Positions 1-64,000 of a DNA stretch of 64,000 bases are shown here, in pieces (positions within the stretch are counted from its first letter, which is position 1; every line of letters begins with the position of its first letter). Position numbers and translations under genes: made by a program. The notes beneath the pieces are model-generated. The model made no database searches, was not told where the DNA came from, and was given only the letters and a program-made list of their open reading frames with translations. The DNA is taken from assembly GCF_012273655.1 (NCBI RefSeq), contig NZ_JAAWWP010000011.1, positions 186,001 through 250,000 of the forward strand, given 5' to 3'. Source of the DNA: Streptomyces physcomitrii. Its GTDB lineage: Bacteria > Actinomycetota > Actinomycetes > Streptomycetales > Streptomycetaceae.

Positions 1-674
1 CTCATCCCCAGGCCCGGGATCATCCGGCGCCCGGGCGGCCCCCCGAAGCTGACCGAGCCGACGCTGTCCACCGCCACGATCCGCACCGGCCGCTCCGCCT
101 CGCGGAACCAGCGGGCGCAGCCCATCAGGGTGCCGGTGGTGCCCGCGCCGACGAAGAGCACGTCCAGGTCGGGGAACTCCTGCGCGATGGCCGGAGCCGT
201 ACGGGCGTAGTGGGCCTGCCAGTTGGCCGGGTTGGTGTACTGGCTGAGCCAGACGCAGCGCTCGTCACGGGCGCAGAGGTCGCGGATGAAGTCGAGGCGG
301 GCCCCGAGGTAGCCGCTGCCCGACTCGCCGCCGGAGACCAGGTGCACCTGGCTGCCGAGGGCCTTCATCAGCAGCCGGGTGGTCAGGTTGCAGCGGGGGT
401 CCGTCACGCACAGGAAGCGGTAGCCCTTGCTGGCGGCGATCATGCTCAGCGCGACGCCGAGGTTGCCCGAGGAGGACTCGACCAGGATCGACTCCGGTGT
501 CAGCACTCCGTCCCGTTCGGCGGCCTCCACCATCGCGTTCGCGGCCTTCAGCTTGATCGAGCCGGAGAAGTTGAAGCCCTCGCACTTGAGGAACAGCGGA
601 TGGGCGCACAGGGACCGCAGATCGACGTAGAGGTCTTCCTCGTTGAAGGCTTGGGGAGCGGAAATGACAGGCAC
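1..674 (-). CDS. sbnA: SbnA-like 2,3-diaminopropionate biosynthesis enzyme (3' end outside window)
   Basis: PLP-dependent enzyme of the cysteine synthase fold. SbnA family members condense O-phospho-L-serine with L-glutamate to N-(2-amino-2-carboxyethyl)-L-glutamate (ACEGA), the first step to L-2,3-diaminopropionate. Visible are the fold-type II lysine context FSGSIKLKAA, the substrate loop ESSSGNLGVAL and the glycine-rich VGAGTTGTLMG PLP-phosphate loop. The C-terminus lies beyond base 1. I chose GTG at 674 (MPVISAPQAF) because GGAGGAG lies six bases upstream and no ATG fits. It follows sbnB on the same strand after 163 nt, the only real gap in this operon. The sbnB partner makes plain cysteine synthase unlikely. 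Confidence 0.85.
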   Translation of the reverse strand, partial: MPVISAPQAFNEEDLYVDLRSLCAHPLFLKCEGFNFSGSIKLKAANAMVEAAERDGVLTPESILVESSSGNLGVALSMIAASKGYRFLCVTDPRCNLTTRLLMKALGSQVHLVSGGESGSGYLGARLDFIRDLCARDERCVWLSQYTNPANWQAHYARTAPAIAQEFPDLDVLFVGAGTTGTLMGCARWFREAERPVRIVAVDSVGSVSFGGPPGRRMIPGLGM

Positions 675-837
675 GATGGTCTCCTCCAGGGGCGGAGCGC
701 CCTCGGTTCGACCGTCCGGTCCCGGCGGGACGGAGGTCCGGCCGGACCCGGCGGTACGGGCGGGCTGGGCTACGGGTGGTGGTCGGGCACGGCCTGCCTC
801 CTCTCGCCTGCCGGTTTCCGGACGGTCCCCCGACTCC
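675..837 (-). other. sbnB-sbnA intergenic gap with inverted repeats
   Basis: This 163-nt stretch separates sbnB from sbnA, while every upstream junction in the operon is a 4-nt overlap. It is rich in inverted repeats, including a 14-bp palindrome (GGTCCGGCCGGACC, about 735-748) next to a further GTCC/GGAC arm. No T-run follows, so it is more likely an mRNA stabilising or attenuating hairpin than a full terminator. No gene is visible. Confidence 0.4.
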
Positions 838-1923
838 TCAGCCGTGTCTGCGCAGTTCGTGGAAGAAGCTGTCGATGACCTGGAGCTCCCCGGAGCGGGC
901 CACCTCCTCGTAGACGTACTTGCCGACCGCGAGGTCGAGCACCCCGAGCCCGAACGGCGAGAACACCGCGGGCCGGTCCGCGGGCACCCGCACCCGCCCG
1001 GCGATGACGTCGTCGAGGGTGCCGGTGAGGAAGTCCCGGTTGCCGGTGCGCTCCTCGGTCAGCTGGGTCGAGGTGGCGGCCCGCTGGCAGTGCTCGACGT
1101 CGTCGACGATGTTGGCCGAGGCGAGCAGCACCTCGGGGGCCAGATCCCGCAGCGAGACGTGCAGGACCACCGGGTGGTGCGCGAACCAGCCGGGCTCGGT
1201 GACATGCGGCTCGGCGGCGACCGTGGCGAAGACCACCAGGTCGCTGGTGCGGATCAGCTCCTCGGCGCTCTCGTGCACGGTGACCCGGCCGGCGGCACCG
1301 GACTGCTCCAGGTACGTACGGAATCCGGCGGCGCTGCCCGCGGACAGGTCGTGGACGCCGAGTTCCTCGAAGGACCAGCCGGTGCCGGCCAGGAAGGTGT
1401 GGATGTAGCGGGCGATCAGGCCCGCCCCCACGAAGCCGATCCGCACCGGCCGGGGCCGCCCGCGGCTGAGCCGGTCGGCCGCGGACGCCGCCGAGGCGGC
1501 GGTCCTGGTCGCGCTGATGATGGAGCTCTCCAGGCAGGCGAAGGGGTAGCCGGTGGCCTGGTCGTTGAGGATCAGCACGGCCGAGGCGCGCGGGATCCCG
1601 GCGCGTACGTTCCCCGGGAAGCTGGAGATCCACTTCACCCCGTCCACCTCGCCGCCGATCGAGGCGGGCAGCGCGATGATCCGCGAGGAGCGGCGGTCGG
1701 GGAACCGCAGGAAGGAGGACGGCGGGTTCACCGAGGCCCCGGCGGCGTGCAGCCGGTAGGTCTCCTCGACCACGGCCACGATCTCCGCCTCGCGGCCCCG
1801 CAGCGCCTCGTGGACCTGGGCGCCGGGGATGACGGCGAAGCTGGGGACGTCGGGCAGCTCCTCGGCCGCGGCGGGCGCGGTGACGGGGGCGGTGGTACGG
1901 GCGGCGGTGCGGGCGGTCGTCAT
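838..1923 (-). CDS. sbnB: SbnB-like ACEGA dehydrogenase (2,3-diaminopropionate biosynthesis)
   Basis: 361-aa member of the ornithine cyclodeaminase/mu-crystallin family. SbnB oxidises and hydrolyses ACEGA with NAD+ to L-2,3-diaminopropionate plus 2-oxoglutarate. Visible are the N-terminal substrate region (SSFLRFPDRRSSRIIALPA), the Rossmann loop IGFVGAGLIARYIHTF, and a C-terminal GLGVLDLAVGKYVYEE helix typical of the family. The ATG at 1923 overlaps the TGA of the upstream dioxygenase gene (ATGA), and GAGGTGAGG lies just upstream. A longer reading frame exists but would run through the preceding gene. The 2-oxoglutarate it releases is the co-substrate of the coupled oxygenase. Confidence 0.88.
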   Translation of the reverse strand: MTTARTAARTTAPVTAPAAAEELPDVPSFAVIPGAQVHEALRGREAEIVAVVEETYRLHAAGASVNPPSSFLRFPDRRSSRIIALPASIGGEVDGVKWISSFPGNVRAGIPRASAVLILNDQATGYPFACLESSIISATRTAASAASAADRLSRGRPRPVRIGFVGAGLIARYIHTFLAGTGWSFEELGVHDLSAGSAAGFRTYLEQSGAAGRVTVHESAEELIRTSDLVVFATVAAEPHVTEPGWFAHHPVVLHVSLRDLAPEVLLASANIVDDVEHCQRAATSTQLTEERTGNRDFLTGTLDDVIAGRVRVPADRPAVFSPFGLGVLDLAVGKYVYEEVARSGELQVIDSFFHELRRHG

Positions 1924-2924
1924 GGGAACCTCACCTCGGCTGTGGGCGCGCAGTCGGCCAGACGCACCGGGCCGCCCATGGCCACGACCACGTCCCGCGG
2001 TCCTTCGTAGGGCTCCCGGCTGTGCGCGGCGCGGATGTTGTCGACGAGCAGCAGGTCGCCGCGCTGCCAGGGGCGGCGCAGGGTGTGCGCGGCGTAGACC
2101 TGGTTGAGGGTGTCCACGGTGTGCTCGTCGATCGGATCGCCGTTCCCGTGGCGGGTGTTGAAGGGCAGCCCCTCGGGGCCGTACTCCTCGATCAGGTACT
2201 CGCGCACCTCGGGGGCCATCGTCCACTCGTTGAGGAAGGCGATCTGGTTGAACCAGCAGGCCCGGCCGCTGACCGGATGGCGCACGACGGCGCTGCGGTG
2301 CTGGCGGGTGCGGAGCGAACCGTCCGGCTGCCAGGCGCAGTCGACGGCCTGGGCGCGGCAGTAGCGCTCGATGGCCGCGGGGTCCTCGGTGCCGAAGGCC
2401 TCGGTCAGGGAGGCGCCGATCTCGTTGTTGTAGCTGCGGGTGAGCAGCCAGCCTTCGCGCGCGAAGCGCTCGGTCAGCGCGGCGGGCAGCGCGTCGAGCA
2501 CCGCGGCCGCGTCGGCCACCCCGGTCGCGCCGCCGCTCTCGGGGGCGCTGAGGCAGGCGAAGAGCAGCAGCCCGGGGAACTCCAGGGTGTAGCTCAGCTC
2601 GTGGTGCATGCACATCGGCTGGTTCGGCGGCCACTTCACGGAGGAGTAGACGCCCTCGCGGTACCTCTGCCGGGGGGCGAAGGCCTCCCGCTCGGCCACC
2701 GGGGCGGCGTCCAGGGCGCCGAGGACCGCGGCGGCCTCCTCGGGCCCGCCGAGGGCGAGTCCGCGCACCATGACGGCGCCGTGCGCGACGACCGCGGCCG
2801 ACAGCTCGTCCCGCTGCCCGGCCACCCAACGCGCCGCGTCCGCACCGGAGTCGGCGTACACCAGCGGTGGTTCGCCGGGGCGCTCCCGTTCGAGGAGCGC
2901 GGCGGGGAGTGAGGACGACATCAT
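1920..2924 (-). CDS. TauD/TfdA-family Fe(II)/2-oxoglutarate-dependent oxygenase
   Basis: 334-aa non-heme iron oxygenase. The iron triad is visible as His-x-Glu in MCMHHELSY (about residues 107-109) and a distal His in IRAAHSREPYEG near residue 300, followed by the region expected to hold the 2-oxoglutarate-binding Arg. The nearest functional analogues I recognise are SyrP/AsnO-like amino-acid hydroxylases acting on free or carrier-bound residues. Start ATG at 2924 overlaps the NRPS stop, and its own TGA overlaps the sbnB start. Inference: it hydroxylates Dap, or a Dap residue on one of the two carrier domains. Halogenase activity is unlikely because the Glu ligand is present rather than Ala/Gly. 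Confidence 0.8.
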   Translation of the reverse strand: MMSSSLPAALLERERPGEPPLVYADSGADAARWVAGQRDELSAAVVAHGAVMVRGLALGGPEEAAAVLGALDAAPVAEREAFAPRQRYREGVYSSVKWPPNQPMCMHHELSYTLEFPGLLLFACLSAPESGGATGVADAAAVLDALPAALTERFAREGWLLTRSYNNEIGASLTEAFGTEDPAAIERYCRAQAVDCAWQPDGSLRTRQHRSAVVRHPVSGRACWFNQIAFLNEWTMAPEVREYLIEEYGPEGLPFNTRHGNGDPIDEHTVDTLNQVYAAHTLRRPWQRGDLLLVDNIRAAHSREPYEGPRDVVVAMGGPVRLADCAPTAEVRFP

Positions 2925-5758
2925 GTGCTCCTTTCCGTCCCGGGGGTTCCGGGGGCCGGTCGCTGCGGCTGCGGCTGCTGATCCGGCTGTGGCTGTGGCT
3001 GTGACGGGGACGGCTGCGGCGCGCGCCGCCGCCCGCGTGCGTCGACGAGTGCGGCCAGGTCGGCGAGGACCGGGTACTCGGTGAGGTCCCGCAGCGAGAC
3101 CTCCCGGTCGAGGGAGATCGCCAGCCGCACGCCGGTGAGCGAGGTGCCGCCCAGCCCGAAGAAGTCGTCCCGCCGCCCGATCCGCGCCCGCGGGACGCCG
3201 AGCACCTCGGCCCAGGCGGCGGCCAGCCGCTCCTCGGTACGGGAGCCGGGGGCGACCGGGCCGGAACCCGGACCTGGACCCGTACCCGTATCCGTACCGG
3301 CTCCGGAGTCGGCCTCGGAGTCGGCCTCGGCTTCGGGTACGGGGTCGGCGTCGGGTACGGGTACGGGGCCGGATTCGGGTACGGAGTCGAGGTGCTCGGC
3401 GCGGGTCGTGAGCGCCCCCCGGTCGGTCTTGCCGTTGGCGGTCAGCGGCAGGGCGTCCAGCCAGCGGAAGGCGGCGGGCACCATATACGCGGGCAGCGTC
3501 TCGGCGAGACGGGCCCGCAGTGCCTCCGGGGCGAGCGGGTGCGGCCCGGCGCAGAAGGCGATCAGGCGCTGCCCCTGCCCGGCCGGGGGCGAGACCACCA
3601 CCGCGGTGTCCCGCACACCCGGCGTCCGCAGCAGTGCGCTCTCGATCTCGCCGATCTCGATCCGGAAGCCCCGGATCTTGACCTGGCTGTCCCGGCGGCC
3701 GAGGAACTCCAGCGTGCCGCCGGGCCGCCAGCGCCCGAAGTCACCGCCCTGGTACAGCCGTTCGCCCGCGCGGTACGGGTCGGCGGTGTACGCCGCCGCG
3801 GTGCGCTCCGGGTCGCCCACGTACCCGCGGCCCACGCAGACCCCGGAGAACACCAGGGCACCGGGGGCGCCGAGCGGCACGGGGGCCAGCCGTTCGTCGA
3901 CGACATAGACCCGGGCATTGCGCACCGGCCGCCCGATGGGCACGCGGTCGCCCTCCGGCACCCGGTCCATGATCTCGTGGTTGGTGTCGTCGGAGGTCTC
4001 GGTGAGCCCGTAGGCGTTGACCAGCCGGACCCCGGGCCGGGCGGCGAACCACCGCTCGACCAGTTCCCTGCGCAGCGCCTCGCCGGTCACCGACACACAG
4101 CGCAGATCGGGGAGCCGGCGCGGATTCCGCTCCAGGGCGGACAGCACGACCTCCAGGTAGGAGGGCACCACCTGGAGCACGTTGACCCGCCCCCGGACGA
4201 GCGTGTCGAGGAACTCCTCCACATCCAGGACCACTTGCTGCGGTACGAGCAGCGTCCGGCCGCCCGCCAGCGGCCCGGCGAGCAGCTGCCACAGCGAGAT
4301 GTCGAAGCACTGCGGCGCGGTCTGCGCGACGACATCGCCCTCGCCGATCCCCAAGTCCCCTGTCTTGGCCAGGAGATGGTTGAGCATGCCCGCGTGCTCG
4401 CACATGGCGCCCTTGGGCTCGCCGGTCGAACCGGAGGTGAAGTAGAGGTAGGCGAGATCGTCCGGGGCCACCCGGATGCCGGGGTCGCTGTCCTTGTGGC
4501 TCTCCTCGTCCGCCTCCCCGAGGGACAGCACCCGGAGCCCGGGCACCGTCTCCCGGGCGCGCGTCAGGGCGGCGGTGGCGCCGGGCGCGCTCAGCACGAG
4601 ACGGCAGGAGGCGCGGCCGAGCATGGTGGCCACCCGCTCGGCCGGGAAGTGCGGCTCGACGGGCAGATAGGCGCCACCGGCCTTGAACACCGCGAGGACC
4701 GCGGCCATCCACTCCGGTGTGCGCTCCGCGACCACCGCGACGACCTCCTGCCGCCGCAGGCCCGCGTCGAGCAGCGCGTGCGCCAGCCGGTTGGCCCGCC
4801 GGTTCAGCTCCCGGTACGTCAACTCCCGGGCGCCGCACACCGCGACGACCTCCTCCGGGCGCTCCCGTACCCGCTCCTCGAACAGCTCGTGGAACCGCTG
4901 ATCCGGCAACTCCCGCTCCGGCCCGGCGAGTCCGTAGAGCTGGAGATCCAACTCCTCGGCGGACAGCAGGCTTTGGCGCTCATGTGCCGCCTCCGGATCG
5001 CCGGTGAGGAGGGCGAGCGCGGTGCGGTGGTATCCGGCGATCCGCGCGGCGGCTTCTTCGTCCAGTACGTCGGTCCGGTAGCGCAGGCGCAAGGTCCAGG
5101 CGGGGGCGTCGAGTTGGGGCGAGTGGGGCTGGTGGGGCGGCCGGAGGAGAGTGAGGGAGAGGACGGTGGCCGGGGCGAGAGGGGGTTCTCGGTCCTCGGC
5201 CGACGGGTTGTTGCCTGCCTGGTCGCTCGCTGTCTGGTCGCTGCCTGCGGGGTTGTTGCTTGCGAGGCTGCTGTCCGCCGGGAGGGTGCCTCCCGGGGAG
5301 ATGCCCGTCGGGTCGAGGATGGTCTCCGGGGCGGGTGCCAACTGGCTGTACTCAGCCTCCTGTTGGCCGTCCTGCCGCCGGTCGTCCCGACGCCGGTGAT
5401 CCGAGGGGGCCGCGGCCCGTCCCGCTTCCGTGACCCGTGCTGCTTCCGAGACCCGTCCCGCTTCCGAGACCCGTGCCGTCTCCCGGATCAGCGACCGCCA
5501 GGAGCCGTCCGCCACGGTCAGGCGAAGGGGTACCGGCGGGCCTCCCGGGTGGTCGACGCAGCCGGTCGTCACCTCGCGTCCGCCGGTGAGTGCGGCGAGC
5601 ACCTTGGCATGGGCGGCGAGCAGCACCGCACCGGGGGCCGTCCCCTCCGACTCGGCCAACTTCCGTACGGAGGTGATGAGTTCGCCGGACAGTGGTGCGT
5701 CCAGGTGCGCGGTCCCGGGGGCGGGGGCGCGGGTCCAGCGGGGAATGGTGGCCGTCAT
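2921..5758 (-). CDS. NRPS: partial condensation domain - adenylation - peptidyl carrier
   Basis: 945-aa NRPS. Residues about 15-95 and 195-270 resemble the C-terminal half of a condensation domain (SGELITSVRKLAESEGTAPG; LLSAEELDLQL), split by a Ser/Asn-rich insert. The N-terminal half with the HHxxxDG motif is absent. The A domain spans about 288-780: YFTSGSTGEPKG, FDISLW at 485-490 (the Asp that binds an alpha-amino group is present), NAYGLTETSDD, GGDFGRW and the catalytic NGKTDR Lys777. The PCP has GGTSL (Ser873). A Pro/Gln-rich tail ends the protein. ATG at 5758 overlaps the upstream stop. Substrate is inferred as Dap from the SbnA/SbnB neighbours; I could not derive a full specificity code. 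Confidence 0.88.
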   Translation of the reverse strand: MTATIPRWTRAPAPGTAHLDAPLSGELITSVRKLAESEGTAPGAVLLAAHAKVLAALTGGREVTTGCVDHPGGPPVPLRLTVADGSWRSLIRETARVSEAGRVSEAARVTEAGRAAAPSDHRRRDDRRQDGQQEAEYSQLAPAPETILDPTGISPGGTLPADSSLASNNPAGSDQTASDQAGNNPSAEDREPPLAPATVLSLTLLRPPHQPHSPQLDAPAWTLRLRYRTDVLDEEAAARIAGYHRTALALLTGDPEAAHERQSLLSAEELDLQLYGLAGPERELPDQRFHELFEERVRERPEEVVAVCGARELTYRELNRRANRLAHALLDAGLRRQEVVAVVAERTPEWMAAVLAVFKAGGAYLPVEPHFPAERVATMLGRASCRLVLSAPGATAALTRARETVPGLRVLSLGEADEESHKDSDPGIRVAPDDLAYLYFTSGSTGEPKGAMCEHAGMLNHLLAKTGDLGIGEGDVVAQTAPQCFDISLWQLLAGPLAGGRTLLVPQQVVLDVEEFLDTLVRGRVNVLQVVPSYLEVVLSALERNPRRLPDLRCVSVTGEALRRELVERWFAARPGVRLVNAYGLTETSDDTNHEIMDRVPEGDRVPIGRPVRNARVYVVDERLAPVPLGAPGALVFSGVCVGRGYVGDPERTAAAYTADPYRAGERLYQGGDFGRWRPGGTLEFLGRRDSQVKIRGFRIEIGEIESALLRTPGVRDTAVVVSPPAGQGQRLIAFCAGPHPLAPEALRARLAETLPAYMVPAAFRWLDALPLTANGKTDRGALTTRAEHLDSVPESGPVPVPDADPVPEAEADSEADSGAGTDTGTGPGPGSGPVAPGSRTEERLAAAWAEVLGVPRARIGRRDDFFGLGGTSLTGVRLAISLDREVSLRDLTEYPVLADLAALVDARGRRRAPQPSPSQPQPQPDQQPQPQRPAPGTPGTERST

Positions 5759-8700
5759 GGCTGCTGCCTCCGCTCGCCGTCGGCGTCCCCCGGAAGGGGC
5801 TGGACCCCGTCCTGCGGGAAGGGCCGGGCCGGGTTGCCGCCCCACAGCGCGTGCCGCGGTACCGTCTCGCCCTTCATCAGGAAGGAGTCGGGGGCCAGTT
5901 CCGCGCCGTCGCCGAGCGCGATGCCGTAGTGCGCGAAGGCGCCGACCCCGAGGGTGCAGCCGGAACCGATCGCCACGCGGTCGGACTTGAAGGTGCCGTC
6001 CTCCTGCGAGTGGCACTGGACGACGCTTCCGGCGTTGAGCGTGCAGCCGTCGCCGATGCTGACCATCGTCCGCTCGGTCAGCGAGCAGCCGTCGTCGAAG
6101 ACCCGCCGCCCGATCCGGACCCCGAGCACGCGCCAGACGAGGCTCTTGTACGGGGTGCCGTTGAAGAGCCGCAGATAGGTCTCCGAGGGCACCTTCCAGT
6201 ACCGCTCGCGGCGCCAGAAGCGGATGTCGTAGATCGAGCAGAACAGCGGGCGCAGCGCGTGCCGCGCGGTCACGATCCGCTCGACGAGGACGTAGTACAC
6301 GGCGGTGAAGAGCACCACCAGGACGTTGCCGAGCGCGATCGCGAGTGCGCCGAAGGCGGTGTACAGCTCCGCGGCGCCCGAGACGAGCAGCGTGATCCCG
6401 AAGAAGTGCAGCCACCGCACCAGCAGATACAGCGCCATGGTGGCCGCGTTGTGCCGGTTCTTGGCGGGCAGCAGGCTCTCCAGCTCCTCGCCGCTCTTCA
6501 GCCGGTCGAAGCTGCTGTCCCGCTGGACGGACCGCGGTATCTCGAAGGCGGGCGAGCCGAGCAGCCCGACCCCCTCCCGTACGGGCCCGTCCACCGGGAC
6601 CATGACCTTCGTCGCCAGCAGGCAGTTCTCGCCCGTCCTGCCCCGCGTCGGGTAGGTGATCCGGTTGCCGAGGAAGTTGCGGGGCCCGATGGCCACCGGC
6701 GCCACCCGGAAGGAGCTGCTGGAGAAGTCGGCGTTGGCGATCGAGAGCCCGTCGGCCACCATCGTGCCGGTCCCCACGGTGCTCAGATACGGCGTCTCGT
6801 GGCGGACGTCGGTGCCGAAGTTGGAGCCGGTCTGCTGGACGCGGGAGAGGTCGTATCCGAGGTAGCGCAGATAGTGCACGATGCCGGAGCTGTCGCCGAA
6901 CAGCCGGGTCAGAAAGCGCCGGTTGGTGGCGAGCATGATCAGGCGGTGCGCCGCGTAGTGGTAGCCGTAGAGCGGATAGACCCGGCCGGGGCGGACGGTG
7001 CGGCCGAGCAGCCGGGGAAGCGTGGCCACCAGGAGCACGCCGAGCAGGGTGGTGCCGAAGAAGAGCAGCAGGGAGGCGGCGAGCGCCTCGCCGTAGAAGA
7101 CCCAGCCGGTGAGCGCGGTCGCCCCCGGTTCGAGGGCCGCGTTCAGCTGCGGGACCTCGGCGAGCAGGATGCCCGCGCCGCCGACCGCGAGGGGGACGTA
7201 CACCAGCAGGGCGGCGAGCAGTTGCAGCAGGCTGTGCAGCGCCCTGCGCCGGGTGCCGCACTCTGCCGGGTCCAGCGGCAGGAAGTCGGCGTCGCCGCGC
7301 TGGGCCGGGGAGCCGTGCCAGTGCTCGCCGTCGGGGACCGCCTGCCCGCGGTGCAGCGAGGAGGCGTGGCCGAGCTGGGCGCGGTCGCCCATCGTGGTCC
7401 CGATGTCGAGGACGGTGGCCTCGCTGACCACCGCGTCCCGGCCGAGGACGACGGCACCGGTCTGGATCACCCCGTCCCGGGCCCGGTAGCAGCTGAGGAA
7501 GGAGTCCTTGCGGATGACCGTGCCGGCGCCCACCGTGAGCAGGTCGGTGCAGACCGGCAGGTTGCGGGTGAAGACGCTGACGCCCTTGCCGACGCGGGCA
7601 CCGAGCGCCCGGAGGTAGAGCACGTAGAGCGGCGAACCCACGAAGAGCACCAGCGGGTTGGATCTCACCAGGGTCTTCACGGTCCAGAAGCGCACATAGT
7701 CCAGGCTCCAGACCCGGATCTCCCGCGGCTTCCACCGCCCGACCAGCAGCCACTTCAGGGCAATCGGCAGCCCGCACAGGGCGAGGAAGGCCCCGGTGCC
7801 GACGGCCACCGCCCGCAGATAGGCCTCGACGGCACCGGCACCCGCGGAGATCCACTCGTACCCCTGGACCGCCACGACCGCGACCACACAGGAGTAGCCG
7901 AGAAACGCGAGGAGTTGCAGGGCTCCGCAGAGGAGGTAGTGGGGGGTGTTGGTGCGGGGCGTGCGGGGTGGGGGGTCGGGTTTCGCCGGGGGTGCGGGGG
8001 GTGCTGAGGTGTCGTCGGGTGCTGTCGTGGCTGTGGCTGTGGCTGTGTTTGCGGCTGTGCCCGTCGCCGTCGCCGTCGCTGCTCTTGTTGGTGCTGTGGT
8101 GGGGGCGGGCGCGGGGGGCTCGGTGGTCTCGCTCGTCGCGGCGGTCCGGATGCTCGTGGCGGTCTCGGTCGGCTCGGCGATCCCACGGGCTTCCGCGACC
8201 TCGGTGGTCTCACCGCTCCCGGTGGCCTGCGGCGTGGGGGCAGGTACGGGGGTGGGTACGGGGGCGGCGAGAGCGTCCGCGAGTGCGCCGACCGTGGGGT
8301 ACTTGTAGACGTCCCGCATCGACACCTGCGGCAGGTCGCCCCGCTTCCGGACCCGTGCGCAGAAGTGCGCCATCACCAGGGAGTCCGCACCCAACTCCTC
8401 GAAGAAGTTACTGTCAGCCGCCACTTCGTCCACGTGCAGCACCTCGGCGAGCACTGCGGCGAACTCCCTCTCCGCGTTACCGAGTTGTGCGCCGTCGTCC
8501 GCCGGGGGCGGGGGGCCGTCCGTCCGTTCGTACCGGGCTTCGTCTCGTAGACCCGCGTCTACGCCTGCGGACTCGCCCTCGGCTCGTACGTCCGGGGCTT
8601 CGTCTCGTACGCCTACGGCCTCGTCCTCGGCGGGGACGTACTGACCGTCGCCCTCTGCTTGTGTCTGCTCTGTCCGATGTATCGGCTGTATCGACTGGGC

Positions 8701-8796
8701 GTCTTCGAACGATGCCTGCGAAGTGGTGGGGCCGCTGCCGGCCGAGGAGGGTTCCTCCCGGTCGGCGGGCAGCACTTCGACTGGCTTTCCCCTCAT
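5755..8796 (-). CDS. Pls/PosA-like membrane carrier protein: PCP - six TM - three LbH-like domains, no A domain
   Basis: 1013 aa. Residues 1-105 are acidic and disordered. A carrier domain follows (LGADSLVMAHFCARVRKR, phosphopantetheine Ser139), then an Ala/Pro/Thr linker to about 265. After that come three repeats of a TM pair and a left-handed beta-helix-like soluble domain (for example VSVFTRNLPVCTDLL, LDIGTTMGDRAQLGHAS, VFDDGCSLTERTMVSIG). This is the layout of the C-terminal part of Streptomyces epsilon-poly-L-lysine synthetase (Pls) and its PosA-type relatives, where the tandem soluble domains are thought to make isopeptide bonds at the membrane. The usual N-terminal A domain is missing and sits on the next gene. 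ATG at 8796 follows AGGGAG; it is the first gene of the operon. Confidence 0.87.
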   Translation of the reverse strand: MRGKPVEVLPADREEPSSAGSGPTTSQASFEDAQSIQPIHRTEQTQAEGDGQYVPAEDEAVGVRDEAPDVRAEGESAGVDAGLRDEARYERTDGPPPPADDGAQLGNAEREFAAVLAEVLHVDEVAADSNFFEELGADSLVMAHFCARVRKRGDLPQVSMRDVYKYPTVGALADALAAPVPTPVPAPTPQATGSGETTEVAEARGIAEPTETATSIRTAATSETTEPPAPAPTTAPTRAATATATGTAANTATATATTAPDDTSAPPAPPAKPDPPPRTPRTNTPHYLLCGALQLLAFLGYSCVVAVVAVQGYEWISAGAGAVEAYLRAVAVGTGAFLALCGLPIALKWLLVGRWKPREIRVWSLDYVRFWTVKTLVRSNPLVLFVGSPLYVLYLRALGARVGKGVSVFTRNLPVCTDLLTVGAGTVIRKDSFLSCYRARDGVIQTGAVVLGRDAVVSEATVLDIGTTMGDRAQLGHASSLHRGQAVPDGEHWHGSPAQRGDADFLPLDPAECGTRRRALHSLLQLLAALLVYVPLAVGGAGILLAEVPQLNAALEPGATALTGWVFYGEALAASLLLFFGTTLLGVLLVATLPRLLGRTVRPGRVYPLYGYHYAAHRLIMLATNRRFLTRLFGDSSGIVHYLRYLGYDLSRVQQTGSNFGTDVRHETPYLSTVGTGTMVADGLSIANADFSSSSFRVAPVAIGPRNFLGNRITYPTRGRTGENCLLATKVMVPVDGPVREGVGLLGSPAFEIPRSVQRDSSFDRLKSGEELESLLPAKNRHNAATMALYLLVRWLHFFGITLLVSGAAELYTAFGALAIALGNVLVVLFTAVYYVLVERIVTARHALRPLFCSIYDIRFWRRERYWKVPSETYLRLFNGTPYKSLVWRVLGVRIGRRVFDDGCSLTERTMVSIGDGCTLNAGSVVQCHSQEDGTFKSDRVAIGSGCTLGVGAFAHYGIALGDGAELAPDSFLMKGETVPRHALWGGNPARPFPQDGVQPLPGDADGERRQQP

Positions 8797-9342
8797 GTGC
8801 GCTCCCTGAACGGTTCCGGCGCTTCGTGCCGGGTGCGAGGCGTTGGCCGGGCCTCTGCGCTCCTCCGGTACCGACCCGTGCGGGCGACTCGTGAGGTGGA
8901 CGGTGCGCCGGGCGCGGGGGCGGCTCGGCCCGAAGGAAGGCCGATGCCGTCCCTCGCACGCTCGGATCTCGCCGCGGTCGGACGTCATGACCTTGATTCG
9001 ATACTGCAGCAGGTCCGGATTGACCGCTTTGCGAACTGTCTCTACTTCTGAAAAGCCATCTCGAACTCCGGACAGCACTCGCTCGACCAGCAACGGAACA
9101 TCACTCGGGCATATGCGAAAAGCCCATCGAACTGCTCCGGGGGCTGCTGCCCCCACTCCGGTAAGGCCGACGATCCCTATTTCTGCGGACGGCCCCGCCA
9201 GCCCGCCACGCCCTGATCACCACCCGCTACACTGTCCGCGGTGGCGCAGACCTCACCGTCCGCGAGCACCACAAGACTGCCGGGAACAGACCCCCGATCC
9301 GCCCACCTCCGGGCGACCTCGGAGACCTACCCGACAGACCCC
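8797..9342. other. Noncoding region upstream of the Dap/Pls-like operon
   Basis: About 545 bp of lower G+C DNA between the operon start and tRNA-Arg, presumably holding the operon promoter. An open frame continues upstream of the chosen start to 9156 but lacks a recognisable domain or ribosome-binding site. I looked for a DmdR1/IdeR-type iron box and saw none, which argues against simple siderophore-type iron control. A TACACT hexamer at 9228-9233 could be a -10 element for the tRNA, but without a clear -35. Confidence 0.5.
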
Positions 9343-9418
9343 GCCTTCGTAGCTCAGGGGATAGAGCACCGCTCTCCTAAAGCGGGTGTCGCAGGTTCGA
9401 ATCCTGCCGGGGGCACCA
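9343..9418 (+). tRNA. tRNA-Arg (anticodon CCT)
   Basis: Cloverleaf: acceptor arm GCCTTCG pairs with CGGGGGC (with G-T wobbles). The D arm is AGCTCAGGGGATAGAGC. Anticodon stem CCGCT/AGCGG encloses loop CTCCTAA with anticodon CCT. The T arm is GCAGGTTCGAATCCTGC. Discriminator A and an encoded CCA end at 9418. It would read AGG, a rare codon in G+C-rich genomes. tRNA 3' ends are common integration sites, and an accessory-looking gene lies just downstream. Confidence 0.97.
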
Positions 9419-9423
9419 GGCAT

Positions 9424-9460
9424 AAGGCCCCGGACCGATCATGGTCCGGGGCCTTCTTGT
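9424..9460 (+). terminator. Rho-independent terminator of tRNA-Arg
   Basis: Perfect 13-bp inverted repeat (arms 9424-9436 and 9443-9455, six-base loop), followed by TCTTGT. It lies six bases after the tRNA CCA. Confidence 0.9.
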
Positions 9461-9630
9461 GGTCTCCCCACTCCTGAAAACCCGCACCCGCCGCAGCCGG
9501 CCTTCCGAGCTCAGCGGCGCAGACGCTCCCTCTTCGGCCGAGGGCCCGCCCAGGAGGGCAACCTGGATCAGTCTGGATGGCGCCGCCTGCCGTCTGGACG
9601 CACCGGACGAGGCCTGCTGAGTCGAGCCCG

Positions 9631-11229
9631 TCACCGTCCGGCTGCGGTCTGGCTGGCCCTCCATTCAGGAGCCTCGGGCGTGTCCTGGAACTCCAGGAGG
9701 TGCTGTCCGGCGAACCGCTGCAGGGCGGCGCGTACGTCTGCCGGTGTGACGTAGAAGAACTCCCGGCGCAGGTTTACCCGGTTGACGCGGCGGGACTCGA
9801 ACTCCTGGTGCAGGCGGCGTTCCAGGCCGACGGCGTCCTCACTGAAGATCAGGGCGTGCACGTCGAAGCGGAAGGGGACAGACGCGTCCCCGAGTTCGAT
9901 GACGCGGTCCATGGGATCGAGGCGCCGGGTCATGCCGATCTTGACCATGCGTTCGCCGAACGCCCCGACGTTGGAGATGACGTAGACGTATCCGGCCCGG
10001 ATGTTGGCCTCGCGGGCCTCGACCGCCTCCAGTTCGGCGCCCAACTCGGCGAGCTTTCCTTCGAGTTCGGCGATGGCGGCCTCATCGCCGGTGCCGGAGC
10101 GCAGGCGGCGCAGGGCGCCCTCGTAGTGGCTGCGTTCCTTCTCCAGCCGCTGCCGCTCGCGCTCGATCTCGCGCTGCATGCGTTCCTCTTCGCGCTGCTG
10201 GGCTCGTAGCTCCCGCTGCTCCTCCCGCTCGGTCTCCTTCCTCACCAGGTAGTCCGCCGTCAGCTCCAACTCCTGGACCCGCAACTGGTGGTAGTCGTCG
10301 CCGATGCGGATCTGCATGGTGGCGCCGAGCCGGGCGATCGACTCCCGCGTCTTGCCGAGCCGGTCGATCAGCGAGTCGAGCCGGTGCGGCTTCATGCCGC
10401 GCACCGCGTTGTCCGCCTCCGCGTTGTACGCGCGCAGCATCAGCTTGGAGAAGTCACGGACCATCTTGCGGCCCTTGGCAGCTGAGCCGTCCACCATCCA
10501 GTACTGGTTCCCGAGCACTGCCCGATCGTCCTTCGCCAACTGTTTGTAGCGGGCCTTGAGACCGTCGAGCCGGTCCTTGTAGGCGAGCGTGTCGGCGAGC
10601 GGATGGCGGTATTCGTAAATGCCTGCCTCTTGCAGCATCCGCGTCTCATCGGTGAGCACCAGATCCCGGCGCGCGGCCGTGAGGCGCTGTTCGGCCTCCA
10701 CCGTCTGGCGAGCTATGGCGTCGGCTTGGCGGCGCACATCGACCAGGGACTGCGCGGCGCTCTCCGCGGCGTGCTCCACCTTCTCGTCGAGGAGAGCGTC
10801 GATCCGTCCGATCTCCTGGAGCTTCTCTTCATGCGCGCGGCGCAGTCGCTGCTGCTCGGCGGCTATCTGAGCGCTGTCGGCTCCGATGAGACGACTTAAC
10901 TGCTCCGTCAGCTGACGGTTGTCTTCCTGCAGCCCGCTTACCTGTGTCTCCCGCAGCGCCAGCTCGCCCGCCAGACGCGCCGCCTCGGACTCCGCTTGCT
11001 TGCGGCGTCGGCCGAACAGACCCCCGCTTGTGGTCGTGACCGTCGCCTGGGGGCCGTAGGGGGACTGCTGAGGAACGGATGCGCTCGGCTGCGGCGCGGC
11101 CTCGTCCGGGATCCAGATCTGCCAGCCTGGGGGTGTGGGCCATGCGGGATCCGGTTCCCAGCCCGGTGGCGGGCTCCATCCCTCCGGCGGGGCGGGCCAG
11201 GTGGGCGGCGGGTTGAACCGGTAGGTCAT
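9631..11229 (-). CDS. DUF4041 / T5orf172 (GIY-YIG-like) coiled-coil protein
   Basis: 532 aa. The N-terminus repeats PP-x-GW-x-P motifs (residues about 5-45), followed by FGRRRKQAE and long coiled coils (about 70-200). A DUF4041-like helical core follows (LVLTDETRMLQEAGIYEYRHPLADTLAYK), then another Glu/Arg-rich coiled coil. The C-terminal T5orf172/MUG113 domain has GYVYVISN and VKIGMTRR, a GIY-YIG-like pattern. Such proteins are linked to phages and mobile DNA and are sometimes proposed as nucleases; its role here is unknown. ATG at 11229 has AGGAG about ten bases upstream; an in-frame extension to 11271 lacks support. Its place next to tRNA-Arg suggests an integrated remnant, but no integrase is present. 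Confidence 0.82.
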   Translation of the reverse strand: MTYRFNPPPTWPAPPEGWSPPPGWEPDPAWPTPPGWQIWIPDEAAPQPSASVPQQSPYGPQATVTTTSGGLFGRRRKQAESEAARLAGELALRETQVSGLQEDNRQLTEQLSRLIGADSAQIAAEQQRLRRAHEEKLQEIGRIDALLDEKVEHAAESAAQSLVDVRRQADAIARQTVEAEQRLTAARRDLVLTDETRMLQEAGIYEYRHPLADTLAYKDRLDGLKARYKQLAKDDRAVLGNQYWMVDGSAAKGRKMVRDFSKLMLRAYNAEADNAVRGMKPHRLDSLIDRLGKTRESIARLGATMQIRIGDDYHQLRVQELELTADYLVRKETEREEQRELRAQQREEERMQREIERERQRLEKERSHYEGALRRLRSGTGDEAAIAELEGKLAELGAELEAVEAREANIRAGYVYVISNVGAFGERMVKIGMTRRLDPMDRVIELGDASVPFRFDVHALIFSEDAVGLERRLHQEFESRRVNRVNLRREFFYVTPADVRAALQRFAGQHLLEFQDTPEAPEWRASQTAAGR

Positions 11230-11598
11230 GGGGCAACGACTCCTGTCGCGAGGGCGAGAGACGGCCGGCATAACCCCGATGCCGCCCTGCAGCCGGCGGG
11301 CCGAGTCGAACGTACTCGGCCTTGTGGGCCTTCGTCCTGCCCTCTCCTGTTCTCGGCCTCCCGGCAGTGGGTCCGACGAGGTGGACAGGCGGCAGGGAGC
11401 CGATGGACTCCGGCCGCTGTCAGGACGGCCCTTCGCCGGTCGAACGCGGTCATGGCGGAGCTACCCCAGGTCACGACCCGAAACGCAAGCGGGCAGTGGC
11501 GCCTCCCAACTCGCCGGACGAGTCGATGCTTTCGGCGGGGGCCAGTCGGCACGAGCGGTGCGACACAGCCGCGCAGGACGCCGGGACGGCCGCGGTAC
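11230..11598. other. Intergenic region with no recognisable gene
   Basis: About 370 bp between the start of the T5orf172 gene and the stop of the M6 protease gene, both on the minus strand. Reading frames here overlap in several frames without domain signatures. It presumably carries the promoter of the T5orf172 gene. I see no tRNA, terminator or repeat. Confidence 0.5.
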
Positions 11599-12876
11599 TC
11601 ACCCCCGCCTGCTCACCCGCACCCGGTACTCCCCGTCCCCGCCCCCCTTGCTCACCGAGATGCGGACGCCGGTGCTCGGGTCGGTGAAGGTCTGGCCGGG
11701 GGTGTAGGCGGCGTCGGAGAGTTCGGCGTGGACGTTGGGGCTGCGGGTGCAGCCGCCGCTGTCCTCGGTGGCGTCGGAGACGGCGATCGGGCCGTGGCCG
11801 GTGTCCACGTCGGCGTCGACGCGGTAGACGAGGACGCCGGGGCGGCAGACGGAGGCGTCGTTGCCGCCGCGGACGTGGACCTCGGCGGCGTAGCCCGCGG
11901 TGCCGCTGACGGGGACGAAGACCATCTTCTTGCCGCCGGAGCGGGAGAGCGGGCCGAGGGTGTGGTCGCTGGTGCCGGGGGAGGAGGCGCAGTCGACCTG
12001 CTTGTCGTCGAGCCAGCCGAGCTTCCACTTGTGCCAGCCGAGGAGGTCGTTGTCGGCGCCCCAGTCCTCGCTCATGATGTCCCAGTGGCCGGCCGCCCCG
12101 CCGCCGTCCTGGGTGTAGAGGTCGGGCAGGCCGAAGGTGTGGCTGTTCTCGTGCGGCAGCACCCGGTAGCCGGTCTCCGCGTAGGAGCCGGAGCCGTCGT
12201 CCTGGCGGCTGTAGACGAACGAGGTGTTGGAGAGCGGTATGCCGTCGGCGACCGGCGCCTCCCGGTTGCCCGCGAAGGTGACCGACAGGACGGTGTCCAG
12301 GGCGGAGGGGCCCGCGTTGGGCGTCGCGATGATGTTGACGATGTCGTAGTCGCGGAAGTCCACCTCGGGGTCGGCGGCCTTCACGATGTCGTCGACGAGG
12401 CCGCGGTAGCCCGGGTCGAAGGGCGCGCCGCGCTCTATCCCGTACTGCTTGAAGGGCTTGGGCATGCGCAGCCAGTGCGGTACGGGGGCGGCCGGGCGGT
12501 AGTCGAGGCGGCCGTAGGAGCTGGTGCGGAACCACTCCTGGGTCTGCGGGAAGAACTCGGCGAGGCGGTCCAGGGCGCTGCCCTCGCCGCGGGCGTCGGG
12601 GAAGTCGACCATCAGGTTCAGGGCGTGCACGGTGCCGGTGGCGCGGGCGTAGCCGGGGCCGGTCGGGATGCCCTCGGACATCTGGACCCCGCTGGAGCCC
12701 TTGATCATGCAGGGGCCGAGGGCGGCGCCCCTGGCCTGGGCCACCGGGCCCGCGGCGGTGGCCGAGTCCGCGAGGAGCCGGCCCGCGCTGGCGGAGGTGG
12801 TCGCCGCGAGGACGAATGCGCTGAGGGCGGCGAGGGCGGAGGTGCGGCGGGCGCCGCGTATCCGGCTGCTGCTCAT
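11599..12876 (-). CDS. Secreted M6-family metalloprotease
   Basis: 425 aa. An N-terminal signal peptide is visible: SSSRIRGARR, then hydrophobic SALAALSAFVLAATTSASA. The zinc motif is HENSHTFGLPDLY, the HExxHxxGxxD form of immune-inhibitor-A-like M6 peptidases. DIMSEDWG downstream is typical of the family (the DxM turn). The C-terminal beta-rich part probably folds over the catalytic domain. Start ATG 12876 was chosen because the longer frame to 13320 would add a non-secreted Arg/Pro-rich leader. It is probably an extracellular protease of the growing hypha. The divergent TetR gene is about 360 bp away. Confidence 0.88.
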   Translation of the reverse strand: MSSSRIRGARRTSALAALSAFVLAATTSASAGRLLADSATAAGPVAQARGAALGPCMIKGSSGVQMSEGIPTGPGYARATGTVHALNLMVDFPDARGEGSALDRLAEFFPQTQEWFRTSSYGRLDYRPAAPVPHWLRMPKPFKQYGIERGAPFDPGYRGLVDDIVKAADPEVDFRDYDIVNIIATPNAGPSALDTVLSVTFAGNREAPVADGIPLSNTSFVYSRQDDGSGSYAETGYRVLPHENSHTFGLPDLYTQDGGGAAGHWDIMSEDWGADNDLLGWHKWKLGWLDDKQVDCASSPGTSDHTLGPLSRSGGKKMVFVPVSGTAGYAAEVHVRGGNDASVCRPGVLVYRVDADVDTGHGPIAVSDATEDSGGCTRSPNVHAELSDAAYTPGQTFTDPSTGVRISVSKGGGDGEYRVRVSRRG

Positions 12877-13240
12877 GCGTGCGCCTTCCGCTCCGCGGCA
12901 GCCCGCGGCCCGGCTGCGCCCTGTGCTCAGCCTGTTTCGGAGCGGGGCCGGGGCGCGCGCTGAGTGCCGCCGATCGTGGGTTTCCGCCGGTCCGGGATGC
13001 GGGGCGGTACGGGGTGTGGTGGGCGGCGGGCGGGTGTGCTCGGACCGGGAGGAGCCGGGTCGGGGCCGGGGTGAGGACCGGGGCGAGGAGGGGGCGGGGG
13101 CCGGGGTGAGGCAGGTCACAGGCGGCGGGGAATTACCGGGGGGTCGTTCCCCGTTTAGCAGGGTGTCCGGATGAAGCGGGGACTCGATCCCCGGATCGCG
13201 GACCACCGCAGCAGAGCGACCGAGAAGTGAGGAGTACGCC
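12877..13240. promoter_or_regulatory. Divergent intergenic region, M6 protease / tetR
   Basis: 364 bp between divergent starts, so it must hold both promoters. Two inverted repeats lie near tetR: GGGGAA (about 13127) with TTCCCC (about 13147), and CGGGGA with TCCCCG around 13178-13194. Either could be a TetR operator. No coding region is visible. Confidence 0.45.
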
Positions 13241-13936
13241 GTGAGCACCGCAGCCCAGACGCAGCGCCGGGGGACCCGGCCGAGGGCGGATGCCCTGCGC
13301 AACCGGGAGCGGATCGTCACGGCCGCCCGCGAGATGTTCGTCGAACTCGGCGCCGAGGCCGCCCTCGACGAGGTCGCGCGTCGGGCGGGTCTCGGGAATG
13401 CTACGCTTTACCGGCATTTCCCGGATCGTTCGGCGCTGATGCACGCCGTCTTCCTGGAGGTCATGGGGAACGTCGAAGGACTCGCGCGGGAGCTGCTCGC
13501 CGAGACCGACGACGACACCGCCGCCGCGCGGAACGGGGCCGACGAAGACCCCGGCGGGGCGGATGCCTTCGGAGCGCTCCGGCGTTTCGCGCATGGTGCC
13601 GCCGCCGAGCGGATCGGGGCCCTCTGCTCTCTGCGCTTCACGGACTTCGACCAGAACCACCCGGATCTCGTGGCCGCCCGTGCCCGCATCAACGCCGATG
13701 TGGAAGCACTCATGGAGCGGGCGCGCGCGGCGGGGCAGCTGCGCACCGACGTCACCGTCGAGGATCTCCTGGTCGCCCTCGCCCACCTCTCCAGGCCGCT
13801 GCCCGGCACCGTCTGCCTGGACCTCGACGCGTACTTCCGCCGCCACCTGGAGATCTTCCTCGACGGTCTCAGGGCGCCCGCGCACTCCGAACTCCCCGGT
13901 GCGCCCGCCTCCTTGGGGGTGCCCCCGGGCGCCTGA
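13241..13936 (+). CDS. TetR-family transcriptional regulator
   Basis: 231 aa. The N-terminal helix-turn-helix is clear at about residues 22-68 (ALDEVARRAGLGNATLYRHFPDR). The C-terminal ligand domain is short, followed by a disordered Pro/Ala tail. GTG at 13241 has GGAG nine bases upstream. The MFS efflux gene follows on the same strand after 320 bp, so it most likely represses that transporter and itself. The block TetR-MFS-MarR-dioxygenase-acetyltransferase-hrdD resembles the gene order I recall around S. coelicolor hrdD. Confidence 0.92.
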   Translation: MSTAAQTQRRGTRPRADALRNRERIVTAAREMFVELGAEAALDEVARRAGLGNATLYRHFPDRSALMHAVFLEVMGNVEGLARELLAETDDDTAAARNGADEDPGGADAFGALRRFAHGAAAERIGALCSLRFTDFDQNHPDLVAARARINADVEALMERARAAGQLRTDVTVEDLLVALAHLSRPLPGTVCLDLDAYFRRHLEIFLDGLRAPAHSELPGAPASLGVPPGA

Positions 13937-14255
13937 GCGGAACGATCCGCCGCGGCGCCCCCCGGCTCTCCCCTCCCGACCACGACCCCGACCGTCCTCC
14001 CCGAGCCACCCCTTCCGACCGACCCCGAACTCCCGAACCGATACGAACGACGAGCGACGAACGAACCCGAGCCTCCCCTCTCTCCTTCCTCTTTCCCTCT
14101 CTCCTCTTCTTCCTTCAGCCTTCGCGCGCCGTGACCGGGGCCTCTGACGCCCTGATCCGGCCCGGCCGAGCCCATCCGACCGGTGTCGTGGGCCCGTCCT
14201 GCCAGTTTTCCGACCGCAATTCCGTACCGACTCGTACCAACAGGTGGATTCCGTC
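13937..14255. other. tetR-MFS spacer with a 45-nt homopyrimidine tract
   Basis: No gene. Bases 14072-14116 are an uninterrupted run of C and T on the plus strand, an unusual asymmetry that could form triplex or slipped DNA. The MFS Shine-Dalgarno (AGGTGG) is at about 14242. Confidence 0.6.
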
Positions 14256-15803
14256 ATGTCCCACACCCACGCCTCCCCGGCCTCCGCGGGCTCGGCCCCC
14301 GGACCCCTTCCCGATCCGAAGCGCTGGAAGGCGCTCGTCTTCATCGCCCTCGCGCAGCTCATGGTGGTCCTCGACGCGACCATCGTGAACATCGCGCTGC
14401 CCTCGGCCCAGCAGGACCTCGGCATCTCCGACGGCAACCGCCAGTGGGTCATCACGGCGTACGCGCTGGCCTTCGGCGGACTGCTCCTCTTCGGCGGCCG
14501 TATCGCCGACCTCTGGGGCCGCAAGCGCACCTTCGTCACCGGACTGATCGGCTTCGCCGCCGCCTCCGCGATCGGCGGTGCGGCGCAGGGCGAGGCGATG
14601 ATGCTCGGCGCCCGCGCCCTGCAGGGTGTCTTCGGCGCGCTGCTCGCCCCGGCCGCGCTCTCGCTGCTCGCGGTGATGTTCACCGACGCCAAGGAGCGCG
14701 CCAAGGCCTTCGGCATCTACGGGGCGATCGCCGGTGGCGGTGGCGCCGTCGGCCTGATCCTCGGCGGTTTCCTCACCGAGTACCTGGACTGGCGCTGGAC
14801 CTTCTTCGTGAACATCCCGTTCGCGGTGGTCGCCGCGATCGGCGCCTACTTCGTCATCAGCGACCCCGCGGGCAGCCGCAACCGCTCGCCGCTCGACGTG
14901 CCCGGCGTGGTCCTGTCCACCCTCGGCCTGGTCTCGCTCGTCTACGGCTTCACCCGCGCCGAGTCCGACGGCTGGACCGACTCGGTCACCCTCGGCCTGT
15001 TCGTCGCCTCGGCGGCGCTGCTCGCCCTGTTCATCCTGGTCGAGTCCCGGGTGAAGGCGCCGCTGCTGCCGCTGCGCGTCCTGACCGAGCGCAACCGCGG
15101 CGGGATCTACCTCTCGCTGGGCCTCGCCATCATCGGAATGTTCGGCCTGTTCCTCTTCCTCACCTACTACCTGCAGGTCGTGAAGGGGTACTCGCCGGTC
15201 AAGACCGGCTTCGCCTTCCTGCCGATGATCGCCGGCATGATCACGGGCTCCACGCAGATCGGCGCCCGCCTGATGACCCGGATCCCGCCGCGCCTGCTGA
15301 TGGGCCCCGGCTTCCTGGTCGCCGCCCTCGGCATGCTGATCCTGACGCAGCTGGAGGTCGGTTCCTCCTACGCCTCGCTGCTGCTGCCCGGTCAGCTGCT
15401 GCTCGGCCTCGGCATGGGTACCGCCTTCATGCCCGCGATGTCGCTGGCCACGCACGGGGTGGAGCCGCGTGACTCCGGTGTCGCCTCCGCGATGGTCAAC
15501 ACCTCTCAGCAGGTGGGCGGCGCCATCGGCACCGCGCTCCTGAACACCATCGCCGCCTCCGCGACCACCTCGTACGTCAAGGACCACCTCGCCTCGACGC
15601 CGCGGAACCGGCCCGCCCAGGAGCTGATGCAGCTGGACGGACTGGTCAGCGGCTACACCACGGCGATCTGGGTCGCGGTGGGCATCCTGCTCGCGGCCTC
15701 GCTGATCGCGGCGACCTTCGTCAACGCCGGTGTCCCGCAGGCCGCCACGACCACCGGGGACGGCGTCGAGGACGAGGTGAAGATCCCCGTCGTCGCGCAC
15801 TGA
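14256..15803 (+). CDS. MFS drug:H+ antiporter, DHA2 (EmrB/QacA) family
   Basis: 515 aa with about 14 predicted TM segments. Family signatures include LMVVLDATIVNIALPSAQ (motif D1 of TM1), GGRIADLWGRKR (motif A, loop 2-3) and a motif-C-like GGGGAVGLILGGFLTE region in TM5. The start at 14256 (MSHTHASP) follows AGGTGG at a normal distance; an in-frame ATG four codons earlier overlaps the Shine-Dalgarno. Probably exports a hydrophobic drug or metabolite and is controlled by the upstream TetR gene. Confidence 0.92.
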   Translation: MSHTHASPASAGSAPGPLPDPKRWKALVFIALAQLMVVLDATIVNIALPSAQQDLGISDGNRQWVITAYALAFGGLLLFGGRIADLWGRKRTFVTGLIGFAAASAIGGAAQGEAMMLGARALQGVFGALLAPAALSLLAVMFTDAKERAKAFGIYGAIAGGGGAVGLILGGFLTEYLDWRWTFFVNIPFAVVAAIGAYFVISDPAGSRNRSPLDVPGVVLSTLGLVSLVYGFTRAESDGWTDSVTLGLFVASAALLALFILVESRVKAPLLPLRVLTERNRGGIYLSLGLAIIGMFGLFLFLTYYLQVVKGYSPVKTGFAFLPMIAGMITGSTQIGARLMTRIPPRLLMGPGFLVAALGMLILTQLEVGSSYASLLLPGQLLLGLGMGTAFMPAMSLATHGVEPRDSGVASAMVNTSQQVGGAIGTALLNTIAASATTSYVKDHLASTPRNRPAQELMQLDGLVSGYTTAIWVAVGILLAASLIAATFVNAGVPQAATTTGDGVEDEVKIPVVAH

Positions 15804-15849
15804 GCGGCGCCCGCGCGCGGTAGGGCCCGCGCACGGTGGGCGAGGCGGG

Positions 15850-16380
15850 TCAGCGGAGCCAGGGCAGGTCCGCGTCCGCCTCGTCCGGCTGGAGTCCCTC
15901 GGCGATGATCTCCATGATCTCGCCGAGGGACTTCTGCTGTCCGGGGCTGAGCCGGTCGAAGAGCGCCTGCCGTACGGCGCCCACATGCCCGGGGGCGGAC
16001 CGGCGCAGCACCTCCCGGCCGTCCTCGCTCAGCACCGCGAACTGCCCGCGCTTGTCGGAGGGGCAGTCCTCCCGGACCATCCAGCCGCGCTGCTCCAGCC
16101 GGGCCGCGGCGTGCGAGAGCCGGGAACGGGTGATCTTGAGATTCTTCGCCAGCTGGGTCATCCGCAGCCGCCGCCGGGGAGCCTGGGAGAGGTGCACGAG
16201 TATCGCGTAGTAGAGGTGCGGCATCCCGGCGTCGCGTTGGAGCTGCCGGTCGAGATGGTCCTCCAGGAGGGTCGTGGCCTGCAGATAGGTGAGCCAGAGG
16301 TGCCGTTCGGAGTCGTCGAGCCAGCGCGGCTCGGGTCCGGGCGCGGGTGCCGGTGCGGATGCGGGGTCCATGGGCACCAC
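15850..16380 (-). CDS. MarR-family transcriptional regulator
   Basis: About 176 aa. A winged helix is visible (RMTQLAKNLKITRSRLSHAAARLEQRGWMVREDCPSDKRGQFAVLSEDG), with dimerisation helices at both ends. The start is uncertain: tandem GTG codons at 16380 and 16377 or ATG at 16371, none with a good Shine-Dalgarno, so the mRNA may be leaderless. It is divergent from the ring-cleavage dioxygenase gene. A strong 21-bp palindrome between them is its likely operator. The gene is convergent with the MFS gene. Confidence 0.9.
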   Translation of the reverse strand: MVPMDPASAPAPAPGPEPRWLDDSERHLWLTYLQATTLLEDHLDRQLQRDAGMPHLYYAILVHLSQAPRRRLRMTQLAKNLKITRSRLSHAAARLEQRGWMVREDCPSDKRGQFAVLSEDGREVLRRSAPGHVGAVRQALFDRLSPGQQKSLGEIMEIIAEGLQPDEADADLPWLR

Positions 16381-16438
16381 TGTACGAAATGGTTTATTGA
16401 ACTTTGTACTGAATGTGCGTACGGTGGGAAAGTCATTG

Positions 16439-16459
16439 CTTGAGAGTTAAACTATCAAG
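16439..16459. promoter_or_regulatory. Palindromic operator, probable MarR site
   Basis: A 21-bp palindrome with nine of ten base pairs matching around a central A: half-sites CTTGA and TCAAG flank an AGTT-A-AACT core. It stands out as A+T-rich. It lies between the MarR start (16380) and the dioxygenase start (16522), as expected for an autoregulating MarR repressor. Confidence 0.72.
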
Positions 16460-16521
16460 GTGTCGGCCGGGTGCGACAGCCGAGTACGGCGATCGAGGCC
16501 GAAGAACCTGGAGGGTGCGCC

Positions 16522-17322
16522 ATGGTGGCAGGGGGAAGTCCGGCCGGTACGGCGGAGCGGATGCCGGCGCTCTACCTCAGCCATGGCGCGCCGCCGCTCG
16601 CCGACGACCCGCTGTGGCCCGGCCAGCTCGCCGACTGGGCGGCGCGGCTGCCGCGCCCCAAGGCGATCCTGATGGTCTCGGCGCACTGGGAGGAGTCCCC
16701 GCTCGCCCTCGGCGCCACCGTGACCCGCCCGCTCGTCCACGACTTCACCGGCTTCGCCCCGCACTACTACCGGGTCCGCTACGAGGCGCCCGGCGCGCCC
16801 CGACTCGCCGCCGCGGTACGGGCCCTGCTCGGCGGCAGCGGCACCCCCGTGCAGGACGTGCCGGAGCGCGGCCTCGACCACGGCGCCTATGTCCCGCTGG
16901 TCGAGATGTATCCGGACGCCGACATCCCCGTGCTCCAGATCTCGCTGCCCACCCTGGAACCGGGGCGCCTGATGGAGATCGGCCGGCGGCTCGCCCCGCT
17001 GCGCGAGGAGGGCGTCCTCCTGGTCGGCAGCGGCTTCTTCACCCACAACCTCGCCGCGCTGCGGCACCGGGGAATCCCTTCCTGGTCCACGGAGTTCGAC
17101 GATTGGGGCCACCGCGCGCTCGCGGCGGCCGACGTGGACGCGCTCCTCGACTTCCGGCACACCGCCCCCGCCGGGCAGCTCGCGCATCCGCGTACGGAGC
17201 ACTTCGCGCCGCTGTTCGTGACGCTGGGCGCGGCGGAGGCCTTCGGTGAACTCGGCTCCCAGCGCAGCGTGATCGACGGATTCTGGCTGGGGCTCGCCAA
17301 GCGGTCGGTGCAGTTCGGGTAG
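16522..17322 (+). CDS. Class III extradiol dioxygenase (LigB/DODA-type)
   Basis: 266 aa. The non-heme Fe(II) site residues appear in order: His in YLSHGAPP, His in MVSAHWEESP, the LVHDFTGF loop, LDHGAYVPL and SGFFTHNLAAL. This matches the DODA (4,5-DOPA dioxygenase/YgiD) branch of LigB enzymes, which cleave catechol-type rings. ATG at 16522 has GGAGGG upstream; the frame is open to 16471 but the extension has no support. Control by the divergent MarR gene suggests induction by an aromatic compound; the substrate is unknown. Confidence 0.88.
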   Translation: MVAGGSPAGTAERMPALYLSHGAPPLADDPLWPGQLADWAARLPRPKAILMVSAHWEESPLALGATVTRPLVHDFTGFAPHYYRVRYEAPGAPRLAAAVRALLGGSGTPVQDVPERGLDHGAYVPLVEMYPDADIPVLQISLPTLEPGRLMEIGRRLAPLREEGVLLVGSGFFTHNLAALRHRGIPSWSTEFDDWGHRALAAADVDALLDFRHTAPAGQLAHPRTEHFAPLFVTLGAAEAFGELGSQRSVIDGFWLGLAKRSVQFG

Positions 17323-17338
17323 GCGGGTCCCTGCCGGG

Positions 17339-17935
17339 TCAGGCGCCGCCCAGCTCCTTCTCGTACCAGTCCACGTCCCACCAGGCGCCGAACTTGCGGC
17401 CGACCTCGTGATAGGTGCCGAGGTGGCGGAAGCCGAAGCGCCGGTGCAGGCGCAGCGAGGCGGTGTTGCTGCCCTCGCCTCCGGCCGGCCGTGACGCGGA
17501 GGCGACCGCCGCGTACGCGCGGTGCACGTCCTCGCCCTCCAGGGCGGCGAACAGCGCCTCGTACAGGCGGCTTCCGATGCCGCGGCCGCCGGAGCCGGGG
17601 GCCAGGTAGACGCTCACCTCCACCGAGGTCGCGTAGGCGGGCCGGGAGCGGTAGGCACTCGATGTGGCGTAACCGAGAATGCGCGGCGCACCTTCGGGGC
17701 AGGCGATCGGTGCGCCGGACAGGGGTGCCGGGCCGGAGTCCTGGGCGACCAGGAGGCGGTGCGGGCCGTCCTGCGGGTGGGAGAGCAGCCAGTCGCGCCG
17801 CTCACCGGGGGTGAAGACCCGGGTGTCGAAGGTGACGGCGGTCTCCCGTACGTAGTGGTTGTAGATGTCGGTGAGCGTCGGCAGATCGGCCTCGACTCCC
17901 GCTCTGACCTGCACCTCTGAGGGGTTGAGTGCCAT
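17339..17935 (-). CDS. GNAT N-acetyltransferase, phosphinothricin-acetyltransferase-like
   Basis: 198 aa. Motifs VRAGVEADLPTLTDIYNHYVRETAVTFDT and APGSGGRGIGSRLYEAL (acetyl-CoA-binding Q/RxxGxG/A) are those of the Pat/Bar/YncA subfamily, which acetylates phosphinothricin or methionine sulfone/sulfoximine. The C-terminal RFGFRHLGTYHEVGRKFGAWWDVDWYEK is also typical. A Bar-like gene next to hrdD has been described in S. coelicolor, matching this position. ATG at 17935 is preceded by GGGAGGG. It is divergent from hrdD. Confidence 0.9.
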   Translation of the reverse strand: MALNPSEVQVRAGVEADLPTLTDIYNHYVRETAVTFDTRVFTPGERRDWLLSHPQDGPHRLLVAQDSGPAPLSGAPIACPEGAPRILGYATSSAYRSRPAYATSVEVSVYLAPGSGGRGIGSRLYEALFAALEGEDVHRAYAAVASASRPAGGEGSNTASLRLHRRFGFRHLGTYHEVGRKFGAWWDVDWYEKELGGA

Positions 17936-17995
17936 CGGCCCTCCCTTTCGGCCGCACAGGGTACTGCAAGATCATCAAATCGAGGGGGTGTCTGG

Positions 17996-18021
17996 GGAAT
18001 TCTGTCCTGATTCCAGTCGTT
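17996..18021 (+). promoter_or_regulatory. SigR-type promoter of hrdD
   Basis: GGAAT at 17996-18000, exactly 18 bp of spacer, then GTT at 18019-18021. This is a perfect match to the published thiol-stress sigma factor SigR consensus (GGAAT-N18-GTT). It lies about 45 bp before the hrdD start. SigR control of an hrdD promoter is established for S. coelicolor; conservation here is read directly from the sequence. Confidence 0.88.
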
Positions 18022-18064
18022 GTTTCCATCAGACAGCTGACCGCACCAGAGCAAGGGAGCACGC

Positions 18065-19093
18065 ATGGCAACCCGTGCCGTCGCCCGTCGTCAGACCACT
18101 GCCGGGACCTCGTCCCGGGCAGAGGCCGACACGGCACACAGTGTTCGCGCCGCAGGCGGCGAGATCGCCGACCGCGACCTGGTCGGCATGTACCTCGACG
18201 AGATCGCGCGGACCCCGCTGCTCGACGCCGCCAGAGAGGTCGAGCTGTCCCAGATCATCGAGGCGGGTGTCTTCGCGCAGCAGATACTCGACGGCGAGGT
18301 CGACGCCAAGAGCGCGGGCCGGGGCAAGAAGTCCGCCTCCCACGAGGAGCTCCAGGCGCTCGTCGCCGAGGGCGAGCGGGCCAAGGACGTCTTCATCCGC
18401 TCCAACCTCCGCCTGGTCGTCGCCGTCGCCCGGCGCTATCCCCGCAGCGGCCTGCCCCTGCTCGACCTGATCCAGGAGGGCAACGCCGGCCTGGTGCGTG
18501 CCGTCGAGAAGTTCGACTACCGCAAGGGCTTCAAATTCTCCACGTACGCGACCTGGTGGATCCGCCAGGCCATCACCCGCTCCATCGCGGACCAGTCGCG
18601 GACCATCCGGCTGCCCGTCCACCTGGTGGAGGAGCTGGGCCGGATCCGCAGGGTGCAGCGGGAGTTCAACCGCGAGCAGGGCCGGGAGCCGGAGCCCGCG
18701 GAGATCGCGGCGGAGCTGGGCTCCACGCCCGAGCGCGTCACCGATGTGCTCGACTGGGCGCGCGACCCGGTCTCGCTCAACATGTCCGTGGACGACGACG
18801 GCGAGACCCAGTTCGGCGACCTCCTGGAGGACACCTCCGCGGTCTCCCCGGAGACCTCCGTGATGACCCTGCTGCGCAGCGAGGAGCTGGACGACCTCAT
18901 CGGCCGGCTCGACCAGCGCACGGCGTCCATCATCAAGATGCGGTACGGAATCGAGGACGGCCGCGAGCGCACCCTCACCGAGGTCGGCAAGCAGCACGGC
19001 CTCACCCGGGAGCGCATCCGCCAGATCGAGAAGCACGCACTGCTCGAACTCAAGAAGCTGGCGCGCGACACCGGCTTCGACGCGGCGGCCTGA
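18065..19093 (+). CDS. hrdD: Principal-like RNA polymerase sigma factor HrdD
   Basis: 342-aa group 2 sigma-70. Region 1.2 is DLVGMYLDEIARTPLLD. Region 2 includes NLRLVVAVARRY, LDLIQEGNAGLVRAVEKFDY and KFSTYATWWIRQAI. Region 3 is followed by region 4 with RERTLTEVGKQHGLTRERIRQIEKHAL. The N-terminus (MATRAVARRQ) and the C-terminus (ARDTGFDAAA) match the HrdD paralogue rather than HrdA, HrdB or HrdC. ATG at 18065 follows AAGGGAG. HrdD is dispensable in S. coelicolor and contributes to stress-linked transcription. A SigR promoter lies directly upstream. Confidence 0.96.
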   Translation: MATRAVARRQTTAGTSSRAEADTAHSVRAAGGEIADRDLVGMYLDEIARTPLLDAAREVELSQIIEAGVFAQQILDGEVDAKSAGRGKKSASHEELQALVAEGERAKDVFIRSNLRLVVAVARRYPRSGLPLLDLIQEGNAGLVRAVEKFDYRKGFKFSTYATWWIRQAITRSIADQSRTIRLPVHLVEELGRIRRVQREFNREQGREPEPAEIAAELGSTPERVTDVLDWARDPVSLNMSVDDDGETQFGDLLEDTSAVSPETSVMTLLRSEELDDLIGRLDQRTASIIKMRYGIEDGRERTLTEVGKQHGLTRERIRQIEKHALLELKKLARDTGFDAAA

Positions 19094-19120
19094 CCGCCCC
19101 CGGCGGCCGCCACCACAGAC

Positions 19121-19159
19121 GAGCCCCGGCGCCTACTCCCCCCCCAGGCGTCGGGGCTC
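19121..19159 (+). terminator. hrdD terminator hairpin
   Basis: Inverted repeat of 14-bp arms (19121-19134 and 19146-19159, one G-T pair) with a C-rich loop, beginning 27 bases after the hrdD stop. There is no long T-run, as is common in Streptomyces. It may also serve the convergent DUF6227 gene. Confidence 0.8.
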
Positions 19160-19195
19160 CCTCCTGCCCCGGTCCGTCCCGGGGCGGCCGGGAGT

Positions 19196-19972
19196 TCAGC
19201 GCACCCGGGAGGCGCGGCGCCGCATGGCCTCGGCCGCGGCGCGGGCGCTGAGGTAGACCTCGCACATATGGCGGCCGTCCTCGGTCGCGGTGTGCTCGAC
19301 CTCCCAGAGGCTGACCTCGCTGCCGTCGCACAGCAGGAAGGCGTGCTCGTAGAGCGAGAAGCTGCGCCCCGCCTTCTCGTTGGCGGGCAGGGACCGGCCG
19401 AAGCTCTGGGTGATCCGGTGGCCGCAGGCCATGCTCAGCAGCCGGGCGGTGGCGGGCCCGGGGCGGTCCTGGTTCTCCGCGCGGCGCAGTAAGCGGCGCG
19501 CGTGGTCGGGGGAGTTGTCCAGCGCGTACGTCGGCCGGGGCCCCGGGATCGCGGGCAGGGCGCCCTCGGGCTGCGGCAGTTCGAAGTACGGCATGCCCGG
19601 AGTCGGCACCAGCCGGGCCTGGGCCGTCCGCCACTCCTCGGGATCGGTGTACAGCTCGCAGTGCGCGGAGCCGCCGAGGACGCCCGGCGGCAGGGTGTGG
19701 TGGCTCAGCTCCCACAGCGTCAGGGTGCCGCCGTCGGCGAGCAGCCAGGTGTGCCGGTAGGTCTCGTGGTGCAGGCTCGCGCTGTGGTACGCGGACTGCA
19801 GCGCGCTGTCGTGGGCGAGCGCACCCTCGACGCTGCGCACGGTCTCCTCGGGCAGTTCGAAGGAGTTCAGGGCGCGCGCGAGCAGTCGCGCCAACTGCTC
19901 CTGCGGAGTGCAGGGACTGGGCGCCTGGGGTGGTTCGTCCGCTGCCTCATCGGGCCCGTACGGAACGCTCAA
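19196..19972 (-). CDS. DUF6227-type conserved Streptomyces protein
   Basis: 258 aa with no signal peptide or TM segment. It contains two similar modules (about 28-105 and 150-245), each with an SxHHET/LYEHAFLL-type element followed by DGGTLTLWELSH or DGSEVSLWEVEH, then a Cys-x-(L/V)Y strand. This suggests internal duplication. I recognise it as the DUF6227 family found beside hrdD in streptomycetes; function unknown. TTG at 19972 is chosen because GGGAGA lies seven bases upstream. It is downstream of, and codirectional with, the L,D-transpeptidase gene, with a terminator in between. Confidence 0.8.
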   Translation of the reverse strand: MSVPYGPDEAADEPPQAPSPCTPQEQLARLLARALNSFELPEETVRSVEGALAHDSALQSAYHSASLHHETYRHTWLLADGGTLTLWELSHHTLPPGVLGGSAHCELYTDPEEWRTAQARLVPTPGMPYFELPQPEGALPAIPGPRPTYALDNSPDHARRLLRRAENQDRPGPATARLLSMACGHRITQSFGRSLPANEKAGRSFSLYEHAFLLCDGSEVSLWEVEHTATEDGRHMCEVYLSARAAAEAMRRRASRVR

Positions 19973-20073
19973 GGTCTCTCCCGGCGTTGCTGCATGTCAC
20001 CTCGTGGGTGCATACCGTAGCCCCTCGAAAGGCGCCGTGCCAGGGCTGTGGGAAAAGAACAGCCACCGGCGAA

Positions 20074-20121
20074 AAACCGCCGCCCCGCCCGCCCCGCCTC
20101 AGCGGGCCGAACGGGGCGGGC
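20074..20121 (-). terminator. Terminator downstream of L,D-transpeptidase gene
   Basis: On the minus strand a 10-bp perfect G+C stem (20112-20121 with 20087-20096, 15-base loop) is followed by GGCGGTTTTT, a good intrinsic terminator. Confidence 0.85.
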
Positions 20122-20155
20122 GCACCTTCCTGAACAGGCGGTTCGCCGGGGCGGC

Positions 20156-21457
20156 TCAGTCGGTGGCGCTGCCCGCCACCCACTCGCTCCAGCTCATGTT
20201 CCAGCCGTTGAGGCCGTTGTCGGGGGCCACGGTCTTGTCCGGGGAGTTCCGCACCGTCACCACGTCGCCGACGAGCGACTGGTCGAAGAACCACTTGCCG
20301 TCCGTCGCCGCGCCGCCGCCCCGCGCGTCCCGCAGCCCCACGCAGCCGTGGCTGGTGCCCTGGCTGCCGAACGGTGGATTCCCCTGGTTGTACCAGTAGT
20401 TGCCGTGGATGAAGGTGCCGCTCGTCGACAGGCGCATCGCGTGCGGCACATCCGGGATGTCGTACTCCCCGCCGAAGCCCACCGAGGAGCCGTCCATCCG
20501 CGTCTTCTCGAACTTCTCCGCTATCACCATCTGGCCGTTGTACGTGGGGTTCTGGGCGCTGCCCGAGGAGATCGGCACCTTCTTCAGGACCTGGCCGTCC
20601 CGTACCACCGTCATGGTCTGGGTCTTCACGTCGACCGTGGAGACCTGCGAGCGCCCGATGGTGAAGGTGACCGTCTTGTCCTGCACGCCGTACAGGCCGT
20701 TCGCGCCCTTCACGCCGTCCAGGCCGATGCGCATCGTCACCTTGGAGCCGGACTTCCAGAACTTCTCCGGCCGGAAGTCGAGGCGCTGGGAGCCGAACCA
20801 GTGGCCCACCACCTTCTGCCCGCTGCTGGCGGTGACCGTGATGTGCTTCTGCACGTCCGCGCGTTCGGTGATCGCCTTGTCGAAGGTGAAGGAGACCGGC
20901 ATGCCCACGCCGACCTTCGCCCCGCCGTCCGGGGTGAAGCTGCCGATGAAGCTGTTCGCCGAGGACACCGTGGTGAAGATCGCGTTGGCGGCGGCGGGTT
21001 CGCCGTCGGAGCCCTTCGCGTTCGCGGAGATCTTGTACTTGGTGCCCCGCTCCAACTGCTCGGCGGGCTTCCAGGCGGCGCCGTCCCCGGTGATCCTGCC
21101 CGGCACCTCGGTACCCCCGGCCACCTCGGTCATGGTGACCTCGGTCAGCTTGCCGGCCTCGACCTCGACCCCGGTCGCGTTGATGGAGGCGCCCGTCGAA
21201 CCGTCCTTCGCCGAGATGGTGATCCGCGCGTGCCCGGACTCCTCGCCGCCCTTGCCGTTGTCGCCCTTCGCGTCGCCCTCGCAGGCGGTCAGCGCGAGGG
21301 CCCCGGCCGCGAGCACGGCGCAGGCCGCCATGGAGCGGCGCGCGGCACGCCCCCGGCGTCCGGACCCGGCGGCGCGCGCACCGCGGTCCAGGGGGGTCGG
21401 GGTCTGCGGTCGACCGCTGCTGTCCGGCGTGATCACGGGTGGCTCCCTGTGGTTCAT
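20156..21457 (-). CDS. L,D-transpeptidase lipoprotein (Ig-like domains + YkuD)
   Basis: 433 aa. The lipobox LAAGALALTAC at about residues 53-63 predicts a lipid-anchored extracytoplasmic protein. Two Ig-like domains follow (about 80-290), as in mycobacterial LdtMt2. The YkuD catalytic domain has HGNYWYNQGNPPFG and SHGCVGLRDA with the nucleophile Cys. The enzyme makes 3-3 peptidoglycan crosslinks. I chose ATG 21457 (MNHREPPVI) over a GTG six codons upstream because GGGGAG lies in the right region. The C-terminal Trp-rich tail (NGWNMSWSEW) caps the active-site domain in this family. Confidence 0.93.
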   Translation of the reverse strand: MNHREPPVITPDSSGRPQTPTPLDRGARAAGSGRRGRAARRSMAACAVLAAGALALTACEGDAKGDNGKGGEESGHARITISAKDGSTGASINATGVEVEAGKLTEVTMTEVAGGTEVPGRITGDGAAWKPAEQLERGTKYKISANAKGSDGEPAAANAIFTTVSSANSFIGSFTPDGGAKVGVGMPVSFTFDKAITERADVQKHITVTASSGQKVVGHWFGSQRLDFRPEKFWKSGSKVTMRIGLDGVKGANGLYGVQDKTVTFTIGRSQVSTVDVKTQTMTVVRDGQVLKKVPISSGSAQNPTYNGQMVIAEKFEKTRMDGSSVGFGGEYDIPDVPHAMRLSTSGTFIHGNYWYNQGNPPFGSQGTSHGCVGLRDARGGGAATDGKWFFDQSLVGDVVTVRNSPDKTVAPDNGLNGWNMSWSEWVAGSATD

Positions 21458-21858
21458 GAGGCGCGTGCTCCCCACCGGGTACGCGCCTTCGGCGTCCCTG
21501 TGAGTTGTACGCGTGTCTGCTGTCCGAGTCGCTCCGCTGCGGGTCCGCGCGCTCGCGCGTTCCCCCGTGTGGCTTCGCTGCCCAGCCTTCTGTTCGATAG
21601 GAGCCCGAAGACCGCCGAAAGGTTCCGTCCGGAATCGACCCGTACGTCACAGCCCTGTGACAGGTGTCGCGAGCACGTGACGAGGTGGGGGCTGGGGCGG
21701 GTCCGGGCCCGGGGCGGCAGTGAGTTCGGACGCGGTCGGCGGTGGCTGCGGGCCCGGGGCGGCGAGGAGTCCGGGCGCGGGCCGGGCGGGGCGCCCGGGT
21801 GCGCGGTGGGGCGGGGCGGTCGGGAGTTCCGCGGCTTCTCGTCGCGGGAGACGGGGAG
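21458..21858. other. Intergenic region upstream of the L,D-transpeptidase gene
   Basis: About 400 bp between two minus-strand genes. It contains an imperfect direct repeat of GGGCCCGGGGCGGC (about 21706 and 21750) and should hold the L,D-transpeptidase promoter. I could not fit a confident SigE-type promoter to it. No gene is seen. Confidence 0.45.
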
Positions 21859-22950
21859 TCAGCGGCCGGCGCCGTACAACTCGCCGTAGGAGAGGTAGCT
21901 TCCCGCGGAGGTCTCGACCGACTCGGCGGTGCGCAGGGCGTGCACGATCGCGCGCGTCACCATGTCCGCCCCCGCGGCGAGGACTTCGTTGAGCGCCAGC
22001 GGATCCTCCTCCGCCAAGGGCCGGGCACCCGTCGCCAGGGCGAAGACCGTGTCGCCGTCGTTGAGCAGATGCACGGGACGCACGGCCCGCGCGATGCCGT
22101 CATGCGCGGTGCCGGCCACCTTCTGCGCCTGCGCGCGGCTCAGCCGGGCGTCCGTGGCGACCACGGCGAGCGTGGTGTTCAGCGGGGGAGTGCTGTTCCG
22201 GGCGGCGGCCTCGGCCAGCCTGTGCCGCGCCGCCTCGTGCACCTCGCCGGGCGGCGGGCTCACCCGGCCCTGGAAGAACTCCCCGTACAGCACCCCGGTT
22301 TCCGGATCGAGCGCCGAGCCCGCGGCGTTCGCCACCACCAGCGCCGCCACCGTGGCCCCGCTCGGCAGTACGCAACTGGCCGTACCGACACCGCCCTTGA
22401 GCTGTCCCACCACCGCGCCGGTACCCGCGCCCACCGCACCCGCCGCCACCGGTGCGCCCGGCGCGGAGGCCGCGGCCGCCTCCACCGCGGCCCGGCCGGT
22501 CGCGGCGTCCGGACGGGCCCGGAAGTCGCCGCCCCGGCCCAGGTCGAAGACGCAGGCCGCCGGGACCACGGGGACGACGTGCGCCGGATCGGGGCCCACC
22601 CGGACGCCCCGGTGCTGCTCCTCCAGCCAGGCCAGCACGCCGCTCGCCGCGTCGAGGCCGTACGCGCTGCCGCCGGTGAGGACCACGGCGTCGATGCGCT
22701 GCACGACATTGCGGGGGTCGAGGGCGTCGGTCTCCTTGGTGCCGGGACCGCCGCCGCGGACGTCGACCGCCGCGGTCATTCCGCCCTGGGGGGCGAGGAC
22801 GACGGTGGTGCCGGTGAGAGCCGAGGCGCCGCGCAGGGTCGCGTGGCCCACCCGCAGGCCCGGCACGTCGGTCAGGGCGTCGGCGGGGCGGGGCGCGGTG
22901 CCCCGGGGGAGGGGCTGCCGGGGTCCGGAGGGCTGGGGGGCTCCTGTCAT
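21859..22950 (-). CDS. P1-family (DmpA/NylC-type) peptidase, self-processing
   Basis: 363 aa. LTDVPGLRVGHATL at the N-terminus, DAVVLTGGSAYGLDAASGV and NTTLAVVATDARLSRAQA near residue 265 are family P1 signatures. The last contains the Thr/Ser expected to become the nucleophile after autocleavage. Relatives include L-aminopeptidase DmpA, beta-aminopeptidases and nylon-oligomer hydrolase. The substrate cannot be told from sequence. ATG at 22950. A small conserved ORF lies divergent. Confidence 0.88.
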   Translation of the reverse strand: MTGAPQPSGPRQPLPRGTAPRPADALTDVPGLRVGHATLRGASALTGTTVVLAPQGGMTAAVDVRGGGPGTKETDALDPRNVVQRIDAVVLTGGSAYGLDAASGVLAWLEEQHRGVRVGPDPAHVVPVVPAACVFDLGRGGDFRARPDAATGRAAVEAAAASAPGAPVAAGAVGAGTGAVVGQLKGGVGTASCVLPSGATVAALVVANAAGSALDPETGVLYGEFFQGRVSPPPGEVHEAARHRLAEAAARNSTPPLNTTLAVVATDARLSRAQAQKVAGTAHDGIARAVRPVHLLNDGDTVFALATGARPLAEEDPLALNEVLAAGADMVTRAIVHALRTAESVETSAGSYLSYGELYGAGR

Positions 22951-23029
22951 GGGGCATGGGTATCACGCGGGCCGGCGGCGGCAGGGCGCTGACGGCCGTG
23001 CGGGGGCGGACCGGACGTACCCTGGAGGC

Positions 23030-23209
23030 ATGAGTGCCGCCCCCGCCCCCGAACCGCGTGATCCGCAGGACGCGCTGGTCTTCGACGATCCGCTGACCCG
23101 GCAGTCCTCGGACGATACGGACCAGGGGTGGGGCGAGCGGCCCTCGGGCGGCGGCAGCGCCGCCGATCTGGCCCGCTTCCTCGACGAGAAGCCGCCGCAC
23201 CACCTCTGA
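23030..23209 (+). CDS. Small acidic conserved protein (59 aa)
   Basis: 59 aa, acidic and Pro/Ala/Asp-rich: residues DALVFDDPLTRQSSDDTDQGWGERPSGG then AADLARFLDEKPPHHL. I recognise it as a small protein common in Streptomyces, typically next to P1-peptidase or MscL genes; function unknown. The ATG is only one base after a GGAGG, too close for a normal Shine-Dalgarno, so initiation may be leaderless. Codon use (G/C third positions) supports coding. Confidence 0.72.
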   Translation: MSAAPAPEPRDPQDALVFDDPLTRQSSDDTDQGWGERPSGGGSAADLARFLDEKPPHHL

Positions 23210-23259
23210 GGGGGCATCCCTCCCGAGGGGCGCGGGACTTCGCGCCGGGGAGGTTCGCG

Positions 23260-23781
23260 TCAGACCGGGTTGGTACCGGGCCCAGGGTTCGGGCCGGGCG
23301 GAGTGGAGCCGGGAGCCGTGCCGCCCTCGCCGCGTTGGGCGACCAGCGCGTCGCGGATCTCCTTGAGCACCTCCAGCTCGCTGACCTCCAGGGTCTCCTG
23401 GATGCCTTCCTTCTCCGCCTTGCGGGCCGCCTGCCGGGCCAGGTACTTCGCCATCGGCATGACCATCAGGAAGTAGACGACGGCCGCGGTGATCACGAAG
23501 CTCAGCGTGGAGCTGAGGACGGATCCCCAGAGGATCTGGATGCCGTCGACCGTCCCGTCCTTGCGGGTCTCGCAGGAGCCCTTGAGGCAGGAGCTGTACT
23601 TCTCCAGGTCCGAGGTGCCGAAGGCACCGACCAGCGGGTTGATGACACCCTTCACCACGGCGTTCACGATGTTGGTGAACGCGGCGCCGATGACGACCGC
23701 CACCGCGAGGTCGATGACATTCCCGCGCATCAGGAAGGCCTTGAAGCCCTCCCAGACGCCCGGCCCGTTGTTCTGACTCAC
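23260..23781 (-). CDS. mscL: Large-conductance mechanosensitive channel MscL
   Basis: 173 aa. The N-terminal amphipathic helix and TM1 (WEGFKAFLMRGNVIDLAVAVVIGAAF) and TM2 (FVITAAVVYFLMVMPMAK) are diagnostic of the pentameric channel that opens on hypo-osmotic shock. The periplasmic loop carries two Cys (SCLKGSCE), which could form a disulfide. The C-terminal helix bundle is followed by a Pro/Gly tail. GTG at 23781. The 177 bp upstream holds three near-repeats of TCTGCTG (about 23793-23835). Confidence 0.95.
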   Translation of the reverse strand: MSQNNGPGVWEGFKAFLMRGNVIDLAVAVVIGAAFTNIVNAVVKGVINPLVGAFGTSDLEKYSSCLKGSCETRKDGTVDGIQILWGSVLSSTLSFVITAAVVYFLMVMPMAKYLARQAARKAEKEGIQETLEVSELEVLKEIRDALVAQRGEGGTAPGSTPPGPNPGPGTNPV

Positions 23782-23958
23782 TTCGGGGCCCTTCTTCTGC
23801 TGTGTGCGCTTCTGCTGAGTACGAATCTGCTGTGTCCGGGTGGGGACAAGCGGAACGGCAACTTACGCGGGCGCTCCGCCAACCGGACCAATGTGCACCT
23901 CTGGATAACACGAGAGGGTGGCTTTGCGGCAAACTTCCTCCCTCATGGTTGACACGTG

Positions 23959-24705
23959 TCACCACAGGGTCACGGCCAGTTCCGAACGCGTCCCGGCGCC
24001 CGCCAGCCGGACCGCCGTTCGCCGCGGCACAGACAGCACCACCAGGGCGCCCCCGGCCTCCTCGGCGCCCGCCGCATCGCTACCGGACGCGCCGCCCGGG
24101 TCCCGCCAGACCCGGGCCCCGGAGACGAGCACCCGCGCCTCGCCCTCCCGGTCCGCGGCGATGACGTCGACCCGGTCACCGCGCCGCAGCAGCCGCACCG
24201 TCTCCGGATCGCCCAGGCGCACCGGCACCCGGACGTACTCACCGCCCGGATGATCCCGTCCGGGCGGCTGCCCGCGCCCCCGCCCGGCCCCGCCGCCCGA
24301 GCCCGTACGCGGGGCCGCGCCGCCCCCACTTCCAGTCACCGGAGCGCCCCGCCCCTCGCCGGAACTTCCCCCCGAACTGCCCTGCAAGGAGCGGCTGTTG
24401 GCCACCAGAGCCGCCGCGGCCAGGGCGAGCCCCGCCGCCAGTGCCGTCCTGCGCTTCTGCCGCACCGGACCGGGGACCCGGAGCCTCCCGCCGCGAACCC
24501 GCAGCGGGGCGAACGGCGGCACCGCACTGGTGGACGGCACGGCACCGGACGCGGGCGCGCTGCCGTACGCCGACGAACGCGTCGAAGAGCACGTCGAAGA
24601 GTGCGGGATACCCGAGGAAGAGGGAGAGGAAGGGGACGAGGGAGAGGGGACAAGAGGGGCGGAAGGAGAAGGGGAGGGAGCAGAAGAGGGGAAGAACGCG
24701 GACAT
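23959..24705 (-). CDS. SAF-domain (RcpC/CpaB-like) membrane-anchored protein
   Basis: 248 aa. The N-terminal 60 residues are Ser/Pro low-complexity. One TM helix follows after Arg/Lys (RRTALAAGLALAAAALVANS), then a Gly/Ser linker. The C-terminal SAF/RcpC-like beta-clip has VRVPVRLGDPETVRLLRRGDRVDVI and ALVVLSVPRRTAVRLAGA. In other bacteria CpaB/RcpC helps assemble Flp pili; streptomycete homologues usually stand alone, as here. ATG at 24705 was chosen over a frame open to 24747. Confidence 0.78.
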   Translation of the reverse strand: MSAFFPSSAPSPSPSAPLVPSPSSPSSPSSSGIPHSSTCSSTRSSAYGSAPASGAVPSTSAVPPFAPLRVRGGRLRVPGPVRQKRRTALAAGLALAAAALVANSRSLQGSSGGSSGEGRGAPVTGSGGGAAPRTGSGGGAGRGRGQPPGRDHPGGEYVRVPVRLGDPETVRLLRRGDRVDVIAADREGEARVLVSGARVWRDPGGASGSDAAGAEEAGGALVVLSVPRRTAVRLAGAGTRSELAVTLW

Positions 24706-24779
24706 GGGGAACCACCGCTCGCGGGAAGGGATTGCCTGGGTCCCCACCTTGCGGCAGATCGCCCGAACCCGCTGAGCCC

Positions 24780-24806
24780 TGTGGACAACTCCGCGGATGT
24801 GGACAA
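24780..24806. promoter_or_regulatory. Pair of consensus DnaA boxes
   Basis: TGTGGACAA occurs at 24780-24788 and again at 24798-24806, in the same orientation, 18 bp apart. This is the reverse complement of the strict DnaA box TTGTCCACA preferred by Streptomyces DnaA. No origin-type box array or dnaA/dnaN gene is nearby, so it is not oriC. It could be a DnaA titration or regulatory site upstream of the SAF-domain gene. Confidence 0.55.
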
Positions 24807-24843
24807 CTCCCTCACCCGAAGGGGCAGTTCCGCCACCCTCTTC

Positions 24844-24889
24844 TCAAGGCCTCAAGGCCTCAAGGCCTCAAGGCCTCAAGGCCTCAAGG
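24844..24889. repeat. Tandem octamer repeat (TCAAGGCC)5
   Basis: Five perfect head-to-tail copies of an 8-bp unit from 24844 to 24883, then a sixth partial copy. Two degenerate TCAAGGCA copies follow at about 24900-24925, up to the stop of the phosphorylase gene. It lies between genes, downstream of the phosphorylase and upstream of the SAF gene, and should be prone to slippage. Confidence 0.9.
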
Positions 24890-24918
24890 GCGTCGTCCCC
24901 TCAAGGCACCGCGCCCCC

Positions 24919-25815
24919 TCAAGGCAGCGCGATCCCCGTCTCCCACCCCCCGAGCGCCCCCGCGCACAGGCAGGCGCGGTCCTCGGTGGCGGGCAGGGCG
25001 GCCACGGCGTCGAAGAGGACCTCGCGGAGGCGGTCGACGTTGGCGGCGAAGACGCGCATGACCTCGGCGTGGGAGACGCCCTCGCCGGTCTCGGCACCCG
25101 CGTCCAGGTCGGTGACCAGGGTCAACGAGGTGTAGCAGAGTTCCAGTTCGCGGGCGAGGGCGGCCTCCGGGTGGCCGGTCATGCCGACCACCGACCAGCC
25201 CTGGGCGGCATGCCACCGGGACTCGGCGCGGGTGGAGAAGCGCGGGCCCTCCACGACGACCAGGGTGCCGCCGTCCACCGCCTCCCAGCCGCGGCCCTGT
25301 GCGGCCACCAGCGCGGCCTTGCGGCCGTCGGGGCAGTAGGGGTCGGCGAGCGAGACGTGCACCACGTTGGGGGTGCTGCCGTCGGCGCGCGGGACGCCGT
25401 CGAAGTAGGACTGGGCCCGCGCCTTCGTACGGTCCACGAACTGGTCCGGTACGAGCAGCGTCCCCACGCCGTACTCCGGGCGGAGGCCACCCACCGCGCA
25501 GGGGCCGAGGACCTGGCGCACCCCGAGGCTGCGCAGGGCCCAGAGGTTGGCGCGGTAGTTGATGCGGTGCGGGGGGAGGTGGTGGCCGCGGCCGTGGCGG
25601 GGCAGGAAAGCGACCCGGCGGCCGGAGATCTCGCCGAGGAAGAGGGAGTCGCTGGGCGGACCGTAGGGGGTGTCCACCTGGACCTCGGTCACGTCCTCGA
25701 GGAAGGAGTAGAAGCCGGAGCCGCCGATGACACCGACCTCGGCCCGCTCCGGCTGCCCGGCGGCAGGGGAGGAGGGGACCGAGGTCGTCGCGTCTGTGTT
25801 CGCCTTGTTCGCCAT
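24919..25815 (-). CDS. mtnP: S-methyl-5'-thioadenosine phosphorylase
   Basis: 298-aa PNP/MTAP-family phosphorylase. Visible are the phosphate loop IGGSGFYSF, the RHGRGHHLPPHRINYRAN motif, a VEGPRFSTRAES substrate segment and GMTGHPEAALARELELCY. The reaction cleaves methylthioadenosine with phosphate for methionine salvage. GHPE at the base-binding loop could also fit other 6-oxo or 6-amino purine nucleosides, so specificity is not certain. ATG at 25815. It is downstream of, and codirectional with, the FmdB gene. Confidence 0.9.
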   Translation of the reverse strand: MANKANTDATTSVPSSPAAGQPERAEVGVIGGSGFYSFLEDVTEVQVDTPYGPPSDSLFLGEISGRRVAFLPRHGRGHHLPPHRINYRANLWALRSLGVRQVLGPCAVGGLRPEYGVGTLLVPDQFVDRTKARAQSYFDGVPRADGSTPNVVHVSLADPYCPDGRKAALVAAQGRGWEAVDGGTLVVVEGPRFSTRAESRWHAAQGWSVVGMTGHPEAALARELELCYTSLTLVTDLDAGAETGEGVSHAEVMRVFAANVDRLREVLFDAVAALPATEDRACLCAGALGGWETGIALP

Positions 25816-25889
25816 GCCCCGCAGATTAGCGGGGCCGGCCGCGGTTCAGCAGGGCCGGGCGGTGCCGCCGCGAAGGGGCGGCGGCAGGG

Positions 25890-26246
25890 TCAGGCGGCGC
25901 CCGCGGTGGAGGTGCTGCTGGAGCTCGCGCCCGAGGTGCTCGTGGAGCCGCTGCCCGAGGAACCGCCCGAGGAGCCCGACGAGGAGGAACCGCTCGACGC
26001 GGCGGAGTCCGCGGACTTGGCGCCGCTGTCCGCGGCGGGCTTCGACGCCGGGGAGCTGCTCGACGAGGAGCCGCGGCTGTCGTTGCGGTAGAAACCGGAG
26101 CCCTTGAAGACGATGCCGACCGCGGAGAACACCTTCTTCAGGCGTCCCTGGCAGCTCGGGCACTCGGTGAGGGCGTCGTCGGTGAACTTCTGCACCGCCT
26201 CGAGGCCCTCGCCGCACTCGGTGCACTGGTACTGGTAGGTCGGCAC
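25890..26246 (-). CDS. FmdB-family zinc-ribbon protein
   Basis: 118 aa. The first 55 residues are a rubredoxin-like zinc ribbon: MPTYQYQCTECGEGLE, then CPSCQGRLKKVFSAVGIVFKGSGFYRND. A long Ser/Gly/Ala low-complexity tail follows. The family is abundant in actinobacteria but poorly understood. GTG at 26246 is chosen because AGGAGG lies seven bases upstream and MPTYQYQC is the conserved family start. A CIRCE-like operator sits immediately upstream, suggesting heat-shock (HrcA) control. Confidence 0.9.
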   Translation of the reverse strand: MPTYQYQCTECGEGLEAVQKFTDDALTECPSCQGRLKKVFSAVGIVFKGSGFYRNDSRGSSSSSSPASKPAADSGAKSADSAASSGSSSSGSSGGSSGSGSTSTSGASSSSTSTAGAA

Positions 26247-26256
26247 GTGCTTCCTC

Positions 26257-26283
26257 CTGGCACTCTCACTCAATGAGTGCTAA
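26257..26283 (-). promoter_or_regulatory. CIRCE-like (HrcA) operator upstream of the FmdB gene
   Basis: On the minus strand TTAGCACTC, nine bases, then GAGTGCCAG. The consensus CIRCE element is TTAGCACTC-N9-GAGTGCTAA, so the left arm is perfect, the spacing exact, and the right arm matches seven of nine. Its end abuts the Shine-Dalgarno of the FmdB gene, where HrcA binding would block transcription. Confidence 0.75.
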
Positions 26284-26313
26284 CGACAGTCCATAGTGAC
26301 GTATTCCGAGGGA

Positions 26314-27594
26314 TCAGTCCACTGCCACGGGCACGGGGTGAGGGATCCCACGCGCGGCGGTGCGCGCGACCGGGGGCGGGACCAGGTGCGCGCGCAGGCC
26401 GAGCAGCACGGTCAGGGCGAGCAGGGTGCCGCCGAGCGGGACCAGGAAGCCGGTGCCCTGGCCGAGGCGGTCCTCCAGGAGCCCGGCCACCGTCACCGCG
26501 GCGGCCTGGCCGAGGGCGACCGCGCCGGTCAGCCAGGTGAAGGCCTCGGTGCGGGCGGCGCCGGGCACCAGCCGCTCGACCAGGATGTAGCCGGTGATGA
26601 TCGAGGGCGCGATGCACACCCCGACGAGGAGGCCGAGCCCGGCGAGCAGCGGCGCCGAGTGCGCGGCCCACAGTCCGGAGGCGGCGAGGGCGAGCGCCGC
26701 GTAGCCGGTGAGCAGCCGGTGCCGGGGTGCCCGCTTCCAGGCGATCGCCCCGCAGGCCAGGCCGGAGAGCATGTTGCCCGCGGCGAAGATCCCGTAGAGG
26801 ACGCCGTTCAGGCCGGGTTCGCCGATCGACTCGGTGAAGGCGGCGAGGGAGACCTGCATACCGCCGAAGACGGTGCCGATGCCGAGGAAGGCGGCCACCA
26901 GGGCGCGTACCCCGGGTGTCCGCAGCGCCGAGACGTGCCGGGCCGGCGCTTCCTGGGCGTTCTTCGCGCGGTCCCCGGCGGGGCGGGGCTCGGTGCCGCG
27001 CCGGGCGGCGAAGAGCAGGCCGCCGAGGAGGGTCAGGCCCGCCTCGGCGAGCAGTCCGGCGGCCGGGTCGACCGCGGTGCACAGGGCGGTGGCGAGCAAG
27101 GGGCCGAGGACGAAGGTGAGTTCGTCGGTGACCGATTCGAAGGCGGTCGCGGTCGGCAGCAGCGGGGAGTCGCGCAGGATCCGGGCCCAGCGGGCGCGCA
27201 CCATGGGGCCGATCTGCGGGACCGAGGCGCCGGTGGGCACCGCCGCGGCGAACAGGGCCCAGGCGGGGGCGTGGGCGAGCGCGAGCAGGGTGAGCGTCAG
27301 GGCGGCCGCGGTGTGCAGGGCCACCCCGGGCAGCAGGACGCGGCGCTGGCCGAGCCGGTCGGCGAGCCGCCCGCCGAGCGGGGCGCACAGGGCCATCGCG
27401 ACCCCGGTGACGGCGGCCACGGCGCCCGCGGTCCCGTAGGAGCCGGTGGTGTGCCGCACCAGCAGGACGATCGAGAGGGTCAGCATCGCGAAGGGCTGGC
27501 GGGCGGCGAAGCCGGGGAGCAGGAATGTCCAGGCGCCGGGGGTGCGCAGCAGGGGCCCGTATCCGGGACGGGCGGAGGTGACCGTGGTTGCCAC
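26314..27594 (-). CDS. MFS transporter
   Basis: 426 aa with about 12 hydrophobic segments. The loop 2-3 motif is GGRLADRLGQRRVLLPG. The soluble middle loop (RRGTEPRPAGDRAKNAQEAPA) separates the two six-helix halves. No close substrate class is recognisable; it resembles single-gene YfcJ/SetA-like MFS members of actinomycetes. GTG at 27594 (MATTVTSARPGYGPLL) is chosen from an AAAGG upstream and from homologue-like length; the frame is open to 27723. Confidence 0.85.
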   Translation of the reverse strand: MATTVTSARPGYGPLLRTPGAWTFLLPGFAARQPFAMLTLSIVLLVRHTTGSYGTAGAVAAVTGVAMALCAPLGGRLADRLGQRRVLLPGVALHTAAALTLTLLALAHAPAWALFAAAVPTGASVPQIGPMVRARWARILRDSPLLPTATAFESVTDELTFVLGPLLATALCTAVDPAAGLLAEAGLTLLGGLLFAARRGTEPRPAGDRAKNAQEAPARHVSALRTPGVRALVAAFLGIGTVFGGMQVSLAAFTESIGEPGLNGVLYGIFAAGNMLSGLACGAIAWKRAPRHRLLTGYAALALAASGLWAAHSAPLLAGLGLLVGVCIAPSIITGYILVERLVPGAARTEAFTWLTGAVALGQAAAVTVAGLLEDRLGQGTGFLVPLGGTLLALTVLLGLRAHLVPPPVARTAARGIPHPVPVAVD

Positions 27595-27880
27595 GGCCGT
27601 GCCTTTCTGCCGCCTGGTAGCGCGCCGGTGCGCGCCGAGAGCTGTCCTCTTGCGCGGATCTGCGGTAGTTACCGGGGTCCGCTCGGGGGTGCCGGACACC
27701 GCCCAGGACGCCGCGGCCGCCATACGGTCGCGCCAGCTCTGCGTCAGGCAGAGGTGGTGACGATCAAGTGCGCGTCCATCTTACAAGCGGTTCACAGGGG
27801 TTTTACCCGCCGAGCGGCGAAGGTGACGAAGGCGACGGTGGCGGCCGGTTCCTCCCGGGGCCCGGCGGCCGGGCCCCGGT

Positions 27881-29398
27881 TCACCGGCCGCCCGGGTCCT
27901 TGCTGTCGCCGCCGTCCGTGCCGAGCCATCCGGCGAGCTTGCCGCCGCGGCCGACCGCGCGCAGCCGGCGTTCGGCGGCGTCGCGGACCGGGTCGGTGGC
28001 GACGACGAGGAGTTCGTCGCCGTGGCGCAGCATGGTCGTCGGGGTGGGGACGAAGGAGCTGCCGTCGCGGACGACCAGGGTGACCGCGGCCCCGGCGGGC
28101 AGCCGCAGTTCGCCGATCTCCACGCCGTGCATCCGGGAGCTCTCGGGCACCGCCACGGACAGCAGGTGGCCGCGCAGCCGCTCCAGCGGGGCGGATTCGA
28201 TGCCGAGGTCGGAGGCGGCGTCCCGGGTGCCGAGGCCGAGGCGGCGGGCGACCCAGGGCAGGGTCGGGCCCTGGATGAGGGTGTAGACGACGACCAGGAC
28301 GAAGACGATGTTGAAGATGCGGGTGCTGTCCTCGACGCCGCCGACCATCGGGATGGTGGCCAGGATGATGGGGACGGCGCCGCGCAGTCCGGCCCAGGAG
28401 ATCAGCGCCTTCTCCTGCCAGGGCATCCTGAACGGCAGCAGGCTCAGCATCACTTCGACCGGGCGGGCGATCATGGTCAGGACCAGCCCGATGACGAGCG
28501 CGGGCCAGATGTCGTCCGCCATGTCGTGCGGGGTGACCAGGAGTCCGAGCAGGACGAACATGCCGATCTGGGCGATCCAGCCGAGGCCCTCGGCGAAGCC
28601 GCGGGTGGCCGGGAAGTGCGGCAGGCGGGCGTTGCCGAGGATCACCGAGGCCAGGTAGACCGCGAGGAAGCCGCTGCCGTGGGCGAGCGCCCCGGCCGCG
28701 TAGGCGGTCACCGCGATGGCCATCACGGCGATGGGGTAGAGGCCGGAGGCGGGCAGGGCGACATGGCGCAGCCCGTAGGCGCCGAGCCAGCCGACGGCGA
28801 GGCCGATCGCGGCGCCGATCGCCAGCTCCAGGGTGATCTCGCCGAGCAGGGTGTACCAGTGCTCTATCGGTCCCGAGTGCGAGAAGGCGACGACGAGGAT
28901 GACCACGGGGGCGTCGTTGAAGCCGGACTCGGCCTCCAGGATTCCGGTGATGCGGGAGGGCAGCGGGACCTTGCGCAGCACGGAGAAGACGGCCGCCGCG
29001 TCGGTGGAGGAGACCACGGCGCCGATGATCAGCGCCGGGCGCCATTCGAGGCCGACCAGATAGTGCGCTCCTGCCGCCGTGACACCCACGCTCACGGCGA
29101 CTCCCGCGAGCGAGAGCATCACGGCGGCGGGCAACGCGGGCTTGATTTCACGCCATTTGGTGCCGAGACCGCCCTCGGCCAGAATCACCACAAGGGCGGC
29201 ATATCCGATGACCTGGGTCAACTCGGCGTTGTTGAAGTCGATGTTGCCGATGCCGTCCTGCCCCATCAGCACGCCGATGCCGAGGTAGACGAGCAGGCTG
29301 GGGAGCCCGCTGCGGGAGGAGAGCCGTACCGCCGTGACGGCGAAGAGCAGCACCAGGGAGCAGACGAGCAGGATTTCGTTGAGCTCGTGGACAGTCAG
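27881..29398 (-). CDS. CPA1-type K+(Na+)/H+ antiporter with RCK_C domain
   Basis: 505 aa. About 12 TM segments include the ion-binding EAESGFNDAPVVIL and SSTDAAAVFSVLRK signatures of NhaP2/CvrA-like antiporters. The C-terminus (about 400-480) is a TrkA_C/RCK_C domain (HGVEIGELRLPAGAAVTLVVRDG), which in related proteins can bind c-di-AMP or nucleotides. The start is probably CTG at 29398 (LTVHELNEILLVCS): the extra residues complete TM1 and AAAGGGA precedes it. The next usable codon is GTG at 29353, inside TM1. Inferred role: cation and pH homeostasis. Confidence 0.88.
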   Translation of the reverse strand: MTVHELNEILLVCSLVLLFAVTAVRLSSRSGLPSLLVYLGIGVLMGQDGIGNIDFNNAELTQVIGYAALVVILAEGGLGTKWREIKPALPAAVMLSLAGVAVSVGVTAAGAHYLVGLEWRPALIIGAVVSSTDAAAVFSVLRKVPLPSRITGILEAESGFNDAPVVILVVAFSHSGPIEHWYTLLGEITLELAIGAAIGLAVGWLGAYGLRHVALPASGLYPIAVMAIAVTAYAAGALAHGSGFLAVYLASVILGNARLPHFPATRGFAEGLGWIAQIGMFVLLGLLVTPHDMADDIWPALVIGLVLTMIARPVEVMLSLLPFRMPWQEKALISWAGLRGAVPIILATIPMVGGVEDSTRIFNIVFVLVVVYTLIQGPTLPWVARRLGLGTRDAASDLGIESAPLERLRGHLLSVAVPESSRMHGVEIGELRLPAGAAVTLVVRDGSSFVPTPTTMLRHGDELLVVATDPVRDAAERRLRAVGRGGKLAGWLGTDGGDSKDPGGR

Positions 29399-29676
29399 GG
29401 GCCGGTCCCTTTCTGTTGTCTTGTCCGGACATGTGTCCGGCAGCGGGGGCCTGTTACTTCGTTACCTTACCTAATCATTGACGCTTTCTTGACGGGCTTC
29501 GGCTCTGAGCGAACAACTGGGCGCGATCCGCTGGCAGATACCGCGTCCTGGGCTCTTCAACTGTGCGCCTATGGTTGCTCCAGCGCTCTTCAGGCCGCCG
29601 CGAACCGAGCCCCCTCGGTTCTGCGAGCCGGCCGTCTCGACAGCTCGCCGCTTCGCGAAGGACAGCAAGGACAGCG
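29399..29676. promoter_or_regulatory. Divergent intergenic region, antiporter / acylase
   Basis: 278 bp between divergent starts. It holds an A+T-rich patch at about 29452-29495. One half (TTAGGTAAGG on the minus strand, about 29464-29473) resembles a half iron box, but the other half does not match. The acylase Shine-Dalgarno AAGGA is at about 29666. Confidence 0.4.
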
Positions 29677-32430
29677 ATGCCTGCACACACCAACGCCCCT
29701 TCCGGTCGCCAGCCCGGCAAGAAGAAGGGGCGCCGCGCGCGGCTCCTCGTGATCGTCCTGGTCCTGGCCCTGGTCGCGGGCATCGGCTACGGGGCCTACT
29801 GGAGCGTGGACGCCGTGCGCGCCTCGCTGCCCCAGACCAAGGGCTCCCTCCAACTCAAGGGCCTGGCGGGCCCGGTGGACGTACGGCGCGACGGGCACGG
29901 CATCCCGCAGGTGTACGCCTCCTCCGACGAGGACCTTTTCATGGCCCAGGGCTTCGTCCAGGCCCAGGACCGCTTCTGGGAGATGGACGTGCGCCGGCAC
30001 ACCACCTCCGGGCGCCTCTCGGAGATGTTCGGCAAGGGCCAGGTCAAGACCGACGAGTTCCTGCGCACCCTCGGCTGGCACCGCGTCGCGCAGCAGGAGT
30101 ACGACACCAAGCTCTCGGCCTCCACCAAGAAGTACCTCCAGGCCTACGCGAAGGGCGTCAACGCCTACCTCGACGGCAAGGACGGCAAGGAACTCTCCCT
30201 GGAGTACGCCGCCCTGGGCTTCGCCCACGAGTACACCCCGAAGAAGTGGACCCCGGTCGACTCGGTCGCCTGGCTGAAGGCGATGGCCTGGGACCTGCGG
30301 GCCAATATGCAGGACGAGATCGACCGCGCCCTGATGACCAGCCGCCTCGGCCCCGGCCAGATCGAGGACCTCTACCCGCCCTACCCGTACGAGGAGCACA
30401 AGCCCGTCGTACGCGAGGGCGGTTACGACGAGCTCACCAAGAGCTACGAGTCCCGTGAGCCCGCCTCCTCCGGCGGCTCCGGCGGGACGGGCGGCACCGC
30501 GGGCAGCGGCCTCGCGGGCGGCACCACGGCGCCCGGCGGACTCACCGGCCAGCTCTCGCGGCTGTCCGACGCCCTCGACGAGGTCCCCGCGGTCTTCGGC
30601 CCGAACGGCAACGGCATCGGCTCCAACTCCTGGGTGGTGGGCGGCAAGCACACCATCACCGGCAAGCCGCTGCTCGCCAACGACCCGCACCTGGCGCCCT
30701 CGCTGCCCTCGGTCTGGTACCAGATGGGGCTGCACTGCCGGGGCATCTCCGAGAACTGCCAGTACGACGTCTCGGGTTACACCTTCGCGGGCATGCCCGG
30801 CGTGGTCGTCGGCCACAACCAGAAGATCTCCTGGGGCGTGACCAACCTCGGCGCCGACGTCAGCGACCTGTACCTGGAGAAGTTCAGCGGCGACGGCTAC
30901 ACGTACGACGGCAAGACGCGGCCGTTCACCACCCGCAAGGAGACCATCGAGGTCGCCGACGGCCCCGACAAGACCATCACGGTGCGCGAGACGAACAACG
31001 GCCCGCTGATCTCCGACCGCAGCGACGAGCTGCGCGAGGTCGGCAGAAAGGCCGATGTGGACGCGGCCGCCCCCGACCGCGGCGCGGGCTACGGCATCTC
31101 CCTGAAGTGGACCGCGCTCAGCCCCGGCCGCACCATGGACGCCGTCTTCGCCTTCGACAAGGCGCAGAGCTGGCAGGAGTTCCGCAGCGCGGCCAAGCTC
31201 TTCGAGGTGCCCTCGCAGAACCTCGTCTACGCCGACACCGAGGGCAACATCGGCTACCAGGCGCCCGGCCGCATCCCGGTGCGCGCCAAGGGCGACGGCT
31301 CGCTGCCCGCGCCCGGCTGGGATCCCGCCTACCGCTGGGACCGCTGGATCCAACAGGACGAGCTGCCTTACGAGTTCAACCCCGAGCGCGGCTACATCGT
31401 GGCCGCGAACCAGGCCGTCGTCGACGAGAAGTACCCGTACACGCTGACCACCGACTGGGGCTACGGCACCCGCAGTCAGCGCATCGACGACCTGATCCGG
31501 CAGAAGACCAGGAACGGCGGCAAGATCTCCACCGAGGACATGCGCCTCATGCAGACGGACAACAGCAGCGAGATCGCCAAGCTGCTCACCCCCGAGCTGC
31601 TGAAGATCGACATCTCGGACTCCTACGTCCGCCAGGCGCAGAAGCTCCTGGAGGGCTGGGACTACACCCAGGACCCGGACTCGGGTGCGGCCGCCTACTT
31701 CAACGCGGTCTGGCGCAACATCCTCAAGCTCGCCTTCGGCAACAAGCTCCCGAAGGAGGTCCGCGTCGAGGGCCAGTGCCTGAGCGTGGAGCCCGCGGAC
31801 AACACCGGCCCCGCCGACGAGGACCGCCTGGTCCGCGAGTGCGGCGAGCGGGACGACACCTCCGCCCAGCCGGACGGCGGCGACCGCTGGTCCGAGGTGG
31901 TGCGGCGGCTGTTCGACGACGAGAAGAGCGACTGGTGGAAGACCCCCGCCAGCCGTACCGACAAGGCCACCGAGACCCGCGACCAGCTCTTCGCCCGGGC
32001 CATGGAGGACGCCCGCTGGGACCTGACGGCCAAGCTCGGCAAGGACGTCGACACCTGGAGCTGGGGCCGCCTGCACAAGCTGGAGCTGAAGAACCAGACG
32101 CTCGGCAAGGAGGGCCCGGGACTGGTCAAGTTCCTGCTGAACCGCGGCCCTTGGGACCTCGGCGGCGGCGAGGCCGCGGTCAACGCCACCGGCTGGAACG
32201 CCGCGAACGGCTACGGCGTGGTCTGGGTGCCCTCGATGCGGATGGTGGTCAACCTCGACGACCTCGACAAGTCGAAGTGGATCAACCTCACCGGCGCCTC
32301 CGGGCACGCCTACAGCGACCACTACACGGACCAGACCGACGCCTGGGCCAAGGGCGAGCTGTTCACCTGGGAGTTCTCGGAGCGCGCGGTGAAGAAGGCG
32401 GCCAAGGACACCCTGGTCCTCAAACCCTGA
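29677..32430 (+). CDS. Penicillin-acylase-family Ntn hydrolase, membrane-anchored or secreted
   Basis: 917 aa. An uncleaved or signal TM helix lies at about residues 22-42 (RLLVIVLVLALVAGIGYGAYW). The alpha-subunit region follows (DVRRDGHGIPQVYASSDEDLFMAQGFVQAQDRFWEMD), then a Gly/Ser/Thr linker to the autoproteolysis site GIG-SNSWVV, making Ser316 the N-terminal nucleophile of the beta subunit. NDPHLAPSLPSVWYQMGLHC is typical of family S45. Possible roles are acyl-homoserine-lactone, aculeacin-type lipopeptide or beta-lactam deacylation; sequence alone cannot decide. ATG at 29677 has AAGGA upstream. It is convergent with the cyclo-ligase gene, 23 bp apart, with no obvious terminator. Confidence 0.9.
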   Translation: MPAHTNAPSGRQPGKKKGRRARLLVIVLVLALVAGIGYGAYWSVDAVRASLPQTKGSLQLKGLAGPVDVRRDGHGIPQVYASSDEDLFMAQGFVQAQDRFWEMDVRRHTTSGRLSEMFGKGQVKTDEFLRTLGWHRVAQQEYDTKLSASTKKYLQAYAKGVNAYLDGKDGKELSLEYAALGFAHEYTPKKWTPVDSVAWLKAMAWDLRANMQDEIDRALMTSRLGPGQIEDLYPPYPYEEHKPVVREGGYDELTKSYESREPASSGGSGGTGGTAGSGLAGGTTAPGGLTGQLSRLSDALDEVPAVFGPNGNGIGSNSWVVGGKHTITGKPLLANDPHLAPSLPSVWYQMGLHCRGISENCQYDVSGYTFAGMPGVVVGHNQKISWGVTNLGADVSDLYLEKFSGDGYTYDGKTRPFTTRKETIEVADGPDKTITVRETNNGPLISDRSDELREVGRKADVDAAAPDRGAGYGISLKWTALSPGRTMDAVFAFDKAQSWQEFRSAAKLFEVPSQNLVYADTEGNIGYQAPGRIPVRAKGDGSLPAPGWDPAYRWDRWIQQDELPYEFNPERGYIVAANQAVVDEKYPYTLTTDWGYGTRSQRIDDLIRQKTRNGGKISTEDMRLMQTDNSSEIAKLLTPELLKIDISDSYVRQAQKLLEGWDYTQDPDSGAAAYFNAVWRNILKLAFGNKLPKEVRVEGQCLSVEPADNTGPADEDRLVRECGERDDTSAQPDGGDRWSEVVRRLFDDEKSDWWKTPASRTDKATETRDQLFARAMEDARWDLTAKLGKDVDTWSWGRLHKLELKNQTLGKEGPGLVKFLLNRGPWDLGGGEAAVNATGWNAANGYGVVWVPSMRMVVNLDDLDKSKWINLTGASGHAYSDHYTDQTDAWAKGELFTWEFSERAVKKAAKDTLVLKP

Positions 32431-32453
32431 ACACCCGCCGCGGCCGGGGGAGT

Positions 32454-33071
32454 TCAGATGGCGAAGCGGTGCACCGCCGCCGGGGTCAGGGCGGCGTGCA
32501 CCGGCTGGTCGTGGGGCTCGTGCGGCAGCGCCTCGACGACCTCGCCCTCGTACACCAGGACCACCAGGGCGGGGTCCGCGCCCGCGCGGGCGAGCCGGGC
32601 CAGGACCCGGTCGTAGCTGCCGCCCCCGCGGCCCAGGCGGATGCCCGCGTGGTCCACGGCCAGGCCCGGCAGCAGCACGGTGTCCGCGGCGAGCACCGCC
32701 CCGGTGCCGAGCGGGGGCCCGGCCGGTTCGCGCAGCGCCATCCGGCCCGGGTGCCGCACCGTGGCCAGCGAGCCGGGGCCGGTGTACTCGCCCCAGGACA
32801 GGTCGTTGTCGGCGAGCAGCACCGGCAGCAGCACCCGGGTGCCGCGCCCGCGCAGCCAGTCGAGCAGGGCGCCGGTGCCCGGCTCCGTACCCATGGACAC
32901 GTAGGCGGCCACGGTGGAAACCTGGCAGAGCGCGGGAAGGTCCGCCGCCCGGGCGGCGAACTGCGCGGCCTTTTCCTGGACGTCATCTTCCGTCAACCGG
33001 TTTCTCACGGACAGGAACTCTCGCCGCAACATTCGCTTGCCAGAGTCGGTCCCGCGCGGGGCTGCATTCAT
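32454..33071 (-). CDS. 5-formyltetrahydrofolate cyclo-ligase
   Basis: 205 aa. The ATP-binding basic N-terminus (GKRMLRREFLSVRNRL) and the C-terminal LLPGLAVDHAGIRLGRGGGSYDRVL motif (GxRLGRGGGYYDR in the family) identify the enzyme that converts 5-formyl-THF to 5,10-methenyl-THF with ATP. In actinobacteria it sits divergent from galU and the glp/sepX division genes, as here. ATG at 33071; a downstream Met (MLRREF) is possible because the Shine-Dalgarno is weak. Confidence 0.9.
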   Translation of the reverse strand: MNAAPRGTDSGKRMLRREFLSVRNRLTEDDVQEKAAQFAARAADLPALCQVSTVAAYVSMGTEPGTGALLDWLRGRGTRVLLPVLLADNDLSWGEYTGPGSLATVRHPGRMALREPAGPPLGTGAVLAADTVLLPGLAVDHAGIRLGRGGGSYDRVLARLARAGADPALVVLVYEGEVVEALPHEPHDQPVHAALTPAAVHRFAI

Positions 33072-33165
33072 GGATTGCTCACAAACCTTTCCGAAGGTGG
33101 GCATACGCAGCTGAATTAACCGGACCCTCACATTCTGTGCCAGGGCAGCGGTTAAGGTGGCGGAC

Positions 33166-34071
33166 ATGACTGAGCACCCCCACACCAGGATCACCAAGGC
33201 TGTCATTCCGGCGGCGGGACTGGGCACCAGGTTCCTGCCCGCGACCAAGGCAACTCCCAAGGAAATGCTGCCGGTTGTGGACAAGCCGGCTATTCAGTAC
33301 GTGGTGGAGGAGGCCGTCGCCGCCGGTCTCGACGACGTTCTCATGGTCACCGGACGCAACAAGCGCCCCCTTGAGGATCATTTCGACCGCAATTACGAAC
33401 TGGAAGAAGCCCTGACAAAGAAGGGCGACCGGACCCGGCTCAGCAGGGTCCAGGAATCCAGCGATCTCGCCACGATGCACTACGTACGCCAGGGTGACCC
33501 CCGCGGACTCGGTCATGCCGTCCTGTGCGCCGCCCCCCACGTCGGCCACGAGCCTTTCGCCGTCCTGCTCGGCGACGACCTGATCGACCCGCGCGACCCG
33601 CTGCTCGCCCGGATGACCGACATCCAGGAGCAGCGCGGCGGCACCGTCGTCGCCCTGATGGAGGTCGACCCCCAGCAGATCCACATGTACGGCTGCGCGG
33701 CGGTCGAGGCCACCGGGGAGTCCGACGTGGTCAAGGTGACCGGCCTGGTCGAGAAGCCCGACCCGGCGGACGCGCCGTCCAACTTCGCCATCATCGGCCG
33801 CTATGTCCTCGACCCCGCCGTCTTCGACATACTGCGCAAGACCGAGCCCGGCCGCGGCGGCGAGATCCAGCTCACCGACGCCCTCCAACAGCTCGCCGAG
33901 GACGAGAAGGTCGGCGGCCCCGTGCACGGCGTGGTCTTCAAGGGCCGCCGCTATGACACCGGCGACCGGGGAGACTACCTGCGTGCCATTGTCCGCCTCG
34001 CGTGCGAACGTGAGGACCTGGGACCGGACTTCAGGACCTGGCTACGCAGGTACGTCACCGAGGAGATGTAA
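33166..34071 (+). CDS. galU: UTP-glucose-1-phosphate uridylyltransferase
   Basis: 301 aa. The nucleotide-binding signature AVIPAAGLGTRFLPATKATPKEMLPVVDKP is complete, with GDDLI for metal binding and a VEKPDPADAPSNFAIIGRY segment. It makes UDP-glucose for cell-envelope glycans and trehalose. ATG at 33166 with AAGGTGG upstream. Four bases separate it from the next TTG start, so galU and glp are probably co-transcribed. Confidence 0.95.
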   Translation: MTEHPHTRITKAVIPAAGLGTRFLPATKATPKEMLPVVDKPAIQYVVEEAVAAGLDDVLMVTGRNKRPLEDHFDRNYELEEALTKKGDRTRLSRVQESSDLATMHYVRQGDPRGLGHAVLCAAPHVGHEPFAVLLGDDLIDPRDPLLARMTDIQEQRGGTVVALMEVDPQQIHMYGCAAVEATGESDVVKVTGLVEKPDPADAPSNFAIIGRYVLDPAVFDILRKTEPGRGGEIQLTDALQQLAEDEKVGGPVHGVVFKGRRYDTGDRGDYLRAIVRLACEREDLGPDFRTWLRRYVTEEM

Positions 34072-34075
34072 CCAC

Positions 34076-35398
34076 TTGAGCAGCACCACGACGCGCCTCG
34101 CGGGCCCCGACCACCTCTGGTCGGTCGGCGAGCACCTGGACGACATCCTCGCCACCGTCCGTCCGCTGGAGCCCATCGACCTCCAGCTGCTCGACGCCCA
34201 GGGCTGCGTCCTGGTCGAGGACGTCCCGGTCGACGTCTCGCTGCCCCCCTTCGACAACAGCGCGATGGACGGGTACGCGGTACGGGTCACCGACGTCTCC
34301 GAGGCGGGCCGGGAGTACCCGGCCGCCCTGGAGGTGATCGGCGACGTCGCGGCGGGGCAGCACGCGGAGCTGACCGTGGGCCCCGGGCAGGCCGCCCGGA
34401 TCATGACCGGGGCCCCGCTGCCGCCCGGCGCCGAGACCGTGGTCCCCGTCGAGTGGACCGACGGCGGGCTCGGCGAGGGCCCCGTCGACTCGATGCCGCC
34501 CGGCGCCGCCGGGGGCGCGGACGGCGAGGTCCGCGTCTTCCGCCCGGCCCCCGAGGGCGCCCACGTCCGCAGGGCGGGCAGCGATGTCCGCGCCGGGGAG
34601 CGGGCGCTGCGCGCCGGCAGCGTGCTCGGCGCCCCGCAGATCGCCCTGCTCGCCGCGATCGGCACGAAGACCGTCCGGGTCCGCCCCCGCCCGCGCGTCG
34701 TGGTGCTCTCCACCGGAAGCGAACTCGTCCAGCCCGGCGTCCCGCTCGGCCCCGGCCAGATCTACGACTCCAACTCCTACGCCCTGACCGCCGCCGCCCG
34801 GGAGGCGGGCGCGATCGCCTACCGGGTCGGCGCGGTCGCCGACGACCCCGAGACCCTGCGCGCCACCATCGAGGACCAGCTCATCCGCGCCGATCTCCTG
34901 GTCACCACCGGCGGGGTCAGCGTCGGCGCCTACGACGTGGTCAAGGAGGCGCTCTCCTCCACCCGGGACGCCGAGGAGGACGGCAGCGGCGTCGAGTTCC
35001 GCCGGCTCGCCATGCAGCCCGGCAAACCGCAGGGCTTCGGCTCCATCGGCCCCGACCACACCCCGCTGCTCGCCCTGCCGGGCAACCCGGTCTCCTCGTA
35101 CGTCTCCTTCGAACTCTTCGCCAGACCCGCGATCCGCACCCTGATGGGCGTGGCGGACATCCACCGGGAGTCCGTCCGCGCCGTGCTGCGCAGCAAGAAG
35201 CCGCTCGGTTCGCCGGAGGGCAGGCGGCAGTACCTGCGCGGCCGCTACGACGCGCGGCGCGGCGAGGTCACGCCCGTCGGCGGCTCCGGTTCCCATCTGG
35301 TGGCCGCGCTCGCCAAGGCCGACGCCCTGATCGTGGTCCCGGAGGAGACGACCGGGCTGAAGCCGGGCGCCGAGGTCGAGGTGCTGCTGCTCGGCTGA
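34076..35398 (+). CDS. glp: MoeA/gephyrin-like protein, probable divisome protein Glp
   Basis: 440 aa with the complete MoeA fold: [75 protein letters not shown] and [17 protein letters not shown]. MoeA inserts molybdenum into molybdopterin. In Corynebacterium the paralogue in the galU-rimJ-glpR locus (Glp) instead works in cell division with its membrane receptor GlpR, whose Streptomyces counterpart is SepX. Here both are in the same locus, with sepX at 37866. TTG at 34076 has GAGGAG ten bases upstream. The neighbouring moaC and mogA genes mean a molybdopterin role cannot be excluded. Confidence 0.88.
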
Positions 35399-35513
35399 AC
35401 CGCCCGCGCGGTACGGGCCGTGCCGCGCGCGGTACCGTGTCGCGCACACAGGGCCCGTACGCGGCGGTCAGCCACCGGCGGCGGCGCGGCCCGGACCGGG
35501 AGCGCCAGGGCAC

Positions 35514-36029
35514 ATGACAGCGACGGACCGGGGCAGCGGCCCCGAGCGGCACCGCCTCACCCATCTCGACGAGGCGGGCGCCGCGCACATGGTCGACGTC
35601 TCGGAGAAGGACGTCACCGCGCGCACCGCCCGGGCCAGCGGCCGGGTCCTGGTCGCCCCCGCCGTGGTGGCGCTGCTGCGGGGCGAGGGCGTCCCCAAGG
35701 GCGACGCGCTCGCCACCGCCCGCATCGCCGGGATCATGGGCGCCAAGCGCACCCCCGAGCTCATCCCGCTCTGCCACCCGCTCGCCCTGTCCAAGGTCCG
35801 CCTCGACCTCGCGGTCACCGAGGCGGCCGTGGAGATCCGCGCCGAGGTCAGGACCACCGACCGCACCGGCGTCGAGATGGAGGCGCTGACCGCGGTCTCG
35901 GTCGCCGCGCTCACCGTGGTCGACATGGTCAAGGCCGTCGACAAGGGCGCCGTCATCACCGACGTACGGGTGGAGGAGAAGACCGGCGGCAAGTCCGGCG
36001 ACTGGAACCGCCCGGAGGAGCCCCGGTGA
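35514..36029 (+). CDS. moaC: Cyclic pyranopterin monophosphate synthase MoaC
   Basis: 171 aa. [36 protein letters not shown] and [26 protein letters not shown] are the standard MoaC motifs. It converts 3',8-cyclo-GTP, the product of MoaA, to cPMP in molybdopterin synthesis. ATG at 35514. Its TGA overlaps the GTG of the mogA-like gene, so the two are translationally coupled. Confidence 0.95.
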
Positions 36030-36763
36030 CCGACCACACGCCGCAGGCGGGCGACCGCACGCCGCCGGTGAGCGACCGCACTCCGTCGGTGGGCGACCGT
36101 ATCCCGCCGGTGAGTGACCGCACCCCGCACGGCACCGGCCCGCACGCCGCTGAGGCCGCCGATCCGCACGCCGCGCATGCCGCCGGCCCGCACGCCGCGC
36201 AGGCCCCCGGCCCCCGTCCGGCCGGTCCGCCCTACCGCGCCCTGGTGGTCACCGCCTCGAACCGGGCGGCCTCCGGGGTGTACGAGGACCTCGGCGGCCC
36301 GGTGATCGCCGAGGCGCTGCGCGCGCTCGGCTTCGCCGTGGACGGCCCGCAGGTGGTCCCGGACGGCGACCCGGTCGAGACCGCCCTGCGCGCCGCCGTC
36401 GACACCGGCTACGACCTCGTCCTCACCACCGGCGGCACCGGCATCTCGCCCACCGACCGCACCCCCGAGGCCACCCGGAGGGTCCTCGGCGCCCACGGCT
36501 ACGAGATCCCCGGCATCCCCGAGGCGATCCGCGCCCACGGCAACCGCAAGGTGCCCACCGCCGCCCTCTCGCGGGGCCTCGCGGGCGTGGCCCGGCGCAC
36601 CCTGATCGTGAACCTGCCGGGCTCCACCGGCGGCGTACGCGACGGGCTCGCCGTCCTGGAACCCCTGCTGCGGCACGCCGTCGACCAGCTGCGCGGCGGC
36701 GACCACGCCCCGTCCGCCGGGCCCGCGGCCCCGGACGAGGGCGGGGCGGGGAGGTCGCGCTGA
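36026..36763 (+). CDS. MogA/MoaB-family molybdopterin adenylyltransferase
   Basis: 245 aa. The conserved domain starts at about residue 70: [42 protein letters not shown], and [27 protein letters not shown]. The first 70 residues are an odd low-complexity leader with repeated SDRTP and PHAA units, absent from ordinary MoaB, so translation could in reality start later, although no better start is visible. It probably adenylylates molybdopterin before metal insertion. GTG at 36026 overlaps the moaC stop, and its stop overlaps the next CTG start. Confidence 0.9.
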
Positions 36764-37545
36764 ACAGCCTCGCCTGGCCCGTCGAGCTGGTCGACGGCGA
36801 CATCACCCTGCGGCCGATAAGGCTGCGGGACCAGCGCGCCTGGCGGGAGGTCAACCGGCGCAACCGCGAATGGCTGCGCCCCTGGGAGGCCACCGTCCCG
36901 CCGCCCACCCCGACCGGGCCCGTCGCCCACCGGCCCACCTACCGGCAGATGGTCCGGCATCTGCGGGCCGAGGCGAACGCGGGGCGGATGCTGCCCTTCG
37001 TGATCGAGTACCGGGGCACGCTCGCCGGGCAGTTGACGGTCGCCGGGATCTCCTGGGGGTCGATGTGCTCGGGCCACGTCGGCTACTGGGTCGACCAGTC
37101 GGTGGCGGGCCGCGGCGTGATGCCCACCGCGGTCGCCCTCGCCGTGGACCACTGCTTCCGCACCCTCGGCCTGCACCGCATCGAGGTGTGCATCCGCCCC
37201 GAGAACCTGCCGAGCCGCCGGGTGGTGGAGAAGCTCGGTTTCCGCGAGGAGGGACTGCGCCCCCGCTTCCTGCACATCGACGGGGACTGGCGGGACCACC
37301 TCGTCTTCGCGCTCACCGCCGAGGAGGCCCCCGAGGGGCTCCTCGCCCGCTGGCACCGCACCCGCGGCGCCGCCCCGGGGCAGCGCCCCACCGCGCCCGG
37401 CCTCTCGCCGCGCGCCCCGCACGAGCCCCCGGGCACCGGCTCGCACCGCGAGGCCCCGCGCCCCGGCGCGCACCGGGACACCTGGACGGAACCGGGCCGC
37501 GGTCCGGTCCGCGGCCCCTGGAACGGCCCCGAGGACAGCGGCTGA
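36760..37545 (+). CDS. RimJ/RimL-type GNAT acetyltransferase
   Basis: 261 aa. The RimJ pattern is clear: DGDITLRPIRLRDQRAWREVNRRNREWLRPWE at the N-terminus and GYWVDQSVAGRGVMPTAVALAVDH (acetyl-CoA loop), then HRIEVCIRPENLPSRRVVEKLGFREEG. A disordered Pro/Arg tail of about 70 residues ends it. I start it at CTG 36760, four bases overlapping the mogA stop, with GGGGAGG upstream. The first ATG (36949) would cut off the conserved N-terminus. RimJ acetylates ribosomal protein S5 N-termini in E. coli; the target here is unknown. The position between glp and sepX is conserved in actinobacteria. Confidence 0.85.
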   Translation: MNSLAWPVELVDGDITLRPIRLRDQRAWREVNRRNREWLRPWEATVPPPTPTGPVAHRPTYRQMVRHLRAEANAGRMLPFVIEYRGTLAGQLTVAGISWGSMCSGHVGYWVDQSVAGRGVMPTAVALAVDHCFRTLGLHRIEVCIRPENLPSRRVVEKLGFREEGLRPRFLHIDGDWRDHLVFALTAEEAPEGLLARWHRTRGAAPGQRPTAPGLSPRAPHEPPGTGSHREAPRPGAHRDTWTEPGRGPVRGPWNGPEDSG

Positions 37546-37865
37546 ACGGGCCGCCCCCGCCTCGTATCCCGCCTGCCGGAACGGTTCTCCATGGCCGGAA
37601 CGCACTCCGGGCCGCCGCCGAGCCCCCGAGCATGCCCCGGGCAACTTCCCCTGCCCGAAAGGGCAGTTCCCCGAAAAGGGAATAGGTGTTCGAATAAAAG
37701 CCCGACAGATGCCCGGAAAGGTCCCGCTCAGGGCTTTAATTCCCTTCCGTCGACGGGCTGTTGATCACATCGGTCGGAAGAAAGCTTGAAAATATCAGCC
37801 AGATCGTGCGACACACCGGCCCAATTGGCAGATGGCCTCACGCAATCCCCTCTACCGTGTAGCGG
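37546..37865. promoter_or_regulatory. Region upstream of sepX
   Basis: 320 bp without a gene and with a local A+T-rich patch (about 37690-37800), so sepX probably has its own promoter. TTGGCA at 37825 and TACCGT at 37853 are candidate elements, but the spacing is too long to be convincing. A GACAC pentamer at about 37809, the WhiA core motif, could be relevant to sporulation control but is short enough to occur by chance. Confidence 0.4.
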
Positions 37866-39086
37866 GTGAGCAGCAGCGGCCTCATCTACGCAGTCATTGT
37901 CGGGGCCTGGGCCGCCTACCTGGTGCCGATGTGGCTCCGTAGGCAGGACGAGCTCAACGAGGCCCGTCCAACAGAACGTTTCAGCACCGCCATAAGGCTT
38001 CTGTCCGGCCGGGCGGGAATGGAACGCCGGTACGCCAAGGACCTGAAGGCGCGGTCGGAGGAGAACCCCGAACCGCCCGCCCTCCCGGGCGACGTCACCG
38101 ATTCGGTGGACGTCCGGGCCTTCGCCGTGCCCCCGAAGCAGTCCTCCCGCGCCGAGGCGGCCGAGGTCTCCCGCGTGGAGAACCGGCGGCCGGCGGCGCG
38201 CGAGGAGGCCCGGGAGGCGGCCCCGCGCGAGCCCGAGTACGAGAAACGCGAGGCCGCCCGCGAGAGCGCCCCGGCGGGCCGCGCGGGGGAGCGGCGCCCG
38301 AGGAGCGCGCAGGAGGCTGCCCGCGCCCGGCGCACCCAGGTCCTCGCGCGCCGTCGGCGCACCACCGTGCTGCTCTTCGTGCTCTTCACCGCCGGTGCGG
38401 TGGTGGCCGCGATCGGCGGCCTCGCCTTCCTCTGGGCACCGGTGGCCCCCGCCCTGCTGCTGAGCGTGTACATCGTGTACCTGCGCGTCCAGGAGCGGCG
38501 CCGGTTCGCGTACGTCATGGACCGCCGCAGGGCGGAGGAGGCGGCGCAGCGCCTGCGCGAACGGCAGGCCTCCCGGCGCGGTACGGGCGAGCGGCGCGGC
38601 GGTGAACTGCCGCCCGGCGCGGGCGAGTCCACCGGTCCCGAGCTGCCCGACCTGGCCGCGGACCGCCGCGCTCTGGTCGAGCAGACCGACCACGCGGAAT
38701 GGGTCGACCAGCAGCGCGAGCGCCGCGGCGGCCCGGCCCGGGGCGAGAGCTGGGACCCCGTCCCGGTCCCGCTGCCCACCTATGTCACCGCCCCCGTCGC
38801 CCCGCGCGCCACCGGCAGCACCGACCTCGGCGCCCCGGACACCTGGAGCGCGGCCCGCTCCAGCGCGGCCGACCCGGGCGAGAAGGGCGGGCGCGCCGGA
38901 TCCACCCCGGCCGGCGCCGGGGAGGGCGAGGCGGACGGCACGGACGCCTCCGGCGCCGCCGAGGCCTCCGGTGAGCGCAGCGACGCCCGCCGCGCCGCCT
39001 CGGCCCGCCGGGCCCGGGAACGCGGCCGTACCCCCCTCTTCGACCAGTTCGACGAGGACGGCCGCCCCCGGGCGGCGAACGAGTAG
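37866..39086 (+). CDS. sepX: Divisome membrane protein SepX (GlpR homologue)
   Basis: 406 aa. The N-terminal TM helix (SSSGLIYAVIVGAWAAYLVPMWLRRQDELNEARPTERFSTA, residues 1-42) is followed by a long charged Glu/Arg/Ala linker. A pair of TM helices lies at about 162-202 (TTVLLFVLFTAGAVVAAIGG, then PALLLSVYIVYLRVQ), and then a long disordered tail ending RTPLFDQFDEDGRPRAANE. This architecture and the glp/rimJ neighbourhood identify SepX, a conserved actinomycete cell-division membrane protein and the GlpR counterpart. GTG at 37866. Confidence 0.88.
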   Translation: MSSSGLIYAVIVGAWAAYLVPMWLRRQDELNEARPTERFSTAIRLLSGRAGMERRYAKDLKARSEENPEPPALPGDVTDSVDVRAFAVPPKQSSRAEAAEVSRVENRRPAAREEAREAAPREPEYEKREAARESAPAGRAGERRPRSAQEAARARRTQVLARRRRTTVLLFVLFTAGAVVAAIGGLAFLWAPVAPALLLSVYIVYLRVQERRRFAYVMDRRRAEEAAQRLRERQASRRGTGERRGGELPPGAGESTGPELPDLAADRRALVEQTDHAEWVDQQRERRGGPARGESWDPVPVPLPTYVTAPVAPRATGSTDLGAPDTWSAARSSAADPGEKGGRAGSTPAGAGEGEADGTDASGAAEASGERSDARRAASARRARERGRTPLFDQFDEDGRPRAANE

Positions 39087-39202
39087 CCGACGCGGGGCCC
39101 GCCACCACGGGCCCCGCACCCCGCCCCTGACCAGCCCGTCAGGCGGCCCGCAACGGATTTCCGAGCACCGCGGCCGGGGTGCTAGAGTCTCCCTCGTTGC
39201 AA

Positions 39203-39276
39203 GGGCCTGTGGCGCAGTCCGGTAGCGCACCTCGTTCGCATCGAGGGGGTCAGGGGTTCGAATCCCCTCAGGTCCA
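39203..39276 (+). tRNA. tRNA-Ala (anticodon CGC)
   Basis: Acceptor GGGCCTG pairs with CAGGTCC (one G-T). D arm GGCGCAGTCCGGTAGCGC. Anticodon stem CCTCG/CGAGG with loop TTCGCAT, anticodon CGC. T arm TCAGGGGTTCGAATCCCCT as expected. CCA is not encoded (CGA follows the discriminator A). Confidence 0.95.
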
Positions 39277-39336
39277 CGAAAGCGATGGCGATCTGTATCC
39301 ACGGAAAGCGTGGATCGGGTCGCTTTCGTTGTTTTT
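39277..39336 (+). terminator. tRNA-Ala terminator
   Basis: Nested inverted repeats directly after the tRNA: outer arms CGAAAGCGA (39277) and TCGCTTTCG (about 39320-39328), inner arms ATCCACG and CGTGGAT, followed by TTGTTTTT. Confidence 0.88.
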
Positions 39337-39717
39337 GCGCGGGCTTCGCCGCGCGGGGCGGGGGCTTCGCCACCCGCACCCCCATCCGGCCGGGTGCTGT
39401 TGTCGGTCGGCTTTCCGGTTTGGGTTGCTGCTGTCGGTCGGCTTTCTTTCTCTGTTGCGGTTGTTGGTTGGGTTTGTGGTTTTGCGCGCCCTGGGAGGTC
39501 GGTCGCCTGTTGGCGCGTTTCCTGGAGCATCGAGCGGGGGCCCGAGCGGTCGCGTGCCGGGTTGTGCTGGACGTCGGTAAATCCTGGTGGTGGTGCGGTC
39601 GTTGAGGGGGGATGCCTCTGGGCGGGCGGGAGTCGGTGTGTGCGGCCCTCTTGACCGTTCGTGGTTGTCTCCCCGACTGTGTGGTGGCCGGGTCGCTCCC
39701 GTTTCGCGGAGGCAAGT
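39337..39717. other. Noncoding region between tRNA-Ala and the GH92 gene
   Basis: About 380 bp, T/G-rich on the plus strand compared with its surroundings, which suggests acquired or decayed DNA at the tRNA end. I see no integrase, no direct repeat of the tRNA 3' end and no gene. The GH92 Shine-Dalgarno GGAGG is at about 39708. Confidence 0.5.
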
Positions 39718-42700
39718 GTGAGAAGTCGCAGGGGCCGCAGTGTTCTCGTCGGTGTGCTGGCCAGTGGGATGCTGCTGGCGGCGTCCTCGGTGGCCTCCGG
39801 TGATCCGGGTGGGTCGGCGGAGACGTCGACAACGATGTCAGACGGGCAAGGTCCGCGTGCGGCGGCGCAGTTGGTGGAGGATCCGGCCGACTATGTGGAC
39901 CCGCTGATCGGCACCGGACGCGGCGGGGAGTCCGTCGGGGAGATCAACAACTTCCCGGGGCCCGCGGCGCCGTTCGGGATGATGCAGTTCTCGCCGGACA
40001 CCGAGGGCTCGTACGCGGGGTACCAGTACCACAGCGAGCGGATCCGGGGGTTCAGCCTCGATCACGCCTCGGTCGGCTGCACCGCCTTCGGGGACGTGCC
40101 GATCCTGCCGGTGGCCGGGGAGATCGGCGCGAAGCCCTGGGAGCGGACCGAGCGGTTCTCGCACGACGGGGAGAAGGCGGAGCCCGGGTACTACGCGGTG
40201 ACCCTCGGGGACGCGAAGGTGCGGGCCGAGCTGGCGGCCACCACGCGCACCGGACTGGCCCGGTTCACCTTCCCGGAGGGCGAGCAGGCGGCGCAGGTCC
40301 TGGTGAAGGGCGGGGCCAGCCTGGCCGGGAACAAGCGGGCCGCGCTGCGGATCGAGGGGGACCGCACGGTCACCGGCTCCGCGACGACCGGGAACTTCTG
40401 CGGCAAGGGCAACGAGTACACCGTCCACTACGCGCTCACCTTCGACCGGCCGTTCACCGCGCACGGCACCTGGGACGGCTCCTCGGTGTCCGAGGGCGCC
40501 GACGCGGTGGACGCCCCGAAGGCGGGCGCCTATCTGACCTTCGGCGGGGCGCGCACGGTGCGGGCCAAGGTGTCCATGTCGTATGTCTCGGTGGCCGGGG
40601 CGAAGGCCAATATGGCGGCGGAGGCGGGTGGTTGGGACCTGGCGGCGCTGCGGGAGAAGACGCGGGCCGAGTGGTCCGAGGCGCTCGGCAGGATCCGGGT
40701 CGCGGGCCGCGAGGAGGGCGAGCTGCGGACCTTCTACACGGCGCTCTACCACGCGCTGATGCACCCCAACACCTTCAACGACGCCGACGGCCGCTACCCG
40801 GGCTTCGACGACAAGGTGCGCACCCTGCCCGAGGGCCGCACCCAGTACGCCAACTTCTCCGACTGGGACACCTACCGCAGCCTGGCCCCGCTGCAGGCGA
40901 TGCTGTGGCCCGAGCGGGCGAGCGACATGGCGCAGTCGCTGGTCAACGACGCGGTGCAGGGCGGGTGGTGGCCGCGCTGGCCGCTGGCCAACGACTACAC
41001 GGGGCAGATGACCGGGGACAACTCGGTGCCGCTGATCGCCAACCTCTACGCCTTCGGCGCCCGGGACTTCGATCTGCCCACCGCCCTCAAGTACCTGGTG
41101 AAGGGCGCCACTTCGGTGGACGAGCGGCCGGGCGCCTATCAGGAGCGGCCCGGGGTGCGCAGCTATGTCGAGCGCGGCTACATGCCCAACAACGACGCCT
41201 CCCGCGGCGATCACCAGCGGGTCGGCGGCTCGGTCACCCTGGAGTGGGCGATCGACGACTTCGCCATCGCTCAACTCGCCGAGGCCGCGGGGCAGAAGGA
41301 GACCGCCCGGACCTTCACCCGGCGCGGGCAGAACTGGCAGCACCTCCTGAACCCGGCCACCGGCTACCTCCAGCCGCGCGGCCAGGACGGGCGCTTCCCG
41401 GACGGGCCGCCCTTCCAGCCGCCGCCCCCGGGGAAGTTCGGGCAGGACGGCTACGACGAGGGCAACGCGGCGCAGTACAACTGGCTGGTTCCGCAGAACA
41501 CCGCCGGGCTGATCGCCGCGATGGGCGGGCGGGAGGCCGCCGCCGACCGCCTCGACACCTTCTTCGGCAAGCTCAACGCGGGCCCCAACGAGCCGTACAT
41601 GTGGGCCGGCAACGAGGTCGACTTCTCGGTGCCCTGGGTCTACAACCACCTCGGGCAGCCCTGGAAGACGCAGCAGCGGGTGCGGGAGATCGCCACCACG
41701 CTGTTCAGCCCGACACCGGACGGGGAGCCCGGCAACGACGACCTCGGTGCCCAGTCCTCCTGGTACGTCTGGGCCGCGCTCGGCCTGTATCCCTCGACGC
41801 CCGGCACCGGTGATCTGACCCTGCACGGACCGCTGTTCGAGCGTGCGGTGCTCGATCTGCCGGGCCGGGCGCGGGAGTTGGACATCAGGGCGCCGAAGGC
41901 CTCCGCGAAGACGCCGTATGTGCACGGGCTGCGGATCGACGGCCGGGAGCGGGAGCGTACGTCGCTGCCGCGCGGGATCCTCGACCGCGGCGGGCGGCTC
42001 GACTTCGACCTGGGCGGCGAGCCCGACCGGAGCTGGGCCACCTCGGCTCAGGCCGCGCCGCCCTCGTACCGCACCGGGGAGAAGCCCTTCCTCGCCTCGG
42101 TGACGCCGAACCTGGTGACGGTCCGACCGGGGCGCGGGACGGCCGAGTTGCGGGTGCACGGGCAGCGGCTGGGCGGGAAGGACCGGTCGCTGCGGGTGCG
42201 GGCCGAGGCACCCGCGGGGCTCAAGGTGGCTCCGGGCGGCGGGAGTCTGCGGCTCGATCCGGCAACCGGCAGCGGGGTGACCGAACTTGAGGTCAGCGCG
42301 GCGGCCGGGACGCCCGAGGGGTACTACGAGATCCCGGTGAGCGTCCGAGGGGCTTCGGGGAAGCCGGTGCGCGGGTCGGCGATCGTCCTGGTCGCCCGGG
42401 AGGGCGGGCTCGCCGCCGCCTGGGAGGGCACCGGGGCCTCCGACGACGGCGACCGGGGGCAGGGCGACTACGACGGGGACGGCAACAGCTACTCCCGGCA
42501 GGCGCTCGCGGCCGAGGGGCTGCGGGGCGGGGCCCGACTCGAAGCCTCGGGGACCCGGTTCACCTGGCCGGACGCGCCGCAGGGCCGCCCCGACCACGCG
42601 AGCGCCAAGGGGCAGACCCTCGGCCTCGGCGAGGAGGCGGCGGACGCCGGGCGGCTGCTCTTCGTCGGCTCCGCGACCCACGGCGACCAACGGGGCACCG

Positions 42701-42963
42701 CCACCGTGACGTTCACCGACGGCAGCACCGCGAAGGCGGACCTCTCCTTCGGCGACTGGACCGAGCCGGGCGGCGGCCGGGACCCGGTCTTCGGCAACAC
42801 CGTGGTGGCGCACACCGCCTACCGCAACCAGGCCTCGGGGCAAGGGCCTTCGGCCTTCGTCTACGCCACCGAGCCCTTCCGGGTCCCGGCGGGCAAGCAC
42901 CTGAAGAGCGTCACCCTGCCCGAGAACGACAAGCTGCATGTCTTCGCCCTCGGCCTCGGCTGA
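39718..42963 (+). CDS. Secreted GH92 alpha-mannosidase
   Basis: 1081 aa. An Arg-rich signal peptide (RSRRGRSVLVGVLASGMLLAASSVASG) is followed by the GH92 beta-sandwich (VDPLIGTGRGGESVGEINNFPGPAAPFGMMQFSPDT and FSLDHASVGCTAFGDVPILP). The (alpha/alpha)6 catalytic domain has YHALMHPNTFNDADGRYPG, YANFSDWDTYRS, YMWAGNEVDFSVPWVYNHLG and NDDLGAQSSWYVWAALGLYP. The last 300 residues (TPNLVTVRPGRGTAELRVHG onward) are beta-rich accessory domains of the NEW3/NPCBM type. GH92 enzymes are Ca2+-dependent exo-mannosidases. GTG at 39718 has GGAGG upstream and gives a proper signal peptide; the frame is open to 39661. Confidence 0.92.
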   Translation: MRSRRGRSVLVGVLASGMLLAASSVASGDPGGSAETSTTMSDGQGPRAAAQLVEDPADYVDPLIGTGRGGESVGEINNFPGPAAPFGMMQFSPDTEGSYAGYQYHSERIRGFSLDHASVGCTAFGDVPILPVAGEIGAKPWERTERFSHDGEKAEPGYYAVTLGDAKVRAELAATTRTGLARFTFPEGEQAAQVLVKGGASLAGNKRAALRIEGDRTVTGSATTGNFCGKGNEYTVHYALTFDRPFTAHGTWDGSSVSEGADAVDAPKAGAYLTFGGARTVRAKVSMSYVSVAGAKANMAAEAGGWDLAALREKTRAEWSEALGRIRVAGREEGELRTFYTALYHALMHPNTFNDADGRYPGFDDKVRTLPEGRTQYANFSDWDTYRSLAPLQAMLWPERASDMAQSLVNDAVQGGWWPRWPLANDYTGQMTGDNSVPLIANLYAFGARDFDLPTALKYLVKGATSVDERPGAYQERPGVRSYVERGYMPNNDASRGDHQRVGGSVTLEWAIDDFAIAQLAEAAGQKETARTFTRRGQNWQHLLNPATGYLQPRGQDGRFPDGPPFQPPPPGKFGQDGYDEGNAAQYNWLVPQNTAGLIAAMGGREAAADRLDTFFGKLNAGPNEPYMWAGNEVDFSVPWVYNHLGQPWKTQQRVREIATTLFSPTPDGEPGNDDLGAQSSWYVWAALGLYPSTPGTGDLTLHGPLFERAVLDLPGRARELDIRAPKASAKTPYVHGLRIDGRERERTSLPRGILDRGGRLDFDLGGEPDRSWATSAQAAPPSYRTGEKPFLASVTPNLVTVRPGRGTAELRVHGQRLGGKDRSLRVRAEAPAGLKVAPGGGSLRLDPATGSGVTELEVSAAAGTPEGYYEIPVSVRGASGKPVRGSAIVLVAREGGLAAAWEGTGASDDGDRGQGDYDGDGNSYSRQALAAEGLRGGARLEASGTRFTWPDAPQGRPDHASAKGQTLGLGEEAADAGRLLFVGSATHGDQRGTATVTFTDGSTAKADLSFGDWTEPGGGRDPVFGNTVVAHTAYRNQASGQGPSAFVYATEPFRVPAGKHLKSVTLPENDKLHVFALGLG

Positions 42964-43075
42964 GGACACCGACGCGGGGCGCACAGCGCCGCGTTGAGAC
43001 CCCCGTCCCCTACCGGCACCCGCACAGAGTCGAGACCCGCTGCTCCTACTGGCCCCCACAGACCGGGAGATCGAG

Positions 43076-43948
43076 ATGACCGTGCCCTCTTGGCGGAACC
43101 GCCGCTCACGGCGCCGTCCGCGGTGGCTGCTGCCCCTGTTCGCCGCGGCCCTCGCCGTGCTCTGCGCCACCGGCGCCACCGCCCCCGTACCGGATGCCTC
43201 CCCAGCGGCGGCGCCGACTGCCGCCGGGGGCAAGGGAGTCAGCGTGACGCCGGTCGAGGGGGCCGGTGCGGCGCTGGCCGATGTCGGGGCGTCCTGGTAC
43301 TACGACTGGTCCCCGTCCACCGGTGAGATCGCGCGGCCCGAGGGCGCCGAGTTCGTGCCGATGATCTGGGGCGCGGGCGCGGTCAACGACGCCGATCTGG
43401 CCCGCGCGAAGGAGGAGGGGCAGCAGCTGCTCGGCTTCAACGAGCCGGACATGGCGGGCCAGGCGGACATGCCGGTGGAGCAGGCGCTCGATCTGTGGCC
43501 CCGGCTCCAGGACACCGGGCTGCGGCTCGGCGCGCCCGCTGTCGCCTTCGGCGGGGACACCCCCGGCGGCTGGCTCGACCGCTTCATGACCGGCGCCGCC
43601 GAACGCGGGCTGCGCGTCGACTTCATCCCGCTGCACTGGTACGGCGGCGACTTCGGCCCGGCCGCCGTCGACCAGCTGCGCGGCTATCTGCAGGCGGTGT
43701 ACGACCGCTACCACAAGCCCATCTGGCTCACCGAGTACGCCCTGACCGACTTCTCCGGCTCCACCCCCCGCTACCCGAGCGAGCAGGAGCAGACCGACTT
43801 CGCGCGGGGCTCCGCCGAGATGCTGGGGCAACTGCCGTTCGTGGAGCGGTACGCCTGGTTCACGCTCTCCACCGGCACGGCACCGACCGGCCTCTACGAC
43901 GGGACCACACCCAACGCCACGGGTCTCGCCTACCGCGAGGCGGGCTGA
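43076..43948 (+). CDS. Secreted GH128-type glycoside hydrolase (beta-1,3-glucanase-like)
   Basis: 290 aa. Signal peptide WLLPLFAAALAVLCATGATA, then a short (alpha/beta)8 barrel. SWYYDWSPS at the first strand, LLGFNEPDMAGQADM with the acid/base Glu123, HWYGGDF, and IWLTEYALTDFSG with the nucleophile Glu220 fit family GH128 (glycosyl_hydro_cc), endo-beta-1,3-glucanases acting on fungal or plant wall glucan. ATG at 43076 follows GGGAGA. Together with the GH92 gene 112 bp upstream it may form a secreted wall-degrading pair. Confidence 0.87.
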   Translation: MTVPSWRNRRSRRRPRWLLPLFAAALAVLCATGATAPVPDASPAAAPTAAGGKGVSVTPVEGAGAALADVGASWYYDWSPSTGEIARPEGAEFVPMIWGAGAVNDADLARAKEEGQQLLGFNEPDMAGQADMPVEQALDLWPRLQDTGLRLGAPAVAFGGDTPGGWLDRFMTGAAERGLRVDFIPLHWYGGDFGPAAVDQLRGYLQAVYDRYHKPIWLTEYALTDFSGSTPRYPSEQEQTDFARGSAEMLGQLPFVERYAWFTLSTGTAPTGLYDGTTPNATGLAYREAG

Positions 43949-44086
43949 GCACACGCGGCAGGGCGCGGCCGATTCCCGTACGGTCGGCTCAAGTCCCGTA
44001 GCGGCACTTGGGAGTCCCGCACTGCCAGCTCCAAGTCCCGTACCGCCGTACCTGAGTTCAGTGTCGCCAGTCCCAAGTCGCTGACA

Positions 44087-44137
44087 GGACAGGGGAGTCG
44101 GCCACCGGTCGTACTCCGGTGGCCGACTCCCCTGTCC
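44087..44137. terminator. Strong bidirectional hairpin
   Basis: Perfect 22-bp inverted repeat (44087-44108 and 44116-44137, seven-base loop) between two convergent genes, so it probably stops transcription from both sides. Just upstream the decamer AAGTCCCGTA occurs at 43991 and 44033, with two relatives, a small cluster of direct repeats. Confidence 0.88.
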
Positions 44138-44152
44138 GGTCGGGGCCCGGTG

Positions 44153-46573
44153 CTACGGCCGCCGGGCCGCGAGCAGGCGGATGCCGAGGGCGGGGTCCTC
44201 CCAGGCGGTCCTGAGGTGGGTGAGGCCCGCCTCGGTCAGCGCCTCCTCCAGGGCGCCCTCGGCGGGGGCCGGGGCCCCGGTCAGGGCGAGTTCGAGGCGC
44301 AGGGCGGCCGCGCCCGCCGGGCGCTTCGGGGGCAGCGGGGCCACCAGGAGGAGCCAGCCGCCGGGGAGCAGGGCACCGGCGGCGGAACCGGCCGCGCGCC
44401 CGATCTCCTGCGCGGTGCGTCCGGCGGTCGGCAGCCAGGCGAGCGCGAGGCGGTCCTCGGCGGTGAAGGAGTCCGGGCCGCCGGTGCGGACCTCGACCAG
44501 GCTCTCCCCGGCCGGGGTGCGCGGGTCCCGCGCGGCCCGCGCCGTGTCGGCCGCGGCCTCCGGTTCCAGGGCGAGCACCGGTACGAAGGGGATGTGGCGG
44601 GCCAGTTCGGCGGCGGCTGCTCCGCCGTCGCCGGCCGCGCAGCCCACCTTGGCCCCGGGCCGGTCGAGGCGCTCGGGCAGCCCTTCCAGCCTGCCGAGCA
44701 GTTCGTTGACCAGGGCGTCCGCGAGCGGAGCCGACTCGGTGCCGCAGCCGGTGAACTCCGCCCGACCGGCGGCCTGTTCACCGGTGCGCAGCCGCCCGGC
44801 AGCGGTCACAGTGCGGCGCAGGCGGGCCGCGAAGGCGGTGGTGCGGGGGCCGCCGACGAGGACGCGTTCGAGGCCTTCCTCGGCGGCGAGGCGGCCCTCG
44901 GCGTCCCGGCGTACCAGGGAGGCGGACACCAGGGTGTCGAGAAGCCGCGCGGTGGTGTCCTCGTCCGGGCCCCCGACTCCGGCCGCCGCCTCCTTGGGAG
45001 TGCAGGGTTCGAGGAGGCGGGCGAGGAGCCCGGTCTGCTGGGCCAGGGCGCAGGCGAGGAAGGAGCGGGCACCGGCGGCGCGTTCGGCGAGGCGCCCGGT
45101 GAAGCCGCCGGGGACCTCGGGCAGCGCGCCGGGCGGCTGTCCCGAGCGGGCTGCGGCCAGGGCGGCGTGGGCCCTGTCGAGGAAGGCGGTCAGCTCGGCC
45201 CGCTGCCCGGCGGGGACGGGGTCGAGCTTGGCCGCGGTCGTCATCTCGGCCACCGCGTCGGCGAGTTGGCCGGGAGCGCCGTTCGCGGCGGCCTCGGCGG
45301 CGTGCAGCGCCCACCAGGAGTCGGCGAGCTTGGCGACGGTGCGCTCGGCGGCCTCCTCGCGGACCCGGGTGCCCTCGATGCCGACGATGGTGCGCTGGCC
45401 GAGCTGCATGAGCAGGGTCTCCTGCGAGCCCTGTCCGGAGATGAGGCCGAGGATGTCGCGCATGAAGCGCTCCCAGGGGAACGCCGACATATAGGCCTCG
45501 CCGCCCATCAGGCCCATCACCAACTGGCCGATGCGCAGGGCGCATTCGGAGGCGTGGTGCTTGGCGACGGTGGCGAACTCGTCGAAGTGCGGGTCGCGGC
45601 CGGTGTCCCGGGTGCCGTCGAGCGCCCGGTAGACGCTGGCCCTGGCCTGCATGAGCAGGGCGCGCATCTCGCCGACGGTGCGCTCGACATTGGCGTAGTC
45701 GAGGACCCGGCGGCCCGCGCGGCGCCGGGTGGCGAGCGCCTCCACGCAGTTCTCGATGACGCCGTCCAGGGCGCCGAGTACCCCGCAGGCGCTCATGGTG
45801 CGGCGGATGCGGGCGTAGGTGTTCAGCTCGCTCAGCGCGTCGGCGCGCCAGACCAGGCGCCACTCGGGCAGCCGCACCCGGTCCAGGACGACCTGGCCGA
45901 GGCCCATGGTGTGCATGCCCATGGTGTCCATGTGGATCGGCGTGACGCCCGGGTCGTCCTTCTCGACCAGGAAGGCCAGCATGTCGTTGGAGGCCTCGTC
46001 GCGCACGAAGAGCAGGAAGAGGTCGGCGAAGCGGGCGCCCGCGAGGAAGCGCTTGGCGCCGTTGAGGACCCACGCGCCGTCCTCCAGGCGGGCGGTGGAC
46101 CGGTAGTCGTAGGGATCCAGGCTCTCGTAGGCGCCCTGGACGCCGAAGCGGCGGCCGGCGACCAGGTCGGGGACGTACCGCTCGATGAGTTCGGGCCGGC
46201 CGCTGGAGAGGATCAGCTCGCAGATCTCGACGCTGATGTCGAGCAGGACGGCGAAGCCGGGATCCCGGGAGAGGCGGGCGATCTCCTCGACCACCACGCC
46301 CCAGGCCAGCTTGTCGCGCCCCTCGCCGCCGATCGAGGCGGGCAGCGAGAACCGCATCAGGCCGAGGTCGCCGGCCTTCTCGAAGACGCTGTTGTCCAGC
46401 GGCCGGGAGGCCTGGTTGCGAAAGTGCGCGCCCGGGTTGGCCCGGTCCAGGACGAAGGAGGCGAACCGGCGGCGGGCCTCGCGGCGGACCTGCTCGACCT
46501 CCGCGTCCAGGGTGCGGTGGCCGGGGGCGGCCGCCCGGTTCATGACATCGGCGGCGTGCGCCCGGGCCGTCAC
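44153..46573 (-). CDS. Acyl-CoA dehydrogenase fused to a methyltransferase-like domain
   Basis: 806 aa. Residues about 20-400 are an acyl-CoA dehydrogenase: EKAGDLGLMRFSLPASIGGEG, FGVQGAYESLDPYDYRSTARLEDGAWVLNGAKRFL, and a C-terminal helical bundle. Where the catalytic Glu of the usual YEGT is expected the sequence reads LISGQGSQETL, so the base may be lost or moved. Residues about 490-806 look like a winged-helix plus SAM-methyltransferase fold: LACALAQQTGLLARLLEP, VGCAAGDGGAAAAELARHIP and AGALLPGGWLLLVAPLPP. The acidic end of motif I is weak, so SAM binding is unproven. GTG at 46573 overlaps the ACP stop. Last gene of the minus-strand operon. Confidence 0.82.
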   Translation of the reverse strand: MTARAHAADVMNRAAAPGHRTLDAEVEQVRREARRRFASFVLDRANPGAHFRNQASRPLDNSVFEKAGDLGLMRFSLPASIGGEGRDKLAWGVVVEEIARLSRDPGFAVLLDISVEICELILSSGRPELIERYVPDLVAGRRFGVQGAYESLDPYDYRSTARLEDGAWVLNGAKRFLAGARFADLFLLFVRDEASNDMLAFLVEKDDPGVTPIHMDTMGMHTMGLGQVVLDRVRLPEWRLVWRADALSELNTYARIRRTMSACGVLGALDGVIENCVEALATRRRAGRRVLDYANVERTVGEMRALLMQARASVYRALDGTRDTGRDPHFDEFATVAKHHASECALRIGQLVMGLMGGEAYMSAFPWERFMRDILGLISGQGSQETLLMQLGQRTIVGIEGTRVREEAAERTVAKLADSWWALHAAEAAANGAPGQLADAVAEMTTAAKLDPVPAGQRAELTAFLDRAHAALAAARSGQPPGALPEVPGGFTGRLAERAAGARSFLACALAQQTGLLARLLEPCTPKEAAAGVGGPDEDTTARLLDTLVSASLVRRDAEGRLAAEEGLERVLVGGPRTTAFAARLRRTVTAAGRLRTGEQAAGRAEFTGCGTESAPLADALVNELLGRLEGLPERLDRPGAKVGCAAGDGGAAAAELARHIPFVPVLALEPEAAADTARAARDPRTPAGESLVEVRTGGPDSFTAEDRLALAWLPTAGRTAQEIGRAAGSAAGALLPGGWLLLVAPLPPKRPAGAAALRLELALTGAPAPAEGALEEALTEAGLTHLRTAWEDPALGIRLLAARRP

Positions 46574-46845
46574 GCCCCGGCCTCCGTGCCCTGCTCCTCG
46601 GCCTCGCGCACCAGCTCGTCGAGGGTCTCGGTGCCGAGGAAGCGTTCCAGCGGGATGGTGGCGCCGGTGCGCTCCTCGACCTCGACGGAGAGCTGCGCGG
46701 CGGTGAGCGAGTCGATGCCGATCTCGCCGACCGGCCGGTCCCCGGGGATGTCCTCCGCGGCGAGGCCGAGCAGTTCGGCGATGAGGTCGGCGAGCCAGGC
46801 GGCGGTGGCGGCCTGTCCCGTGCTGTCGGGGGAGGTGGCGGTCAT
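46570..46845 (-). CDS. Free-standing acyl carrier protein
   Basis: 91 aa. The carrier motif is GEIGIDSLTAAQLSVEVEERTG; Ser47 is the expected phosphopantetheine site. It is coupled by 4-nt overlaps to the two acyl-CoA dehydrogenase genes on either side, so those flavoproteins probably act on acyl chains bound to it. ATG at 46845. Confidence 0.93.
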   Translation of the reverse strand: MTATSPDSTGQAATAAWLADLIAELLGLAAEDIPGDRPVGEIGIDSLTAAQLSVEVEERTGATIPLERFLGTETLDELVREAEEQGTEAGA

Positions 46846-48611
46846 GGGCGCTCCTTGGTTCGTACGGGCCCGGGCTCCCGGTGCTGCGGGGCGAGCCGCA
46901 GCGGGATCAGGGACAGGGCCCGGTCGTCGTCGTCGAGTTCGGCGAGGTGGCGTACCAGGCGGTCCTCGGCTTCGAGGTCGGCCCCGGCGGGCAGGCCGAG
47001 CCGTTCGAGGACCCGCCGCAGGGCCACCGAGAGCCAGGCGGGGTCGGCCGCGAGCGGGCCGAGTGCCCGGCGGCGCTGGAGCCAGGTGTGCAGGCAGCAG
47101 GCCCCGGCGTGCACCAGGCAGTGGCGGCGGGCCGCCTCGTAGGCCGGGGCGCCGCGGTCGGTGCCGAGCGCGGCGAACTCGGCGCGGACCTGGTCCCGTA
47201 CGGTGCGCAGGGTGCGTGCGAGGGCGGCGAGCCCGGGCTCGTCGGCGAGAGCGTCCACGGCCTCGTCGAGGCAGCCGGTCACCTCGTCGGCGCCGCCGTG
47301 GGTGAGGGCGGGGCGCTGGGCGCGCGGGCCGGGCGAGGCCGCCTGTGCGCCGAAGCCGAAGAGCAGCGGCAGCGGCAGTTCGGCGCGGGCGGGGCTCCTC
47401 CTGCGGGCGGCGCTGGCGAGCTGGGCGCGCACGGTGTCGAGCTGGACCAGCTGGGTGCCCTCGAAGACCGGGGTGATCGCCAGGTCGCGCACGATCTTCT
47501 GGAAGGCTCCGGCCCCGGCGCCCTCGCGCAGATAGGCGCGGGCGCTGAGCACCTCACCGCAGGCGGCGACGGAGTCCACCGCGAACTGCGGGACCACGTA
47601 CTTGGCCACCGCGGACCAGAGCGGCATCCGCTGCCGGGCCACGTCGAGTCCGCGGGCGGCGGCGAGGGCGGTGCACTCGGCGACGAGGAGGTCGGCGAAG
47701 GCCCGCGCGAGCAGCCCGCGCACCGGCGCGAGCTGGGTGGCGGGCGCCCCGTACAGGATCCGGCCGCGGGCGTGCCTGAGGGCGATCCGCAGGGCGGTGT
47801 CCGCGGAGCCGAGGGCGCTGCCGCCGACCAGGGTCCGGGTGTACTGGAGTATCCCGGAGACCATTTCGATGCCGCGGCCCCGGCGCCCGATCACCGCCTC
47901 CTCGCCGACCCGGCAGCCGCTCAGCGCGAAGCCGCTCAGGTCGTGGCCGCGCAGCCCGTGGGTGGGCACCTTCGCGAGGCGCCGTACGCCGGTGACGGCC
48001 GGGTCCTCGAAGTCGAGCAGGAACAGCCCGAAGGAGGGTTCGGAGGCGGCGAGCACGGTGGCGAAGGAGGACCGGCGGCCGTTGCCGACCAGCCACTTCT
48101 CGCCGTTCAGGAGGTAGCCGCCGTCGACCGGGACGGCCCGGGTGCCGGTGGCGAGCAGATCGCTGCCGGCCGCCTCCTCGCTGATGCCCGCGGTGCCCCA
48201 GGCCCGGCCGAGGGTCAGCTCGGCGACCCGGCGGCGCTGGGCCTCCTCGCCCCAGATCCACACCGGGAGGGTGGCGAGCAGCGTCGAGCCGAGGCCGACG
48301 GAGACCGCCGCGTCCCGGCGCGAGGCGGCGCGCACCAGGGCGAGCAGCGACTCGAAGGAGGTCAGGCTCCCGCCCTCCTCGGCGGGCACCAGGTGGGTGT
48401 GCAGCCCGGCCGACCAGGCCGCCTCGTAGGCCTCGGTGGGCTCGGCCTCCCGGTCGTCCGCGCGGACCCCGCGGGCCAGCGACATCCCGGTGTCCGGGTC
48501 GAAGGGGCAGCCGAGGTCCTGTTCCAGGCGGGCGGCCGGGGCGAAGGCGGGGAGCCCGTCCTCGGCGGTGGGCCCGGGTGCGGCCTGGGGTGGGGCGGTC
48601 GGCCCGGTCAT
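46842..48611 (-). CDS. Acyl-CoA (acyl-ACP) dehydrogenase family protein
   Basis: 589 aa. Core at about 60-400: AGLHTHLVPAEEGGSLTSFESLLALVR, TAGISEEAAGSDLLATGTRAVPVDGGYLLNGEKWLVGNG (FAD and substrate loop) and DLAITPVFEGTQLVQLDTVRAQL with the expected catalytic Glu context. A C-terminal extension of about 170 residues is helical, with no named domain. ATG at 48611 overlaps the thioesterase stop. It probably introduces an alpha,beta double bond on a carrier-bound acyl chain. Confidence 0.88.
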   Translation of the reverse strand: MTGPTAPPQAAPGPTAEDGLPAFAPAARLEQDLGCPFDPDTGMSLARGVRADDREAEPTEAYEAAWSAGLHTHLVPAEEGGSLTSFESLLALVRAASRRDAAVSVGLGSTLLATLPVWIWGEEAQRRRVAELTLGRAWGTAGISEEAAGSDLLATGTRAVPVDGGYLLNGEKWLVGNGRRSSFATVLAASEPSFGLFLLDFEDPAVTGVRRLAKVPTHGLRGHDLSGFALSGCRVGEEAVIGRRGRGIEMVSGILQYTRTLVGGSALGSADTALRIALRHARGRILYGAPATQLAPVRGLLARAFADLLVAECTALAAARGLDVARQRMPLWSAVAKYVVPQFAVDSVAACGEVLSARAYLREGAGAGAFQKIVRDLAITPVFEGTQLVQLDTVRAQLASAARRRSPARAELPLPLLFGFGAQAASPGPRAQRPALTHGGADEVTGCLDEAVDALADEPGLAALARTLRTVRDQVRAEFAALGTDRGAPAYEAARRHCLVHAGACCLHTWLQRRRALGPLAADPAWLSVALRRVLERLGLPAGADLEAEDRLVRHLAELDDDDRALSLIPLRLAPQHREPGPVRTKERP

Positions 48612-49438
48612 ATCCGCTCCACGACGATCGCGTACGGGCCGCCGCCGTCGTCCTCGGCGAGCCCCAGTTCATGGACGAAGGCGAGGCCGCCGCCGTGGCG
48701 GTAGGCCGTGGTGCGCACCTGGAGGAGGTCCCAGAGCTGGCCCGCGCGCAGCCAGGTCACGTCCAGGCGCCGCACCCCCTCGCTGAGCGAACGGCGCAGC
48801 TCGGGCGCCTTCCTGCCGTGCCGCATCACGAACTCCTCGCGGGCGCCGCCCGCGAAGCCGAGCGACTCGGCCCAGTACCACTGGTCGGCCACCTCGCAGT
48901 GGTGCCGGTGGACCCGGAAGGTGGTGGTGTCCGAGGCGATCTCCTCGCCCTCGCGGTCGAAGGAGCCGCGCAGCGCCCGCACCCGCGAGAGGTAGGGCGT
49001 GCGCTCGATCTCGTCCTCCCGGAAGGCGGCCACCACCGCCTCGGGCAGGGTGGTCGGCGCCCCGGAGAGGGCGAGGTCGCCGCTGAGCGCGAGCGGCACC
49101 GAGGCGGCGCGGGCCCGGACCGCGACCCCGGCCGGGCCGGTGACGGTCAGCTCCGCCTCCAGCTGGGAGGCGCGCGGTCCGCGCACCCGCATCCGGACGT
49201 CGACCTCGGCCTCGTCGGCGTCCTCGAAGCGCAGCGGCTGCTCGTACTCCAGCTGCCAGGCCCACAGGACGAGGCCCACCCGGTGCTCGGTGACCAGCCT
49301 GCGGTGGCTGTGCAGATGGTCGCGCAGCCAGCGGGTGCCGGCCTGGAAGGCCAGCCGCCCCACCGCGGTGGGCTGCAGCTGGGTGGGGGTGAACAGGCCT
49401 GCGTCCAGGACGACTTCGTAGGTGGAGCTGCGGGGCAC
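48608..49438 (-). CDS. Acyl-ACP thioesterase-like double-hotdog protein
   Basis: 276 aa with two hotdog halves. The first has STYEVVLDAGLFTPTQLQPTAVGRLAFQAGTRWLRDHL and a long beta-sheet. The second has FRVHRHHCEVADQWYWAESLGFAGGAREEF, similar to the acyl-ACP thioesterase C-terminal repeat. It may release or edit acyl chains from the cluster carrier proteins; a dehydratase-like role is also possible. GTG at 49438 begins five bases after the MoaD-like stop; the much longer open frame upstream is a shadow of other genes. Confidence 0.72.
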   Translation of the reverse strand: MPRSSTYEVVLDAGLFTPTQLQPTAVGRLAFQAGTRWLRDHLHSHRRLVTEHRVGLVLWAWQLEYEQPLRFEDADEAEVDVRMRVRGPRASQLEAELTVTGPAGVAVRARAASVPLALSGDLALSGAPTTLPEAVVAAFREDEIERTPYLSRVRALRGSFDREGEEIASDTTTFRVHRHHCEVADQWYWAESLGFAGGAREEFVMRHGRKAPELRRSLSEGVRRLDVTWLRAGQLWDLLQVRTTAYRHGGGLAFVHELGLAEDDGGGPYAIVVERI

Positions 49439-49443
49439 GGGGA

Positions 49444-49710
49444 CTAACCCCCCGACACCGCGGTGATGATGTCCACCCGGTCGTCCTCGGTGGCCTCGCG
49501 GTCCAGCTCGGCGGGGGAGAGCTGCTCGCCGTTGAGGGCGATCAGATGGGTGGCGCGCACCGTGCCCTCCCGGTCGAGGAGGACCTCGCTGAGGTTCGGG
49601 TAGCGCTCGGTCAGTTCGTTCAGGCCGGCGCGCACGGTCTCGCCGCCGACCTCGATGTCGTTCTCGTAGTTGGTGAACCGGAGCAGGACGCCCCTGACCT
49701 TGACGATCAT
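49444..49710 (-). CDS. MoaD/ThiS-type sulfur-carrier protein
   Basis: 88 aa, beta-grasp: VKVRGVLLRFTNYENDIEVGGETVRAGLNELTERYPNL, ALNGEQLSPAELDREATEDDRVDIITAVSGG. The C-terminal Gly-Gly is the site of adenylylation and thiocarboxylation in MoaD, ThiS and CysO. It sits in a fatty-acid-type biosynthetic operon, 300 kb-scale molybdopterin context being irrelevant here since moaC lies 13 kb away on the other strand. Inference: it delivers sulfide to the cluster product or a precursor. No E1-like activator or JAMM protease gene is visible nearby, so activation must come from elsewhere. Confidence 0.85.
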   Translation of the reverse strand: MIVKVRGVLLRFTNYENDIEVGGETVRAGLNELTERYPNLSEVLLDREGTVRATHLIALNGEQLSPAELDREATEDDRVDIITAVSGG

Positions 49711-49791
49711 CGCCAGGACCCTTCGTCGCTTCGTGGATGCCAGGTCGTGCTGCCCCGCGCGGTGGTGTGCCCGTGCCGGGGCACGGTGCCG

Positions 49792-51552
49792 CTACCGCGC
49801 GGGGGCCTGCCAGCGGGCGAGCTCGTCGAGCTCGCCGCCGAGGTACTGCTTGCGGGTGAGCCAGCGCTGGACCTTGCCGCTGGACGTCTTGGGGATGGTG
49901 CGGGGCCGGATCAGGACCAGGGCGCCCGGCGGGATGCTCAGTTCCAGGGAGACCGCCCGGCGCAGCGCTTCGAGGACCTCGCGGTAGTGCTCCGCGGCGT
50001 CTTCGGGGTCCGACTCGGCGGCGGGGTCGGCCTCGTAGACGAGGACCAGGCGTTCGGTGGCGCCCGAGGCGTCCTCGACGGCGAAGGCGGCACCGCAGTT
50101 GCGGCGCACGCCCGGGACGGCGGCCTCGCAGACCCGCTCGATGTCGACCGGGTGGTGGTTGCGGCCGTTGACGACCACGAGGTCCTTCATCCGGCCCGCC
50201 ACGAACAGCTCGCCCCCGCGCAGGAAGCCGAGGTCGCCGGAGCGCAGGAAGGGCCCCTCGCCGTCCGCGGTCTTCACCCCGAAGGCCGCCGCGCTCTCCT
50301 CGGGGCGGCGCCAGTAGCCCTCGGCCACGGACGGCGAGTCGATCCAGATCTCGCCGACGGTGTCCTCGGGCAGCTCCGCGCCGGTCTCCGGGTCGGCGAT
50401 CCGGATCCGGGTACGGGGTCCCGGCGGGCCGCAGCTCACCAGGGAGCGCGCGGCTTCGCCCGGCTCGGCCGTCCGTACGGCGTTCTCCCGCTCCAGCGGT
50501 TCGCGGGCCACGTCCACCGCGTGCCAGCCGCCGAGCGGGGCGCCGCCGGTGACGAAGAGGGTGGCCTCGGCGAGGCCGTAGCAGGGGTAGAAGGAGGCGG
50601 CCCGGAAGCCGCAGGGGGCGAAGCGCTCGGCGAAGCGGGCCATGGTCTCGGCGCGGACCGGTTCGGCGCCGGTGAAGGCCACCTCGACCGCGGACAGGTC
50701 GAGCCCTTCGAGGTCGGCGTCCTTGGCGCGGCGTACGCACAGGTCGAAGGCGAAGTTGGGGCCGCCGGTGACGGTCGCGCCGTAGCGGGAGACCATGCGC
50801 AGCCAGGACAGCGGGCGGCGCAGGAAGCTCACCGGCGACATCAGGGACACCTCGATGCCGACGGCCAGCGGGGTGAGGATGCCGCCGATGAGCCCCATGT
50901 CGTGGTACGGCGGCAGCCACAGGCCGCCCACGCTGCCGGGGTGCATGCCGAAGCCGCGGGTGATGTCCCGGCAGTTGTCGCGCAGTTGGGCGTGGCTGAG
51001 CATCACGCCGCGGGGCAGCGCGGTCGAGCCGGAGGTGTACTGCAGCAGCGCGAGCGCCTGCGGCCGCGGCACGAGGTCCTCGCCGCCGCCGACCGCGTCG
51101 TCGGTGGTGAGCAGCCGCGGGGCGCGGCCGTCGAGCGCGGTGGCGAGCCAGTCCGCCATCAGCGGCGCGATGTCCGTGGTGGTGAGGACGAGGTCGGTGC
51201 CGGCGTCCTCGATGATCGCGGCGAGCCGGGGCAGCGTACGGGCCAGCCGGGTCGGGTCCGGCGGGAAGGCCGGGACCGCGGGGACGCCCGCGTAGAAGCA
51301 GCCGAAGAGACCGGCCAGGTAATCCGGGCCGGGCGCGAAGAGCAGCAGCGCCGGGACCGGCCGGCCGCCGGTGGTCTCAAGGATCCGCGCGGCCACCGCC
51401 CGTGCCCGGCGGTCGAGTTCGGCGTAGCTGATCTCCTCGGCCGACTCGTCCTCGGCGACGAAGCGGTAGGCCAGGGCATCGGGCGTCTGCTCCGCCCGCT
51501 CCCGCAGCAACTGCGCGAAACTCTCCGCTCCGCGCTCCAGTGAAGCCTCCAA
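49792..51552 (-). CDS. Fatty-acyl-AMP ligase (FAAL)
   Basis: 586 aa. LQYTSGSTALPRGVMLSHAQL (P-loop), WLPPYHDMGLIGGILTPL, YPCYGLAEATLFVTG, LRSGDLGFLRGGELFVAGRMKDLVVVNGRNHHPVDIE and IPKTSSGKVQRW are FAAL signatures. FAALs activate a fatty acid as acyl-AMP and load it on an ACP rather than CoA. The start is uncertain: I prefer TTG at 51552 because GGGGGAGG lies nine bases upstream; TTG 51582 or GTG 51573 would add up to ten residues. First gene of the minus-strand operon. Confidence 0.9.
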   Translation of the reverse strand: MEASLERGAESFAQLLRERAEQTPDALAYRFVAEDESAEEISYAELDRRARAVAARILETTGGRPVPALLLFAPGPDYLAGLFGCFYAGVPAVPAFPPDPTRLARTLPRLAAIIEDAGTDLVLTTTDIAPLMADWLATALDGRAPRLLTTDDAVGGGEDLVPRPQALALLQYTSGSTALPRGVMLSHAQLRDNCRDITRGFGMHPGSVGGLWLPPYHDMGLIGGILTPLAVGIEVSLMSPVSFLRRPLSWLRMVSRYGATVTGGPNFAFDLCVRRAKDADLEGLDLSAVEVAFTGAEPVRAETMARFAERFAPCGFRAASFYPCYGLAEATLFVTGGAPLGGWHAVDVAREPLERENAVRTAEPGEAARSLVSCGPPGPRTRIRIADPETGAELPEDTVGEIWIDSPSVAEGYWRRPEESAAAFGVKTADGEGPFLRSGDLGFLRGGELFVAGRMKDLVVVNGRNHHPVDIERVCEAAVPGVRRNCGAAFAVEDASGATERLVLVYEADPAAESDPEDAAEHYREVLEALRRAVSLELSIPPGALVLIRPRTIPKTSSGKVQRWLTRKQYLGGELDELARWQAPAR

Positions 51553-51588
51553 GGCCCCGTGCCTCCCCCGCACTTGACGCAAGGGCCG

Positions 51589-51607
51589 CAGTGTTGCAGC
51601 AACATTG
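51589..51607. promoter_or_regulatory. Inverted repeat upstream of the FAAL gene
   Basis: TGTTGC-A-GCAACA, a perfect 6-bp inverted repeat around one base, extended by CA/TG with one mismatch, just upstream of the FAAL start in the divergent promoter region. It has the look of a repressor operator. No regulator gene lies in the cluster. Confidence 0.5.
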
Positions 51608-51660
51608 CGGGAGGGTCAATGATCATCTGCGCGGGTGGGTGCCGCAGGTCGGGCCTGGTA

Positions 51661-51690
51661 TTGACACTGGCGGGTAACAAGCAGCAGGGT
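51661..51690 (+). promoter_or_regulatory. Candidate promoter of the MFS gene
   Basis: TTGACA at 51661-51666 and CAGGGT at 51685-51690 with an 18-bp spacer, resembling the Streptomyces HrdB-type promoter (TTGACN, TANNNT), though the -10 begins with C. About 80 bp before the MFS start. Confidence 0.5.
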
Positions 51691-51768
51691 GATCCCCCGC
51701 ATCCGCCCTCCGGGCGGGCCCGGGCCGCCCGACGCGGCTTGCCGCGCGCCAAGTTGGGAGACGCGTCC

Positions 51769-53193
51769 ATGGCGAAGACACCGGTCGCTCCCGGGGACGC
51801 CCGTGGCGCCCCGGCCGCCGAGGCGGGCGCCAAGCCGCCCGCCGCCCTGGTCCTGCTGTGCTGCCTCGGCGCCTTCATGGCCTTCCTGGACAGCACCATC
51901 GTGAACGTGGCCTTCCCGAACATCGCCGAGACCTTCGACGACTCGGACCTGCCGACCCTGTCCTGGGTGCTCAACGGCTACAACGTCGTGATCGCCGCCC
52001 TCCTGCTGCCCGCGGGCCGCGCCGCCGACCGGCTCGGCTGCCGCCGCTCCTTCGCCGTCGGGCTGGTGCTCTTCACCCTCGCCTCCGCGGTCTGCGGGGC
52101 CGCCGATTCGGCCGGACTCCTCATCGGGGCACGGGTGGTGCAGGCCGTCGGCGCCGCCATCCTGATCCCGACCTCGCTCGCCCTGCTGATGCCGATGTTC
52201 CCGATGGCGCGCCGCCTGGTCGCCATCACCCTGTGGAGCGCGGCGGCGGCGCTGGCCGCCGGGATCGGCCCCGGCCTCGGCGGCATCCTCGCCGAGCACT
52301 GGACCTGGCGTGCGGTGTTCCTGGTCAACATCCCGATCGGCGTCCTCGCGCTCTGGGCCTCCCGCCGCCTGACCGAGCAGCGCGACCGCAGCGGCCCCAC
52401 CCCCGACATCCTGGGCGTGGTGCTGCTCGCCGCCTCGCTCGGACTGATCGCGCTCGGCCTGGTCAAGGGCCCGGACTGGGAGTGGGAGAGCGGGCGCACC
52501 CTCGGCGCGCTCGCGGCGGGCGCGCTGCTCCTGGTGGCGGTGGCCCTGCGCAGTGCCCGCCATCCGGCGCCGGTCATCGAACTCGACCTGCTGCGCTCGC
52601 GCAACGCGCTCGGCGGCAACCTCGGTTCGATGCTCTTCTCGGTGACCTTCTTCGCGGTCATCCTCAACAACATCCTCTTCCTGACCACGTACTGGCACTG
52701 GTCCCTGATCACCGCGGGCCTCGCCACCACCCCGCCGCCGCTGGCCACCGCCGTGGTGGCCCGGCCCGCCGCGCGCCTCGCCGAGAAGTTCGGTGATCTG
52801 CCGGTCGTCGTCGCCGGCTGCCTGATCTACATCGGCGGCACCCTGCTGCTGTTCTGGGGCGGCGGCAAGGACCCGGACTTCGTGCGGCACTGGCTGCCCG
52901 GCGCCGCGGTCATGGGCACCGGCGCGGGCCTGGTCTGGCCGGTGCTCGGCGGGGTCGCCCTGGCCGGGGTCGAACCCGCCCGGCTCGCCACCGCGAGCGC
53001 CGCCAACTCCGCCTTCCGGCAGCTGGGCGCGGTCCTCGGCACCGCCCTCGCGGTGTCGATCGTGACCTCCTCCGCCGGGGACCCGCTCGGCGGGGCGCGC
53101 AACACCTGGTGGCTGTCGATCAGCTTCGCCGCCTCGGTCGCGGTGCTCGCCGCCCTCACCATCCGGCGTACGGAGGCTTCCGCGGCCCCCTGA
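51769..53193 (+). CDS. MFS exporter of the DHA2 family
   Basis: 474 aa with about 14 TM segments. FMAFLDSTIVNVAFPNIA, PAGRAADRLGCRRSFAVG (motif A) and AGIGPGLGGILAEHWTWRAVFLVNIPIG (motif C and after) identify an EmrB/QacA-type proton antiporter. ATG at 51769 has GGGAG eight bases upstream; the frame is open to 51559. It lies between the two operons of the acyl cluster, so it is the probable exporter or self-resistance determinant of the product. Confidence 0.9.
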   Translation: MAKTPVAPGDARGAPAAEAGAKPPAALVLLCCLGAFMAFLDSTIVNVAFPNIAETFDDSDLPTLSWVLNGYNVVIAALLLPAGRAADRLGCRRSFAVGLVLFTLASAVCGAADSAGLLIGARVVQAVGAAILIPTSLALLMPMFPMARRLVAITLWSAAAALAAGIGPGLGGILAEHWTWRAVFLVNIPIGVLALWASRRLTEQRDRSGPTPDILGVVLLAASLGLIALGLVKGPDWEWESGRTLGALAAGALLLVAVALRSARHPAPVIELDLLRSRNALGGNLGSMLFSVTFFAVILNNILFLTTYWHWSLITAGLATTPPPLATAVVARPAARLAEKFGDLPVVVAGCLIYIGGTLLLFWGGGKDPDFVRHWLPGAAVMGTGAGLVWPVLGGVALAGVEPARLATASAANSAFRQLGAVLGTALAVSIVTSSAGDPLGGARNTWWLSISFAASVAVLAALTIRRTEASAAP

Positions 53194-53796
53194 GAACGGC
53201 GCCCTGGGAGAACTCCGGCACCGGCTCCGGCACCAACTCCGTGCACCACCGGGAAAAGTGGTGCCGGAGTGCACGGCGGTACGCGGAAAATGATCGATCG
53301 TCGATCGGCCGCCGCCCGGCCGAGTGCGCCGCCCGTGAATTCGTCCGACATATCGGCCGCCCCGTATTCGGATGCCGGGGTGCGTTTCGGTGCATCTTCC
53401 GCGCCACATAAGGAATATGTCGTTCCGCTTGCCCGAAGGGAATATCCGACTCCGTTTCGCCGGAGGGCCGTACGCGGAAGGCCCGGGCGGCGGGGGGATC
53501 ATTCCGTGCCTGGTGGGAGGCCGTCGCCCGAGCCCTCCGGCTGCGGTCGTCCGGCGGTCGTCCGGGGTTCGACACCCTTCGCCAGCAGGGGAGTTGATCC
53601 GATCGGCCGGGTGCGGTGCGGGCCGTCCCGGGGTGGGCCCCGGCCCGTACGGCTTCACGCGCGGTTAACGCGAACGGGCCTGATTCTCCACAGAGTTAAC
53701 CCGGCGGGACCTGTTTTCGTCTTTCCGCTGTGCGTCCTTTCCGGGGACCCGCCCGGGCCTTGTCCGCCTGACAACTTCCCCTGTGGCAATGGTCAC
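53194..53796. other. Long noncoding region before the second acyl operon
   Basis: About 600 bp, less G+C-rich than its surroundings, without a convincing gene. It contains a 15-bp inverted repeat GATCGA-TCG-TCGATC (53292-53306), ACATA-AGGAA-TATGT (53406-53420), near-repeats AAGGAATAT/AAGGGAATAT (53411, 53439) and two GTTAAC sites (about 53665, 53695). These are candidate regulator-binding sites for the operon that starts at 53834. Confidence 0.45.
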
Positions 53797-53826
53797 TTGG
53801 CCCGGAGTGTCCATGGCTTGTACGAT
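53797..53826 (+). promoter_or_regulatory. Candidate promoter for a leaderless ACP mRNA
   Basis: TTGGCC at 53797-53802 and TACGAT at 53821-53826 are separated by 18 bp. The expected start of transcription, about seven bases after the -10, falls at the ATG of the ACP gene (53834), which lacks a Shine-Dalgarno. This is the usual picture of a leaderless Streptomyces transcript. Confidence 0.6.
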
Positions 53827-53833
53827 CCCGCCC

Positions 53834-54127
53834 ATGACGACGCCTGGGGTGGATTCCTACATCCGGCAGAAATTCGCCGAGCATGCAGGTCTGAGTGAAG
53901 AGCAACTGTTCGCCGACGACGTGACATTGGCCGCGGTGATCAGCCGCAGCCCGAAAATGACCAACAGCATCGACCTGATGGAGGCGTTCGCCAAGACGGC
54001 CAACGCGCTCCGCAAGGACTACGGCGTGCGGGTCCGGCTGCCCGCCCTGCCGCTGGACACGCCCACGTCCACCGTGCTGAAGACCTTCCTCGAGGAATTC
54101 GAACGGCAGAAAGAGGCAACCGGATGA
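53834..54127 (+). CDS. Acyl carrier protein, divergent
   Basis: 97 aa, helical, with MTNSIDLMEAFAKTANALRKDYG; Ser45 is the expected phosphopantetheine site (NS in place of the usual DS). It is more divergent than the other ACP of the cluster. Its stop overlaps the start of the desaturase gene (ATGA), so it is probably the carrier on which that desaturase works. ATG at 53834; the frame is open to 53783 but the upstream codons overlap the promoter. Confidence 0.85.
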   Translation: MTTPGVDSYIRQKFAEHAGLSEEQLFADDVTLAAVISRSPKMTNSIDLMEAFAKTANALRKDYGVRVRLPALPLDTPTSTVLKTFLEEFERQKEATG

Positions 54128-55062
54128 GCGTCACCGACGCCGAGCAGACCACCCGCCGCTCCGCCGTACCCGCCGGGGCGCCCGCGATCATCACCGACCT
54201 CTACGACGCCTTCGCCCAGCGGAACATGTCGCTGGTCCAGGTGACCTGGGAGCAGCAGCGGCTGCACGAGTCCCGCCGCTGGAGCGTCGTGGACATGCTC
54301 TCCGCCGTGGACCTGGACGCGCTGACCCCGATCGACCGCAACCTGGTCTGGAACGCGGGCCGCGCCGAGCTGACCACCAAGCCGGGCGCCGACCGCCTGG
54401 AGCGCCAGTCCCGCAGCGAGGTCGACCGCTGGCGGGACAAGAACCCGGTGGTCGCCAACATCATGGAGGCCTGCGGCACCTGGAGCCGGTACTGGAACGA
54501 GGAGGAGGCGCACCACGAGACCGTCTTCCTGCGCCTCGCCGAGGTCACCGGCATGGAGACCGTCGCCGACGAGACCTTCATCGACTTCCGCCAGGTCTTC
54601 CCCGACGACGACATGCTGCGCACCCTGGTGCTGCTCGCCTTCTCGGAGATCACCGCGGCGGTGAACTACGGCGCCTGCCAGCACGTCATCCAGGACCCCG
54701 GCCTGCGCCGCATCTTCAAGCAGGTCGCCGCCGACGAGATCCAGCACCGCAACTACTTCGTCGCCTTCGCCAAGGCGCTGGTGGACAGCGGTGAGTACCA
54801 CGCCAAGGACGCCTTCGCGGTGGGCCACCTCTTCCTGCGCGAGGACGGCGAACTCGGCGGCAGCGCCCGCGAGAAGGTCGAGGAGCGCGGCACCCACGTC
54901 AACTGGTGGGACCACCTGGAGACCGGCGAGGGCGACTTCCGCCCCGACGCGCTGGAGAAGAAGGAACAGCTGATCTGCGGCGCCCTGAAGAAGATCACGG
55001 GCATCGAGGTGAACTCGAAGGAAGAGGTCGAGGACACTTGGATGGACCTGGTCGGGAGCTGA
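54124..55062 (+). CDS. Ferritin-like diiron acyl-ACP desaturase family protein
   Basis: 312 aa, all-helical. Diiron ligands appear as SRYWNEEEAHHETVFLRL (E-x-x-H) and AADEIQHRNYFVAF (D-E-x-x-H), with FSEITAAVNYGACQHVI between them, the pattern of soluble stearoyl-ACP-desaturase-like enzymes (FA_desaturase_2). It would oxidise an acyl chain on an ACP to an alkene, or perform a related C-H oxidation. ATG at 54124 overlaps the ACP stop. The next gene overlaps its 3' end. Confidence 0.83.
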   Translation: MSVTDAEQTTRRSAVPAGAPAIITDLYDAFAQRNMSLVQVTWEQQRLHESRRWSVVDMLSAVDLDALTPIDRNLVWNAGRAELTTKPGADRLERQSRSEVDRWRDKNPVVANIMEACGTWSRYWNEEEAHHETVFLRLAEVTGMETVADETFIDFRQVFPDDDMLRTLVLLAFSEITAAVNYGACQHVIQDPGLRRIFKQVAADEIQHRNYFVAFAKALVDSGEYHAKDAFAVGHLFLREDGELGGSAREKVEERGTHVNWWDHLETGEGDFRPDALEKKEQLICGALKKITGIEVNSKEEVEDTWMDLVGS

Positions 55063-55526
55063 CCGGGCTGGGCCACGACCTCCAGTTGATCAGCGAACTG
55101 GAGGTCGCCCCGGCCCTGCGCGAGCCCGGCGTCTTCTTCACCCCGGGCGAGCTCGCCCGCTTCGCGGCGGCCGTCTCGCCCCTGGAGAGCCTGGCCGGGG
55201 GATTCGCCGCCAAGGAGGCCCTGTTCAAGGCTCTGCCCCCGGCGCAGGCCACCTGGTTCTGGACCGAGGCCGAGCTGGTCCACGACCCCCGCGGCGCACC
55301 CCGCTTCCGCGCCCACGGCACCCTCGCCGCCCACCTGGACGCCCACCGGCTGCGGGTCGACGTCTCGCTCTCGCACAGCGGCGGCTTCGTCTCCGCCGTG
55401 GTCCTCGTCACGGCCCGGCCTCCCGGCGGCGGCACCCCTCTCGGCACCCTCATCGGCTTCCTCTCACGGGCGGTTGGACGTGTACTTCAGCGAAACCCGG
55501 CTCACACTTCCGGTGCGCCCCAATGA
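55038..55526 (+). CDS. AcpS-type 4'-phosphopantetheinyl transferase
   Basis: 162 aa. GLGHDLQLISELE (metal-binding Asp in the G-x-D position), FFTPGELARFA and LAGGFAAKEALFKALP (the conserved Glu of KEA) are holo-ACP synthase motifs. SLSHSGGFVSAVVLV matches the last strands. It probably activates the two ACPs of this cluster and is evidence that the cluster is self-contained. I place the start at TTG 55038, inside the desaturase gene, preceded by AAGAGG; CTG 55059 is the alternative. Its 3' end overlaps the next start by about 50 bp. Confidence 0.85.
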   Translation: MDGPGRELTGLGHDLQLISELEVAPALREPGVFFTPGELARFAAAVSPLESLAGGFAAKEALFKALPPAQATWFWTEAELVHDPRGAPRFRAHGTLAAHLDAHRLRVDVSLSHSGGFVSAVVLVTARPPGGGTPLGTLIGFLSRAVGRVLQRNPAHTSGAPQ

Positions 55527-55899
55527 CCTCGACGCCCTCGGCCATGTGAACAACGCCGTCGCGCTCGAATACCTCGAAGCCGGCCGCTGGGACTGGCTCG
55601 CCCAGCACGACCTGGTGCACGGCGACCGCCTCATCTCGGTCGTCGCCCGCACCGAGATCGACTACCGGGCCGAGATCCCGCGCGGCCGGGTCGAGGTCCG
55701 TACCGTCCTCGACACCCCGGACGCCGAGGAGTACGACCCGGACAGCATCACCTTCCGGGCCCGCTTCCGGCAGCGCGTCCACCTGCCCGGCGCCCCGGAC
55801 CCGGCGGTCGACGCCCTGGTCACCGTGGCCTTCCTGGACGCGCGGCAGCGCTCCCTGGTCTCCCTGCAGGACTTCCTCGCGGCCGCCGCCGCGCACTGA
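55474..55899 (+). CDS. Hotdog-fold acyl thioesterase (4HBT/YbgC-like)
   Basis: 141 aa. RPNDLDALGHVNNAVALEYLEAGRWDWL contains the catalytic Asp-x-x-GHVNN of the YbgC/FatB-like 4-hydroxybenzoyl-CoA thioesterase family. VVARTEIDYRAEIPRGRVEVRTVL continues the hotdog sheet. Probably the releasing or editing thioesterase of this operon. TTG at 55474 or GTG 55480 could be used; both lie within the end of the phosphopantetheinyl transferase gene. Confidence 0.88.
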   Translation: MDVYFSETRLTLPVRPNDLDALGHVNNAVALEYLEAGRWDWLAQHDLVHGDRLISVVARTEIDYRAEIPRGRVEVRTVLDTPDAEEYDPDSITFRARFRQRVHLPGAPDPAVDALVTVAFLDARQRSLVSLQDFLAAAAAH

Positions 55900-56000
55900 A
55901 ACCGCTGCCGCCGGCCACCGCGCGGCACGCACCCGTCCCAGCGGCACACACCCACCGCCGCACCCGCGTCCAGCGGCACACACCTACCGGAGAGGCCCCG

Positions 56001-57596
56001 GTGCTCGAACACATCCAGCGCAACCAGCAGTGTCCGCCCGAGCGCGGCCTCCACCTGTACGAGAAGTACAGCGACCCGCCGGAGTTCCTCGCCTACCGCG
56101 ACTTCCCCGAACGGGTCGCCGCCGCAGCCGACTTCTTCCGCGAACAGGGCGTCGGCCCCGGCACCCGGGTGCTCTTCCCCTTCGAGACCTCCACCCCGGT
56201 CATCCTCGCCTTCCTCGGCCTGATGGAGATCGGCGCGCTGCCGCTGTCCGTGAAGCCGCTGGTGATGAACACCCCCCGGGAGGCCTACCAGGAGTTCCTC
56301 GGCCGGGTCGCCCGCGACTTCGCCGCCGAGCGGGTCCTCGAGGTGCCGAGCCTGGCCCCGCTGGACCTGCCCGCGCCCGGGCTCCCGCTGCCGCCCGCGG
56401 GGCTGCGCAAGCCCGGCGCCCGGCTGCGTACGCCCGGCGACGAGGAGCTGGCCTTCGTGCAGTTCTCCTCCGGCTCGACCAGCTTCCCCAAGGGGGTTCC
56501 GGTCCGCCAGGGCGCCCTGCGCGCCAACCTGGAGATGATCACCCGTACCGACGGCCGCACGCCCGAGGAGCGGGTCAGCAGCTGGCTGCCGCTCTACCAC
56601 GACATGGGCCTGGTCGGCGGCATGCTCTCCTGCTTCTCCATCGGCTGCGACCTGCTGCTCGCCGAGCCGGTCACCTTCCTCTTCGACGCGCGCGGCTGGT
56701 GGGAGCACATGGGCCGGGAGCGCGCCATCGGCACGGTGATCCCGAACTTCGCGGTCGACTACTCGCTGAAGCTGATGCAGGACCTCGACCCCGAGGACCT
56801 CGCGGAGATGGACCTGTCCACCGTCCGCTCGATCTACCTCGGCAGCGAACCCATCAACCTGCCCAATCTGGGGGCCTTCCTCGACCTGATGGCCCCGGCG
56901 GGCCTGCGCCGGGACGTCTTCATGCCCTGCTACGGCATGGCCGAGGCGGTGCTGCTCGTCGCCAGCCGCCCGGTCGGCGGCGAGATCCGCACCGTGCCGT
57001 CCCCCTCCGGGCTCCCGTCGATCTCGGTGGGCCGCCCGATGCCGGAGTTCACCGTACGGCTGCGGGACGAGGACGGACGGCCGTGCGCGGAAGGGGAGTT
57101 GGGCGAGATCGAGCTGTCCGGCGGCAGCCTCGCGGCCGGCTACTTCGACCGCGGGGAACCGCTCGGCGGGGCGGACGGCTTCTACGCCACCGGGGACATC
57201 GGCTTCCTCGACGACGGCGAACTCTTCGTCACCGGCCGGATCAGCGACCGGATCAAGGTCGGCGGGCAGAGCTACTTCGCCGCCGACTTCGAACAGGCCG
57301 TGGAACAGCTGCCGTTCGTCCGCGAGGGCCGCAGCGCGGTCGCCCAGATCGGCCCGGACATCATCGTCCTCACCGAGGTGGACCGCGAGGCGCGCGAGGA
57401 CGTCGAGGGCAGCCGGGCGCAGATCGTCGACCACCTGGTGCACACGGTCGGCGTCACCGTCGAGGCCGCCCACGTCCACTATCTGCGCCCCGGCCAACTC
57501 CCGCGCACCAGCAGCGGAAAGCTCCAGCGCCGGGCAATCGTGCGGGCATACGAGCAGGGCGAGCTCGAAGGCCTGACACTGACTCCGGGGGCCTGA
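56001..57596 (+). CDS. Acyl-AMP ligase, FAAL-like (second of the cluster)
   Basis: 531 aa. FVQFSSGSTSFPKGVPVRQGAL, SSWLPLYHDMGLVGGMLSCF, FMPCYGMAEAVLLVAS, YATGDIGFLDDGELFVTGRISDRIKVGGQSYFAADFE and LPRTSSGKLQRR identify a class I adenylate-forming enzyme close to FAALs. The N-terminus is shorter than in the first FAAL. It may activate a different acid (short chain or intermediate) or transfer the finished acyl group to an acceptor. GTG at 56001 with GGAGAGG upstream. Confidence 0.87.
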   Translation: MLEHIQRNQQCPPERGLHLYEKYSDPPEFLAYRDFPERVAAAADFFREQGVGPGTRVLFPFETSTPVILAFLGLMEIGALPLSVKPLVMNTPREAYQEFLGRVARDFAAERVLEVPSLAPLDLPAPGLPLPPAGLRKPGARLRTPGDEELAFVQFSSGSTSFPKGVPVRQGALRANLEMITRTDGRTPEERVSSWLPLYHDMGLVGGMLSCFSIGCDLLLAEPVTFLFDARGWWEHMGRERAIGTVIPNFAVDYSLKLMQDLDPEDLAEMDLSTVRSIYLGSEPINLPNLGAFLDLMAPAGLRRDVFMPCYGMAEAVLLVASRPVGGEIRTVPSPSGLPSISVGRPMPEFTVRLRDEDGRPCAEGELGEIELSGGSLAAGYFDRGEPLGGADGFYATGDIGFLDDGELFVTGRISDRIKVGGQSYFAADFEQAVEQLPFVREGRSAVAQIGPDIIVLTEVDREAREDVEGSRAQIVDHLVHTVGVTVEAAHVHYLRPGQLPRTSSGKLQRRAIVRAYEQGELEGLTLTPGA

Positions 57597-57645
57597 CAGC
57601 GCCCCGCACGAGGCCCGGAGCCGCAACTCACAAGGAGCACACACG

Positions 57646-58311
57646 ATGCCGAAACTGGAGCGGGACGGCGAGGTCTACGTCCTCCACCTCACCCCCGACG
57701 ACGAGAACCGCTTCCACCCCGACTGGCTGGCCGAGGTGGAGTCGGCGCTCGACGAGGTGGAGGCCGCCGAGGGGCCGAAGGCGCTGGTCACCGCGGGCAG
57801 CGGCAAGTTCTGGTCCAACGGCCTCGACCTGGACTGGATGGGCGCCCACGGCGACGAGGCCGCCGCCTACCTCGACCGGGTGCACGCCCTGCTCTCGCGC
57901 ACCCTCGTCTCCCCGGTGGTCACCGTCGCCGCCCTCAACGGCCACACCTTCGCCGCCGGGGCGATGTTCGCCCTCGCCCACGACCTGCGGGTGATGCGCG
58001 CCGACCGCGGCTACTTCTGCCTCCCCGAGGTGGACCTCGGCCTGCCCTTCCAGCGCGGCATGTCCGACCTGATCCGCGCCCGGCTCAGCCCCGCCACCGC
58101 CCACGAGGCGATGACCACCGGCCGCCGCTACGGCGGCCAGGACGCCCGCACCGCGGGCATCGTCGAGGCGGCCGCCCCCGCCGAGGAGGTCCTCGCCGCC
58201 GCGATCGCCCTGGCCCGCCCCCTCGCCGCCAAGTCCACCCCGGCCCGCGGGCAGATCAAGCAGACGCTGTACTCGGAGACGGTGGCCTCGCTGGCGATCC
58301 CCACCCGGTGA
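57646..58311 (+). CDS. Enoyl-CoA hydratase/isomerase family protein
   Basis: 221 aa crotonase fold. TAGSGKFWSNGLDLDWM (first oxyanion-hole strand), LNGHTFAAGAMFALAHDLRVMRADRGYFCLPEVDLGLPFQRGM (second) resemble the Delta3,Delta2-enoyl-CoA isomerase branch, with a Glu (LPEVDLG) as possible catalytic base. It could move a double bond introduced by the dehydrogenases, or be an ordinary beta-oxidation enzyme at the cluster edge. ATG at 57646 with AAGGAG upstream. Confidence 0.88.
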   Translation: MPKLERDGEVYVLHLTPDDENRFHPDWLAEVESALDEVEAAEGPKALVTAGSGKFWSNGLDLDWMGAHGDEAAAYLDRVHALLSRTLVSPVVTVAALNGHTFAAGAMFALAHDLRVMRADRGYFCLPEVDLGLPFQRGMSDLIRARLSPATAHEAMTTGRRYGGQDARTAGIVEAAAPAEEVLAAAIALARPLAAKSTPARGQIKQTLYSETVASLAIPTR

Positions 58312-58461
58312 CCGCGGCCGGCGCGGCGGTGCGCTGAGGCAACCGCCCCCGGCGCGGCGGGCGGACACGCCACCTGGCCCGAATCCCTCCCCGGTGCCGG
58401 GGCCGGCTGACAGACTCCGGGGAGGATTTCGGGCACGATCGGGCGCTGGCGGGGGCTGCGG

Positions 58462-60766
58462 GTGGACGAGGTGAACAACGGCGTGGCGGGCGGCACCCAG
58501 GGTGTCGTCCTCCAGGGCGCGCACAACCACATCGAGAACCTGGTGCTGCACGGCCCGGCCGCCCGGAACCGGCGCGTCCCCCGCATGCTCCCGTACGCGC
58601 CCGAGGAGTTCGTCGACCGCGAGGAGCAGCGCGCCGCCCTCGACCGGCTCTCCGCGACCCGCGCCGGGCGGACCTCACCGCTGGTCGCCGCGCTCACCGG
58701 ACCGCCCGGCGTCGGCACCAGCGGACTGCTCGCGCACTGGGCCAACTCCCCCGACCGGCCGGGGGAGTTCCCCGGCGGCATCTTCTACTACGACCTCAGT
58801 GCGGGCGCCTCGGGCCCGGCGGACCCGGTGGCCGTCCTGGAGTGCTTCCTCGCCGAACTGGAGGTCCCCCGGGCCGAGTTGTCGGCCGTACCGGAGGTTC
58901 TCGCGGCGCATTTCCGGTCGTTCACCTCGGCGGAACCCTGCCTGGTGCTGCTCGACGGGGTGTCCCGGCCCGGCCAGGTCCGCCCGCTGCTGCCCGGGCA
59001 TCCGCAGGGCATGGTCCTGCTCGCCAGCGGCAGCCGCCTCAGCGGGCTCGGCCAGGCGGTGCCCTCCCGGCCCGCGCCGCTGCCGGTCGGCGCCCTCGAC
59101 GAGGCGGCCTGCACCGAACTCTTCCTGCGCTTCGCGGGCCGACCGGAGGGCCTGGCGCCGGAGGCGGTGCGCGCGGTGGTCGGCCTGCTGGGCGGGCTGC
59201 CGGGTGCCGCCCGGATCGCGGGAGTGCTCGCGGCCGACCCCTTCGGCGGCGGCGTCGAAGAGCTCGCCCGGCGCCTGCGGACCCGGCGCTCCTCCCTGGA
59301 GGTGCTGACCTTGGCCCTGGACGAGGACGAGCCCGACGGCGCCTACGACCAGTCCTGGCACTCCCGGCAGCTGGCCCTGCGCTCCGTCTGGGCGACCGCG
59401 TACCAGACCCTCGGCCCGGCCGCCCGGCACACCTACCGCGCCCTCGGCCTCAACCCCACCCCGGAGTTCGCCGACGGCCTGCTGCGCGCCCTGGCCGGAG
59501 GAGAGGCCGCGGGGGAGCGGGTACGGCGGCAGCTCCTGGAAGCACAGCTCGTCGAACCGGCGGGTCCGGGCCGCTGCCGGATGCCCCGCTTCGGCCACGA
59601 GTACGCCCGCGAGCTCCCCGAGGACCCGGAGCGGGACGCGGCGGCCCTGACCGTGCTGCTCGACTGGTATCTGCGGCGCACCACCGCCGCCGCCCACCAG
59701 CTCTCCACACGCTGGCACTTCGGGCCGCTCTTCGCCGAAGCTGCCCTGCTCACCGCCGAGTTGGCCGACCGCGAGCAGGCACTCGCCGCGATGACCGCCG
59801 AACTGGACAACGCCTCCGCCGCCGTACGGCTGGCCCATGACCGCGGGCGGTACGCGGCGGCCACTCGACTGACCGAGGCGTTAAGGGACTTCTACTTCCC
59901 CCGGGGACAGCACGCGCACTGGCTGGAGGTCTGCCAGTGGGGCCTGAAGGCGGCCGAGGCCCTGCCTCAGGACGCCGCACTGGTCCGCGCCCGCATGCGG
60001 TACGAGCCTGAAGGCGGCCGAGGCCCTGCCTCAGGACGCCGCACTGGTCCGCGCCCGCATGCGGTACGAGCTGGCCTTCTGCTACCTCGACCGAGGCGCG
60101 GCGGACGACCTCACCCGTGCCGCCGGGCACTACCGAAAGGCTCTGGAAGAAGGCCAGTCGGCCGGTCACCCGCGTACCGAGTCCTCCGCCCTGGAGGGCC
60201 TCGGCCAGATCGCGGTACGGGAGGGCCGCCCCGAGGAGGCGATGGACCTCTTCGCGCGGGCGGCCGAGGCGCTGGAGGGCGTCGACCATCCGCGCGGCCG
60301 GGTCCTGCTCGGCTTCCACCGCGGCAACGCCGCGAGCGCCGCCGGACACCACGAGGAGGCGGCCGCCCTCCTGGAGTCGGCCCACCGGGACTTCGCCGCC
60401 CTCCCCGACCCGGTCAACGCCGCCAAGAGCCTCAGCCGCCTCGGCGGCGCCCTGCTCGCCGGGGGCCGCCACGAGGAGGCCCTCGGCCGCCTGGGCGAGG
60501 CCCTCGCCGCCCACGGGGACGGCACCGTCCACGCGCCCAAGGACCACGCCGACGCCCTCCTGCTGCGCGGCGACGTCCACCACGCCGCGCAGCGGCCCCA
60601 ACCGGCCCGCGCGGACTGGGAGTCAGCGCTCGCCCTCTACCGGGACCTGGGCAGCCTCCGCGCCGAGGAGGCCCTGCGCCGGCTCGCCGCCCTCGACGGG
60701 CCGGGCACCGGGGGCGGCGACCTCGGTCGGACCGGAGCCGGCGACCCGGGTCAGGACGAGGACTGA
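58462..60766 (+). pseudogene. NLR-like NTPase-TPR protein, frameshifted by a 64-bp duplication
   Basis: From GTG 58462: a short N-terminal motif (NNGVAGGTQGVVLQGAHNHI) like bacterial amyloid-signalling motifs. An NB-ARC/STAND NTPase follows from about residue 45, with Walker A GPPGVGTSG in which the usual Lys is Thr, and Walker B CLVLLDGV. Winged-helix and TPR-like helices come next. At 60007 an exact 64-bp duplication shifts the frame; the original reading continues from about 60059 (MRYELAFCYLDRG) through TPRs to a stop at 60766. Without one copy the frame is continuous. As sequenced, translation would run on in an Arg/Pro-rich wrong frame to 60816. It could be inactive, phase-variable or an assembly error. 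Confidence 0.85.
59943..60070. repeat. Perfect 64-bp tandem duplication
   Basis: Bases 59943-60006 are repeated exactly at 60007-60070. Since 64 is not a multiple of three, it breaks the reading frame of the NLR-like gene. Loss of one copy would restore it. Confidence 0.95.
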
Positions 60767-62152
60767 GCCGGGGGCGGTGTCGCGGCCCGGCCCGGCGGCG
60801 CCGATGCCGACCGTGATCCGGCGGGCGGGGGCCCCGGTGCCTTCCGTGCCGACCGCGTCCTCCGCCTCTGCCTTCGCCTTCGCCTCCGCCTCTGCCTGGA
60901 TCTCGGTCTCGGCCTCGTCTTCGGTCTCGCTCAGCCGTCCGTACAGGACCGACGCGGCCGCCGCGGTGTCGGACCACCAGGCCGGGTTCTCCCAACGGGC
61001 CCGGTAGCTGCGGTGGCCGGCGCCCTCGCGCAGGACGAGGGTGCTGCGGGCGCGGTCACGGGGGTCCGGAACCGCCACCAGTGCGCAGCCCGGGTGGCGC
61101 CGGAAGAGTTCGGCCGCGGCCCGGGCGGGGTCGGCGGCGCGGGGGGCCACCACGATCTCGGCGGTGTGCGCCCAGCGGGGCCCGGGTTCACCGGCGGTGA
61201 CCACCAGGTGCGGGTCGTGCGGCTCCAGGTCGGCGGGCCGGTGCAGCGAGGCGGGGTACCGCCGGATCCGCACCCGCTCCCGGTCGCCCGCGACCGGCCG
61301 TACCTCGGCGAGGACCGGAGGGGGCAGCGGGGCGGTCCGTACCGACGGATCCGGTGGCGGCAGCGGTACGGGGCGGGCGTGGACCGGGTGGGCGGGCTCG
61401 GGGAGCCGCAGTCGCTCGTAGCAGAGCGCGCGGATGGCGCGCAGGGCCTCGCCGGGGCGCGAGGTGAGGGCCCCGGCGGCCCGGGCCAGGTCCGGATCGC
61501 CGGGCTGCTGCCGCATGGCGCCTTCGAGCTGTGCGCGCAGCGGGACGAACGGGGCGGTGCGCGGCAGCAGCCGGCCGAGCAGGGCCATGGGGGAGTCCGG
61601 GGCGACGGTGTCCTCGTCGAAGGCGGCGAGCACCCCGGGCAGCCCGTGCCGGACCCCGTAGAGCGTCAGTGAGCCATGGTCCCCGAGGAAGACATCGGCC
61701 GCGCAGAGCGCCGCCTTCCAGGTGTCGCTCTCCGGGCGGGGGAGGAGCAGCCCCTCGCGCAGATAGGGCGCCAGCCAGGAGCGGATCTGACGGCCGCTGT
61801 GGCCGTACCAGGCATTGGGATGGACGGCGGCCAGAACGCGGTATTCGTCACGCGGGAGTTCGGCGAGCGCGCGGTGCACGAGGGCGAAGGGAATACGGTG
61901 CCGGATTTCCGGGCGACCGCATTCCTGGGCCAGCAGCGAACGGGTCCCCCAGGTCGAGGTGATCACCACGAGTTTCTGGCCCGGTGCGATTCCGAGGGCG
62001 GTGCGGTATTCCTCCCGGAAAGGCGCGGAGACTTCCAGTTCGTCCGCGCAGGGATCGCCGAGGGTGTGCGCCACGGGCACCGCCTCCGGGCAGCCCGCCC
62101 GCAGCCGCTCCCGCTGCTCCTCATGCGAGAGCACGATCGCGGAGTGCAGCAA
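60623..62152 (-). CDS. 3' part of a phase-variable gene; GT-B/CDP-glycerol-transferase-like
   Basis: 509 aa from TTG 62152, but the frame is open upstream through AFGLTAEWLLHEGE into the heptanucleotide repeat, so this is the C-terminal part of the gene that starts at 62696. SHEEQRERLRAGCPEAVPVAHTLGDPCADELE, KLVVITSTWGTRSLL, VLAAVHPNAWYGHSG and AADVFLGDHGSLTLYGVRHGLPGVLA resemble two-domain GT-B or CDP-glycerol glycerophosphotransferase-like proteins, in streptomycetes often misnamed translation initiation factor 2. An acidic Glu/Ala coiled stretch precedes the C-terminus, which overlaps the 3' end of the NLR-like gene by 144 bp on the opposite strand. Function unknown. Confidence 0.72.
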   Translation of the reverse strand: MLHSAIVLSHEEQRERLRAGCPEAVPVAHTLGDPCADELEVSAPFREEYRTALGIAPGQKLVVITSTWGTRSLLAQECGRPEIRHRIPFALVHRALAELPRDEYRVLAAVHPNAWYGHSGRQIRSWLAPYLREGLLLPRPESDTWKAALCAADVFLGDHGSLTLYGVRHGLPGVLAAFDEDTVAPDSPMALLGRLLPRTAPFVPLRAQLEGAMRQQPGDPDLARAAGALTSRPGEALRAIRALCYERLRLPEPAHPVHARPVPLPPPDPSVRTAPLPPPVLAEVRPVAGDRERVRIRRYPASLHRPADLEPHDPHLVVTAGEPGPRWAHTAEIVVAPRAADPARAAAELFRRHPGCALVAVPDPRDRARSTLVLREGAGHRSYRARWENPAWWSDTAAAASVLYGRLSETEDEAETEIQAEAEAKAKAEAEDAVGTEGTGAPARRITVGIGAAGPGRDTAPGSVLVLTRVAGSGPTEVAAPGARPVEGGEPAQGLLGAEAAQVPVEGER

Positions 62153-62174
62153 CTCCCCCTCGTGCAGCAGCCAT

Positions 62175-62696
62175 TCAGCCGTCAGCCCGAAGGCTTCCGG
62201 CTTCCGGCTTCCGGCTTCCGGCTTCCGGCTTCCGGCTTCCGGCTTCCGGCTTCCGGCTTCCGGCTTCCGGCTTCCGGCTTCCGGCTTCCGGCTTCCGGCT
62301 TCCGGCTTCCGGCTTCCGGCTGAGTTTCTTATTGTATCCGGCGCCGTGGGGGAATCCTATGAGAGGGGCGGATATCTCGTGGAGTCCGCCGCCGCGGCTG
62401 GTGGCCACCGCGAGGTCGAAGGTGTATTCCTTCGCCTCGTCCCAGGGAATGAGGGGAAAATCGTGCCGCGCCGCGAATTCCCGTACGCCCGCCGTGAACG
62501 GGGACGAGCCGGTGCAGGTGAAGAAGAGCTGCACCCGGGGGTCGCCGTCGAAGACGGTCAGGATGTCCAGGAGGCGGGTCGCCGAGGTGACGTTGTGGAC
62601 GACGCCGAGTACGGACCGCTCGTAGGGCACCGTGCGCCAGTGCGGCGGGAGTCCGGCGCGGCGCGGCCGGGGGTCTCCTTGATCCGTACTGGGCAC
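62175..62696 (-). CDS. 5' part of the phase-variable gene, ending in a heptanucleotide repeat
   Basis: 173 aa from GTG 62696. VLGVVHNVTSATRLLDILTVFDGDPRVQLFFTCTGSS, PWDEAKEYTFDLAVATSRGGGLHEISAPLIGFPHGAGYNKK forms a Rossmann-like N-terminal domain. It then reads through the repeat as SRKPEAG units and stops at 62175. The following unique sequence in the other frame (AFGLTAEWLLHEGELLHSAIVLSH) continues the conserved protein, so the current 18 repeats leave the gene out of frame. By my frame count 17 or 20 copies would join the two parts. The full gene would span 60623-62696. Confidence 0.75.
   Translation of the reverse strand: MPSTDQGDPRPRRAGLPPHWRTVPYERSVLGVVHNVTSATRLLDILTVFDGDPRVQLFFTCTGSSPFTAGVREFAARHDFPLIPWDEAKEYTFDLAVATSRGGGLHEISAPLIGFPHGAGYNKKLSRKPEAGSRKPEAGSRKPEAGSRKPEAGSRKPEAGSRKPEAGSLRADG
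62192..62321. repeat. Heptanucleotide tandem repeat, 18 copies of CTTCCGG
   Basis: Eighteen uninterrupted, identical 7-bp units from 62194 to 62319, with partial units at each edge. It lies inside a coding region on the minus strand (unit GCCGGAA). Each gain or loss of one unit shifts the frame by one base, the classic arrangement of a contingency (phase-variation) locus. The count depends on correct assembly. Confidence 0.95.
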
Positions 62697-62848
62697 CCCC
62701 GCACCCTACGCAGCGCCCCGGCCTGCTGGAAAGGCGGCGGCCCCGGGCCCGGGCGCCGCACCGTGGGGGCGGCTTCCCAAGCCGGATGCGGATCCCTACG
62801 GTGGCCTCAGCGCATCCGCGCGGGTACGCACCGTGGCAAGGGGGTTTC

Positions 62849-63289
62849 ATGGAAGCTGAGTTGGCGGGACTGGCCTCGTCGGCCGCGACGGCGGTGGTGG
62901 GTCTGATGCTGTCGGAGGCCTGGGAGCAGGGCCGTTCGCGGCTGGCGCGCTTTCTCGGCAGGGGCGGCGGCGAGGCGGCCGTGGCCGAGGTGGAGGAGGA
63001 ACTGCGCTCCTCGCAACGGGAGTTGGTGGCCGCCCGGGACTCCGGTGACGAGGAGGAGGCGGGCGACATCCAGCTCGCCTGGCGCCAGCGGATGCGGCGC
63101 GCCCTGCGCGAGGACCCGGAGGCCGCCGAGGAACTGCGCCGCCTGCTGGCCGAGTTGGAGGCCGAGACCGGCAAGGGCACCGGGGTCACGGTGACCAACA
63201 CCATCTCCGGCGGGGTGCAGCACGGACCGGTGATCCAGGGGCAGAGCTTCCACGGCTCGATCACCTTCCACGGCCCGGATCCGCGGTGA
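62849..63289 (+). CDS. Small effector-like protein with a C-terminal amyloid-type motif
   Basis: 146 aa. The N-terminus is a hydrophobic, Ala/Gly-rich helix (ELAGLASSAATAVVGLMLSEAW), followed by charged helices to about residue 112 (LRRLLAELEAE). This fits a HeLo/Bell-like membrane-disrupting domain. The C-terminus NTISGGVQHGPVIQGQSFHG is the kind of short amyloid-forming motif (BASS-type) that bacterial NLRs carry at their N-terminus to trigger such effectors. The NLR-like gene at 58462 has a related motif. ATG at 62849 with AAGGGGG upstream. Inference: programmed cell-death effector of a defence pair. Confidence 0.68.
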   Translation: MEAELAGLASSAATAVVGLMLSEAWEQGRSRLARFLGRGGGEAAVAEVEEELRSSQRELVAARDSGDEEEAGDIQLAWRQRMRRALREDPEAAEELRRLLAELEAETGKGTGVTVTNTISGGVQHGPVIQGQSFHGSITFHGPDPR

Positions 63290-63387
63290 GCGGAGACGAG
63301 GGCGCCGACCGCTGAGTCGACGTCAGTACCGGTGCGCTGCCCGGGAGTCGGCGTACCGGTGCGTCGAGACGTTCGCCGCCCGCCCGG

Positions 63388-64000
63388 TCACGGCAGCTGC
63401 GCCCCCCGTGCCGTCACCCACAGTACGTACCACTCCTCGTGGGTCAGTTCCGGTGGGCGCAGGGCGGCGTCGCGGCAGGCGTGGATGCGGCTGGGGCGGG
63501 CGGTGCCGATGACGGGGGCGATGCGGGCCGGGTGGCGTTGGAGCCACCACAGGAGGATGGTCTCGGGAGTGGTGCCCTTGGCCTCGGCGAGGGTGGTCAG
63601 GAGGGCGGCGGTGGCCCGCTCCTCGGGGGTCTGCTGGCGGCCGGTGAAACGGCCCTGGGCCAGGGCACCCCAGGCCTGGAGGCGGATGCCGTGCCGCAGG
63701 CAGTATTCGAGGGTGCCGGTGGGGAAGCCGCTGCGGGCGGCGGCCGGGGTGTTGAGGAGGACGCCGTCCTCGACCCAGTCCCGGCGGGCCAGGCTCATCT
63801 CCAGCTGGTTGGCGACCAGCGGTACGTCGGTGTGCTGCTTGAGCAGGGCGATCTGCGCCCCGCTCATATTGGAGACGCCGAACTGCCGTACCAGGCCCTG
63901 CCGGTGGAGCGCGGAGAGCGCTTCGCCGGTCTCGGCGGGGTCGGCCAGCGGGTCGGGGCGGTGCAGCAGCAGGACGTCGAGGACGTCGGTGCGCAGCCGG
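63388..64000 (-). CDS. Aldo/keto reductase (5' end outside window)
   Basis: The visible 203 codons cover the C-terminal two-thirds of an AKR barrel: DVLLLHRPDP, FGVSNMSGAQIALLKQHTDVPLVANQLEMSL (the conserved SN/QxE strand), YCLRHGIRLQAWGALAQG, and PVIGTARPSRIHACRDAALRP (NADPH adenine-binding loop IGTxxPxR). The catalytic Tyr and the start lie beyond base 64000. It resembles YdhF-type oxidoreductases; substrate unknown. Confidence 0.9.
   Translation of the reverse strand, partial: RLRTDVLDVLLLHRPDPLADPAETGEALSALHRQGLVRQFGVSNMSGAQIALLKQHTDVPLVANQLEMSLARRDWVEDGVLLNTPAAARSGFPTGTLEYCLRHGIRLQAWGALAQGRFTGRQQTPEERATAALLTTLAEAKGTTPETILLWWLQRHPARIAPVIGTARPSRIHACRDAALRPPELTHEEWYVLWVTARGAQLP

Follow-up and report, generated by a model that had tools for sequence, protein, structure and literature searches.

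Gene content and layout of the cassette

We examined a window of 64 kb from Streptomyces physcomitrii (the whole stretch of DNA that was analysed) and confirmed the presence of a predicted five-gene cassette, with all genes on the minus strand:

5755..8796, minus strand: A-less Pls-type membrane protein, lacking an adenylation (A) domain (1013 aa; TIGR02353, PF00550)
2921..5758, minus strand: half-condensation/adenylation/carrier protein, hereafter the A protein (945 aa; Pfam, the half condensation domain by profile position and structure)
1920..2924, minus strand: TauD-family Fe(II)/2-oxoglutarate oxygenase (PF02668, 144 bits)
838..1923, minus strand: SbnB, 2,3-diaminopropionate (Dap) synthesis (TIGR03944, 398.7 bits)
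1..674, cut by the window edge, minus strand: SbnA, 2,3-diaminopropionate synthesis (TIGR03945, 378.9 bits for the full gene)

The Pls/A, A/TauD and TauD/SbnB junctions were all 4-nt ATGA overlaps, while SbnB, which ends at 838, did not overlap SbnA, whose start is at 674, in agreement with the original prediction of 4-nt overlaps at every junction except that of sbnA. The full SbnA of the genome comprises 349 aa and reaches position -375, outside the window. A glutathione peroxidase gene was found 10 bp beyond SbnA, and thus we set the boundary of the cassette after SbnA.

Domain architecture of the encoded proteins

The TIGR02353 model ("Pls/PosA family") spanned the whole membrane protein with 745.8 bits (cut-off 423.1). 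A disordered N-terminus is followed by a carrier domain (PF00550, residues 112–176, active Ser139) directly before the transmembrane (TM) region, six TM segments predicted from hydrophobicity, and three left-handed beta-helix (hexapeptide-transferase-like) domains; both the helices and the beta-helix strands were visible in the AlphaFold model. No AMP-binding domain was matched in this protein by the Pfam search. Foldseek with the membrane model retrieved hexapeptide acyltransferases; in the structural search with the entire model, the match list was filled by matches to the carrier domain. The AlphaFold models had a moderate mean pLDDT (71–72). The carrier Ser was conserved in all 113 membrane proteins that reach that site, despite the absence of an A domain in cis.

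In the A protein, Pfam identified AMP-binding, AMP-binding_C and carrier domains, and its N-terminus corresponds to a condensation domain reduced to its C-terminal half. The sequence of the window copy was too divergent in this region for a Pfam match, but its relatives matched PF00668 from profile position 188–195 (of 456) onwards, and the alignment of the AlphaFold model with SrfA-C began at residue 2 of the model and residue 212 of SrfA-C, which bears out the half condensation domain that had been proposed. The half domain was decayed in some relatives and the HHxxxDG motif was absent from all 112 A proteins, which therefore do not constitute canonical C-A-T modules. Among the 105 distinct A proteins, 57 ended in a thioesterase-length tail (PF00975; GHSxG), which the window copy lacked. 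Pls-type polymerases do not usually carry a fused thioesterase, and its presence could point to a product that is short and defined.

The oxygenase carried the intact metal triad of the hydroxylases (H107-x-E109 ... H301), and this HxE...H triad was retained in most of its relatives.

Substrate of the A domain and Dap supply

The pocket code of the window copy was DIWQSTADDK, and across relatives it was invariably either this or DIWQSTTDDK. The best structural matches of the A domain were complexes of SulM A3 with either Dap or an inhibitor resembling Dap (Z 51.5–51.6, 37% identity); the two A domains share the pocket residues D235, W239, A322, D330 and D331. At position 278, the cassette A domain has Q in place of the E of SulM A3, so the substrate may be a modified diamino acid. 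The pocket of PvdL A3 differed from that of the cassette at 2 out of 9 positions. The cassette A domain thus has both the D-x-W-x-x-x-A-D-D type pocket of the Dap/Dab-activating NRPS A domains and similarity to their characterised members; a code for lysine or another homopolymer unit was rejected, as the pocket codes do not match. An identical code was also detected in a half-C/A/T/TE protein near genes for a PLP enzyme, an argininosuccinate lyase, an ATP-grasp enzyme and a kinase, with no Pls (L181), and another locus combined a near-identical code and a TauD gene with a nearby PLP enzyme with an SbnA-like part, a lyase and a kinase.

Both supply enzymes exceeded their equivalog cut-offs (SbnB, 398.7 vs 326.9 bits; full SbnA, 378.9 vs 349.95 bits). 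The invariant code, the structural match to SulM A3 and the same code beside an unrelated diamino-acid pathway provide good support for the activation of Dap by the A domain and, together with the two supply enzymes, uphold the earlier proposal that Dap is delivered to it.

Distribution and conservation

We searched with TIGR02353 and inspected the gene neighbourhoods of the matches. The membrane protein and the A protein occurred together at 102 distinct loci, 97 of which also had TauD and 91 all five genes, and the gene order of the window was found in 83 of 109 loci counted before the removal of duplicates. A chance arrangement is excluded by this conservation at 102 distinct loci. The matches to Pfam and TIGR models and the conserved loci corroborated the main claim of the original prediction, namely a Pls-like system divided over two proteins, with two carriers, Dap synthesis genes and an oxygenase. 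At none of the 102 loci was the pair replaced by a full-length Pls, which had been named as an observation that would speak against the prediction.

The A-less membrane protein was present in about a third of the sampled genomes of the genus (28 out of 90), and the cassette was also found in scattered other bacteria. Within the genus, 29 of 31 A-less Pls genes were located inside the cassette. Two A-less Pls genes without a nearby A gene (L145 and L149) came from genomes that have the cassette elsewhere, and a third one was plasmid-borne, again with no A gene nearby (L088). Conversely, the membrane protein adjoined 102 of 105 A proteins; one of the three exceptions lies on a contig of 3 kb (L063). 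L021 carried a cassette that lacks the membrane protein. No flanking genes that would name a product (transporters, siderophore genes) were common to most loci. A PPTase-like gene was located close to some of the loci.

Origin of the split

The original prediction regarded the A domain as removed from the membrane protein and placed on the next gene. This part did not hold: the cassette A domain clustered with ordinary NRPS A domains, apart from the Pls A domains, its protein carries an NRPS half condensation domain, and its pocket is of the Dab/Dap type and not D-x-E. The A tree thus rules out relocation from a Pls. In the tree of the membrane domain, the window type grouped with L157, a single-chain protein whose code is polyDap-like (DFE) and whose membrane domain is of the window's type (54%). 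Because the two trees disagree, with the A domain in the NRPS group and the membrane domain beside a polyDap-like single chain, the sequences indicate that the A domain is a replacement in trans. In the Pseudonocardia copies, a degenerate A domain persisted in or adjoining this membrane domain, with TauD coming next. The cassette would have originated from a Dap-type single-chain Pls whose own A domain was lost and whose loading was taken over by an A-carrier protein derived from an ordinary NRPS module; the condensation domain of that module would now be the decaying half.

Proposed pathway and alternative explanations

SbnA and SbnB would produce L-2,3-diaminopropionate, which the A domain of the soluble protein would adenylate and load onto its own carrier and, in trans, onto that of the membrane protein. 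The amide bonds would be made by the three beta-helix domains of the latter, as in Pls, and TauD would oxidise Dap, either carrier-bound or in the chain. The genome context is suggestive of TauD acting on a carrier-bound amino acid. Free Dap hydroxylated at C3 would give an unstable carbinolamine, which counts against the oxidation step. The thioesterase, in about half of the relatives where it is fused, may clear or release carrier-bound material. We consider it reasonably probable that the five genes constitute a self-contained cassette that makes a Dap oligomer or polymer through such a two-protein Pls-type machine; a membrane-made and possibly hydroxylated Dap oligomer or polymer is a plausible product. 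More tentatively, the cassettes could represent a widespread and undescribed two-protein polymerase class, with one NRPS-derived A domain feeding two carriers and beta-helix domains building an oxidised Dap polymer.

A somewhat unlikely alternative is a short defined Dap-derived product (a dipeptide, or cyclised/oxidised Dap). The half-C/A/T(/TE) protein would then be the main scaffold, whose carrier holds the Dap that TauD oxidises; the membrane protein would only transfer the unit to another acceptor or export it. The thioesterase-length tails agree with such a product, as do the L021 cassette without membrane protein and L181, where the same half-C/A/T/TE protein, judged by sequence, stands without any Pls. 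However, nearly all A proteins have the membrane protein beside them, and it is of full length: the carrier Ser is invariant and none of the three beta-helix domains is missing. In addition, about half of the A proteins, including that of the window, have no thioesterase.

We regard as improbable a polymer with two linkages, in which the soluble carrier gives a second Dap to the alpha-amine of a beta-linked chain, resulting in a comb-like poly[beta-(Dap-Dap)] tailored by TauD. One A domain feeding two carriers would fit this structure, and poly[beta-(Dap-Dap)] is cited in PMC10522769 and PMC9606270 as a comb-like polymer of a polylysine-producing Streptomyces. However, the accessible literature links no gene to poly[beta-(Dap-Dap)], and the sequence gives no sign of two linkage types. 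Finally, a sequencing or assembly artefact that splits a single-chain Pls, for which we found no favouring point, is refuted by the recurrence of the arrangement at 102 distinct loci, an A domain that is not of the Pls type and intact overlapping frames.

Pls-type polymerases are hard to dissect, with activation, carrier and polymerisation in one membrane chain. The proposed two-protein machine separates these functions naturally, so that loading, joining, oxidation and release could each be reconstituted separately and the role of the beta-helix domains alone becomes testable. Natural exchange of an A domain in trans would also be useful for polyamino acid engineering. The compact cassette points to an unreported Dap-based metabolite and, if an oxidised Dap polymer is indeed made, it would be a natural polymer class not yet reported.

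Comparison with known systems

The cassette shares with Pls/PosA, the synthetases of epsilon-polylysine (a food preservative) and delta-polyornithine, the succession of a carrier, a six-segment TM region and a set of three acetyltransferase-like beta-helix domains, with TIGR02353 well above cut-off. In contrast, those enzymes are single chains with the A domain in cis, whereas in the cassette it lies on a separate chain and is accompanied by a second carrier, a half condensation domain, TauD and sometimes a thioesterase. The identity of the cassette membrane domain to Lys-type Pls was 27–30%. In homopolymer synthetases, the A code begins with D and has E as its third residue (PosA, DMEHNGTVSK; PMC10522769), and we found DAESIGTVVK in the Streptomyces Pls, while the cassette code has W at position 3. 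As had been supposed, no description of the five-gene layout was found in the searchable literature.

The poly-Dap synthetase of Streptomyces albulus PD-1, compared by its description, is encoded by a single ORF of 4,338 bp, and its product was proposed to derive from L-Dap through SbnA/SbnB-like synthesis (PMC4668381). Monomer and supply are thus alike, but the Dap genes of PD-1 are unlinked and no TauD was reported (PMC4668381). The DFE-type code of L157 is consistent with the Phe that has been reported for PDAP synthetase at the same position. Module 3 of SulM, the sulfazecin NRPS, also has a Dap-activating A domain, in a pathway with Dap synthesis genes and the non-heme iron oxygenase SulO (PMC11298585), but this module belongs to a conventional NRPS whose thioesterase forms the monobactam; there is no membrane polymerase, and SulO acts after release. 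In Streptomyces scabies, an SbnB homologue lies beside sbnA and an NRPS gene and was more abundant with potato tuber (PMC11479980). Finally, in streptothricin biosynthesis, a stand-alone A domain (ORF19) and a carrier on a separate protein (ORF18) produce a beta-lysine oligomer joined by isopeptide bonds (PMC9606270), though there the A domain itself makes the bonds and a membrane beta-helix protein does not take part.

Cassette layout and domain architecture

The cassette comprises five genes, with an ATGA overlap at each of the first three junctions and a GGGAG box 5' of the ATG of the membrane protein. The window corresponds to G000:C3:186001-250000.

Cassette and adjoining gene (window numbering, in transcription order)
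8796..5755, minus: Pls-type membrane protein without adenylation (A) domain
5758..2921, minus: half-condensation (half-C)/A/carrier protein ("A protein")
2924..1920, minus: TauD
1923..838, minus: SbnB
674 to -375, minus: SbnA; leaves the window at its edge, complete in the genome
L083 (genome stretch covering the window edge):17057-17614, upstream of window position 1, minus, as SbnA: gene for a glutathione peroxidase, 10 bp beyond the end of SbnA, probably unrelated to the cassette

Profile searches of the entire membrane protein recovered a complete TIGR02353 region (745.8 bits) and a carrier domain, and no A domain. Hydrophobicity and an AlphaFold model (mean pLDDT 71, pTM 0.71) showed long helices arranged in three pairs; the three beta-helix domains lying between these pairs and after the last of them matched hexapeptide acyltransferases in Foldseek. 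The same anatomy is given for Pls (PMC8117764, PMC4668381). The carrier serine was conserved in all the membrane-protein sequences reaching that position (113 out of 113).

The A protein starts with a half-C domain: its relatives matched PF00668 only from profile position 188-195 onward, and its model aligned from the first residues with SrfA-C from residue 212 onward. HHxxxDG was present in 0 out of 112 A proteins, and in three of them (L131, L132 and L136) a reduced half-C of just 108-119 residues preceded the A core, versus a median of ~241; we read this domain as a relic or scaffold rather than a catalyst. A thioesterase-length tail followed the carrier in 57 out of 105 distinct A proteins; it matched PF00975 in L004, L040 and L017, and a GHSxG motif was also seen. 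The window A protein had no such tail. About 12 changes were required on the tree; thus, the thioesterase was gained and lost repeatedly.

Origin of the split

The original prediction was that the A domain had been moved from the Pls membrane protein onto the next gene. In the A-domain tree, however, the A domains of the cassette and ordinary NRPS A domains formed a single group (support 100) that included no Pls A domain. The tree of membrane domains placed the A-less proteins together (100) with the single-chain L157 (code DFECLSVVTK) and further proteins, separate from the lysine type. The A domain was therefore replaced, not moved. Since Phe at the second code position is reported for poly-2,3-diaminopropionate (poly-Dap) synthetase (PMC10522769), L157 is plausibly such an enzyme. 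The genome of L157 (G060) has both a DFE-type and a lysine-type single-chain Pls (L157 in contig C2, L158 in contig C15) with unlinked SbnB genes, and resembles a reported polylysine/poly-Dap co-producer.

Pls/PosA-type genes followed by TauD were also found in Pseudonocardia plasmids, of which L150 and L151 likely represent a side branch:

L150:4622-10143, degenerate A, three tandem carriers, membrane domain of the window's type, then TauD
L182:2718-7981, Pls/PosA-type gene, then TauD
L151:6001-10978, A domain as a separate broken gene, the window-type membrane domain beside it, TauD next

In L150 and L151, TauD thus comes after a membrane domain of this type although the A protein of the cassette is missing. 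Another locus (L155:2551-6687) encodes a single chain, possibly the result of a domain swap, in which the A domain is lysine-type (DAESIGTVVK) and the membrane domain is of the same type as in the window.

Substrate of the A domain

The cassette pocket read DIWQSTADDK (68 rows) or DIWQSTTDDK (5 rows); the lysine polymerases of the same genomes carried DAESIGTVVK, and homopolymer synthetases generally keep D at position 1 and E at position 3 (PMC10522769). The best structural matches of the A protein were two crystal structures of the sulfazecin A domain SulM A3 (Z 51.5-51.6, rmsd 2.0, 37% identity), one with Dap bound and the other with a Dap-like inhibitor; read from the alignment, D235, W239, A322, D330 and D331 were common to both proteins. 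The pocket of PvdL A3, a Dab-activating A domain, differed at 2 out of 9 positions in the same alignment. The two Dap codes listed in PMC12283262 are reported there as 80% identical to Dab codes.

Two plasmid clusters without Pls share the same or a similar code and independently support the Dap assignment:

L181, 7474-15800, Streptomyces NBC_01351 plasmid
L086, 4669-21059, Kitasatospora plasmid

L181 encodes a half-C/A/carrier/thioesterase protein with the identical code DIWQSTADDK; its neighbours are a PLP enzyme, argininosuccinate lyase, ATP-grasp and kinase but no TauD, and the cluster would make a different diamino-acid product. L086 combines DIWQATCDDK and TauD with a lyase, a kinase and a PLP enzyme; SbnA was the best match to the PLP part of this enzyme. 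Their enzyme sets suggest 2,3-diamino-acid pathways. L086 also has stand-alone condensation domains, a carbamoyltransferase and AsnB, and its PLP enzyme is a PLP/ATP-grasp fusion.

Proposed mechanism and relation to known systems

Most likely, SbnA/SbnB would make Dap, and the soluble A protein would adenylate it and load both carriers; synthesis and adenylation are proposed from family membership and structure, and trans loading of the membrane protein because its carrier serine is conserved without an A domain in cis. The beta-helix domains, being homologous to those of Pls, would join Dap units at the membrane, TauD would oxidise, and the thioesterase, in copies having one, would clear or release material. 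The HxE...H triad is intact in the window TauD, which fits a hydroxylase, not a halogenase. C3 hydroxylation of free Dap would give an unstable product; thus, TauD may as likely oxidise an acylated unit, act at another position or desaturate.

Poly-Dap synthetase, Pls and PosA are all single chains, unlike the two-protein split of the cassette. The streptothricin pathway employs a stand-alone A domain and a separate carrier but has no membrane protein. The cassette would work like Pls but lacks two defining family features (A in cis and the D-x-E code). No report of the five-gene layout was found in the literature searched, most subscription journals lying outside that search.

Distribution of the cassette

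The sample comprised 80 loci from a genome-contig scan, to which the regions around 31 A-less Pls genes of the genus were added. With duplicates discarded, the membrane protein and the A protein occurred together in 102 loci, 97 of them with TauD and 91 with all five genes; the window gene order was found in 83 out of 109 loci, duplicates included. Hosts in the contig scan included Streptomyces, Amycolatopsis, Kibdelosporangium, Pseudonocardia, Geodermatophilus and Rhodococcus, as well as one Chloroflexota genome and one MAG labelled Rokuibacteriota. A-less Pls was present in 28 out of 90 same-genus genomes. Of the 31 genes, 29 sit in the cassette, and the genomes of the remaining two (L145 and L149) also hold a cassette elsewhere. 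The A-less Pls genes L145, L149 and L088 had no A domain nearby. Finally, Streptomyces jeddahensis has a cassette without the membrane protein, adjoined by a phosphopantetheinyl transferase-like gene (L021:8538-14742), and the same strain also has a complete cassette (L008).
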